Origin: Gammaproteobacteria bacterium
Lineage (GTDB): Bacteria > Pseudomonadota > Gammaproteobacteria > JAADGQ01
Assembly: GCA_015490755.1 (NCBI GenBank)
Contig: WFXF01000088.1
Span: forward strand, 1 to 41,491
Reading direction: 5' to 3'
Length of the DNA: 41,491 nucleotides
The notes beneath the pieces were generated by a model. It ran no database searches, had not been told where the DNA came from, and was given only the letters and a program-made list of their open reading frames with translations. A program made the translations under genes and the position numbers. Positions 1 to 41,491 of the stretch are shown in pieces (position 1 is the first letter of the stretch; each line of letters starts with the position of its first letter).

Positions 1-312
1 GCGATTGTACTGACTGCCTTTATTTCTCCATTCAAAGAAGATCGGGATCGTGTGCGCGCTTTGGTGGATCAGGATGACTTTATTGAAATTTATGTCAAAT
101 GCCCGCTGGAAAAGTGTGAAGAGCGTGATGTCAAGGGGCTGTATAAGAAAGCGCGGTCGGGGGAAATTAAAGAATTTACTGGGATATCTTCACCTTATGA
201 AGAACCTGAAAATGCTGAAGTGGTCGTGGATACAGGTGAGCTTGACTTGAAAGCATCGGCTGAAAAAGTTGTAGATTACCTTATCAAAAAAGGTATTGTC
301 TCTTTCAGTTAG
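1..312 (+). CDS. cysC: Adenylylsulfate kinase, C-terminal part (truncated by window start)
   Basis: The frame is open from base 1 to a TAG stop at 310-312, giving the last 103 residues of a protein that begins outside the window. The segment holds the APS-kinase hallmarks AFISPF, FIEIYV, CPLEKCEERD, KGLYKKAR and FTGISSPYE, in family order. APS kinase phosphorylates adenylylsulfate with ATP to give PAPS for sulfate assimilation or sulfation. The N-terminal P-loop is not visible, so a CysN-CysC fusion cannot be excluded. The next gene starts on the base after the stop, so translational coupling is likely. Confidence 0.93.
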   Translation, partial: AIVLTAFISPFKEDRDRVRALVDQDDFIEIYVKCPLEKCEERDVKGLYKKARSGEIKEFTGISSPYEEPENAEVVVDTGELDLKASAEKVVDYLIKKGIVSFS

Positions 313-1035
313 ATGAAAAAAGATCATCTTTTTTTTAAAAAAAGTACGGTAGTTGATTTTGACTTCGGTGAAAAAACTGCCGAAGTTTTTGAAGATATGC
401 TGGATCGAAGTGTGCCGTTATATCGTGAATTACAGCGCATGACGGGGGAATTGGCCAATGAGTTCGCTGTTGATGGGACTCAGGTATATGACCTGGGTTG
501 TTCTACAGGTACGACATTGCATACTTTGTGTGAATCAATAGAAAAAAGTGTCACATTTATTGGTATTGATAACTCTGAAGCCATGCTGGAAAAAGCAGCA
601 GACCACTTTAGATGCAAGAGTGTTTCAAAAGAGTATCAATTTATTTTGGATGATCTGAATGAAAAACTGGATATTCAGAATGCATCCGTTGTTGTTCTGA
701 ATTTAACGCTTCAATTTGTGCGCCCACTCTATCGCGAACTTGTGGTTCGTAATATTTATTCGGGGCTGAATGAAAATGGCTGTTTGATCTTGGTGGAAAA
801 AGTGCTGGGGAATGACTCTCTGTTTAATCGCCAGTTCATCAGGTTTTATTACGATATGAAAAAACGCAATGGTTACTCTGATATGGAAATTGCACAAAAA
901 CGTGAGGCATTGGAGAATGTGTTGGTGCCTTATCGTGTCGATGAGAATATCGAACTGCTGAATAAACAGGGGTTTTCTCATGTCGATATTTTCTTTAAAT
1001 GGTATAACTTTTGTGGTTTTTTAGCGGTTAAATAG
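313..1035 (+). CDS. cmoA: Carboxy-S-adenosyl-L-methionine synthase CmoA
   Basis: This 240-residue class I SAM-dependent enzyme is close to the usual CmoA length (about 247). Visible family motifs are TAEVFEDMLDRSVP near the N-terminus, the SAM loop VYDLGCSTGTT (about 58-68), the acidic motif IGIDNSEAM, VVLNLTLQFV, and the CmoA signature KKRNGYSDMEIAQKREALENV. The family uses SAM and prephenate to make carboxy-SAM, which CmoB uses to form cmo5U34 in tRNA wobble positions. No cmoB is present in the window. The ATG directly follows the cysC stop and no strong ribosome site is seen, consistent with coupling to cysC. Confidence 0.9.
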   Translation: MKKDHLFFKKSTVVDFDFGEKTAEVFEDMLDRSVPLYRELQRMTGELANEFAVDGTQVYDLGCSTGTTLHTLCESIEKSVTFIGIDNSEAMLEKAADHFRCKSVSKEYQFILDDLNEKLDIQNASVVVLNLTLQFVRPLYRELVVRNIYSGLNENGCLILVEKVLGNDSLFNRQFIRFYYDMKKRNGYSDMEIAQKREALENVLVPYRVDENIELLNKQGFSHVDIFFKWYNFCGFLAVK

Positions 1036-1085
1036 TCAGTAATTCAAAAAAGAGCCCCTTTCCTTGAAAAAATTAATATTTTGAG

Positions 1086-1114
1086 TTGCAAGTTTCCTGT
1101 TCAGGCTGTAATAT
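1086..1114 (+). promoter_or_regulatory. Sigma-70 promoter of rplM-rpsI
   Basis: TTGCAA (1086-1091), a 17-bp spacer and TAATAT (1109-1114) form a near-consensus sigma-70 promoter about 50 bp upstream of the rplM start. Position and strength fit a ribosomal-protein operon. This is read from sequence only; the transcription start would be near 1121. Confidence 0.7.
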
Positions 1115-1165
1115 CTAGCCCCTTTTCGTTGCGCGTATTGCGCGGTTTTTTGGAGTGAATTTGGA

Positions 1166-1594
1166 ATGAAAACCTATAGTGCGAAGCCGGAGACGGTTAA
1201 GCGTGATTGGTATGTTGTTGATGCCGATGGGAAAACTTTGGGCAGACTCGCCAGTGAAATCGCTAAGCGTTTGCGCGGCAAGCATAAGCCAGAATATACA
1301 CCACATGTAGATACAGGCGATTATATCGTAGTGGTTAATGCTGGAAAAATAGATGTGACGGGTAATAAAGCAACAGACAAGATGTATCATCATCATACAG
1401 GCTACATTGGTAACCTGAAGTCAATTAGTTTTGAAAAGCTGATTGATAAAGCACCTGAACGTGTGATTGAATTTGCTGTAAAAGGCATGTTACCTAAAGG
1501 CCCTTTAGGGCGTGATATGTTCAGAAAACTTAAGGTATATGCGGGTAGCGAACACAAGCATTCTGCTCAGCAGCCTATAGCCCTAGAAATTTAA
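1166..1594 (+). CDS. rplM: 50S ribosomal protein L13
   Basis: The 142-residue protein equals E. coli L13 in length and carries the expected sequence from N- to C-terminus: [49 protein letters not shown] and [19 protein letters not shown], ending [12 protein letters not shown]13 is an early-assembling large-subunit protein. The ATG follows a purine-rich stretch (TTGGAGTGAATTTGGA). rpsI follows after 18 bp, the conserved rplM-rpsI pair. Confidence 0.99.
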
Positions 1595-1612
1595 TAGTTA
1601 CGGAATAATCGT

Positions 1613-2005
1613 ATGGCAACCGAAATCAATTATGGCACAGGGCGACGTAAAAGCTCTGCAGCTCGTGTCTTTTTAAAAGCAGGATCAGGTCAGATCGTTA
1701 TTAATGGTCGCACACTGGATGAATACTTTGGCCGTGAAACTTCACGCATGGTTGTGCGCCAGCCGCTTGAGTCTGTTGAAATGCTTGAAAGCGTAGACAT
1801 CAATATCACAGTTCGTGGTGGTGGTGCGAGTGGTCAGGCTGGAGCGATTCGTCATGGAATCTCCCGTGCTTTGGTTGCCCGTGATGAATCTTTGCGCTCT
1901 ACATTGCGTGGACATGGCTTTCTGACACGTGATGCACGTAAAGTTGAACGTAAAAAGGTTGGTCTTCATAAAGCACGTAAACGCCCTCAATTCTCGAAAC
2001 GTTAA
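1613..2005 (+). CDS. rpsI: 30S ribosomal protein S9
   Basis: This 130-residue protein has the E. coli S9 length and signature: [15 protein letters not shown] near the start, the [19 protein letters not shown] loop, and the basic tail [22 protein letters not shown]. The C-terminal KR pair contacts P-site tRNA in the small subunit. It is the second gene of the rplM operon, and a hairpin follows 43 bp after the stop. Confidence 0.99.
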
Positions 2006-2047
2006 ATTTCTCTGCTGCTTCAGTTCGTGGTTATTTAGCAATATGAT

Positions 2048-2082
2048 AAATGGCGAAGTAATTTTTGGTTATTTCGCCATTT
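2048..2082 (+). terminator. Hairpin between rpsI and tRNA-Gln
   Basis: AAATGGCGAA (2048-2057) pairs perfectly with TTCGCCATTT (2073-2082) around a 15-nt T-rich loop. It lies 42 bp after the rpsI stop. The T tract behind the stem is interrupted (ATGTTTGT), so termination may be partial. Partial termination would let the rplM promoter also feed tRNA-Gln, for which no separate strong promoter is evident. Confidence 0.5.
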
Positions 2083-2092
2083 ATGTTTGTAC

Positions 2093-2166
2093 TGGGGAAT
2101 CGTCTAGTGGTAGGACTGCGGACTCTGACTCCGCCAACCAAGGTTCGAATCCTTGTTCCCCAGCCA
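2093..2166 (+). tRNA. tRNA-Gln (anticodon CTG)
   Basis: The acceptor strand TGGGGAA pairs with TTCCCCA, followed by discriminator G and an encoded CCA. The anticodon stem GCGGA/TCCGC closes a seven-base loop CTCTGAC with CTG at its centre. The T arm contains GGTTCGAATCC. The total is 74 nt. It reads CAG codons. The 3' end lies only 2 bp from the stop of the convergent chpA/pilL gene. Confidence 0.97.
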
Positions 2167-2168
2167 AA

Positions 2169-5012
2169 TTATGCCAGTTCGGTATTATGAAGTAATGTAT
2201 TAATACTCTCTGTAAGCTCGATTTCCTGATACGGCTTTGTCAGGTAAATATCCACTCCGAGGCGTTTGGCATACTCTTTATGTTTGCTGGTTGCTCGCGA
2301 TGTAATCATGATAATAGGCAAATTTTTAGTTGTTTTTCTTGCTCGTAAATGTTCTGTCAGTTCAATGCCGTTCATGCGTGGCATTTCAAGGTCAACCAGC
2401 AATATGTCTGGTTTCTGTTTTTTTATCTCTTCTAGTGCATCAAGTCCATTAATCGCTGTTTGAACCTCAAACCCGATATCATTCATAAAATCGGCTAAAG
2501 CTCTGCGAGCACTTAAGGAGTCATCAACTACTAAAGCTTTAGGTAAATTGGTGCTTCCTGTTGTTTGAAGGTTATTTAGGTACAGAGGTTTGATTTTTTT
2601 ATGTTGGCTAAAATCGAGAAGGTCGGGTAAATCTATAACGGACATAACAGCGCCATCATTGCTGATTGTTACACCGATAATTCCTGGTATTTCAGGAAGG
2701 TATCGGCCCAGGCTTTTTACGACCATCTCACGGCTGTTTTCAAAAGAGGGTGCCAAGATCGCATGAGCTTTACCATTATTTTTTTTGACTAATAAAACGG
2801 GGTGGTTCGATAGATCATTTTCGTCATAGTGTGAGGGGATACCTAATAGCCTATCAATATGCAGTGCAGAATAGTGCACACCCTCGAGATGGTAATTAAG
2901 TTGATTGTCATTTTGAGTGATCAGGCCTGTACCTGCGGGTAATATTCGTTCGATGTTACGATTTGACAGTGCAACACTGATCGTTTTGCTATGAGCAGAT
3001 AAAGCGTGAATAAATAGTTGACTTACGGGTAATATTAGTGTGACGCTTAATCCTTTTCCTTGAGTTGAATTCAGCAGAAGATTACCTTTCATCTCTTTTA
3101 TATTAGAGTAAACAGCATCCATGCCAACTCCTCTGCCTGATACTTGGCTTGTTGTTTCTCGGGTAGAAAACCCCGGCATTAAAATGAGTTGTTCCAGCTC
3201 TGTTTTACTAAGTTTATGGTCATTTGGAATCAGTTTTTTTTGTAATGCTTTTTGGCGAATGGCTTCCAGGTTCAGACCCGCACCATCATCCTCGCAGCGA
3301 ATCTCTATGTGGTTGCCCTTTCGGGAAAAATGGAGTTTGATTTCACCTGTTGGGTTTTTCCCGGCTTTTTGGCGTGCATCAGGTGAGCCGATGCCATGAT
3401 CCACTGCATTGCGCAATAGGTGCATTAATGGGTCTACCAACTTATTTAAAATTTCACTATCAATCAGTGTTTTTTCACCCGAAAACTTTAGTTCGACATC
3501 GTGCTTTGTGAGGCGACACGCTTGACGCACTGCTCGTTCCAATCTAGGAATAATACTATTGGCAGGTATCATTCGGCTTCGAAAAACAACTTCTTGATTC
3601 TCTTTTTGCAAGCGCTCTTGCTTGCTGAAAAGTTGTATAAGCGAATTGATCTTTTGTAATAATTGACTGTTGATCTCAGCGCCATCCATTGTTGCTTCTT
3701 CAAGACGGTTGGTGCAGTAGTGCAGTTCGTTGTAATGCTCTAGTTCCAGTGGGTCAAATTGATTGATTTCCGAATTTAACAGAAGTTGTTCGGGCTGGCC
3801 TGAAGGATTTTTTATAGTGACTAACTGCTCAAGCTCTGTGATTAATTTTTGTACAGTTTGTTCTTTTTGCTTGAGTGTTTTTGCATAAGCCAAAATTTGT
3901 TTGGTGTGCTCCTGGGTTTGGCGGATCAAAGTGATATTTTCACCGGATAGACGTAATAAATCATCAAGAAGCTCAGTTGGAACTCGCGAAAGTCGCGTTG
4001 TATTTTCTGGTTTAGCATGAGATTCAGGTATCGTTGTTTGAACGATGGGGGTCGGTGTTAATGGAGTTGGGGCTTCACCTTCAAGCAGAGCTGTGATGCC
4101 AATTTCATCAATTTTATTGGCAAAATCGAGAACTTCTTGCAGTATCATTTGAGATTCAACAGGTGCATCGCAGCTTTCAGTAATAGCTTCACTCATTGCC
4201 TCCAGACAGTCACCAGCCCGTAATAACATGTCAGCAATAGAGGGGGAAGGGAGTGATTTGTTTTCGGCCAGTGCTTGCAAAATATCTTCAAGGTGGTGAG
4301 TGAGATTAGCAATGCCAATAATGCCTACTGTATTTGCTGCGCCTTTCAGGCTGTGTGCAACTCGCTGTGCTGTATCAACGTCATCAAGTGAGCCTTCACC
4401 TTTGATCAGTTTTTGGATAGCGCAGGAAAAGTCTGCTGTCTGTAACGGCAGCTCCTGAAGCAACGTTTCAAGCAAATCATTATTAACACCATCAGGTAAA
4501 GCAATAGAGATATCATGGGGTGTTGCTTCTGTTTTGCGTGTCGGTTTTTCTGTTTTTTCAGTGGTGACAATGGGGGATGATAGCAGCTCTGATATGGGTT
4601 CGATGTCTTGTTCAATGAGAGGCATCGGCCACTGTTCATCTAGTAGGTGTGAAGCCAAGGCATGGCTCGTGCTATTATTAATTGATTCTAAATAATTCAG
4701 TGAAAGTATTGGCCACCTAGATAAAAAATTCTGGTATTTTTGATCAGATATTTTTTTTTCTTGCTGGAGTATTTGAATATTTTCAATAATTAGCAGACAA
4801 ACTTCCTGGAATCCTGTTAAGCCAATGGTTTCGGCAGCCGTTGCTAGATGTTCGACCGCTTCTATGTAGTGTTGTGTTTGCTTCTCTTCTTTTGAATTCA
4901 GATAAGTTTTTTGTTCCTGAATTAAGCAGTTGATTTCATCAATAAGTAGCTTGATAAAGTTTTGGTCAATCGCTAATGAAGGTGTTTCCTCAGGTGTGAC
5001 CGTATCAATCAT
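2169..5012 (-). CDS. pilL: Pil-Chp type hybrid chemotaxis histidine kinase (PilL/ChpA-like)
   Basis: This 947-residue CheA-like hybrid kinase has a helical N-terminal region without an obvious phospho-His, then an Hpt domain with the phosphorylatable His220 in AHSLKGAANT. A proline-rich linker (about 310-335) follows. The CheA-type ATPase carries HLLRNAVDHG (531-540), DDGAG (575-579) and GRGVGMDAV (627-635). A CheW-like domain covers about 665-805. A C-terminal receiver (about 825-945) has Asp874 as phosphoacceptor. The family controls type IV pilus extension/retraction and surface sensing. It is the last gene of the minus-strand set pilG-pilH-pilJ-pilL, 6 bp after pilJ. One Hpt is far fewer than in Pseudomonas ChpA, so it resembles the shorter PilL forms. 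Confidence 0.88.
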   Translation of the reverse strand: MIDTVTPEETPSLAIDQNFIKLLIDEINCLIQEQKTYLNSKEEKQTQHYIEAVEHLATAAETIGLTGFQEVCLLIIENIQILQQEKKISDQKYQNFLSRWPILSLNYLESINNSTSHALASHLLDEQWPMPLIEQDIEPISELLSSPIVTTEKTEKPTRKTEATPHDISIALPDGVNNDLLETLLQELPLQTADFSCAIQKLIKGEGSLDDVDTAQRVAHSLKGAANTVGIIGIANLTHHLEDILQALAENKSLPSPSIADMLLRAGDCLEAMSEAITESCDAPVESQMILQEVLDFANKIDEIGITALLEGEAPTPLTPTPIVQTTIPESHAKPENTTRLSRVPTELLDDLLRLSGENITLIRQTQEHTKQILAYAKTLKQKEQTVQKLITELEQLVTIKNPSGQPEQLLLNSEINQFDPLELEHYNELHYCTNRLEEATMDGAEINSQLLQKINSLIQLFSKQERLQKENQEVVFRSRMIPANSIIPRLERAVRQACRLTKHDVELKFSGEKTLIDSEILNKLVDPLMHLLRNAVDHGIGSPDARQKAGKNPTGEIKLHFSRKGNHIEIRCEDDGAGLNLEAIRQKALQKKLIPNDHKLSKTELEQLILMPGFSTRETTSQVSGRGVGMDAVYSNIKEMKGNLLLNSTQGKGLSVTLILPVSQLFIHALSAHSKTISVALSNRNIERILPAGTGLITQNDNQLNYHLEGVHYSALHIDRLLGIPSHYDENDLSNHPVLLVKKNNGKAHAILAPSFENSREMVVKSLGRYLPEIPGIIGVTISNDGAVMSVIDLPDLLDFSQHKKIKPLYLNNLQTTGSTNLPKALVVDDSLSARRALADFMNDIGFEVQTAINGLDALEEIKKQKPDILLVDLEMPRMNGIELTEHLRARKTTKNLPIIMITSRATSKHKEYAKRLGVDIYLTKPYQEIELTESINTLLHNTELA

Positions 5013-5018
5013 CTGACT

Positions 5019-6809
5019 TTAACTCATTCTCTGTTTTCGGGGTAATTTGAATATGCGTACCGTTGATAGCAGTTGGTTGGCATATTTAACCAGATGATCG
5101 GTCACGATATTTTGATCTTTAAGCTGTTGTGCTGTTTTATTGGTGCTGTCTAGCACCTGCTCAGCACGCTGGCGCAGCCTGTTGTTTACTTGTATCTGCT
5201 CTTCTGAACGCTCAGCTATATTATGAATGGATTCAACAAGTCCTGCCGTTAACTGCTGGGTCTCTTTCATACGCTTTCCAGCTGTGGCGGCTAATCGTGA
5301 GCCGTCAACAACACGACTGATGACTTCATTCATTGTGCTGGATGTATCGGAAGTTTCTTGTTGAATATTGGAGACCAGTGTAGCGATTTGTGACGTTGCA
5401 TCACGGGCACTTTCAGCGAGGCGTTGCACTTCATCAGCAACGACCATAAAGCCACGTCCGGCCTCACCTGCCGAGGCTGCATGCATACTGGCATTGAGCG
5501 CAAGAATATGGGTTCGTTCAGAGATACTGCCAATGAGGTCAACAATGCCACCAATTTCTTGAGAGCGTTCACCGAGGCGTTTGATGCGTTTTTCAGCTTC
5601 CCTGACAGTGTCTCGAATGGAGGCAATACTGGTCATGGTTTCGGTTACAGAGGTGAGGGCTTTTTCAGTGGTATTAATGGTGCTGTCTGTTGAATTATTT
5701 GCATATTGTGCCAGTTCGGTAACATCGTTCATAATGCGGACAGCATCAGAGAGTTCGGTCACAGTCTCTTTTATCTGCTGAATTTCATTTTGAGAAAGAT
5801 CCATAACGACATCTGATTGTGATTTAACCGTGACAGATGCTCTATTGACTTGCTCTGAAATAGTATTGACTTTGAGTAGTACTTTTGAGGTTTCCGAGGT
5901 GAGCATGTTGAGTGCATCGGCTAATGGTCCGGTGAGGTCTTCGGTAACAGGGGCTTTTGCGGTTAGATCCCGGTTACTTAATTTGGATACTGTGCCGAGT
6001 AGTGCGATGACCGAGTCATTGAGTTGCTCCTTCTCTTTTTCGGAGTGAGCCAGATTGGTGACACGCTCATCGAGCAGCTTGTCGAACTCTTTGGCAAATT
6101 GCCCAAGCTCGTCATTGGAGTCGATTTTAGTGCGTGCTTCATACTGACCTTCTGAGATTTTAGTGACAGTATCTTTGAGGATTTTAACAGGCAAGTTGAT
6201 GCTATGTGCATACAAAAGCAATAGAAGTGATACGGTCAATGCTGTGATAGCAATAGTGATAATGAAGTTTTTAGTAATTTGATCCTGTTGAGAGCTTGAT
6301 GCGGTGAGTAAGGATTGTTGGCGTTTTTCTTTTAATTGAGAGAGCGACAAAATCAAAGGTGAGAAGTTTTCGATCGTTTCATGGACGCGTTGAAAGCTTT
6401 CAGATCGTTCAGTTTTTGCTTTCGTGGCAATATAAAATAGTTGCTGATATTCTCTAAGAATTTTTTCTGCCTTTTTGACGAGGTCCTTTTCATGTTTCTC
6501 TGTAAGCAGTGATTCAAGGTGTTTTTCCTGAGCGTATGCGGCTTTTAATGTAATATCAAATTTTTCCAGAAGATTGTTATTGCCTGTTAATTGAAACTCT
6601 TTTTCAATCCTGCGGGCCTTGGCAACAAGAATCTCTATTCTATCAATAATGCTTCCAAAAAAATTAATTTGTTGCACTTGAGCGATTGCTTTTTCATTCG
6701 CTTCGATCATATTTTTGTAGGAAATTCCAACGAGAAAAAAACCAAGAAGAACAACAAAAAGCAGAATGAGTGACTTATGAACAAGCTTTAAATTTTTAAA
6801 AATTGACAT
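5019..6809 (-). CDS. pilJ: Methyl-accepting chemotaxis protein, PilJ-like
   Basis: The protein has 596 residues. A first membrane helix lies at about 13-29, a periplasmic helical sensor region at about 30-180, a second helix at about 181-201 ([19 protein letters not shown]), then a HAMP segment (202-254) and a long coiled-coil signalling domain. The cytoplasmic tip has the MCP hairpin core [20 protein letters not shown] and [18 protein letters not shown] (about 431-468). It lies between pilH and pilL, so it is the likely receptor of the Pil-Chp pathway. Pseudomonas encodes the CheW adaptor PilI between pilH and pilJ; here only 15 bp separate them. The ligand cannot be inferred. Confidence 0.87.
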
Positions 6810-6824
6810 GTTGTTTGTCCAGAT

Positions 6825-7190
6825 TTATTGAAAGGCTTCAATTTGAGCGATAATTTGATCTTTACTATAAGGCTTCACTATGTATGCTTTTCCACCTTGC
6901 ATGCTGGCCCAGACACGATCTGCTTTTTGATCTTTATTGGATACAAAAACAATGGGAATTTCTTTGGTAGATTTTTCCATTGAGAGCTTTCTACAGGCCT
7001 CAAACCCATCCATACTGGGCATCATGATATCGAGAAAAATCAAATCAGGGTTGTACTTCTGAGCAAACTCAATAGCTTCAATGCCTGATTTTGCAGTGAT
7101 GACTTGATAGCCTGCTTCTGTGATGATATTTTGAATTGAGAGTAATTGGGTTGATGAGTCATCAACAACAAGTACGGTTTCAATTGTCAT
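6825..7190 (-). CDS. pilH: Response regulator, PilH-like
   Basis: A stand-alone receiver of 121 residues: acidic pair Asp10/Asp11, phosphoacceptor Asp54 in LIFLDIMMP, Ser84 and Lys106 in YIVKPYS. The stretch NKDQKADRVWASMQGGKAY matches the PilH pattern (TKDQETD.VWGKRQGA), distinguishing it from PilG. A GTG three codons upstream is possible, but AAGGG at 7199-7203 overlaps that GTG and sits 8 bp before the ATG at 7190, so the ATG is preferred. PilH-type regulators act with PilG on pilus retraction/extension output or as a phosphate sink. Confidence 0.85.
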   Translation of the reverse strand: MTIETVLVVDDSSTQLLSIQNIITEAGYQVITAKSGIEAIEFAQKYNPDLIFLDIMMPSMDGFEACRKLSMEKSTKEIPIVFVSNKDQKADRVWASMQGGKAYIVKPYSKDQIIAQIEAFQ

Positions 7191-7207
7191 AGTAAGCACC
7201 CTTGCTT

Positions 7208-8026
7208 TTAGCAGTGTTCAGGTTCTCTTTTTTTAACTTGATGTGTCGGTTTTTTATGATCCAGCCACTTGGTGATACGTTTAATTACGCCCTGAAATTC
7301 TGTATGTTCAATGGGTTTGGTCAGGTAAGTTGTACACCCTGCAATTACACCTTTAACTTCATCTAATGGAGAGGTTTTGCCGGACAGCATAATAATTGGG
7401 GTCTTTTTTTCATCAGGTTTTTTTCTGATTGTTTTACAAACTTCATAGCCATCAATGCCGGGCATCATGATATCCAGAAAAATAAAGTCATAGTGTTTGT
7501 CTTCTGTTTTTTCCAACGCTTCTTCACCGGTATCGGCGAAATCAATATTTATATTAAGTTCGACTTGTGAGAGCTCAATCTCCAGCATTTTCTGCATTGA
7601 TGGGCTGTCATCAACAACCAGTACGTTATATTGGTTGTCGGGTTTGGCATTAATTATCCTGTTCTCTATTACTTCAGTTTTCTCAATGGTAATGTCTGGT
7701 CTGCTGTCTTGTGTTTTAACGAGTTCGATTTGATCCAGGGCACGTAGCACTCGGCTGGTGATGTAGGGAGGTGCAATATGGTGGGCTGCCTGGTTTTCAG
7801 GGCTTGATCTACCTACAGTTACCAACTGGACGTCTGGGTGTTGATCGGTATAAGCGTTGCATTTATCCAGAGCAGCTTTATTTTGTATATTGATCAATAT
7901 AATGTCGGGCGTAGCATCACTTGGAACGTAGTTACGCTCACGTGATTGTGAAAATTTTAATATTTGTTGGAATTTGTCTATTTCACTTTCGGGAAAGCCT
8001 GATAGCGCCACTTTAATATGAGTCAT
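7208..8026 (-). CDS. pilG: PilG-like response regulator with an extra degenerate receiver-like N-terminal domain
   Basis: This 272-residue protein is about twice the size of PilG (about 135). The C-terminal half (about 132-256) is a full receiver: Asp139/Asp140, phosphoacceptor Asp185 in FIFLDIMMPGIDGYEVC, and YLTKP. The segment MLSGKTSPLDEVKGVIAGCTTYLTKP resembles PilG (MLSSKDGLFDKAKGR.VG.DQYLTKP); it is split here only by the motif limits. The N-terminal about 105 residues have receiver-like spacing (DIILIN, LVTVGRSS, IAPPYITSRVL), but no phosphoacceptor Asp where one is expected (ILIN) and no Lys-Pro, so it is probably a non-phosphorylated pseudo-receiver. It is the first gene of the pil chemosensory set. 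Confidence 0.8.
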   Translation of the reverse strand: MTHIKVALSGFPESEIDKFQQILKFSQSRERNYVPSDATPDIILINIQNKAALDKCNAYTDQHPDVQLVTVGRSSPENQAAHHIAPPYITSRVLRALDQIELVKTQDSRPDITIEKTEVIENRIINAKPDNQYNVLVVDDSPSMQKMLEIELSQVELNINIDFADTGEEALEKTEDKHYDFIFLDIMMPGIDGYEVCKTIRKKPDEKKTPIIMLSGKTSPLDEVKGVIAGCTTYLTKPIEHTEFQGVIKRITKWLDHKKPTHQVKKREPEHC

Positions 8027-8286
8027 TGCTTTGAGTTCCTAATGATTTACACCATGGCTATCGGCATTGTCTCGTTACGTTATGACTATTTTGGTGAGCC
8101 AAAATGATCCTGTTTTTTAAATTGTGAATAGGGTCACATTGGAGTGTCAGGACGATTCTAGCTCGCGTAAGAGAACTGAACTTTATTGGGTGTCTTAAAC
8201 TCCTTGCTGAGAAAGGTGATGGAGCTTATGCTTATAAAATAATTGTTCGTTTCTATTGTCGTTATTGTTTTTATGAGAAAAATGAG
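8027..8286. other. Divergent intergenic region between pilG and pdxB
   Basis: This 260-bp stretch separates two divergent genes and must hold both promoters, although no hexamer pair stands out. A perfect short inverted repeat, ATTTTGG-TGAG-CCAAAAT (8088-8105), sits 62 bp upstream of pilG and could be an operator or a small hairpin. The pdxB reading frame is open upstream to 8128, but the extension has no resemblance to PdxB N-termini. Confidence 0.4.
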
Positions 8287-9414
8287 TTGAATAAAAAGCC
8301 ACTAAAAATTCTTGCTGATGAAAATATGCCGCAGGTTTGTGAAATATTTTCAGAATTTGGTGAGGTGGTTTTACGTTCTGGGCGAGAAATTTCAGCACAG
8401 GATTTAGTGGATGTTGATGTCTTGCTTGTACGTTCCATAACTCAGGTGAACCAGGCATTAATTGCAGGTTCTGCTGTGAAATTTGTCGGCACTGCAACCA
8501 TCGGAACGGATCATGTCGATCAACCCATGCTGCAAAAAAAAGGAGTCGGTTTTTCCAATGCACCAGGTTGCAATGCTGATGCTGTAGTGGAATACGTTTT
8601 AAGTGCAATCTTTTTACTGGCAGAGCAGCAAGGGTTTGATCCGGCAGAGCGAACGTATGGCATTGTTGGAGTGGGTAATGTGGGAGGAAGATTGCAGCGT
8701 CGATTGCAAGCGCTGGGTTTTAATGTTCTTCTGAATGATCCACCTCGTGCATTGAATGAAGCGGGCTTTGTAGAGCTGGATGAATTGGTGGAGAAAGCTG
8801 ATTTTATCTGCTTGCATACACCCTTGACTCGATATGAACCATTCCCGACTCATCACTTGTTTAACTCTTCTTTATTACAAAAATTAAAAGCCAATACTGT
8901 TTTATTGAATGCGGGACGTGGGCCAGTTATTGATAATGAGGCTCTGCTTGATTTGGGCCAGAAAAGAGCAGATCTGACTTTTGTGCTGGATGTGTGGGAG
9001 TTTGAACCTGTCGTCAATCCAGAGCTTGCTGCACGTTGCGCATTGGTTTCACCACATATTGCTGGTTACAGCCTGGATGGAAAAATTCGCGGCACCTATA
9101 TGCTTTATCAGGCCCTGGCCGAATACTTGAAGTATCCTGTTACGAAGAGACTGGAAGACTTTTTGCCAGTAGCAGAGCTTTCTGAAATTAAACAAGATGA
9201 GCTGTCTGTTTTAGATATTATGCGTCTGGTTTACGACCCTCGTCGTGATGATCGGGATTTGAGGGAGATAGTAACTTTTCCACTTGAAGAGCAAAAACTG
9301 GCATTTGATCAGTTGCGAAAAAACTACCCGGTTCGTAGAGAGTTTGCTTCTCTGGCGGTGCGTGCGAGCAGCGACAGTGAGATCGTATCTGCGCTTGGTT
9401 TTCAAATAGAATAA
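8287..9414 (+). CDS. pdxB: Erythronate-4-phosphate dehydrogenase
   Basis: A 375-residue D-2-hydroxyacid dehydrogenase with the PdxB start KILADENMPQVCEIF. The NAD Rossmann loop is GIVGVGNVGG. The catalytic set is Arg in NAGRGPVIDN, Glu in DVWEFEP and His in SPHIAGYSLDGK, and PdxB-specific NAPGCNADAVVEYV is present. The C-terminal PdxB dimerisation segment is complete. The enzyme oxidises 4-phosphoerythronate in DXP-dependent vitamin B6 synthesis. The start is a TTG at 8287, because no ATG/GTG lies nearer the conserved N-terminus; the ribosome site is weak. The 3' end overlaps the convergent cyclase gene by 13 bp. Confidence 0.95.
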   Translation: MNKKPLKILADENMPQVCEIFSEFGEVVLRSGREISAQDLVDVDVLLVRSITQVNQALIAGSAVKFVGTATIGTDHVDQPMLQKKGVGFSNAPGCNADAVVEYVLSAIFLLAEQQGFDPAERTYGIVGVGNVGGRLQRRLQALGFNVLLNDPPRALNEAGFVELDELVEKADFICLHTPLTRYEPFPTHHLFNSSLLQKLKANTVLLNAGRGPVIDNEALLDLGQKRADLTFVLDVWEFEPVVNPELAARCALVSPHIAGYSLDGKIRGTYMLYQALAEYLKYPVTKRLEDFLPVAELSEIKQDELSVLDIMRLVYDPRRDDRDLREIVTFPLEEQKLAFDQLRKNYPVRREFASLAVRASSDSEIVSALGFQIE

Positions 9415-10910
9415 ATATGTACAGCCTGTTCCCGGCCTTTTATTTTTATTTCGCCATGGTCTGATAATTTATTACGCATTGATTGAGGCAGGTAACTATA
9501 GACTTCATCACTGATAAGGATATCAGTATCAAGCTCTTTGTTGAGTGTTTCCAAACGTGCAGCTACATTTACCGTATCACCAATCACCGAATATTTCATG
9601 CGGCTGGGACTACCGAGGTTACCGGCAACAACCAGACCAGAATGAATGCCGGTGCGGCAGGTTATCTGCTCGATACCGCAGCGTTTCCAGTAATCTGCCA
9701 TATCCAGTGTTTTCCACATTTCATTAAGCTCTTTAAGCTTTTTACGCATTTCAACAGCACATAAAAGTGCTTGTTCCGAGTGATCAGCAACATTATTCGG
9801 AGCGTTGAAGACGGCAAGAATCGCATCACCGATAAATTCAATGACGCAACCGTGATGCTTGTCTATGGTGGCACTCATCACTTCAAGGTATTGATTTAGC
9901 ATTTTTACGATTTGTATGGGTGGCATCTGCTCACTGAATGTTGTGTAGTCGCGTATATCACAAAACAGAATGGTCACAATGCGTTCTTCACCTACAAGTG
10001 AAAGGTTGCTTCCATTTGCAAGCAGTGCTTTAGCGACACTTTCGCTCACATAACGTCCAAAGGTCGCGCGTAAAAATTCTCGGTCTTTGAGTCCTTTTGC
10101 CATCTCATCAAAATAGTCACTCATTAGACCAAACTCATCATTGCGAACCATGCCGATACTGCTATTTAGCTCGCCTTTGGTAATAGCATCGGTTGCCTTG
10201 ATAATGCGTGTTAAAGGGGTGTGAAGGCTTTTGGCGATAATCAGTGAAATAATGGCGATGAGTAATGCCGCTACACCAAAAATAGATAATATGACGTTTA
10301 AAATATTTCTCTTCATGAGTTCCAGTTGGGTCGCTTTTACATCAATCCCGACCAGTGCAATGCTAAGCCCTTCTTTGTTAAAAATGGGTGCGTAACCTGA
10401 AAGCGTTGTACCGAACTCATCGGTATAAGGAACGTCTTCAACGGAAGGCGTTTTGAACCCTTTTAAAAGGATGGGTACATCACTGGCATCATATAGTTCA
10501 CCTGGCTGCCCCGTTTTTCCTCCTTTGACATAATCAATCAAAAAACGAAGGTTCGTCGGTTCAGCAGTGGGGCGTAAAATATAGATGGTTTCAATATCGG
10601 GGTCACGGTTGGCCGTTTTTTGAAAGCGTAATTTCAGCTTTTCATGCAGTGGTGTAATCTCATCTGAAGTTAGTGGAATTTTATTTATTGCATCGGCATC
10701 AATTGAATCGGCCAGATTTGTGGCTAGCATCAGAAGCCTTTTTTGTAAATGTTCCAGCTCTGATTGCATGCTGATTTTATAGAAAAACAGAGCTGTCACT
10801 GCCAGGCAGATAAAAACTGCTCCACCATACAGCACTGTAAGGCGAATATGAAAGCGTTGCCAGATTTTGAGTTGATCTAGAGGGCTACTTTCCTTGTGAT
10901 TACTTTTCAT
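9402..10910 (-). CDS. Membrane-bound class III adenylate/guanylate cyclase with periplasmic sensor and HAMP
   Basis: The protein has 502 residues: a membrane helix at about 26-44, an extracytoplasmic Cache-like sensor (about 45-200), a second helix at about 203-226, a HAMP segment (about 227-280), then a cyclase homology domain (about 305-500). The metal-binding aspartates are Asp318 in FCDIRDYTTFSE and Asp362 in EFIGDAILAVFNAP. The nucleotide loop reads YSVIGDTVNVAARLE. The residue that is Lys in canonical adenylate cyclases is Glu359 here, and the Asp/Cys position is Ser441, so ATP versus GTP preference is open. No cyclic-nucleotide receptor lies nearby. Pil-Chp systems often work with cAMP, making the neighbourhood suggestive. 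Confidence 0.85.
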   Translation of the reverse strand: MKSNHKESSPLDQLKIWQRFHIRLTVLYGGAVFICLAVTALFFYKISMQSELEHLQKRLLMLATNLADSIDADAINKIPLTSDEITPLHEKLKLRFQKTANRDPDIETIYILRPTAEPTNLRFLIDYVKGGKTGQPGELYDASDVPILLKGFKTPSVEDVPYTDEFGTTLSGYAPIFNKEGLSIALVGIDVKATQLELMKRNILNVILSIFGVAALLIAIISLIIAKSLHTPLTRIIKATDAITKGELNSSIGMVRNDEFGLMSDYFDEMAKGLKDREFLRATFGRYVSESVAKALLANGSNLSLVGEERIVTILFCDIRDYTTFSEQMPPIQIVKMLNQYLEVMSATIDKHHGCVIEFIGDAILAVFNAPNNVADHSEQALLCAVEMRKKLKELNEMWKTLDMADYWKRCGIEQITCRTGIHSGLVVAGNLGSPSRMKYSVIGDTVNVAARLETLNKELDTDILISDEVYSYLPQSMRNKLSDHGEIKIKGREQAVHIYSI

Positions 10911-11107
10911 TTAGAGGGCTGCTATTAATACCTAAACCATACAAAATTTATGTGATATTAACGTAGTTATGTAATGGAAGGTAGTTTTATTGTTCGTTAC
11001 TGGTTTGAATAGGTTAATGACTATCTGTTTTTGAGGAAGTATGAACTACTACAGGAGCGTGGGAACGAGAAAGGGGGAGGCGATTTATGTGGGTGTCTAT
11101 TTGTATA

Positions 11108-11136
11108 TTGATGTCAGTGCTGGCAGGTGCTATCAT
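11108..11136 (+). promoter_or_regulatory. Sigma-70 promoter of the toxin-antitoxin pair
   Basis: TTGATG (11108-11113), a 17-bp spacer and TATCAT (11131-11136) make a good promoter. Its transcription start would be near 11143, about 26 bp before the antitoxin TTG start. Upstream, 10911-11107 holds no supported gene. AGGAGCGTGGGAACGAG (11053-11069) there resembles the core of the palindromic element near 17.86 kb and may be an element remnant. Confidence 0.6.
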
Positions 11137-11168
11137 TTTTAGTTGTTAGATTAATTAGAGAGAAAATC

Positions 11169-11405
11169 TTGGCAAGTATCAGTGTAAGAAAGCTTGATGA
11201 TGAAACGGTGGCGCTTTTGCGAGTTTGTGCTGAACGTCATGGTGTCTCAATGGAGGAAGAGGTTAGGCAAATACTTAAGCGTGCAGTAGCGGCTCCGGAG
11301 CGAATGGGGGATTTCGCCGTACGTCTTTTCAGCCCCGCTTATGGTGGAGATGAACTGGTGCTGCCGGAGCGTGAAGTATCTGATCCTGTGGAGTTTTCTG
11401 AGTGA
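11169..11405 (+). CDS. FitA-type ribbon-helix-helix antitoxin
   Basis: From a TTG start the product is 78 residues, the size of FitA of Neisseria. The N-terminus ASISVRKLDDETVALLRVCAERHGVSMEEEVRQIL fits the FitA ribbon-helix-helix pattern: a DNA-binding strand followed by two helices. The C-terminal tail, with acidic patches, should bind the toxin. GAGAGA at 11158-11163 lies 5 bp upstream of the TTG. The frame is open further upstream to 11127, but that part lies on the promoter -10 box, so the shorter form is preferred. The stop overlaps the toxin start by 4 bp, and the pair probably represses its own promoter. Confidence 0.85.
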   Translation: MASISVRKLDDETVALLRVCAERHGVSMEEEVRQILKRAVAAPERMGDFAVRLFSPAYGGDELVLPEREVSDPVEFSE

Positions 11406-11830
11406 TTATTTTAGATACAAACATAATCTCGGAATTTATGACGTCACAGCCCAAAAAATCGGTGCTTGAGTGGCTGAATGCTCAAGATTCAATGGCGCTG
11501 TATTTAACTACGATCTCCATAGCCGAAATTGGGTTTGGGCTTCGAATTATGTCAAACGGTAAAAAGCGTCGATTACTTGATGATCGATTTAGACAGTTTG
11601 CTGCAACTGCTTTTAAGTCTCGCATTTTGAGTTTTGATGAAGCAGCAGCTCGTGTCTATGGTGATATTAAAGGGTACCGAAAAGAGATTGGCCGACCTTT
11701 ATCTGATTTGGATGGTCAAATTGCGGCCATTGCGCGAGCTAAAGAGTTTATAGTTGCAACAAGGAACATTAAAGATTTCGAGGAGTGCGGGGTCAAGCTA
11801 ATCAACCCATTTGTTTTTGGCTCACAATAA
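11402..11830 (+). CDS. FitB/VapC-type PIN-domain toxin
   Basis: A 142-residue PIN-domain ribonuclease. Acidic metal-site residues are Asp5 (ILDTNIISE), Glu42 (SIAEIGFGL) and Asp104 (SDLDGQIAAIA), with ATRNIKDFEECGV (119-131) forming the last active-site segment. These match FitB spacing. PIN toxins cleave RNA (often tRNA) when released from the antitoxin. It starts at GTG in a GTGA overlap with the antitoxin stop. All catalytic residues are present, so it looks active. A MITE-like insertion lies 31 bp downstream. Confidence 0.9.
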   Translation: MIILDTNIISEFMTSQPKKSVLEWLNAQDSMALYLTTISIAEIGFGLRIMSNGKKRRLLDDRFRQFAATAFKSRILSFDEAAARVYGDIKGYRKEIGRPLSDLDGQIAAIARAKEFIVATRNIKDFEECGVKLINPFVFGSQ

Positions 11831-11869
11831 TAATTATTTATTAATCACCGCTGCTCACTAAATTGTTTT

Positions 11870-12104
11870 GGCTCTATGTGATTTATAGTGGGTGGTAACG
11901 TAGGTCGGGTTAGCTCAGCGTAACCCGACATGATGGAAAGGAAGTTCGTGGTGTTAGCGGCGGATGTGGGTAGTGAATGAGTTGTGGCTTGCTGGATTGT
12001 TGTCATGTTTCTCGTCAATTACTTTGTCGGGTTACGCTGCGCTAATCCGACCTACACTACGACTGCAGATTATGACACCTACCCACTATAAATCACATAG
12101 AGCC
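11870..12104. mobile_element. MITE-like element, 235 bp, ISL3-like ends, 8-bp target duplication
   Basis: Perfect 24-bp inverted ends lie at 11870-11893 and 12081-12104; each outer end reads GGCTCTATGTGATTTATAG. The 8-bp direct repeat ATTGTTTT flanks both ends (11862-11869 and 12105-12112). GGCTCT ends and 8-bp duplications are typical of ISL3-family transposons, so this is probably a non-autonomous derivative of one. Inside, each arm carries a REP-like palindrome around GTCGGGTTA...TAACCCGAC (about 11905-11929, and a variant near 12026-12051). No transposase is encoded. It lies between the toxin gene and a small minus-strand ORF whose 3' end runs into it. Confidence 0.82.
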
Positions 12105-12279
12105 ATTGTTTTTCTCCTTCTTGCTGATGAATCTCCACCCATTCTTCGACAATGCCATAAAGTTGTTTATAAACCTTGGCTTCACTTTTCCATGACAGCA
12201 GGGGCCTATAAATCATGGGGACGAGACCACGTAGCATCGATCCTCCTCTGACCATTCTACATTGGTCTGTAATTTTCAT
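12079..12279 (-). CDS. Small protein of unknown function with MITE-derived C-terminus
   Basis: A 66-residue basic ORF of unrecognised family. It starts at ATG 12279, preceded by AGAGG with good spacing. It follows the YcgN-like gene by 55 bp on the same strand, so it may be the last gene of the pepN-sel1-ycgN set. Its last eight residues, WLYVIYSG, are encoded by the inverted end of the MITE. Removing the element and one copy of the 8-bp duplication gives FSEQR and a stop instead. It has basic and aromatic stretches (RGLVPMIYRPLLSWK) and no clear membrane helix. It may be real or chance; the ribosome site is the main support. Confidence 0.45.
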   Translation of the reverse strand: MKITDQCRMVRGGSMLRGLVPMIYRPLLSWKSEAKVYKQLYGIVEEWVEIHQQEGEKQWLYVIYSG

Positions 12280-12334
12280 TTTTTAACCTCTGCAACGTGT
12301 CAAATATGGGAGCTAACAGAATGGATTAGGCCGT

Positions 12335-12772
12335 TTACTCTTCAAAGTGGAGTATAAAAGACTCAATATCATCGGGGTGAATGTCTGCTTCAGAAACGGC
12401 TTTGCCTGCAACAGATATTCCAGCGCTATGAACAGAGGCTGAATTTTTTGAAACTAGAGGGTGCCATACAGGTAATTGCCTGTTTTCAAATAGTAATCGA
12501 TAAGTGCAGCTTTCAGGAAGCCATGGGTAGTCGGCTATGGTGTTTGCTGTTAACGTTAAACAGTCGGGAACATGCTGGGTGCGTGTTTCATACTGTTTGC
12601 AGTGGCACAGTTCGGTATCGAGCAGTTTACAGGCTACGCGGGTATAAAATACGTCGCCTGTTTCATCATCCTCCAGCTTGTGTAAACAGCACAAACCACA
12701 GCCATCACAGAGTGATTCCCACTCTTCAGTTGTAAGCTCTGTGAGTGCTTTGTTTTGCCAAAAATTTTTCAT
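12335..12772 (-). CDS. YcgN/UPF0260 family cysteine-cluster protein
   Basis: A 145-residue protein matching E. coli YcgN over its length: FWQNKALTELTTEEWESLCDGCGLCC, LHKLEDDETGDVFYT, VACKLLD, PDCLTLT and a final WLPESCTYRLL-WHPL block. The Cys pattern CDGCGLCC plus later cysteines is that of the zinc/iron-chelating CxxCxxCC family. The biochemical role is not established. It starts 17 bp after the Sel1 gene stop, so co-transcription with pepN and sel1 is likely. Confidence 0.9.
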   Translation of the reverse strand: MKNFWQNKALTELTTEEWESLCDGCGLCCLHKLEDDETGDVFYTRVACKLLDTELCHCKQYETRTQHVPDCLTLTANTIADYPWLPESCTYRLLFENRQLPVWHPLVSKNSASVHSAGISVAGKAVSEADIHPDDIESFILHFEE

Positions 12773-12789
12773 GCCTGTTTAGATATTGT

Positions 12790-13629
12790 TTAATGCAGTG
12801 GTTGCTCACCGTCCTGCACTTTATAGTGTTTCATCCACCACTCTTCGGCATTTTTTGTGGCTTCGTCAATCTCGGTTTGGTTGAGCAGTGCTGATAGTTT
12901 TATTCTTGGGTCGCCTTCTTGTAAACCTTGGTGTTCACTATCACTCCAGACAGCGGCGATGGTATACCACATATAGGCTGCTTTTAGATCTTTGGCCACT
13001 CCTTTGCCCTGTTCATAGAGCGCAGCCAATCTGTTTTGTGCTCCAATATGGTTATTCTGGGCGGCTTGTAAATACCAGTTTGCTGCTTTTTCATAATCTT
13101 GAGTCAGACCTGTACCTGTTTCGTAGAGGTGTGCTAAATTGGCCTGGGCGTACGTATCTTTTTGCTGAGCCGCTTTTTGTAGCCATTTTGCTGCTTCTAT
13201 TGGTTTAGCCTGAATTCCAACCCCTTCTTTATAGATATAGCCCAATTTGCTTTGTGCAATTGCATAGCCTGTCTGAGCCGCTTTTTTATACCACTCAATG
13301 CTCCTTTTCATATTTTTAGTCACCCCAATGCCTTGACTATACATATGGGCGAGGGCTGTTTGTGCCCGGGCATCACCTTGGTCGGCGGATACACTCAGCA
13401 GTTGCAAGGCACGTTTGGCATCGGCTTTAATGAAGTCACCAAACAGATATTGAATGCCAAGTTCGGTACGGGCGTGTTGATTGCCTGCCTTGGCTTGCTC
13501 CTCCAAAGTTTGCATCGCTTTTTGTCGATCCACTGTGACGGGGTCAGCGTCAGGTGTTGGTGGGGCTGCAAATGTATATTGTGCAGTGATCAATAATGTC
13601 GTCAGGATGAATATTCGTTTCAATTTCAT
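12790..13629 (-). CDS. Secreted Sel1-repeat (TPR-like) protein
   Basis: 279 residues with a signal peptide (MKLKRIFILTTLLITAQYTFA, cleaved near 21). At least five Sel1/TPR-like repeats of about 36 residues follow, each with the pattern A...G...A..W...AA..G...A...L...Y..G.GV (for example AHMYSQGIGV, GYIYKEGVGI, AHLYETGTGL, AALYEQGKGV). Such solenoids act as protein-interaction scaffolds in the periplasm; the partner is unknown. It lies 14 bp downstream of pepN and upstream of the YcgN-like gene on the same strand. Confidence 0.85.
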   Translation of the reverse strand: MKLKRIFILTTLLITAQYTFAAPPTPDADPVTVDRQKAMQTLEEQAKAGNQHARTELGIQYLFGDFIKADAKRALQLLSVSADQGDARAQTALAHMYSQGIGVTKNMKRSIEWYKKAAQTGYAIAQSKLGYIYKEGVGIQAKPIEAAKWLQKAAQQKDTYAQANLAHLYETGTGLTQDYEKAANWYLQAAQNNHIGAQNRLAALYEQGKGVAKDLKAAYMWYTIAAVWSDSEHQGLQEGDPRIKLSALLNQTEIDEATKNAEEWWMKHYKVQDGEQPLH

Positions 13630-13643
13630 GCGTATTCCTTCAA

Positions 13644-16286
13644 TTATATATTTAAGCTTTTGCTGGCAATTTCGTAAACATCTTTGGATAGATTATCCGT
13701 TTCAATCACTCTTTCTAATTGTATTTTCATCAAAGTTTGACGATTCTCATCGAATCGATGCCAGCGAGTCAATGGATTGAGTAAGCGGGCTGAAATTTGA
13801 GGGTTGATAGTATTCAGTTCAATGACTTTGTCGGCAAGAAATTGATAACCTTTGCCATCTGTGCGATGAAAGTGAATTGGATTGCTGTTACAAAACGCGC
13901 TGATGAGCGAGCGAACGCGATTAGGATTTTTTATATCAAATGTTGTGTGGGATGCCAAACGCAAAATATCGTTAAAAGTGTTTTTCAGGCTTGAAACAGC
14001 CTGGAGTGTAAACCATTTGTCCAGCACGAGTGCTTCGTTACGCCATTTTATAAAAAATGTATTTAATGCCACTTTTCGTTCGGGGCAGTCGCATTGGGTA
14101 AGTGCGCTGAGTGCCGCGATTGAATCTGTCATGTTTTTTGAGTGGGAAAATTGTTGATAACAGCGCTCGATGATTTTTTTATCGTTCAGTTGCATTAAAT
14201 AATCAAGAGCACAGTTTTTGATTTTTCGCTGGCCAATGGCTTGTGTATCATTGCGGTAAGGGCCATCGTCGCTATTGTTTTGATAAGTTGCAAGCAGTGC
14301 ATCTTTCAGACCATTGGCCAATGTCTGTTTTAAAAATTGACGACAGTGATGAATTGCATCTACATCAATGGTGGTCATCTGTTCGCCCAGATAGGTTTCT
14401 GATGGTAGTGTGATGATTTCAGTAATCAGTGCTTTATCAAGAGTATTGTCATTAATGATTTTGGCAGTGGCATCAATCAAGCCTTCAGGCAATGTGAGCG
14501 CCTGACTGCTGTTATATTGTTCAATCAACCTTAAAATCGTTTTGGTGAAAAGTTGTTGTCCAGCCTCCCAGCGATTGAATGTGTCTTGATCATGTGCCAG
14601 TAAAAAAACAAGATCTTCATCACTTAGGTTGCTGTTCAATTTAATGGGGGCAGAAAACCCTCTTAAAAGTGATGGTGTGGGGCGCTCTGGAATATTTATG
14701 AAGTGAAATTGACTTTCATAATCATGCAGCTCTAATAATCGAGTCGTTTGGGGTAATATTTCATTTTCACCCTTTAGTTGAAGCGGTAGATGATTGCCAT
14801 TTTTATCCAGTAAACCGATAGCAACGGGAATATGTAAAGGGGGTTTATTGCTTTGGCCTGGGGTATCAGGGCAAGATTGCTTAAAGTTTAATGTGAATTT
14901 TTGTGCATCGGCATCATAGTGGCTTGTCACATCAAGTTGTGGTGTACCGGAAATTTCATACCATTTTTTAAAGTGTTCCAGATCGATGCCACTGGCATCG
15001 GACATCGCTTTTACAAAATCTGTCGTCGTAACAGCCTGACCGTCATGACGTTCAAAATAGAGGTCGATTCCTTTACGGAAATTTTGCCAGCCCAGCAATG
15101 TGTGTATCATGCGAATTAATTCAGAGCCTTTTTCATAGATTGTCATCGTATAAAAATTGCTGATTTCTATGTATGAGTCAGGGCGTACGGGGTGTGCCAT
15201 CGGTCCAGCATCTTCGGTGAATTGCCATAAACGTAACATGCGTACATCATTGATACGCTTGACGGCACGAGAGCCCATGTCAGCAGAAAATTGTTGATCA
15301 CGAAAAACGGTCAGCCCTTCTTTAAGGCTGAGTTGAAACCAGTCACGACAGGTGACTCGATTACCTGTCCAGTTGTGAAAATATTCGTGTGCAATGACTG
15401 CTTCAATACGTTCATAATCGTTGTCAGTGGCGGTTTCGGGTTTGGCTAAAATACATTTGGTATTAAATATGTTGAGTCCTTTATTTTCCATTGCCCCCAT
15501 ATTAAAATGACCCACGGCGACAATCATGTAGATATCAAGATCATATTCAAGACCAAAAGTCTCTTCATCCCATGCCATTGAATTTTTTAATGATTGCATG
15601 GCATGGTCGCACTTGTCAGCATCGTGTGGTTCAACAAAAATATGCAGATCAATCACCCGGCCAGAGCCTGTGGTAAATTGATCTTCGATTTTGACCAAAT
15701 CACCCGCAACCATGGCAAATAGATAGCTTGGTTTTGGAAATGGGTCGTTCCATGTTGCCCAGTGACGGCCATTTTCTAATTCACCGTGGTCCGTTTTGTT
15801 GCCATTTGAGAGTAAGACCGGGTAGAGGTTTTTATCTGCAGTAATGGTTGTCGTGTAAATCGCCATGACATCGGGGCGATCCAGAAAATAGGTTATTTTA
15901 CGAAAACCTTCTGCTTCGCATTGAGTACAATACATGCCGTTTGATTTATATAAGCCTTCAAGAGATGTATTTTTTTGAGGCTCGATACAGGTTTCTATTT
16001 CGAGTGTAAACACCTCGGGCAACTGTGCAATAATCAGCTGTTTATTGTCTATATGGTATTGGTTTGATTCTAGAGTCTGGCCATTGAGTGAGATGCAACA
16101 TAACTCCATTTCCTGGCCAAGGAGTTGTAATGGTCGTTGGTGTTCGCCGTTGCGTTTTAGAGTGAGTCTGGATTTAACTTTTGTAAACTTTTCTTCGAGA
16201 TCAAAATGAAGGTGGACGGAATTAATTAGGTAGTCAGGTTGTCTATAATCCTTAAGGTAAGTTGTTTGGGGCTGTATGTTGGTCAT
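13644..16286 (-). CDS. pepN: Aminopeptidase N
   Basis: An 880-residue M1 metallopeptidase, the size of E. coli PepN (870). The exopeptidase motif GAMEN is at 264-268. The zinc site is HEYFHNWTGNRVTCRDWFQLSLKEG, with His300, Glu301, His304 and Glu323. The N-terminal beta domain (QTTYLKDYRQPDYLINSV) and the helical C-terminal domain are complete. PepN removes N-terminal residues from peptides in late cytosolic proteolysis. The ATG is preceded by AAGGA with 7-bp spacing. It is the first gene of the minus-strand set with sel1 and ycgN, divergent from the M23 peptidase across 230 bp in which no feature stands out. Confidence 0.97.
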   Translation of the reverse strand: MTNIQPQTTYLKDYRQPDYLINSVHLHFDLEEKFTKVKSRLTLKRNGEHQRPLQLLGQEMELCCISLNGQTLESNQYHIDNKQLIIAQLPEVFTLEIETCIEPQKNTSLEGLYKSNGMYCTQCEAEGFRKITYFLDRPDVMAIYTTTITADKNLYPVLLSNGNKTDHGELENGRHWATWNDPFPKPSYLFAMVAGDLVKIEDQFTTGSGRVIDLHIFVEPHDADKCDHAMQSLKNSMAWDEETFGLEYDLDIYMIVAVGHFNMGAMENKGLNIFNTKCILAKPETATDNDYERIEAVIAHEYFHNWTGNRVTCRDWFQLSLKEGLTVFRDQQFSADMGSRAVKRINDVRMLRLWQFTEDAGPMAHPVRPDSYIEISNFYTMTIYEKGSELIRMIHTLLGWQNFRKGIDLYFERHDGQAVTTTDFVKAMSDASGIDLEHFKKWYEISGTPQLDVTSHYDADAQKFTLNFKQSCPDTPGQSNKPPLHIPVAIGLLDKNGNHLPLQLKGENEILPQTTRLLELHDYESQFHFINIPERPTPSLLRGFSAPIKLNSNLSDEDLVFLLAHDQDTFNRWEAGQQLFTKTILRLIEQYNSSQALTLPEGLIDATAKIINDNTLDKALITEIITLPSETYLGEQMTTIDVDAIHHCRQFLKQTLANGLKDALLATYQNNSDDGPYRNDTQAIGQRKIKNCALDYLMQLNDKKIIERCYQQFSHSKNMTDSIAALSALTQCDCPERKVALNTFFIKWRNEALVLDKWFTLQAVSSLKNTFNDILRLASHTTFDIKNPNRVRSLISAFCNSNPIHFHRTDGKGYQFLADKVIELNTINPQISARLLNPLTRWHRFDENRQTLMKIQLERVIETDNLSKDVYEIASKSLNI

Positions 16287-16516
16287 TTTTAGTCCTTGAT
16301 GGGCATTAATTTTTGCTTACTGTATCAGTTTTAATCTGCAATGGCCGAAATATTCTTGATGATAATAGATATGCTTTATATGAAAATATCCATGATTTTT
16401 GTCCAGTTTTAGAGTAGTATTCATTTTAAAGAGGGACTCTGCGGGGTGTTTGGTAGTGGTCAGCGAATATTAGTGTGAGCTGGTCAAACAATTGAGTTCA
16501 AATATGATATAGGTAT

Positions 16517-17431
16517 ATGAAAGATAGATTAACAATTACCATTACAGACGTTAATGGCTCCAAACATTACACGACACATAAAATAGCTCAGAAGCTGGCT
16601 TTATATTTGGCATCATTCCTTTTTATCGTAATTGCAATTGGCATCACAATGATTCTTGTTCTGCAGCGGGAAGTGTCTGCCATGGAAGAAAAAAAGATTG
16701 AAATTCAACAGGAAATCGCACAACTACTGGATGAAAATACAGGTTTGAGACTGAATGTTGCTGATAAAGCTGAAGAGCTGGATGTGCTGAGCCTGAAGCT
16801 GGGTGATATTGAGGAGATGGTCGGACTTAAATACCAGGGGCACCTTGATGTTGCAAGCCGTATTGAATTGGCGAGCCTGACATCGGCAGAAAAAGCGGCT
16901 GTATTTCAAAACATACCTAACGGTTCGCCACTGAATGAAACGATTGTTACGAGTCATTTTGGTGAAAGGATTCACCCTATTTCAGGAACCAAAGAGAAGC
17001 ATGGTGGCGTTGATTTACGAGCAAAAATGAATACAAATATCTTTGCAACCGCAGACGGTGTAGTGGAATATGCTGCAAACCATAAAAAGAGTGGTTATGG
17101 AAAGTTGTTGATTATTAGTCATAACTATGGTTTTAAAACATTTTATGGACATTTAAACGGTTTTGAAGTCAAACAAGGTGATTTCATTCAGAAGGGTGAC
17201 TTGGTGGCACGGAGTGGCAGTAGTGGAAAAAGCAGTGCTCCACACCTTCATTATGAAGTCAGATATATACAGCGGCGTGCTGATCCCATGAATTTTATTA
17301 AATGGGACATGCAATCTTACGAATCCATTTTTTCAAAGGAGAAGTACATAAAATGGCCATCTTTAGTTCAAGCAATCACGCGACCAATGTCTCAGTTGCC
17401 GCAACAGTTATTGCAAACGGCACAAAAATAA
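16517..17431 (+). CDS. Membrane-anchored M23 (LytM) peptidase
   Basis: 304 residues: a short cytoplasmic N-terminus, one membrane helix (about 29-49), a periplasmic coiled coil (about 50-100), and a LytM domain (about 140-260). The zinc ligands are His162 and Asp166 in HGGVD, and HLH (243-245). All catalytic residues are present, so it should cut peptidoglycan cross-links or stem peptides. It is paired with a bactofilin, an arrangement known from cell-shape loci such as Helicobacter csd1-ccmA. The last 26 codons overlap the bactofilin frame by 79 nt; the tail beyond the LytM domain has no recognisable motif. Confidence 0.9.
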   Translation: MKDRLTITITDVNGSKHYTTHKIAQKLALYLASFLFIVIAIGITMILVLQREVSAMEEKKIEIQQEIAQLLDENTGLRLNVADKAEELDVLSLKLGDIEEMVGLKYQGHLDVASRIELASLTSAEKAAVFQNIPNGSPLNETIVTSHFGERIHPISGTKEKHGGVDLRAKMNTNIFATADGVVEYAANHKKSGYGKLLIISHNYGFKTFYGHLNGFEVKQGDFIQKGDLVARSGSSGKSSAPHLHYEVRYIQRRADPMNFIKWDMQSYESIFSKEKYIKWPSLVQAITRPMSQLPQQLLQTAQK

Positions 17432-17784
17432 AAGGTGATATTAATATTGAATGTAACCTTCATCTGGATGGAGAGTTTGAGGGGGTAATCCAGTCAAGCT
17501 GTGCAATTACGATTGGTCAAAATGGTACTGCAATGGGTGAGTTTAATGCAAATACGATCATAGTCAGTGGCCAGTTGAATGGAACACTCACCGCTGAAAT
17601 TGTAGAGATACTTGCTTCAGGAAAAGTAACGGGCAAGGTGATTGCTAAAGATTTTACCATTGAAAAGGGTGGAGTGTTTGAAGGTGAATCTCAAGTCAAA
17701 CCGGATAAAGTACTTTTGGAATCAAAGCCATCCAAATTAAAAAGCAGTTCAGCAACAGAACAGAAAAAGTTAAAAGCAATTTAA
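17353..17784 (+). CDS. Bactofilin
   Basis: From ATG 17353 the product is 143 residues: an N-terminal tail, then repeated short beta-helix turns (TKIKGDINIECNLHLDGEFEG, NGTAMGEFNANTIIVSGQLNG, SGKVTGKVIAKDFTIEKGGVFEG), typical of DUF583/bactofilin, and a charged tail (KSSSATEQKKLK). Bactofilins polymerise without nucleotide and localise peptidoglycan enzymes. AAGGAG at 17336-17341 supports this start; a longer frame from 17302 would only translate peptidase sequence. It overlaps the preceding M23 gene by 79 nt in a different frame. Confidence 0.92.
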   Translation: MAIFSSSNHATNVSVAATVIANGTKIKGDINIECNLHLDGEFEGVIQSSCAITIGQNGTAMGEFNANTIIVSGQLNGTLTAEIVEILASGKVTGKVIAKDFTIEKGGVFEGESQVKPDKVLLESKPSKLKSSSATEQKKLKAI

Positions 17785-17821
17785 TTATAAAAAGTGTTCG
17801 TTGTGTATGTATCTACTATCT

Positions 17822-17898
17822 CACTGCCATTAAGTTAAGGGTCGCATCTGGTTTCCATGCTCCAGCGTGGGGACGAAGTGCGTAACTTAATGGCAGTG
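17822..17898. mobile_element. Short MITE-like palindromic element flanked by 11-bp direct repeats
   Basis: CACTGCCATTAAGTTA (17822-17837) and its exact reverse complement (17883-17898) bound a 77-bp element. ATCTACTATCT occurs directly before it (17811-17821) and again at 17901-17911, two bases after the right end, resembling a 10-11 bp target duplication. The core contains a second imperfect palindrome (CCATGCTCCAGCGTGGGG). Duplications of this size occur with IS4-type transposases, but the parent element is not in the window. It sits between the convergent bactofilin and yggT genes and could also act as a transcription barrier. Confidence 0.62.
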
Positions 17899-17943
17899 TG
17901 ATCTACTATCTGGATAGCGCAACACACGCACGAATTCGATATT

Positions 17944-18516
17944 TTATCCAAGTGATTTTCCAATATCAGCAATAGGGGCTACGAGAAGAATTTTTAGTAG
18001 TTGTAAAAATATGATTGCAACAATTGGCGAAAGATCCAGACCTGATATTGGTGGAATGATACGACGTGCTCGTCCCATAATGGGTTCTGTTAAACTGTAA
18101 AGCAGGCTTGTTATGGGGTTGTTTGTTTGTGGGCTGACCCAGCTGAGAATGACCTGTATTAAAATGGCAAATAGAAAAATATTGATTGTCAGTGATAATA
18201 GATCAGCAATGGCCATAATGGATAAGCCAATGATGTTTGGAATACCGCCATACCCCAGTTTGCTTACCAATGCTATTTCAGTTATTGTGAGTAGATAAGC
18301 TAAAATAACAGCGGCTATATCAAACCCTAGAAGCCCGGGTATTATGCGTCGTAGCGGAAGTAGTGGTGGATTGGTCACTTTGACCAGAAACTGCGAGAAT
18401 GGATTATAAAAATCAGCACGTACGCATTGAAAAAGAAAGCGTAGCATGATAGCTAAAATATAAAGCCCAAACAGAGTGTGAATTAAAAATATCCCCGAGT
18501 TTGAAAGATACTCCAT
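17944..18516 (-). CDS. yggT: YggT family integral membrane protein
   Basis: 190 residues with two tandem YggT units. Each has hydrophobic helices around a conserved amphipathic stretch: RFLFQCVRADFYNPFSQFLVKVTNPPLLPLRRIIP in the first (about 26-60), and ILSWVSPQTNNPITSLLYSLTEPIMGRARRIIPP in the second (about 123-157). The function is not firmly known; linkage to proC and yggS is conserved in many gammaproteobacteria. It starts 5 bp after the proC stop, hence co-translation. Confidence 0.9.
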   Translation of the reverse strand: MEYLSNSGIFLIHTLFGLYILAIMLRFLFQCVRADFYNPFSQFLVKVTNPPLLPLRRIIPGLLGFDIAAVILAYLLTITEIALVSKLGYGGIPNIIGLSIMAIADLLSLTINIFLFAILIQVILSWVSPQTNNPITSLLYSLTEPIMGRARRIIPPISGLDLSPIVAIIFLQLLKILLVAPIADIGKSLG

Positions 18517-18521
18517 TAAAT

Positions 18522-19349
18522 TTAATCTCCTAGTATTTTGGCAAGTTCAATGGATCGTGTATGAGCCGCTTTAAGGGCGTTGTTGAACAAGGCTAAAATA
18601 TCTCCGTCAAGTAATGTATTGATCGCTTGTTCTGTTGTTCCGCCAGGTGAGGTAACGCGTTCACGCAATGTTTCACAGCTTTCGTTACTTTCCAGTGCCA
18701 TTTTTGCTGCACCGAATGCGGTTTGAAGCGTTAATAATCGAGCTGTTTTCTGGGTTAATCCAAGATTGGTTCCTGCTTTTTCCATTGCTTCCATGACAAG
18801 GAAAAAATAGGCTGGGCCACTGCCGGACAGTGCAGTGACAGCATTCATCTGTTCTTCATTTTCAACCCATAAAGTTAAGCCTACGGCGCGCATGATCGAT
18901 TCTGCCTGATTGCGTTGTTCTGCAGACGTATGGCTATTGGCATAAAGTGCTGTTGCGCCGCTTTGGACAAAAGACGGAGTGTTGGGCATGGTTCTGACTA
19001 TTGGGTGGTGATCTCCAAGCCATTTGTTGATGTCTGACTCTTTGATGCCGGCAGCAATTGATAAAACCAGGGCTTTTGAGGTATTTAGTGTTTTGGATAG
19101 TGCTTTTGCAGCTGTTTTAAATATTTGAGGTTTTACTGCAAATACAACAATATCTGCATCCACAGCGGCTGTTTCATTTGAATTTGTAGTATTGATTCCT
19201 GGAAAGTTTGTGTTAAGTGCGGCAATACGTTCATTGTCTGGATCTGAAACATAGATTTTTTGTGGAGAGTAGCCATCACTGATTAACCCGCCAATCAGGC
19301 TACAAGCCATGTTTCCACCGCCGATAAATGCAATTTTTATATTTTTCAT
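18522..19349 (-). CDS. proC: Pyrroline-5-carboxylate reductase
   Basis: 275 residues, the usual length. The N-terminal NADPH loop is IAFIGGGNMACSLIGGL. The conserved ProC blocks VFAVKPQ, SIAAGI, VRTMPNTP and TALSGSGPAYFFLVMEAM are present, as is the C-terminal signature LRERVTSPGGTTEQAI. The enzyme performs the last step of proline synthesis in the cytosol. It lies between yggS and yggT on the same strand, 51 bp after yggS. Confidence 0.97.
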   Translation of the reverse strand: MKNIKIAFIGGGNMACSLIGGLISDGYSPQKIYVSDPDNERIAALNTNFPGINTTNSNETAAVDADIVVFAVKPQIFKTAAKALSKTLNTSKALVLSIAAGIKESDINKWLGDHHPIVRTMPNTPSFVQSGATALYANSHTSAEQRNQAESIMRAVGLTLWVENEEQMNAVTALSGSGPAYFFLVMEAMEKAGTNLGLTQKTARLLTLQTAFGAAKMALESNESCETLRERVTSPGGTTEQAINTLLDGDILALFNNALKAAHTRSIELAKILGD

Positions 19350-19400
19350 GAGTTTTAAAGGTAAAAGTTTGTTGTTGTAAATGCCATTAGTTTTAATTCC

Positions 19401-20084
19401 CTAATCTCTACTGCCAAACAATGCTGTGCCAATACGAACAACCGTTGCACCTTCTGCGATTGCAGCCTCAAGATCTTCCGACATACCCATGGAAAGTGTG
19501 TCGAGCGAGTACCCGCTTTCAATAAGTGTCAATTGTAATTTTCGTAGTTTATTAAATGACTTGCGTTGATTTTCTCTGTTTTTTGTGGCCTCTGGGATAG
19601 TCATTAAACCACGTAATCGTATGTTTGGCATAAGTGATAATGCTTCGGCCATTGTAAATAATTCCTCAGGGTGTATGCCGGATTTGTTTTGTTCATGACT
19701 TATATTAACCTGTAAACAAATACAGAGTGGTTTTAATTTGGCTGGGCGCTGATCATTAAGGCGCTGTGCGATTTTAAGGCGGTCGACACTGTGCACCCAG
19801 GAGAAATGAGTTGCAATAGCACGAGTTTTATTCGACTGAATCGGGCCTGTAAAGTGCCATTCGATATCGTAATTTTTAAGTGCTTCAATCTTTGGCAGGG
19901 CATCTTGTAAGTAGCTCTCACCAAAGCGGCGTTGTCCTGCATTATATGCTGCCAATACTGCTCTGGCGGGTTGGGTTTTACTGACCGCAAGCAAGGAGAC
20001 CGAGCCTGGATGTCGGTTGTAGAGCTTTTCTGCATCATCAATGCGCTGTTTGACCTGATTTAGGCGATCTGCAATGGTATTCAT
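19401..20084 (-). CDS. yggS: PLP homeostasis protein YggS/PROSC
   Basis: 227 residues with a single alanine-racemase-like barrel. The PLP lysine is Lys36 in LLAVSKTQP. Other family blocks are FGESYLQDALPKI, WHFTGPIQSNKTR, VHSVDRLKIAQRL, LQVNIS, GLMTIP, LSMGMSEDLEAAI and TVVRIGTALFG. YggS binds pyridoxal phosphate and influences B6 and amino-acid balance. It is divergent from ccmA. Confidence 0.96.
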   Translation of the reverse strand: MNTIADRLNQVKQRIDDAEKLYNRHPGSVSLLAVSKTQPARAVLAAYNAGQRRFGESYLQDALPKIEALKNYDIEWHFTGPIQSNKTRAIATHFSWVHSVDRLKIAQRLNDQRPAKLKPLCICLQVNISHEQNKSGIHPEELFTMAEALSLMPNIRLRGLMTIPEATKNRENQRKSFNKLRKLQLTLIESGYSLDTLSMGMSEDLEAAIAEGATVVRIGTALFGSRD

Positions 20085-20218
20085 AAGTTATAATGTTTAT
20101 ATCACTTGTTGCTTTTTTTGTCGATCATGTTTGTACTGTTCAGTTTAATTTCATCTTTGAAAGAATATGCTTTGAGTAGGCGCTTGTGCTCATAGGCGTA
20201 GATTGTCCGTGTGATGTA

Positions 20219-20224
20219 TAATCA
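20219..20224 (+). promoter_or_regulatory. Candidate -10 box of the ccm operon
   Basis: A consensus TATAAT (20219-20224) lies 34 bp upstream of the ccmA ATG in the 170-bp divergent gap to yggS. No convincing -35 hexamer stands at 16-18 bp, so the promoter may be weak or activator-dependent. Confidence 0.4.
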
Positions 20225-20257
20225 CGCCGAATTGAATACTTGGGGTGTGTAGTTTTA

Positions 20258-20875
20258 ATGTTGAAAGTGACTGGGCTGGAGTGTGTTCGCGGTGATCGCC
20301 AGCTATTTTCATCGCTTGATTTTTCTCTGGAGGCAGGTGAGCTATTGCATGTTCATGGGCATAATGGCAGCGGTAAAACAACATTGTTACGTACACTTTG
20401 CGGCTTACTGATGCCTGAGCAAGGTGAAATTTTTTGGGATGAGAAAAATATATCGGGTCTGGGCGATGAGTTTCGTGGCGAGGTGGTTTATTTTGGCCAT
20501 AATAACGGGATCAAGGGTGACTTAACCGGCGTTGAAAACCTGCATATACTGGCCACGATGGATGGTGTTGATTTTGATGAAAAGCAAGTATGGATTGCGC
20601 TTAAGGATATGGGGTTGGCGGGATATGAAGATTTGCCGACCGGAATGCTCTCTCAGGGACAAAAAAAACGTGTAGCTCTGGCTAGGCTGTTATTGAGCAA
20701 GTCTCTATTATGGATATTGGATGAGCCTTTTACGGCTCTGGATAAAGCGGCTGTTGATCACTTGCAGGGAGTGATCAGTGCACATTTGGGGCGTGGCGGA
20801 TTGGTGGTGTTGACGACACATCAAGATGTTCATCTCACATCCGGGCAAACCCGCCAACTTAAGCTGGGGACATAA
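20258..20875 (+). CDS. ccmA: Heme exporter ATP-binding protein CcmA
   Basis: From ATG 20258 the protein has 205 residues, matching E. coli CcmA. Walker A is GHNGSGKTT (34-42). The ABC signature is LSQGQKKRVALARLLL and Walker B is LLWILDEPFTALD, followed by the switch His in TTHQD. CcmA is the ATPase that, with CcmB, drives release of heme-loaded CcmE from CcmC/CcmD. The frame is open from a TTG at 20240, but the conserved N-terminus (MLKVTGLECVRG) begins at the ATG. It is the first gene of a run of same-strand genes to 30489. Confidence 0.96.
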   Translation: MLKVTGLECVRGDRQLFSSLDFSLEAGELLHVHGHNGSGKTTLLRTLCGLLMPEQGEIFWDEKNISGLGDEFRGEVVYFGHNNGIKGDLTGVENLHILATMDGVDFDEKQVWIALKDMGLAGYEDLPTGMLSQGQKKRVALARLLLSKSLLWILDEPFTALDKAAVDHLQGVISAHLGRGGLVVLTTHQDVHLTSGQTRQLKLGT

Positions 20876-20878
20876 AAA

Positions 20879-21547
20879 ATGTTTACAGCGTTTCAATGCA
20901 TTATTCGGCGTGACCTGTTGTTGGCACTACGTCGCCGTTCAGATATTTTCACAACACTTTTCTTTTTTATCATTGTTGTAAGTCTGTTTCCCTTGGGGAT
21001 TGGACCTGATGCGGATACCTTGCGTCTGATTGCGCCCGGTATTATGTGGGTTGCGGCACTATTAGCTTCTATGCTGGCACTTGAGCGCTTGTTTGCAAAT
21101 GATTATGCGGATGGTTCTCTGGAGCAGATGATGTTGACTCCGCAACCATTATTTTTGTTGGTATTGGGTAAAGTGGTTGCCCATTGGCTGGTGACGGGCT
21201 TGCCTCTGGTCTTGATCGCACCTCTGCTAGGAGTTCAATACGATCTTTCTGTGGAAGGGGTTGAGATCCTTTTGATTACATTGCTTTTAGGAACACCTGT
21301 GCTGAGCTTGATCGGGGCGATTGGGGCAGCATTGACATTGGGTGTGCGCGGTGGGGGTGTGCTGGTTTCATTGCTGGTGTTGCCTCTCTATATTCCTGTG
21401 TTAATCTTCGGCGCAGGTGCAGTTGAGGCGAGTGTTTCCGGTTTGGGTGCGGAGGGGCATATTTACTTATTGGCAGCTATTTTTGTTATGGCACTGTGCT
21501 TTGCTCCTTTGGCAGCAGCAGCAGCTTTACGGCTTTCTATGGAGTAG
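20879..21547 (+). CDS. ccmB: Heme exporter protein CcmB
   Basis: 222 residues, almost wholly hydrophobic with about six membrane helices. The N-terminal FQCIIRRDLLLALRRRSDIFTTLFFFIIVVSLFPLGIGPD is characteristic of CcmB; further family blocks are IAPGIMWVAALLASML, NDYADGSLEQMML and PLYIPVLIFGAG. It forms the membrane part of the CcmAB transporter. It begins 3 bp after the ccmA stop, implying coupled translation. Confidence 0.96.
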   Translation: MFTAFQCIIRRDLLLALRRRSDIFTTLFFFIIVVSLFPLGIGPDADTLRLIAPGIMWVAALLASMLALERLFANDYADGSLEQMMLTPQPLFLLVLGKVVAHWLVTGLPLVLIAPLLGVQYDLSVEGVEILLITLLLGTPVLSLIGAIGAALTLGVRGGGVLVSLLVLPLYIPVLIFGAGAVEASVSGLGAEGHIYLLAAIFVMALCFAPLAAAAALRLSME

Positions 21548-21604
21548 TGATTGCACTTTTTTGCTTTTAGACACTCTAGATATATTATTTTTGGATTTTA
21601 AGAT

Positions 21605-22360
21605 ATGGCTTCAGGTTCAATAAACTGGTTTAAATACTCGGCCCCTTCCAATTTTTATGTGTTGGCTGGACGCATTGTTCCATGGGCGGCGGTACTCGCT
21701 GTTGTATTGGGTGTAATAGGGCTCTACCTTAGTTTTTTTGTCGCGCCCACCGACTTTCGACAAGGTGAAGGCTATCGTATTATGTTTATTCATGTGCCTG
21801 CGGCATGGATGTCCATGTTTATCTATGTGGTGATGGCGTGTTGGGCGGCTGTAGGTCTTGTAATGAATACTCGTGTGTCATTTATGATGGTTACGGCGTT
21901 AGCACCGACGGGAGCCATGTTCACTTTCATTGCGTTGTGGACGGGTGCTCTTTGGGGGAAACCCATGTGGGGTGCCTGGTGGGTGTGGGATGCACGCTTG
22001 ACTTCTGAATTGATCTTGCTGTTTCTTTATATTGGTTTTATGGCATTGCAGTCATCCATCAGCGATTCGCGCCGCGCGGACCGGGCGGGTGCTCTACTGG
22101 TTTTGGTGGGTGTGGTGAATATACCGATTATTTATTACTCCGTTAAGTGGTGGAATACACTGCATCAAGGTGCTTCTATTAGTTTGGATGCTGCGCCAAC
22201 AATGGCCGCTATTATGCTCTGGACATTGATTGTTATGACATTGGCATGTTGGGCCTACACGATTGCAGTGGCATACGCTCGAGCACGTTGTATCGTGCTT
22301 GAACGTGAACGCAATACAACCTGGGTGAAAGAGTTGGTTGGAGATCAAAAACATGGCTGA
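21605..22360 (+). CDS. ccmC: Heme delivery protein CcmC
   Basis: 251 residues with about six membrane helices. The tryptophan-rich WWD-type periplasmic segment GALWGKPMWGAWWVWDARLTSE is present. The external heme-ligand histidines are expected in FIHVPAAWMS and TLHQGAS. CcmC loads heme onto CcmE. It overlaps the ccmD start by 8 bp. Confidence 0.96.
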   Translation: MASGSINWFKYSAPSNFYVLAGRIVPWAAVLAVVLGVIGLYLSFFVAPTDFRQGEGYRIMFIHVPAAWMSMFIYVVMACWAAVGLVMNTRVSFMMVTALAPTGAMFTFIALWTGALWGKPMWGAWWVWDARLTSELILLFLYIGFMALQSSISDSRRADRAGALLVLVGVVNIPIIYYSVKWWNTLHQGASISLDAAPTMAAIMLWTLIVMTLACWAYTIAVAYARARCIVLERERNTTWVKELVGDQKHG

Positions 22361-22520
22361 GTTTTTTGCGATGGGCGGTTATGCCCTTTATGTTTGGGGC
22401 TCTTTTGGTGTATTTGCTCTGTGTGTATTGATTGAAGTGATGGTTGTGCGACAGCGTAAGCGAACTATTTTGCAGAGACTGGGTCGTATGGTTCGTTTGG
22501 AGGCCGAGGATGAAAAATGA
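22353..22520 (+). CDS. ccmD: Heme exporter subunit CcmD
   Basis: 55 residues from ATG 22353: a short N-terminus (MAEFFAMGGYALYVWGSFG), one membrane helix, and a basic tail RQRKRTILQRL. This is the standard CcmD layout; the protein is needed for release of holo-CcmE from CcmABC. The start overlaps the ccmC stop by 8 bp and the stop overlaps the ccmE start (ATGA). A TTG five codons upstream is unlikely to be used. Confidence 0.93.
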   Translation: MAEFFAMGGYALYVWGSFGVFALCVLIEVMVVRQRKRTILQRLGRMVRLEAEDEK

Positions 22521-22963
22521 AAAACAGACATAAGCGATTAATCTTTGTATTGGCAGGTTTGGCAGGTTTAGCGGTGGCGGCCACATTGGTATTTAAGGCA
22601 CTTGACTCGAATCTTTCTTACTTTTTTTCCCCCACCGAAGTGATTGAAGGGGAGGCACCAGTAGATCATGTTTTCCGTATTGGCGGAATTGTTGAAGTGG
22701 GTAGTGTCAAGCAGACCGGTGAAGGTTTAACTGTGCATTTCAGTGTGACGGACAATGCAAATAATGTCGTGATCAGTTATACCGGCATTTTGCCCGACCT
22801 ATTTGAAGAAGGTCAGGGTGTGATTGCACAAGGAAAACTGGGTGCTGACAACGTATTTTATGCAGATGAAGTGCTTGCAAAGCATGATGAAACTTATATG
22901 CCTCCTGAAGTTGCAGATGCGCTGGAAGAAGGTAAAAAGAAAGTGGAGAGTAATGGCTCATGA
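22517..22963 (+). CDS. ccmE: Heme chaperone CcmE
   Basis: 148 residues: an N-terminal membrane anchor (about 9-26), then a periplasmic OB-fold (FRIGGIVEVGSV, VHFSVTD, VVISYTGILPDLFEEGQGVIAQG). His123 in VLAKHDETYMPPE is the covalent heme-binding residue, with Tyr127 as the likely ligand (E. coli His130/Tyr134). It ferries heme from CcmC to CcmF. It overlaps ccmD by 4 bp and ccmF by 4 bp. Confidence 0.97.
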   Translation: MKNRHKRLIFVLAGLAGLAVAATLVFKALDSNLSYFFSPTEVIEGEAPVDHVFRIGGIVEVGSVKQTGEGLTVHFSVTDNANNVVISYTGILPDLFEEGQGVIAQGKLGADNVFYADEVLAKHDETYMPPEVADALEEGKKKVESNGS

Positions 22964-24957
22964 TTCCTGAAATCGGACATTTTGCACTAATATTGGCACT
23001 CTGTATCGCATTGATCCAGGGAACGTTGCCCCTGGTTGGAGCGGCGACAGGTCGAAGGGTCTGGATGAATTTGGCCAGGCCTGCTGTATTAGGGCAGTTT
23101 TTGATGGTGGCAGTTGCATTTGTTTGTTTAACGTATGCTTTTGTCGTTAATGATTTTTCTGTTTTATATACGGCGATGCACTCTAATTCTCAACTGCCTT
23201 TGTTGTATCGTGTTTCAGCTGTTTGGGGTGGGCATGAAGGATCTCTGTTGTTATGGGCTTTTATGCTGGCTGGTTGGGCTTTAGCTGTGAACCTGTTCAG
23301 CCGTAGCTTGCCCGAAGAGATGGTTGCGCGCGTTTTGGGTGTGATGGGTCTTTTGAGTGTTGGTTTTTTGCTGTTTATATTGCTTACATCCAACCCATTT
23401 GAGCGTTTATTGCCAGCCGCGTTGGATGGTCGTGACTTGAATCCACTGTTACAAGATCCGGGGCTGGTCTTTCACCCTCCGATGCTATATATGGGGTATG
23501 TGGGGTTTTCTGTTGCATTTTCCTTTGCGATCGCTTCGCTTCTCGGTGGAAAGCTCGATGCAGCCTGGGCGCGTTGGTCTCGCCCCTGGACAACCATTGC
23601 GTGGGTCTTTCTAACCTTTGGTATTGCTTTGGGCAGTTGGTGGGCTTATTACGAGCTGGGCTGGGGCGGTTGGTGGTTCTGGGATCCTGTTGAAAACTCT
23701 TCATTCATGCCTTGGCTGGTGGGTACTGCATTAATCCATTCGCTGGCCGTTACTGAAAAGCGAGGTTGCTTTAGGAACTGGACCGTTTTGCTGGCAATTC
23801 TTGCATTCTCTCTGAGTCTGTTAGGTGCATTTTTAGTGCGTTCGGGTGTGTTAACTTCTGTGCATGCGTTTGCAACTGATCCAGAGCGAGGTATATTCAT
23901 TTTGGGGTTTCTTGTTACGGTCATTGGGGCTTCACTGGCACTTTATGCCTGGCGTGCGCCTAAAGTTGGCTTGGGAGGAGCCTTTCATTGGTCTTCACGC
24001 GAAACCATGCTGCTAGTGAATAATGTACTCTTGGTTGTTGTTGCTGGAATGGTGCTGTTAGGGACACTCTATCCTCTGCTTCTAGATGCCTTGAACTTAG
24101 GTAAAATATCGGTAGGACCTCCTTACTTTGATGCGGTTTTTGTTCCGTTAATGCTGCCATTAATTTTTTTATGTGGTCTGGGTGCATTGGTACGCTGGAA
24201 GCAGGATGATCTGGTTGCGTTGATGAACCGTTTGCGTTGGGTGTTTATTTTAAGTTTATTGCTCTCAATAGTGATTCCTTTCATGATGGGTCGTTTTTCG
24301 ATCATGGTTACGTTGGGGCTTCTGTCTGCAATCTGGGTGATTTCAGTAACACTTTATGGAATGTGGAAGCGTATCATAGGGATTTCTGGTAATCGTAGCT
24401 TTAGTGATGGTTTACGTTCTCTAACATCATCATATATTGGTATGGTTATCGCACATATAGGTGTTGCAGTGGTTGTGATCGGTATAACCCTGGTTTCAGG
24501 TTATGAAATTGAAAAAGATGTACGCATGGATTTGGAGGATACGCTTACCATGGCTGGCTATGAATTCAAATTTAAGGGTATAGAAACAATAGAAGGCCCC
24601 AATTATAGTGCCAGTCGAGGTTTAATTGAGGTTAGGGAAAATGGTCAGTTGTTGACTGTGTTGCACCCTGAAAAGCGTATTTATAATGTTCAAACCATGC
24701 CCATGACTGAAGCGGCTATTGATTCAGGTGTTTTTAGGGATCTTTATGTTTCTCTGGGGGATTCATTGGGAGGAACGGCCTGGGCTGTGCGCGTTTATTA
24801 TAAGCCTTTTATTGGCTGGTTATGGATGGGCAGCTTCTTAATGGGGGTGGGTGGATTTTTGGCGGTGAGTGATCGTCGATACCGATTGGTGAAACGCAGA
24901 AACAAAAAAAAGGTTGTTGCGCCCAAAGTTGATATGGTTGAAGGGGTGAAAAGTTAA
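22960..24957 (+). CDS. ccmF: Cytochrome c heme lyase subunit CcmF
   Basis: 665 residues with many membrane helices. The WWD domain ELGWGGWWFWDPVENSSFMPWL and flanking histidine segments (VWGGHEGSLLLWAF, HPPMLYMGYVG, HSLAVTEKRG) are intact. The periplasmic C-terminal region (MTEAAIDSGVFRDLYVSLG) and last helix are present. CcmF takes heme from CcmE and attaches it to CXXCH apocytochromes together with CcmH/CcmI. The stop TAA shares a base with the ccmG start ATG. Confidence 0.98.
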   Translation: MIPEIGHFALILALCIALIQGTLPLVGAATGRRVWMNLARPAVLGQFLMVAVAFVCLTYAFVVNDFSVLYTAMHSNSQLPLLYRVSAVWGGHEGSLLLWAFMLAGWALAVNLFSRSLPEEMVARVLGVMGLLSVGFLLFILLTSNPFERLLPAALDGRDLNPLLQDPGLVFHPPMLYMGYVGFSVAFSFAIASLLGGKLDAAWARWSRPWTTIAWVFLTFGIALGSWWAYYELGWGGWWFWDPVENSSFMPWLVGTALIHSLAVTEKRGCFRNWTVLLAILAFSLSLLGAFLVRSGVLTSVHAFATDPERGIFILGFLVTVIGASLALYAWRAPKVGLGGAFHWSSRETMLLVNNVLLVVVAGMVLLGTLYPLLLDALNLGKISVGPPYFDAVFVPLMLPLIFLCGLGALVRWKQDDLVALMNRLRWVFILSLLLSIVIPFMMGRFSIMVTLGLLSAIWVISVTLYGMWKRIIGISGNRSFSDGLRSLTSSYIGMVIAHIGVAVVVIGITLVSGYEIEKDVRMDLEDTLTMAGYEFKFKGIETIEGPNYSASRGLIEVRENGQLLTVLHPEKRIYNVQTMPMTEAAIDSGVFRDLYVSLGDSLGGTAWAVRVYYKPFIGWLWMGSFLMGVGGFLAVSDRRYRLVKRRNKKKVVAPKVDMVEGVKS

Positions 24958-25490
24958 TGAAGTCTTCAATGCGGTATCTACTTCCTCTGGCTCTGTTTTT
25001 AGGTGTTGTTGTTTTTTTATTCAAAGGTTTGTCGTTAAATCCACGTGAAGTTCCTTCTCCGCTTGTGGGTAAGGCCGCTCCCGATTTTGACATACCACAA
25101 CTGCATAATTCTGAGGCACGTTTTTCTAATAAGGAGATGCTCGGTCAGGTATGGCTGTTAAATGTATGGGCATCCTGGTGTGTGGCGTGTCGGCATGAGC
25201 ACCCTGTTCTGGTGGAGCTGGAGAAGCAAAATATTGTACCAATTTATGGCTTGAACTATAAAGATTCTCAGCAAGACGGTATTCGTTGGTTACGCCAGTT
25301 TGGTAACCCTTATGTATTGAGTGGGCAGGATCCTGAAGGAGATGTGGGGTTTGATTATGGTGTCTATGGTGTGCCGGAGACTTATTTGATTGATAAAGAA
25401 GGTATTATTCGCCATAAATTTATTGGGCCAGTCGTACCAGATGACATTGAGCAAATAATTAAGCCTATGGTGCAGGAGCTATCTTTATGA
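24957..25490 (+). CDS. ccmG: Thiol:disulfide oxidoreductase CcmG/DsbE
   Basis: 177 residues: an N-terminal membrane anchor (about 7-25) and a periplasmic thioredoxin fold with active site WCVAC (Cys75/Cys78) in NVWASWCVACRHEH. The cis-Pro segment VYGVPETYLIDKEG and the acidic insertion GLNYKD are typical of CcmG. It keeps apocytochrome cysteines or CcmH reduced before heme ligation. The active-site dipeptide is Val-Ala, a normal family variation. Confidence 0.96.
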   Translation: MKSSMRYLLPLALFLGVVVFLFKGLSLNPREVPSPLVGKAAPDFDIPQLHNSEARFSNKEMLGQVWLLNVWASWCVACRHEHPVLVELEKQNIVPIYGLNYKDSQQDGIRWLRQFGNPYVLSGQDPEGDVGFDYGVYGVPETYLIDKEGIIRHKFIGPVVPDDIEQIIKPMVQELSL

Positions 25491-25975
25491 CAAAGCAGCG
25501 TCTAATAAGTTGTTCGTTCGTGCTCTCTTTTTGTTTTTTGTTGTCCGCTGTCACCTCGGCAAAAGAAGCAACGCCTCTGGTTGATGATCCTGTTCTGGAG
25601 GTGCGTGTTATGGCGCTATCTGAAGAGTTGCGTTGTCTGGTTTGTCAAAATCAGACTGTTGCTGATTCCGACGCTGATTTAGCGGTTGATATGCGTGACG
25701 AAGTACGCAATAAAATGAAAGAGGGTTGGAGTGATGATCAGATTGTTGATTACCTGGTCGATCGTTATGGGAATTTTGTACGTTACAGTCCGCCGCTGAA
25801 TGTGACAACGTTCTTGTTATGGTTTGGGCCGGCGCTGTTATTGGTCTTGGGTGTTGTATTGTTATTTTATAGTTTGCGTAATCGACGCAAGCAAGTCTCA
25901 GTCATAACATCGTTATCCAGGCAAGATCAACAGCGAGCACAAACATTATTGAGTGAAGAAGAAGGTAAAAAATGA
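25487..25975 (+). CDS. ccmH: Cytochrome c maturation protein CcmH (CycL type)
   Basis: 162 residues: a signal peptide ending near SAVTSA, and a three-helix domain with the redox motif LRCLVCQNQTVADSDADLA (Cys50/Cys53), followed by VDYLVDRYGNFVRYSPP. A C-terminal membrane helix covers about 107-128. This is the short CcmH form, with the TPR part encoded separately by ccmI. It handles the apocytochrome thiols for CcmF. It overlaps ccmG and ccmI by 4 bp each. Confidence 0.96.
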   Translation: MTKQRLISCSFVLSFCFLLSAVTSAKEATPLVDDPVLEVRVMALSEELRCLVCQNQTVADSDADLAVDMRDEVRNKMKEGWSDDQIVDYLVDRYGNFVRYSPPLNVTTFLLWFGPALLLVLGVVLLFYSLRNRRKQVSVITSLSRQDQQRAQTLLSEEEGKK

Positions 25976-27243
25976 TGTGGTTATTTGGTTTTATTGTGGC
26001 GCTTTTAATTGTTGCCGCATTGCTGTTCACAGTGCTTCCTTTAATTCGCTCTAACTCCGATAAAGTGAGCCTGGAAAGGCGAGCGCTTAATATTTCTGTC
26101 TATAAAGATCAGATGAGTGAGCTGGAAGCAGACTTGGAGCAGGGTATATTAACTGAGTCAGAAAAGCAGGCAGCACGTGTTGAGCTGGAAGGTCGTTTGT
26201 TAAGTGATGTTGAACAAAATGATGAGGCCGTCGGAGCAATAGAAAATGGTCAGCCTTCGAAAAAAACGGCGATTATTTTAGCGGTGGCCGTCCCTATTGC
26301 AGCTATTTATATGTATCAATTTCTAGGTAACCCTGCCGGAATGGATCCAATGTCGCAGCAAGCAGTCAATGAATCGACTGCTAATGGAGATCATGGTGTT
26401 ACTGCTGATCAAATTGAAGCCATGGTTGCCGGGCTTGCTGAAAAATTAAAAGCGAACCCGGATGATCTGGATGGCTGGGTCATGTTAGCTCGTTCTTATA
26501 GCGCTTTGCAGCGTTATGATCGAGCATCATTTGCGTTTGCACAAGCGACCAGAATTTCACCCACAGATCCTAATCTGTTAGTTGATTATGCAGATGCGCT
26601 TGCAATGGCTAATAACGAAAGCCTTGAAGGTTCACCAATGAGTTTGGTGCAACGTGCTCTGGAAATTAACCCTAATCATCAAAAAGGTTTGTGGTTGATG
26701 GGGACGGGTGAGTTCGATAAGGGAAACTTTCAAAGTGCAGTGCAATATTGGCGTAAACTTGAAAGTTTGATGGCTCCAGGTTCTCAAGGTGCAAACTCTA
26801 TTGCAGCCAGTATTTCTCAGGCAGAGCAGTATATTTCAAAAAATGGTGGGCAGGTTCAAGCAAGTGAAGCAACAGTAGTGCCTGTATCCGTGGAAAGCGT
26901 TTTTGTAGAAGGCTCTGTGGCTCTTTCTCCTGTGTTGAAAAAATCTGTCAGTGAAAATGCAGTGCTGTTTGTTTTTGCAAAGCCAGTCGATGGTTCGCGT
27001 ATGCCGGTTGCTGTTTTTAGAAAACCACTGACTACTGACTTGCCTGTTGATTTTCGATTGGATGATACAATGTCTCTGATGCCATCGGCACGTCTATCTG
27101 ATAACAAGAAAGTGCAAATTATTGCGCGTATATCGCAGAGTGGTGATGCGATCCCTGTTTCGGGTGATCTGGAGGGTAGTAGTGATTCAGTGGTTGTGGG
27201 GAGTAATGATGTCAAGATAGTAATTGACCAGATTGTCCCTTGA
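25972..27243 (+). CDS. ccmI: Cytochrome c maturation chaperone CcmI
   Basis: 423 residues: a membrane helix at the N-terminus (about 1-22), a cytoplasmic loop with ALNISVYKDQMSELEADLEQG and ESEKQAARVELEGRLL, then a second helix (about 101-119). The periplasmic TPR region is about 150-285 (LDGWVMLARSYSALQRYDRASFAFAQATRISP; NPNHQKGLWLMGTGEFDKGNFQSAVQYWRKL). A C-terminal beta-rich domain follows (VLFVFAKPVDGSRMPVAVFRK). It binds apocytochrome C-termini. It is the last canonical ccm gene; the operon continues after 11 bp. Confidence 0.94.
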   Translation: MMWLFGFIVALLIVAALLFTVLPLIRSNSDKVSLERRALNISVYKDQMSELEADLEQGILTESEKQAARVELEGRLLSDVEQNDEAVGAIENGQPSKKTAIILAVAVPIAAIYMYQFLGNPAGMDPMSQQAVNESTANGDHGVTADQIEAMVAGLAEKLKANPDDLDGWVMLARSYSALQRYDRASFAFAQATRISPTDPNLLVDYADALAMANNESLEGSPMSLVQRALEINPNHQKGLWLMGTGEFDKGNFQSAVQYWRKLESLMAPGSQGANSIAASISQAEQYISKNGGQVQASEATVVPVSVESVFVEGSVALSPVLKKSVSENAVLFVFAKPVDGSRMPVAVFRKPLTTDLPVDFRLDDTMSLMPSARLSDNKKVQIIARISQSGDAIPVSGDLEGSSDSVVVGSNDVKIVIDQIVP

Positions 27244-27254
27244 TTTAGTTTGTG

Positions 27255-27788
27255 ATGCATACTGTCCGATATGTGCTGATTGTTATTCTTTCAGGTGTAA
27301 TAGCAGGTTGCACTCAAAAAGAAGAAGTATCATCTGAAAAGGTGAAGGCAGGCCATTACTTTCCAGTGATAGATTTGGTGAATCTGGAAGGTAATGTGAC
27401 CTCCCTTTCTAAATACAAGGGAAAAGTGGTTGTGCTAAATATATGGGCAACCTGGTGCCCTCCATGTCGGCGTGAATTACCGTCTTTAGAGCGGCTTGGA
27501 GAAGCACTTGATAAGAGTCGTTTTGAAGTAATATTACTGTCGATAGATAGTGATGAGCATGTGGTAAGGGAATATTTAATTGACATTGGGCTTAAAATAA
27601 ACACCTTTATTGACAAGGATATGGAAATTTCAAACGAAACCCTCGGTGCAATTTCTTATCCGGTGACCTATCTGATATCACCGCAAGGTAAAATTATGCA
27701 GGTAGTGTATGGTGAGCAAGAGTGGGATAATGATGTCATTATTGAGAAACTGTCAAATGCTTTCGATAGTGGTGCTATTTCAATTTGA
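27255..27788 (+). CDS. TlpA-like thioredoxin-fold lipoprotein
   Basis: From ATG 27255 the protein has 177 residues. The lipobox ends at Cys19 (LSGVIAGC), predicting a lipid-anchored periplasmic protein. The thioredoxin-like domain has the CPPC site (Cys68-Cys71) in WATWCPPCRRELPSL, and a cis-Pro in ISYPVTYLISPQGK. TlpA/ResA-type proteins reduce disulfides in cytochrome or oxidase assembly. It follows ccmI by 11 bp and precedes a small cytochrome by 18 bp, so it probably serves the downstream cytochrome/propeller genes in addition to CcmG. A GTG directly before the ATG is the alternative start. Confidence 0.87.
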   Translation: MHTVRYVLIVILSGVIAGCTQKEEVSSEKVKAGHYFPVIDLVNLEGNVTSLSKYKGKVVVLNIWATWCPPCRRELPSLERLGEALDKSRFEVILLSIDSDEHVVREYLIDIGLKINTFIDKDMEISNETLGAISYPVTYLISPQGKIMQVVYGEQEWDNDVIIEKLSNAFDSGAISI

Positions 27789-27806
27789 TTTTTTGAGGGT
27801 CAACGG

Positions 27807-28121
27807 ATGAATATAACTTTTTCTCTAGCGGTCATGTTTTGCTTTTTATCTGTTTTGGGTGTCAGTAGTGATGTGTATGCGGCTGATTCGATAAAAGGTG
27901 GAAAAATATATCAACAACACTGTTCTAATTGCCATGGCTCAAGTGGTGTGAGTAATATGTCTGGGGTTGCTGACTTTTCTCGTGGAGAAGGTCTGTTTAA
28001 GTCAGATATTGATTTGTTGAGATTGTTGCAACGAGGGAAAGGAATGATGCCTGCTTATCAGGGACGTCTTTCAGATAAAGAGATGCTGGATGTTATTGCT
28101 TACATGAGAACTTTACGTTAA
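27807..28121 (+). CDS. Small periplasmic monoheme cytochrome c
   Basis: 104 residues: a signal peptide ending near DVYA-ADS (about 25), then a class I cytochrome c core with heme motif CSNCH (39-43) in KIYQQHCSNCHGSSG, the axial methionine in GMMPAYQGRLSDKEM (Met80/Met81), and a C-terminal helix DVIAYMRTL. The gene has its own ribosome site and shares one base (TAATG) with the next gene, so it is made together with the propeller lipoprotein. It is a likely electron carrier; the partner is unknown. Confidence 0.92.
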   Translation: MNITFSLAVMFCFLSVLGVSSDVYAADSIKGGKIYQQHCSNCHGSSGVSNMSGVADFSRGEGLFKSDIDLLRLLQRGKGMMPAYQGRLSDKEMLDVIAYMRTLR

Positions 28122-29281
28122 TGCCATTTAAAATAATATTTTCAAGCTTGCTTGTATTGATACTTGCAAGTTGTAGTTCTTCCGATGATGACCAAATTAA
28201 AGCACCTCTGTCTTCAAATACAGTACTTGAGCCCCCTCCTTTTTCTGTTCAACCAAAAATTGAGAGTGTAAAAACAGAAAATAGTCACGTCGTACTGGAT
28301 ACCTTTGGTGTGGGTGAAAATGTTTATGTGCGTGCTCTGGCTGTTGAGCCATCCAGCAATCATTTGTGGGTTGGTTCATCTGTGGGGGTGTTGGAGATCA
28401 ATTTGGAAAACCAGTCTGTCGTAAAAACATTAACGCGCGATGATGGGCTTGCAAATGAGTATGTTTTTGCAATTGACATCGACAGTCAGGGTTATAAGTG
28501 GTTTGGGACTAATGGTGGTGGAATGTCACGTTACCGAGATGGTGAATGGAAAACTTATTTCCCCATGCATGGTTTGGCTGATTACTGGATTTATGCTTTT
28601 GATGAAATGGCCAATGGTGATTTATGGATAGGCACGTGGGCGGGTGCTAATCTTCTTAAAGCATCAACGGGTGAAATGGAAACCTATGTTAAAGAGTTGG
28701 TGAATGAATGGGTTTATGGAATTGCAATTGATAAGAAGCAGCGAGTCTGGTTTGCGACTGAAGGAGGGATCTCCATGTTTGATGGAGGTCAATGGTCTTC
28801 ATTTACTCATGCGGACGGAGTAGGCGCATCCAATGAATCCAATTTGCCTATCAGTATCAATACGGGTCTTGGAACACGTTCACGTCACAATTTGGATATA
28901 TTATCAGAAGGACGGGCCACATATAATCCTGGTTATGTATTTTGTGTCATGATTGCTGCTGATGAGACTGTCTGGGCCGGCACATGGGGTGGAGGGGTTA
29001 CCTATTATAATGGTAAGAGCTGGAGAAACCTTACCGAAAGCGATGGTTTGGCGGGTAATATTGTATACAGCATGACCCAGGATAAGGACGGAGTGTTCTG
29101 GTTTGGAACAAATAAAGGTTTATCAAATTTTGATGGGCAAGTGTGGCATACTTTTAATCGGCATCATGGGCTGCTAGGGAATAGTGTCTATAGTGTGATT
29201 GCAACACCTGGTGGTGAAATTTGGGCAGGCACCAAGGGTGGTGTGGTACGTATTGGGCAAAGAATGGACGGAAGTAAATGA
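28121..29281 (+). CDS. Lipoprotein seven-bladed beta-propeller (regulator-propeller type)
   Basis: 386 residues with a lipobox at Cys18 (VLILASC). Seven blade motifs can be counted: LWVGSSVG, KWFGTNGGG, LWIGTWAG, VWFATEGG, VWAGTWGGG, FWFGTNKG and IWAGTKGG. This is the two-component-regulator propeller repeat usually found in sensor kinase ectodomains, here alone. A long loop (about 232-270, ADGVGASNESNL to RATYNPGY) breaks the repeat between blades 4 and 5. There is no enzymatic motif. It is coupled by overlap to the cytochrome upstream and to its paralogue downstream (4 bp). A redox-linked ligand-binding or partner-binding role is inference. Confidence 0.82.
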   Translation: MPFKIIFSSLLVLILASCSSSDDDQIKAPLSSNTVLEPPPFSVQPKIESVKTENSHVVLDTFGVGENVYVRALAVEPSSNHLWVGSSVGVLEINLENQSVVKTLTRDDGLANEYVFAIDIDSQGYKWFGTNGGGMSRYRDGEWKTYFPMHGLADYWIYAFDEMANGDLWIGTWAGANLLKASTGEMETYVKELVNEWVYGIAIDKKQRVWFATEGGISMFDGGQWSSFTHADGVGASNESNLPISINTGLGTRSRHNLDILSEGRATYNPGYVFCVMIAADETVWAGTWGGGVTYYNGKSWRNLTESDGLAGNIVYSMTQDKDGVFWFGTNKGLSNFDGQVWHTFNRHHGLLGNSVYSVIATPGGEIWAGTKGGVVRIGQRMDGSK

Positions 29282-30489
29282 ATAGCAAACAAGAAACCAA
29301 AATTTTTATATTCGTTATTTTTGTGACGTTTCTATTGATGATTGGCGCATATTACATCGGTAAAAGTAAAGCTGAGCAGTCTGTTACAGAAGAGTTGCAC
29401 TCAACTGCTCCTCACGATGCTGCTTCAAAAGAGAAACAAACTACACATCATTCAAAAAAGATCCAATTTACTCAATTTGAAGTGGGAAACAGTAACGTTA
29501 AAACCATATTGGTTGATGGTGATCTTGTTTGGATAGGAACTTCTGGTGGGGTCATTCGTTATGATACGAGTAACGATAGTTACAGGATTTTTGATAATAA
29601 AGCGGACGGCCTTTTATCTAACGGTATTTTTTACCTTAATAAAATAGATCATCGTTTATTCGTAGGAACTTATGGCGGTGGTTTATCTGTTTATAATCCA
29701 GTATCGGAGCAATGGAAAAACTATAGTGTACCTCAGGGGTTGGGGGATCAATTTGTCTATGATGTTAAAAAAGTATCCAATGGTGATATATGGATTGCAA
29801 CCTGGTCAGGTGCTAATCGTATTATTAATGCTCGGATGGATGATACAAAGAGTTGGGAAACCTATACAGTAGAAAATACTGATGGTGGTTTGCCAAATTT
29901 GTGGGTGTATGGCATCCAGGAAGGAAAGAGCGGAGAAATATGGTTTGCTACAGAAGATGGTTTGGCTAGATATCAGGAGGGTCAGTGGCAAAACTGGAAG
30001 CATAAAGATGGACTTGGTGCTTCATACGATACTGTGAAAGGGGCAATTCAGTTTACTAATGATCCGGGCAAAGCATCAACACACCATGCTCAACAAAAAG
30101 TTGAACAAGGTTTAGGTGATGTGGAAGTGGCGTACAACCCAAATTACATTATTTCACTTGCGGTTGATTCTGACGGTATTGTCTGGTGTGGTACTTGGGG
30201 TGGCGGTTTGGCACGTTTCGATGGGGAGAGCTGGAAAAACTACACAACCAAAGATGGTTTGCCCGCCAATCATGTATTCATGCTCCATATTGATCAAAAA
30301 AAGCAGTTATGGGTAGGAACCAGTAAAGGTTTGGCTCTGTTTGATAAAAATACAGAAGACTTTTCTGTCTTGACAACAGCGGATGGTTTGTATGCTGATA
30401 ATGTTTTTTCAATGAGTGATGCAGCCGATGGCAGTTTATGGGTTGGCAGTTTTGGTGGTGTTACGCACCTTACTTTACCAGAATACTAA
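29278..30489 (+). CDS. Membrane-anchored seven-bladed beta-propeller, paralogue of the preceding gene
   Basis: 403 residues. An N-terminal helix (about 8-26) anchors it, then a charged linker. Seven blade motifs follow: VWIGTSGG, LFVGTYGGG, IWIATWSG, IWFATEDG, VWCGTWGGG, LWVGTSKG and LWVGSFGG. These match the neighbour blade by blade, including the long loop between blades 4 and 5 (DGLGASYDTVKG to VAYNPNYII). The pair therefore arose by tandem duplication, with one copy lipid-anchored and the other held by a helix. No catalytic residues are recognised. It is the last gene of the ccm-led run; 220 bp without a clear feature follow. Confidence 0.82.
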   Translation: MNSKQETKIFIFVIFVTFLLMIGAYYIGKSKAEQSVTEELHSTAPHDAASKEKQTTHHSKKIQFTQFEVGNSNVKTILVDGDLVWIGTSGGVIRYDTSNDSYRIFDNKADGLLSNGIFYLNKIDHRLFVGTYGGGLSVYNPVSEQWKNYSVPQGLGDQFVYDVKKVSNGDIWIATWSGANRIINARMDDTKSWETYTVENTDGGLPNLWVYGIQEGKSGEIWFATEDGLARYQEGQWQNWKHKDGLGASYDTVKGAIQFTNDPGKASTHHAQQKVEQGLGDVEVAYNPNYIISLAVDSDGIVWCGTWGGGLARFDGESWKNYTTKDGLPANHVFMLHIDQKKQLWVGTSKGLALFDKNTEDFSVLTTADGLYADNVFSMSDAADGSLWVGSFGGVTHLTLPEY

Positions 30490-30709
30490 AGTAGTTATAA
30501 AAAAATAAATTGTAATATTGAGAGGTTGATCATAAAACCCGGATGAGTTTTAGCGCTAACATAAGCGGTTAACTTTAATATTATTAGTTAGGACTGATTG
30601 ATGCCTGGGCAAGAGGGATGTGATTTGGTGTAATCAACGCATATTGACGTGTGGTATAAAATCAATAATTCTCATTTAATAACTTTCAAACTGAATCCGA
30701 GGCTGTTTA

Positions 30710-33190
30710 ATGAATAGCCTTGGCATTCGTCTTGTATTTATTGTTGCTATTGTTCTGGCATTTCCCATGCTGTTAAGTGGCTTGTGGATTGATTCCCAAC
30801 TGAAAAAAACCATCTATTCGCAGGAAGAAGAGCAGATCAGAACGCAGACTACAACATTGTTGGCAAGTTTACGTACGCTTATGTTGCATGGTAATGCGAT
30901 TTATGTGAAAGAGTGGCTTGATCTGATGCGTAATGATGATCGTATTATCGATATTGAAATTTTACGCAGTGATGGTAGTCAGGCATTTACTGATCTTGAA
31001 ACAATTAAAGATGTTAACTCCCGTTTGAGTGATGCGCGATTTGGGCGGGCAGCCATTAAATCTCATGAACCCGCATTTAACCATAAAGCCATAATGGACC
31101 GTGTATTAGCCGGTGAAACTGTGGTTAATTTGAATGCTTTTGGTCAGCGAGTAGTATGGTCTCCTATTTCTAGCGGAAGAGAGTGCATTTCGTGTCATGG
31201 TGAGCCAAGCACATCGTTGCAGGGTATTCTGATGTTGGCGATAGCCAGCAACTCTGAAGTTATGATCAGAGACATGCGATTGAAGTTGTGTTTGATGTTG
31301 TTGGCAATGATGCTGCTGTTAGGTGGCAGTTTGTGGATAGCACTTCAATATGGAGTTGTTCGTCCGGTCACTCACCTTCGAAATGCATTAACCCGTGTCG
31401 GAAGAGGGGATCGTACGGCTACTTTGCCTGTGGTTCGTGTGGATGAGCTTGGTGAAGTGGCGGCTGAATTTAATCGAATGCAACAGGAGTTGATCCGAAA
31501 AGAGGATCGCATTCGAGGTATTATGGATAGTGTGGCCGACTCAATTGTGATGACAGATGAGCAAGGCATCATAGAGTCTGCAAATTTAGTGGTACATAAA
31601 ATGTTTGGTTACCAATCAAGTGAACTGGTTGGAAAGTCTATTAATGTATTGGTGCCTGAGCTTTATGCTCGAACGCATGATCACCATATTGCAAAATACC
31701 TTGTGAATAGAAAGGCTCCTATGGTAGGTGTAGAGCGTGAACTCGTCGGGAGGCGCAAAGATGCATCGACTTTTCCTGTAGAGATTTTCCTTAATGAAAT
31801 AAACCTGGATCATAGACGTCACTTTGTTGCGACACTTTGCGATATTACAGACAGAAAAAACCAAACAGCAATTTTAGAATACCAGGCATTGCATGATGGT
31901 TTGACCGGCTTGGCAAACCGTGTTTTGTTTGGTGATTATCTCTATAAGTCAATTTCTGATGCACGCCGAGATGGTTCAGAGCTTGCATTATTGTTAATGG
32001 ATCTCGATCGGTTTAAAGAAATTAACGATACGCTTGGTCATCAGATTGGTGATATTTTGTTGAAAAAAGTTGCGGGATTGTTACAAAAAACCTTGAATGA
32101 ATCAGACATGATCTCCCGCCTGGGTGGTGATGAATTTGCAATTTTATTACACGGAGTTGATCGACAAGCGGCCATTCAAGTGGCACTGAAGTTGTATGAA
32201 GTGCTTGATTTGCCTTTTGTTGTAGATGAGCAAGAAGGTCTGGCTCTGCATGTTGGTGTCAGTATCGGAATTACACTTTATCCTGAGCATGGTGATGAAA
32301 ACGCGGCCAATCTTTTGCGCCGAGCAGAAGTTGCGATGTATTGTGCAAAGCGTAGTCAAAGTAATTACGCAGTTTACGATCCTGCAGAAGATGTTCATAG
32401 CCTTCAAAACTTAGCGCTTTTTGGGCAATTGCGTCATGCCGTTCGAAACGATCAACTTCAATTATATTATCAACCCAAGATTAATGCGAAGAGTGGGAAA
32501 GTCTCTAAACTAGAGGTTTTATTGCGCTGGATACACCCTAAAAACGGTTTGATTTCACCCGATCACTTTATTCCATTGGCTGAACGTACAGGCCTGATTG
32601 GTGAAATAACTTTATGGGTGGTGAAAGAGGCTTTGAAGCAATGTCAAAAGTGGCGCAAACAAGGCTTTGATTTAAGTGTTTCAGTTAATATATCTGCAAT
32701 TAATTTACAGGAGGGTGGGTTCTCTCATGCCATCAAGCAGCTTATGGATAAGGAGTGTAAAGAGCGGCAATTGTTATGTTTCGAAATTACTGAAACATCG
32801 ATTATGCTAGAGCCCGAACGTGCGCTTAAAACCCTTGCTGCTTTTAGTGACCTGGGTATCCGCCTATCTGTTGACGATTTTGGAACGGGCTATTCATCTT
32901 TGGCATACTTAAAGCAACTGCCTGTAAATGAGTTAAAAATTGATAAGTCGTTTGTTATTGGCATGGCGGACGATGATGACGATGCAGTCCTGGTGCGTTC
33001 TACCGTTGACTTAGCGCACAATATGGGGTTGTTAGTTGTTGCAGAGGGCGTTGAAAATAAGACAACCTGTAAACTGTTAACTGCTTTTGGTTGTGAAGAG
33101 TTGCAGGGTAACTATATCTGCCCCCCTTTGCCGGCTGAAATACTGGAGCGTTGGTTGATTGATAACCCTTCTACTGCAATGAGGTTGTAA
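30710..33190 (+). CDS. c-di-GMP GGDEF-EAL protein with c-type heme periplasmic sensor, HAMP and PAS
   Basis: 826 residues. Membrane helices at about 7-25 and 191-213 enclose a periplasmic sensor with one c-type heme motif CISCH (159-163, RECISCHGEPS), of the Tll0287/DUF3365-like kind. HAMP (about 214-265) and PAS (about 268-385) follow. The GGDEF domain has intact GGDEF at 472-476, while the inhibitory I-site position is Asn463, not Arg. The EAL domain has EVL (602-604) and intact VNIS, FEITETS, VDDFGTGYSSL, KIDKSFV and VAEGVE. Both activities are possible. Heme redox or ligand state may set c-di-GMP level. Heme attachment would need the adjacent Ccm system. Confidence 0.9.
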   Translation: MNSLGIRLVFIVAIVLAFPMLLSGLWIDSQLKKTIYSQEEEQIRTQTTTLLASLRTLMLHGNAIYVKEWLDLMRNDDRIIDIEILRSDGSQAFTDLETIKDVNSRLSDARFGRAAIKSHEPAFNHKAIMDRVLAGETVVNLNAFGQRVVWSPISSGRECISCHGEPSTSLQGILMLAIASNSEVMIRDMRLKLCLMLLAMMLLLGGSLWIALQYGVVRPVTHLRNALTRVGRGDRTATLPVVRVDELGEVAAEFNRMQQELIRKEDRIRGIMDSVADSIVMTDEQGIIESANLVVHKMFGYQSSELVGKSINVLVPELYARTHDHHIAKYLVNRKAPMVGVERELVGRRKDASTFPVEIFLNEINLDHRRHFVATLCDITDRKNQTAILEYQALHDGLTGLANRVLFGDYLYKSISDARRDGSELALLLMDLDRFKEINDTLGHQIGDILLKKVAGLLQKTLNESDMISRLGGDEFAILLHGVDRQAAIQVALKLYEVLDLPFVVDEQEGLALHVGVSIGITLYPEHGDENAANLLRRAEVAMYCAKRSQSNYAVYDPAEDVHSLQNLALFGQLRHAVRNDQLQLYYQPKINAKSGKVSKLEVLLRWIHPKNGLISPDHFIPLAERTGLIGEITLWVVKEALKQCQKWRKQGFDLSVSVNISAINLQEGGFSHAIKQLMDKECKERQLLCFEITETSIMLEPERALKTLAAFSDLGIRLSVDDFGTGYSSLAYLKQLPVNELKIDKSFVIGMADDDDDAVLVRSTVDLAHNMGLLVVAEGVENKTTCKLLTAFGCEELQGNYICPPLPAEILERWLIDNPSTAMRL

Positions 33191-33193
33191 AGT

Positions 33194-34291
33194 TTATTTA
33201 TTGTCTGTGGATGGAGCTGTTGTCGCGTATCCTTGGTTTTTATTTAGTGTGGCGGGTCTGAAGACATCGACCTTCCTGAAAAATTGGTCTACGACATAAA
33301 TACGCCCATCTTCATCAACATCAATATCAGCAGGTAACATATACTTTCCTGGAGAGCCCGCATGGCTACGTTCTCCAATGAACATGAGTAGTTCACCTTT
33401 GTCGTTGAATATCTGGAAATTGCCAAATGCTGTGTCAACGACGTAAATATTGCCGGTTGCATCGGTTGCGATGCCTTTGGGACGCGCAAACTGTCCTGGC
33501 ATTCTACCTACTGAGCCAAAAGTTTGTAGTGCCTTTCCGTTTGAGTCAAACTGCTGAATTCGAAAGTTGCCGCTGTCAACTACATATATCGAACCATCAG
33601 GAGCCGTTGCTGCCTGCAATGGCAGATTTAACTCACCTTGCCTTGATCCGCGTTTACTGACTGTTTTTATATGTTTTCCCGTCGCGGTATCAAAAATTAC
33701 GATTTGATGGTTTTGGGAGGTGATGCCGCCATTGTCGATGACATAGGTTAGATTGCCCGCGACGGCAACACTGACCGGACGCTGTAACAGTTGGCTGTTG
33801 CCTATGGTGCGCAGGTAATGACCATCACGGTCATAGACCCGGATATGGCGAGCGCTGATATCACAGACAAAAACTTCTCCATATTCAGATGTGTCAATTC
33901 CTATTGGTTTGATAAGTTCTCCAGGCGAATCGGTGCCGATTGTAAAAAAACGTTCGCCCGGAATATCAAATACAAATACTGTGCGTTGAACCGTGTCGGT
34001 AACAAAAACTCGCCCTCGGTGTACTGAAACACCATAAGGTTTGACCAGACCTTTTATTTTGAGAGAAGTGCCTGTTGCAAAAGATTTGAAGCGATCCAGT
34101 GAACTCAATCGTTCAACATCACTACTGTAAATAAGGGTTCGCTCATAAATAAAGCGAGGTTGGTCGGGTGGCGGTGGGAAGACAATGGGTGCAGATACCT
34201 GTGGTTTTTCAGGCGTAGTCGAGCAAGCCGCAAATAGTAATGTGATGCAGCTAAATAGTACCAGAGTATAGAGTTTGTATGGCTGAGTCAT
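33194..34291 (-). CDS. NHL-repeat (six-bladed propeller) lipoprotein
   Basis: 365 residues with a lipobox at Cys23 (LLFAACSTT). Repeats of the NHL type are clear: KPYGVSVHRGRVFVTDT, KPIGIDTSEYGEVFVCDI, LPLQAATAPDGSIYVVDSGNFRIQQFD, RPKGIATDATGNIYVVDTAFGNFQIF and LPADIDVDEDGRIYVVDQFFRKVDVF. It is probably an outer-membrane or periplasmic scaffold. It shares one base with the stop of the upstream five-heme cytochrome (TAATG), so the two products are made together. NHL proteins next to multiheme cytochromes are known from electron-transfer loci. It is convergent with the GGDEF-EAL gene, 3 bp apart. Confidence 0.87.
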   Translation of the reverse strand: MTQPYKLYTLVLFSCITLLFAACSTTPEKPQVSAPIVFPPPPDQPRFIYERTLIYSSDVERLSSLDRFKSFATGTSLKIKGLVKPYGVSVHRGRVFVTDTVQRTVFVFDIPGERFFTIGTDSPGELIKPIGIDTSEYGEVFVCDISARHIRVYDRDGHYLRTIGNSQLLQRPVSVAVAGNLTYVIDNGGITSQNHQIVIFDTATGKHIKTVSKRGSRQGELNLPLQAATAPDGSIYVVDSGNFRIQQFDSNGKALQTFGSVGRMPGQFARPKGIATDATGNIYVVDTAFGNFQIFNDKGELLMFIGERSHAGSPGKYMLPADIDVDEDGRIYVVDQFFRKVDVFRPATLNKNQGYATTAPSTDNK

Positions 34292-35034
34292 TATTTTATA
34301 TGGCAGGTTTCACAAAGCCTATCTGTATCGGCTCGCAGCAACAGGGCAACGTCAGGGTCATGTACGTTATGGCAAGTGGCGCATTCTATCTTTCCATCAT
34401 AGAGCTTTACACCATTATCGAATCCATTTGGACTTTCTGTTGGCCAAAAATCTGGATCTTTATGGTTTAATCCGGCATATTCAATTGATATCGGATGGTC
34501 GTTTGCCAGCTCTGTGCCAATTTGTTTGACAGCAATATTGTGCGCTGCGCGGCCATCATGGCATTTTCCGCAGCTGGTTAAGTCGTTTGATTCATTGATT
34601 GCCATATGTAGCGCTGCATCTTCACTGCTATTCCAGCCATTAGGCTGGAATATCGTCATATCAACCGCCATGGTACCGTCATGGCAAGAGAGACAAAGCA
34701 GGCTGATTGGGCTGGGTGTGCGAACCTTATTGTCAAGCATTAAGCTGTCATAAAGTTCATAGCTGTCTGTTGCCGGGGTTAATCTATTCCATCCGGGAAC
34801 CCCACCTGCTTCTGAAGTATTCTCATCTTTTTTGTCATCGGGAAGGTGGCAATAAATACAGGATGAGCCATAATCAGAAAAAGCAAGTCCCGACATTGCT
34901 TCAACTCCAGCACGCGTATTTAAACCGGTAAAATCATGTTTGGAACCCAGGATTGGATCGCTGTGTACAGGTGAATACCATAAATTGGCAAAAACAGCGA
35001 ATAATAAACACCCCTGAATTAGCCTTTTTTGCAT
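34291..35034 (-). CDS. Periplasmic pentaheme cytochrome c (CXXCH x5)
   Basis: 247 residues: a signal peptide (cleaved near 25, PVHS-DPI) and five CXXCH motifs: CIYCH (59-63), CLSCH (114-118), CGKCH (155-159), CATCH (218-222) and CETCH (241-245). The family resembles doubled-CXXCH / cytochrome c3-like proteins, with histidines (HMAIN, HDGRAAHN, NDHPISIEY, HNVHDPD) available as second ligands. The last motif lies three residues from the C-terminus. It is the upstream partner of the NHL lipoprotein, divergent from the other multiheme gene. The substrate is unknown; electron transfer is inferred. Confidence 0.88.
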   Translation of the reverse strand: MQKRLIQGCLLFAVFANLWYSPVHSDPILGSKHDFTGLNTRAGVEAMSGLAFSDYGSSCIYCHLPDDKKDENTSEAGGVPGWNRLTPATDSYELYDSLMLDNKVRTPSPISLLCLSCHDGTMAVDMTIFQPNGWNSSEDAALHMAINESNDLTSCGKCHDGRAAHNIAVKQIGTELANDHPISIEYAGLNHKDPDFWPTESPNGFDNGVKLYDGKIECATCHNVHDPDVALLLRADTDRLCETCHIK

Positions 35035-35252
35035 GTTATAACCAACCCTATAGCTGATGTGAGATGAAAAAAATAAAAGTCACCCGATATGTTCGAGTGT
35101 TCTCCCTTTTCAGGGTAGCGCAAATCAGGATTTTACGCCACAATGCAGTATTTAATTATACTCAGGGGTGCGCACGGAATAATTTCTACTCTACGCTAGG
35201 GTGTAGAAGTTGATTCGTGTACATCCCTAATTCACATAGGGACTATTTAAAA

Positions 35253-36104
35253 GTGATTTATCGGACTTTTGTGCGGCAAACTTTGAGAATACTTTTTGTC
35301 ATAGGTGCTTTTTACACTTCAGCGATAGTGCATGCAGAGGAAAATTGGTCCGCGGCAGTAAAGAAAGCAGTGGCAACAGCTGTGACGAAAAATGCATCAG
35401 ATTTAGCTCATGGGCAAAAAATTTATGCGGATAACTGTTCCGTGTGTCATGGTGATAAAGGTGTCGGTTCAAAATGGACACTGAATACACTCAATCCATC
35501 ACCTCGTGACTTTACAACTGCATTGGCAGCAACTGAATTGACTCGTGAGAGAATGTTGCAGGCAGTGATAGCAGGGCGAGAAGGAACTGCTATGGTATCT
35601 TATCTGGGTGATCTATCTGTTTCTGATGTTATTGCAGTGGTTGATTTTATTCGTAGTGAATTTATGCAGCCAAAGCAAAATAATGACTTGAATATAACGA
35701 AAGAGCAACCGCATGCCCATCATGGGGCGCAGCAGTTGGTTGATATGCAGCTTCCTTTTGAGGGCAACCTTGTAGGGAATGTTGTTAGTGGACGTGATCT
35801 CTATCTAGGTAATTGCGCTGCATGTCATGGTGTTTATGGTAATGGACAAGGTGGTCGAAAGTCAGCGAGTCAGCCATTACCACGTAACTTTTTATCAGTA
35901 GAGTCGCGTCAGTTATTGAATCGCCCCTCCTTATATAAAGGTATTGCTGAAGGGAAGAGTGGTACGGTAATGCCAGCGTGGGCGCGTGTTTTAAGCGAGC
36001 AGCAAATAACTGATATAGCAGAGTATGTTTTTCAAACATTTATTAATCCTGTTGAAGGTGGGGAGCCTATAGATCAAGTAAAAAAAAAAGTAACGATACA
36101 TTAG
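35253..36104 (+). CDS. Multidomain cytochrome c, 5' reading frame (two heme domains, ends after A10 run)
   Basis: From GTG 35253 (AGGGA at 35238-35242) the protein has a signal peptide (IYRTFVRQTLRILFVIGAF, cleaved near HA-EEN) and two class I cytochrome c domains: CSVCH (62-66) with GTAMVSYLGDLS as Met segment, and CAACH (188-192) with GTVMPAWARVLS. The frame is open upstream to a GTG at 35217, a possible longer start. The frame ends five codons after a run of ten A residues (36080-36089). A third cytochrome domain begins immediately in the -1 frame. Either this is a short dihaem product, or the frame is interrupted by an indel. Confidence 0.8.
   Translation: MIYRTFVRQTLRILFVIGAFYTSAIVHAEENWSAAVKKAVATAVTKNASDLAHGQKIYADNCSVCHGDKGVGSKWTLNTLNPSPRDFTTALAATELTRERMLQAVIAGREGTAMVSYLGDLSVSDVIAVVDFIRSEFMQPKQNNDLNITKEQPHAHHGAQQLVDMQLPFEGNLVGNVVSGRDLYLGNCAACHGVYGNGQGGRKSASQPLPRNFLSVESRQLLNRPSLYKGIAEGKSGTVMPAWARVLSEQQITDIAEYVFQTFINPVEGGEPIDQVKKKVTIH
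36080..36089 (+). other. A10 run at the frame change of the multiheme cytochrome (slippery site or indel)
   Basis: Ten A residues; in the 5' frame they are read as gtA AAA AAA AAA gta. A -1 shift here continues into AGT AAC GAT ACA and the third heme domain. The run includes the A AAA AAA heptamer that supports -1 slippage, and a purine-rich SD-like tract AAGGTGGGGAG (36055-36065) ends 14 nt upstream, similar to the dnaX arrangement. Transcriptional slippage, a genuine single-A deletion or a sequencing error would give the same picture. Confidence 0.6.
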
Positions 36105-36982
36105 ATTTATTAGCACAGGGACGAGAAATTTATAATTTACGTTGCTACTTTTGTCATGGATATAGTGGTGATGCAAAAACATTGGCAACGACTTATTTAA
36201 AGCCGGAACCTAGAGCATTTACGGCAATGCAGCCTGATGAAATGAGTGCGTCGTCAATGTTTGATGTTGTAAAAAATGGCAAGATTGGAACTGCAATGGA
36301 TGGTTTCAGTTATTTGCTGAATGACCAGGAGATTACAGCTGTTGTCAAATTTGTTATGTCAGAGTTTATAGAGAAAAAACAGACCAATACTTACTACCAT
36401 ATTGAAGAAAATGGTTGGGGAGGGCATGAACGTTACGCTGCTGCTTTTCCTTTTGCCCTTGGTGAAATTTCACTCGATACACCTTGGAATCTTTTGACAG
36501 AAGAGCAATCGATCGGGAAGCGGTTATTTATGTCGGCTTGTGTGACATGCCATGATCGGGCGCATGTGGATAAAAAAGAGATTAAGTGGCGGTCTCGCTC
36601 TGTTTCATATCCTCGTGGAAAGTATTCACATAAAGAGGATCCGGTTGATGCTATATCAGGTGCTAGCCCATTTTCTGCACATGATCGTTCTCCCCTGATT
36701 TCAGGTTTGACAAAAAAAGAGTCTCAGGGTCAAAAGCTTTTTATTGAAAATTGTGCTTTTTGTCATGGTGGCGATGGAAAAGGAGCAAACTGGATTGGAA
36801 GCTTTTTAGAATCCCGGCCACGTGACTTGACCAGTGATGGTATTAAATCAGTTTCGGATCTGGTTTTGCTTAATATGATTCGAGGTGGTGTGCCGAATAC
36901 TACGATGCCTGCCTGGAAGTCGGTGTTAACTGATGAACAAATTGAAGCTTTGACTGCTTATATTCGCCGTGCTTTTCATTAA
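36089..36982 (+). CDS. Multidomain cytochrome c, 3' part (three heme motifs, no own start)
   Basis: Read in the -1 frame from 36089 the sequence gives 297 residues: SNDTLDLLAQGREIYNLRCYFCHG opens a third cytochrome domain (CYFCH, 19-23; Met segment GTAMDGFSYLL), then CVTCH (151-155) and CAFCH (222-226, Met segment NTTMPAWKSVL) complete two more heme sites. Domain architecture matches the 5' part, so both encode one protein with five CXXCH motifs. The first in-frame start codons (TTG 36182 and later) would omit the CYFCH motif and any signal peptide, so independent translation is unlikely to yield a useful exported cytochrome. There is no decay in motifs. Confidence 0.78.
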   Translation, partial: SNDTLDLLAQGREIYNLRCYFCHGYSGDAKTLATTYLKPEPRAFTAMQPDEMSASSMFDVVKNGKIGTAMDGFSYLLNDQEITAVVKFVMSEFIEKKQTNTYYHIEENGWGGHERYAAAFPFALGEISLDTPWNLLTEEQSIGKRLFMSACVTCHDRAHVDKKEIKWRSRSVSYPRGKYSHKEDPVDAISGASPFSAHDRSPLISGLTKKESQGQKLFIENCAFCHGGDGKGANWIGSFLESRPRDLTSDGIKSVSDLVLLNMIRGGVPNTTMPAWKSVLTDEQIEALTAYIRRAFH

Positions 36983-37079
36983 ATAGGTGTGGGTTTCTAT
37001 AGTTTTGTGCTTGCTGGCCGCTTGATATGCTTGAATAAGTCGAACTGCAATAAAATTTTTATGTTTTAAGGGAGAGTTA

Positions 37080-37181
37080 TTGACATTGGATGTTTCATGG
37101 TGTGTGGTGATGCTGCTGTTTGTGTGTCAAATCATGCACATTTTAATTTTGAACTGTGCGAGGAGAGATTATGAACTTTGA
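37080..37181 (+). CDS. Possible 33-residue hydrophobic micro-protein (doubtful)
   Basis: A TTG at 37080 preceded by AAGGGAG (37068-37074) opens a 33-codon frame, MTLDVSWCVVMLLFVCQIMH with a hydrophobic core, ending at a TGA that overlaps the start of the Roadblock gene. It could be a leader or small membrane peptide, or chance. No family is recognised. The rest of the 36983-37170 gap shows no other feature. Confidence 0.2.
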   Translation: MTLDVSWCVVMLLFVCQIMHILILNCARRDYEL

Positions 37182-37536
37182 AGGCCAAATTGAAAACATC
37201 TTAAAAGATCTTAAATATAGAAATCCTAGTATTAGAGGAAGTGCGTTGGTTTCTGAAGATGGTTTGGCAATTGTCAGTATGTTACCAGGCGACCTTGAGG
37301 CAGACCGGGTTGCGGGTATGAATTCAGTGCTTTTGAATATTGGTATTAATTCAAGCACAGAGTTGAATCTGGGTAATGTTGAGCAGCTGATGATTCGTGG
37401 TGAAGATGGGTACTTGATTGTTTCTAGTGTTGCTGATGGTGCAATGTTGCTAGTGCTGGCTGATGAGGATGTGAAACTGGGCGCAGTATTTTTCTTTATG
37501 AAGCGTGCGCTAAAAGAGCTGCGAGAAGTACTTTAA
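37171..37536 (+). CDS. Roadblock/LC7 (MglB-like) domain protein
   Basis: From ATG 37171, supported by AGGAGAG at 37161-37167, the protein has 121 residues. It shows the Roadblock/LC7 fold pattern: helix (IENILKDLKYRNP), strand SIRGSALVSEDGLAIVSML, a long helix (EADRVAGMNSVLLNIG), then strands QLMIRGEDGYLIVSSV and AMLLVLADEDVKLGAVFFFMKRAL. In bacteria such proteins act as GTPase regulators (MglB) or small dimeric scaffolds. No MglA-type GTPase lies in the window. It is 35 bp upstream of the diiron MBL-fold gene, likely its co-transcribed partner. Confidence 0.85.
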   Translation: MNFEGQIENILKDLKYRNPSIRGSALVSEDGLAIVSMLPGDLEADRVAGMNSVLLNIGINSSTELNLGNVEQLMIRGEDGYLIVSSVADGAMLLVLADEDVKLGAVFFFMKRALKELREVL

Positions 37537-37571
37537 ATTTAGTTGCTGAAGTAAATTAGAGGGAAATTTGC

Positions 37572-38333
37572 ATGTCATCAAAGATATTGTTTGATAGTGG
37601 GCAACATAAAAATATTTTATTGGAAGATTTTGGGCATGGTGAAGCTGTTCAGGCAAACCAGCACATGATTATTCACGGCGATGAGTCAATTATTCTTGAT
37701 CCTGGTGGGCATAAGGTATTTGCTAAAGCACTGTCCGAGGCAAAAAAACAGTTGTCAGGTGTACCAATAACCTATCTGTTTTTCTCTCATCAAGATCCGG
37801 ATATTGTTGCAGCAGCGAATGGTTGGCTAATGACAACGCGTGCGACAGCATATGCACCTGAGGTTTGGACACGTTTTATTCCGCATTTTGGTATTGATAA
37901 ATTTGTGATCAATCAACTAAAAGGGATTCCAGATGAGGGAATGCGTATTAATGTGGGTGGATCAGAATTGATTTTTTTACCCGCGCATTACCTGCATTCA
38001 TGTGGTAATTTCCATGTGTATGATCCAGCATCAAAAATTTTGTATAGCGGTGATCTGGGTGCATCACTTGGTATGGATTATTATAAAGTTTCTGATTTTG
38101 ATGCTCATCTCCAGTATATGGAAGGTTTTCATCGGCGTTATATGACGAGCAATTTAGCTATGAAAGCGTGGGCCAAGATGGTTCGAAGTCTTGATATAGA
38201 AATGATTGCGCCTCAGCATGGTGCATATTTTGAGGGGAAAGCTATGGTTAATCGCTTTATTGATTGGTGTGATCAGTTGCAGTGTGGACTCGATATTAAT
38301 GGCGATGTTTATAAGGTGCCTGATTCTGTTTAG
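37572..38333 (+). CDS. Diiron metallo-beta-lactamase-fold protein (ODP/flavodiiron-like)
   Basis: 253 residues forming one MBL fold. The first metal loop is SHQDPDI (His73, Asp75, Asp77) in place of HxHxDH. This is the form seen in oxygen-binding diiron proteins (ODP) and resembles the flavodiiron HxExDH site. Further ligands are expected at His142 (HYLHSCGNF), Asp161 (ILYSGDLGAS) and His216 (PQHGAYF). It has no flavodoxin or rubredoxin domain. ODP proteins reversibly bind or reduce oxygen and have been linked to chemotaxis. AGAGGG precedes the ATG. It follows the Roadblock gene, so an oxygen- or redox-sensing pair is a reasonable inference. Confidence 0.8.
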   Translation: MSSKILFDSGQHKNILLEDFGHGEAVQANQHMIIHGDESIILDPGGHKVFAKALSEAKKQLSGVPITYLFFSHQDPDIVAAANGWLMTTRATAYAPEVWTRFIPHFGIDKFVINQLKGIPDEGMRINVGGSELIFLPAHYLHSCGNFHVYDPASKILYSGDLGASLGMDYYKVSDFDAHLQYMEGFHRRYMTSNLAMKAWAKMVRSLDIEMIAPQHGAYFEGKAMVNRFIDWCDQLQCGLDINGDVYKVPDSV

Positions 38334-38360
38334 TTGTTAATCTTGATTTAGGAAGATTTT

Positions 38361-39749
38361 ATGCAGCAGTATGGATCGGCGGTTGTGAATGCTTCACGGT
38401 TGTTTGACATTGGGTTAATTGGATTAAGCTTGTGGGTGTCATTTCTTATTCACGACGGGCGCTGGGAGGTGATTTATGAAATTACACTATTATCCGGCAT
38501 TGGATTGTTCGTGCTATTTTCCCATATACAGAATCTGTATGGTTCATGGAGTATTACCTCTTTAAGGCAGCAGGCGATAAGGATTTGGGCTGTTTGGTTG
38601 ATGGTCGTATTAGGGTTGTTGTTGCTTGGTTATGCAACAAAGACATCAGCAACATATTCTCGCCTGATTATGATGACATGGTTTCTGATTACGCCACTTA
38701 TATTGGTTGTATGGCGTATTATCCTGAAAAAGATTCTTGGTTACCTTTATCGTGGTGGAAAATATACCCGTAGTGTTGCTATTGTGGGTGCTAGAGATTT
38801 GGGCGCACAGTTGGCGCAATCGATTATTAATGGGCCATGGATGGGGTTGAAACCGATCGGTTTTTTTGATGATAGGAGTCCAGTAGGTTCTCGTCCACTG
38901 GTTAATGATCCATTGCCAATTAAAGGTAATTTTGATGCTTTGCTTCAATTGGCGCGAGAAGGTGGTGTTGATGTGATTTACATCGCATTGCCGATGAAAG
39001 CTGAAGAGCGCATTAAAAAACTTGTTGGAGGGCTGTCCGATACAACGGCATCAGTTTATTTAGTGCCAGACTTTTTTATGTCTGATTTAATGAATTCGCG
39101 TTGGAGTAGTGTTGGGAGTTTGCCAGCGATCAGTATTTTTGAAACACCATTTTATGGTGTTGATGGAGTGGTAAAACGTATCGAGGATCTCATCTTGGCG
39201 ACTATTATTTTAGCTTTAATTGCATTGCCAATGTTGTTAATAGCAATTGGAATTAAACTATCATCACCAGGAAAAGTTATATTTAAACAAAATCGATATG
39301 GCTTGCGCGGTGATAAGATAGAGGTATGGAAGTTTCGTACAATGACAGTTTGTGAAAATGATGATCATTTGGTTCAGGCTAAAAAAAATGATAATCGAAT
39401 ATATCCTCTTGGTGCTTTTTTGCGGCGTACATCGCTTGATGAATTACCGCAATTTATTAATGTCTTGCAAGGTAGAATGTCTATAGTCGGTCCACGCCCA
39501 CACGCAATAGTGCATAACGAACAATATCGAAAGTTAATTTCAGGCTATATGTTGCGCCATAAAGTGAGACCCGGAATTACAGGTTTGGCACAGATAGAGG
39601 GTTGGCGTGGAGAGACGGATACACTGGATAAAATGCAGCGGCGAGTCGAGTATGATTTAGCTTATATTAGACGCTGGTCGGTATGGTTCGATTTGAAGAT
39701 AATTTTTTTGACTATTTTTAAAGGTTTTGTCAATAAAAATGCCTATTGA
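38361..39749 (+). CDS. Undecaprenyl-phosphate sugar phosphotransferase (WcaJ/WbaP type)
   Basis: 462 residues: an N-terminal four- to five-helix membrane region (about 10-125), a Rossmann-like CoA-binding-3 domain (RSVAIVGARDLGAQLAQSI, about 145-163), a further helix (about 275-297), and the C-terminal bacterial sugar transferase domain. That domain shows FKQNRYGLRGDKIEVWKFRTM, RRTSLDELPQFINVLQGRMSIVGPRPH and KVRPGITGLAQIEGWRGETDT. The family transfers hexose-1-phosphate to undecaprenyl phosphate, starting exopolysaccharide synthesis. AGGAAG precedes the ATG. No other polysaccharide genes follow except convergent galE. Confidence 0.92.
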   Translation: MQQYGSAVVNASRLFDIGLIGLSLWVSFLIHDGRWEVIYEITLLSGIGLFVLFSHIQNLYGSWSITSLRQQAIRIWAVWLMVVLGLLLLGYATKTSATYSRLIMMTWFLITPLILVVWRIILKKILGYLYRGGKYTRSVAIVGARDLGAQLAQSIINGPWMGLKPIGFFDDRSPVGSRPLVNDPLPIKGNFDALLQLAREGGVDVIYIALPMKAEERIKKLVGGLSDTTASVYLVPDFFMSDLMNSRWSSVGSLPAISIFETPFYGVDGVVKRIEDLILATIILALIALPMLLIAIGIKLSSPGKVIFKQNRYGLRGDKIEVWKFRTMTVCENDDHLVQAKKNDNRIYPLGAFLRRTSLDELPQFINVLQGRMSIVGPRPHAIVHNEQYRKLISGYMLRHKVRPGITGLAQIEGWRGETDTLDKMQRRVEYDLAYIRRWSVWFDLKIIFLTIFKGFVNKNAY

Positions 39750-39754
39750 TTTAA

Positions 39755-39774
39755 GCACCTCGCATTAGAGGTGC
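39755..39774. terminator. Hairpin terminator between convergent sugar transferase and galE genes
   Basis: GCACCTC (39755-39761), a 6-nt loop and GAGGTGC (39768-39774) form a perfect seven-bp stem 5 bp after the sugar transferase stop. On the plus strand a T-rich run (CTCTTTCTTTTT) follows after a few bases. On the minus strand the tail is less T-rich, so it works mainly in the plus direction. Confidence 0.65.
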
Positions 39775-39793
39775 GTAAACTCTTTCTTTTTGA

Positions 39794-40783
39794 CTATACC
39801 AGTTTGTGTAGCTTACGTTCCCAGGCTAGCGAAGTTTTTACAATGAATTCCAGGTCATCATATTGTGGTTGCCAGTTCAGTAAGCTTCTCACTTTTTCAG
39901 CAGTTGCTATCAATGCGGGTGGGTCACCCGCTCTGCGAGGTTCCTCGCAGATATTCAATTTGGTTTGACTAACCTTTTCAACGGTATCAAGCACTTGTCT
40001 AACACTGTAGCCGTGGCCGTAGCCACAGTTTAGGGTTACGGAATCGCCACCAGATTTTAGATAATCGAGCGCTTTTATATGTGCAGAAGCCAAGTCCTCC
40101 ACATGTATGTAGTCACGTATTCCAGTGCCATCTTCAGTTGGGTAGTCTGTTCCAAATACAGAAATTTTTGACCGAACCCCGATGGCTGCTTCGACGGCAA
40201 CTTTGATTAAGAGAGTGGCTTTTTTTGTAGATTGCCCAATGCGGCATTGTGGGTCAGATCCAGCGACATTGAAGTAACGCAAAATAACGCAACGCAGATT
40301 ACTGGCCGTGGCTAAATCACGTAACATCCATTCACTCATGAGTTTGGATGTACCATAAGGGTTGATTGGGTTTGTTGGTGTCTCTTCAGTAATATATGGG
40401 TCGTCAGGGATGCCATATACTGCTGCTGTAGAAGAAAAGACAAAGTTTTTGACATCTGCTTTGGTGCAGCACTCCAGTAAATTGCGGGTATTGCAGGTGT
40501 TGTTGCCGTAATATTTGAGTGGGTCTGATACAGATTCGGGTACAATAGTATTTGCAGCAAAATGCATAACAGTGTCTATTTGATGCTTTTTCAGGAGCTT
40601 GGAAACAAGCTCTTTGTCACCACAATTACCAATGACGAGTTCACCACTTAAAACGGACTCTTTGAAGCCGGTGTAAAGATTATCAAGAACAATAGCGTGA
40701 TAACCTGCCTCGCCCAGTTGGCGGACGGCATGACTTCCAATGTAGCCCGCGCCACCAGTGACAAGAATAGTCTTTTTACTCAT
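39794..40783 (-). CDS. galE: UDP-glucose 4-epimerase
   Basis: 329 residues, a complete short-chain epimerase. The NAD loop is VTGGAGYIGSH (8-18), the catalytic pair is Tyr143/Lys147 in YGTSK with Ser118 in FSSTAAVYG, and GalE substrate motifs RYFNVAGSDP, YIHVEDLA and NCGYGHGYSV are present. It interconverts UDP-glucose and UDP-galactose, supplying precursors for the polysaccharide started by the neighbouring transferase. The ATG is preceded by AAGGAAC. It is convergent with the sugar transferase gene. Confidence 0.96.
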   Translation of the reverse strand: MSKKTILVTGGAGYIGSHAVRQLGEAGYHAIVLDNLYTGFKESVLSGELVIGNCGDKELVSKLLKKHQIDTVMHFAANTIVPESVSDPLKYYGNNTCNTRNLLECCTKADVKNFVFSSTAAVYGIPDDPYITEETPTNPINPYGTSKLMSEWMLRDLATASNLRCVILRYFNVAGSDPQCRIGQSTKKATLLIKVAVEAAIGVRSKISVFGTDYPTEDGTGIRDYIHVEDLASAHIKALDYLKSGGDSVTLNCGYGHGYSVRQVLDTVEKVSQTKLNICEEPRRAGDPPALIATAEKVRSLLNWQPQYDDLEFIVKTSLAWERKLHKLV

Positions 40784-40911
40784 TAAAAAAGTTCCTTTTG
40801 GTTTTTAGGTATTTTTTATAGGGGGGTACTCTATTATCATGTTTTTTTTGTATAAAAGTCCATTTGTATGTTATGGGTGTCGTACAGTATTCTAAAAAAT
40901 AAAATTAACTA

Positions 40912-40940
40912 TTGACAGCCGTTGTGATATTGAGCAAAAT
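40912..40940 (+). promoter_or_regulatory. Promoter of the tRNA-Tyr/Gly/Thr-tuf unit with GC-rich discriminator
   Basis: A consensus TTGACA (40912-40917), a 17-bp spacer and CAAAAT (40935-40940) precede tRNA-Tyr. The next bases GCCCCGC form a GC-rich discriminator at the expected start, the feature linked to ppGpp/DksA control of stable RNA genes. The first mature tRNA base is 15 bp further on. Confidence 0.7.
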
Positions 40941-40955
40941 GCCCCGCTTGCTGCT

Positions 40956-41040
40956 GGAGGGGTTCCCGAGTGGCCAAAGGGATCAGACTGTAAATCTGAC
41001 GGCTCCGCCTTCGGAGGTTCGAATCCTCCCCCCTCCACCA
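40956..41040 (+). tRNA. tRNA-Tyr (anticodon GTA)
   Basis: 85 nt with a long variable arm typical of class II tRNA-Tyr. GGAGGGG pairs with CCCCTCC, followed by A and encoded CCA. The anticodon arm is TCAGA-CTGTAAA-TCTGA with GTA, and the T loop is GGTTCGAATCC. It is the first tRNA of the tuf-linked cluster. Confidence 0.97.
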
Positions 41041-41045
41041 AATTT

Positions 41046-41119
<74 letters not shown>

Positions 41120-41206
41120 ATTTTTAGTAGAGTGTTTGGAAGGTAGTATACGTGGCACATCTGTCGCCGCATTTATGTATGATTTGTTGTTATTTGAATT
41201 AGGCTT

Positions 41207-41282
41207 GCCCATATAGCTCAGTCGGTAGAGCACTTCCTTGGTAGGGAAGAGGTCACCGGTTCAACTCCGGTTATGGGCTCCA
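41207..41282 (+). tRNA. tRNA-Thr (anticodon GGT)
   Basis: 76 nt. GCCCATA pairs with TATGGGC, followed by T and encoded CCA. The anticodon stem CTTCC/GGGAAG surrounds TTGGTAG with GGT. The T arm contains GGTTCAACTCC. It lies 59 bp before the tuf start. Confidence 0.96.
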
Positions 41283-41341
41283 GGTTTTGTAGTTGAATTT
41301 GACTGTTTGGCATCAATTTTAAATTTATGGGGGCGCTGAAA

Positions 41342-41491
41342 GTGTCTAAGGAAAAGTTTGAACGCACAAAGCCGCATGTAAACGTAGGTACGATTGGTCA
41401 CGTAGATCACGGTAAAACGACGTTGACAGCGGCATTAACAAAAGTATTGGCAGAGCAGCATGGTGGAGAGTTTAAAGCTTACGACCAGATA
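41342..41491 (+). CDS. tuf: Elongation factor Tu, N-terminal 50 codons (truncated by window end)
   Basis: From GTG 41342 the frame reads [20 protein letters not shown] then [18 protein letters not shown], the unmistakable EF-Tu N-terminus with the G1 P-loop [10 protein letters not shown]-Tu delivers aminoacyl-tRNA to the ribosome. The start is GTG, preceded by GGGGGC; no ATG lies at the conserved N-terminus. The gene runs past the window end. The order tRNA-Tyr, tRNA-Gly, tRNA-Thr, tuf is the classical tufB arrangement. Confidence 0.97.

Follow-up and report, generated by a model that had tools for sequence, protein, structure and literature searches.

A cytochrome gene divided between two reading frames

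In a 41,491-nt gammaproteobacterial contig (the window), we found a multihaem c-type cytochrome gene with Cytochrome_CBB3/Cytochrom_C domains that probably undergoes a programmed −1 frame change, most likely by slippage of RNA polymerase on a run of nine or ten adenines (A9/A10). The break between the frames and the run are conserved, the second part carries no export signal, and the codons following the run have the pattern of a translated −1 frame. The break very probably does not reflect damage but lets a single gene give two proteins, one short and one long.

The source genome is a 2.63-Mb draft in 94 contigs. As originally predicted, two frames on the same strand encode two and three c-type haem motifs, respectively, with the second frame at −1. 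ORF1 (35217..36104, + strand) encodes an N-terminal module with a signal peptide and two cytochrome c domains (CSVCH and CAACH); its true start may instead be the GTG at 35253 or the GTG at 35271, matching the ATG of a sister species. ORF2, as it would be entered after a slip (36089..36982, + strand), begins with SNDTLDLLAQGREIYNLRCYFCHGY and carries three CXXCH motifs (CYFCH, CVTCH and CAFCH). All five motifs were unbroken and both halves matched Pfam cytochrome c domains above the cut-off (PF13442 with 79 and 102 bits, PF00034 with 70 and 81 bits), in agreement with the earlier view that the gene is not decaying.

The −1 frame is bounded on its 5' side by a TGA read directly from the sequence (36053..36055, + strand) and is free of stops from 36056 to 36982, while the zero frame terminates as ...DQV-KKK-VTIH* at a TAG (36102..36104, + strand), the stop of the predicted short dihaem product. 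The frame change must therefore fall between these two stops, where the original prediction had placed a crossover at ten adenines; the run, in the context GT-A10-GTAACG (36080..36089, + strand), was counted as exactly ten A and contains an in-phase A_AAA_AAA. The zero-frame TAG is given as 25 nt past the start of the first A of the run minus phase, and 34 of the 58 homologous loci examined first had a corresponding distance of 18 nt. The third haem motif, CYFCH (36143..36157, + strand), is accessible by frameshifting only: as had been claimed, no ATG, GTG or TTG precedes it in the −1 frame, the earliest being a TTG at 36182. In the window, no signal peptide of ORF2 itself was found before CYFCH, nor did the + strand show any internal promoter or any terminator separating ORF1 from ORF2.

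Conservation of the break among homologues

Homologues were collected by a search of genome contigs and by searching the whole genomes of relatives, the class and several orders. After near-identical copies were dropped, 142 distinct loci were sorted by a script and every locus was assigned, with signal peptides called by a simple hydrophobicity rule; the loci are related and not independent, and most of the surveyed genomes are draft metagenome-assembled genomes. The homologue comparison proposed with the original prediction showed that 77 of the 142 loci share the −1 break of the window, placed at an A run closing ORF1 (hereafter slip loci; 67 with A9, 8 with A10 and 2 with A8), which cover at least 13 GTDB family codes (f1, f22, f23, f37, f53, f65, f72, f76, f77, f81, f101, f125 and f128). 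In none of the 77 did ORF2 have a start codon plus signal peptide. By contrast, the two parts were separate genes in 48 loci that had no A run, and there both genes possessed a start and a signal peptide; their relative frame was −1 in 26, the same in 13 and +1 in 9, and in some relatives the two genes often overlapped. The remainder comprised two in-frame fusions without an A run, five loci with the heptamer G_GGA_AAG and no A run (a sixth, L194, was read by hand) and ten in which no upstream ORF1 partner was found beside ORF2.

From the run to CXXCH, the ORF2 frame was open in all 77 slip loci (2544 codons), and stops occurred in the zero frame in all 77 and in the third frame in 75. Three haem motifs were encoded by ORF1 in 52 of 58 slip loci checked and three by ORF2 in all 58; the genus of the window has the pattern of two plus three.

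The sister species (L115), whose ORF2 protein is about 80% identical to that of the window, has the junction GG-A10-GTGATAACGCATTAG, with an equal run, an equal −1 relation and a brief KKKVITH* tail, and has diverged immediately 5' of the run. In the segment that separates the run from CYFCH, the differences from the window number 3, 0 and 7 at first, second and third codon positions of the −1 frame, respectively, which is the pattern expected of a −1 frame translated directly after the run.

In-frame homologues without an A run had been named beforehand as counter-evidence; they were found only as one derived pair (L145 and L181), sister to a poly-A member (L058) in an ORF2 tree whose deep part is weakly supported. 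This placement suggests that the slip signal can also be lost through true fusion.

Position, composition and length of the run

The 57 slip loci examined for homopolymers contained 63 A9+/T9+ runs in 342 kb, nearly all of which were the slip sites; chance is thus far from explaining where the run lies. The window genome holds only four A10 runs, and the three besides the slip site (L001, L002 and L003) are found at the 3' terminus of an ATPase gene, at the 5' terminus of a lipoprotein-like gene and within an ispE-like frame. The runs at the slip sites were pure A even in genes favouring AAG for lysine (L163 has 2 AAA and 18 AAG elsewhere), an excess with a naive log10 P of about −67 when relatedness is ignored. 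The base 3' of the run was G in 47 and C in 11 of the first 58 loci.

The run was 9 or 10 nt long in 75 of the 77 slip loci, and its codon phase differed among lineages; where the run was ten and not nine, the phase had changed so that the relation remained −1. As the codon phase varies while the −1 relation stays, selection seems to act on the length of the run and not on its codons. Two further runs were observed: a second A8 about 66 nt past the A9 of L173, between the slip site and CXXCH, and in the window a T9 on the + strand (4751-4759), which is an A9 in the coding sequence of a CheA-like gene (2169-5012, − strand).

Polymerase slippage and ribosomal frameshifting

We propose that faithful transcripts would yield a short exported cytochrome ending soon after KKK, dihaem in the window and trihaem in most relatives, and that transcripts that gain one A or lose two would join the frames into a long exported cytochrome, pentahaem in the window and hexahaem in most relatives. 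One junction peptide predicted for the long form is KKK followed by SNDTLDLLAQGR. The idea in the original prediction that a slip gives a short and a long cytochrome from a single gene is thus supported as a reading of the locus. We infer that slippage occurs, that it is mainly transcriptional in origin and that the cell makes both products in a tuned ratio. C-type cytochromes need export, as haem is attached in the periplasm. Because the sole export signal lies on ORF1, the haem domains of ORF2 appear to have no way into the periplasm other than slippage.

Two features expected of transcriptional slippage were found, namely a homopolymer of about nine or more A/T at the junction and the conservation of junction and run by selection. 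A pure run of 9–10 A is a hallmark of transcriptional slippage (PMC1088944, PMC3711429), and in a large share of bacterial genomes signs of selection against slippage emerge once runs reach nine A (PMC1088944).

The main alternative, which we consider unlikely although much the strongest of the rivals, is programmed −1 ribosomal frameshifting on A_AAA_AAA, in which a tandem tRNA-Lys slip on a faithful mRNA yields the long product. This heptamer sits in phase both in the window and at phase-0 sites, so a ribosomal share in the frame change is possible. Seven A would be enough for such a slip, yet nearly all of the sites have nine or ten, and the better heptamer A_AAA_AAG was not used at any of the poly-A sites. 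The original prediction had specified a dnaX-type ribosomal slip stimulated by a Shine-Dalgarno (SD)-like sequence, AAGGTGGGGAG, 14 nt upstream of the run. That sequence is indeed present in the window, but a stimulator role was not supported: the segment is missing in the sister species, and SD-like matches were not enriched at homologous sites (22 of 58 versus 41% of control positions), and a conserved SD stimulator was dropped as a candidate. A conserved downstream RNA structure at the poly-A sites was likewise rejected, with a mean z of −0.83 versus −0.27 for controls, 9 of 58 sites below −2 and a z of 0.07 at the window site. With neither an A_AAA_AAG site nor a conserved SD or downstream structure, the dnaX-type mechanism was not upheld. 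Given that the run is pure A and that no conserved SD sequence or stem-loop accompanies it, RNA polymerase slippage fits the data better.

A putative ribosomal site in one genus

A further point for the ribosome comes from one genus (g73, family f72) with nine loci. Eight of the nine carry G_GGA_AAG in the same linker, compared with 0 of 100 other −1 loci. The heptamer was in phase in the seven loci checked, its frame relative to CXXCH was identical in all eight, and most had an SD-like GGAG 14 nt ahead of it; a stem-loop after it gave no consistent signal in the loci of this genus (z between −2.7 and +1.0). G_GGA_AAG is the −1 frameshift heptamer of phage lambda gpG-T; it matches these homologues, is not in the window and replaces the A run in relatives. 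It has also been described as highly shift-prone in E. coli (PMC5009743).

Six loci of the genus have G_GGA_AAG only (L146, L191, L194, L200, L201 and L202), two have A8/A9 plus G_GGA_AAG (L192 and L193) and one has A9 only (L196). In the ORF2 tree the genus forms one clade with a support of 100, and the next larger clade otherwise contains poly-A loci only. The simplest reading of this distribution is that the ribosomal site was gained and the A run was then lost. That a purely ribosomal signal serves a genus nested in a poly-A clade counts against transcriptional slippage, and indicates that ribosomal slippage is capable of the job.

Other explanations for the break

Among programmed slippage, phase variation and an indel, the three options offered at the outset, the homologues strongly favoured the first and spoke against the others and against a sequencing error. 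Phase variation, in which replication slippage toggles the long form, would suit a homopolymer within an envelope-protein gene. In none of the 77 slip loci does the length of the run bring the frames into register, and A10 in place of A9 comes with a changed phase that is still −1, which makes this explanation very improbable.

Re-initiation, by which ORF2 would be made as a separate protein, has a precedent in the relatives with two separate and often overlapping genes. Export is needed for haem attachment and those relatives all retain a signal peptide, whereas ORF2 of the slip loci lacks a start with signal peptide and the window has no start codon ahead of CYFCH; we regard re-initiation as hardly probable either. 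An error in sequencing or assembly, or an indel that disabled the gene recently, is the least probable of all and is refuted as a general explanation, since, error-prone as homopolymers are in a 94-contig draft, the identical break recurs at the identical position in 77 distinct loci, drawn from diverse assemblies, and is followed by a translated-frame codon pattern, although a miscount in the window assembly alone is possible.

Genomic neighbourhood and putative function

The gene is flanked by a divergent multihaem cytochrome gene with paired CXXCH motifs (34291..35034, − strand), a neighbour in all 25 slip loci with long flanks, and by a divergent gene for an NHL beta-propeller protein (33194..34291, − strand); among loci with long flanks, the propeller gene accompanies 24 of 25 slip loci and 45 of 46 others. 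Both the short (di- or trihaem) and the long (penta- or hexahaem) cytochromes from the one gene would be exported, and electron transfer in the periplasm or at the outer surface is a plausible role. Elsewhere in the window, a ccm-like cytochrome c maturation cluster, recognised from ORF translations only, lies 8 kb upstream (20240-27243), and two adjacent regulator-propeller repeat proteins are encoded at 28121-30489; L139 has relatives of both right before its ORF2 homologue.

Relation to known systems and significance

In Thermus thermophilus dnaX, transcriptional slippage on A9 gives a short and a long product from one gene (PMC1088944). The cytochrome gene resembles it in the A9-type run and the predicted pair of products, but the full-length form of dnaX is the zero-frame product, while the long cytochrome would need the slip, and the protein families are unrelated. 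In chlD-type magnesium chelatase, the small and medium subunits come out of one gene (PMC9227772), and in E. coli the frameshifting on its A11, A9 and A7 cassettes amounted to 63, 40 and 10%, respectively (PMC3711429). The two systems share overlapping ORFs in a −1 relation, a poly-A run and the existence of fused homologues; the chelatase is no exported cytochrome, and its frameshift site is described as A_AAA_AAR (PMC5009743) as against the pure A9/A10 here. Slippage on A11 in Citrobacter rodentium tssM1 was demonstrated to be transcriptional, with both forms and their ratio being important (PMC4256274); there too an A run precedes an early stop and slippage restores a C-terminal domain, but that case was reported for two genera (PMC4256274), whereas the cytochrome run is conserved over many families.

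No cytochrome with this signal was found in the literature searched, where an unnamed listing among the 134 further GeneTack clusters (PMC3711429) is possible. On balance, we lean towards regarding these genes as an undescribed, widespread gammaproteobacterial family of multihaem cytochromes in which slippage is the sole periplasm route for half of the haem domains, and in which one lineage swapped RNA polymerase (poly-A) for the ribosome (G_GGA_AAG) via intermediates with both signals. To our knowledge, conserved programmed slippage is rare in ordinary cellular genes beyond mobile elements, prfB, dnaX and the chelatases. Standard annotation would be expected to call such a locus two genes or a pseudogene, missing a haem domain. 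In at least 13 GTDB family codes, the slip would decide between a cytochrome with two to three haems and one with five to six, and the genus in which G_GGA_AAG has replaced the A run, with two genomes retaining both, would provide a natural experiment on how one recoding mechanism becomes another.
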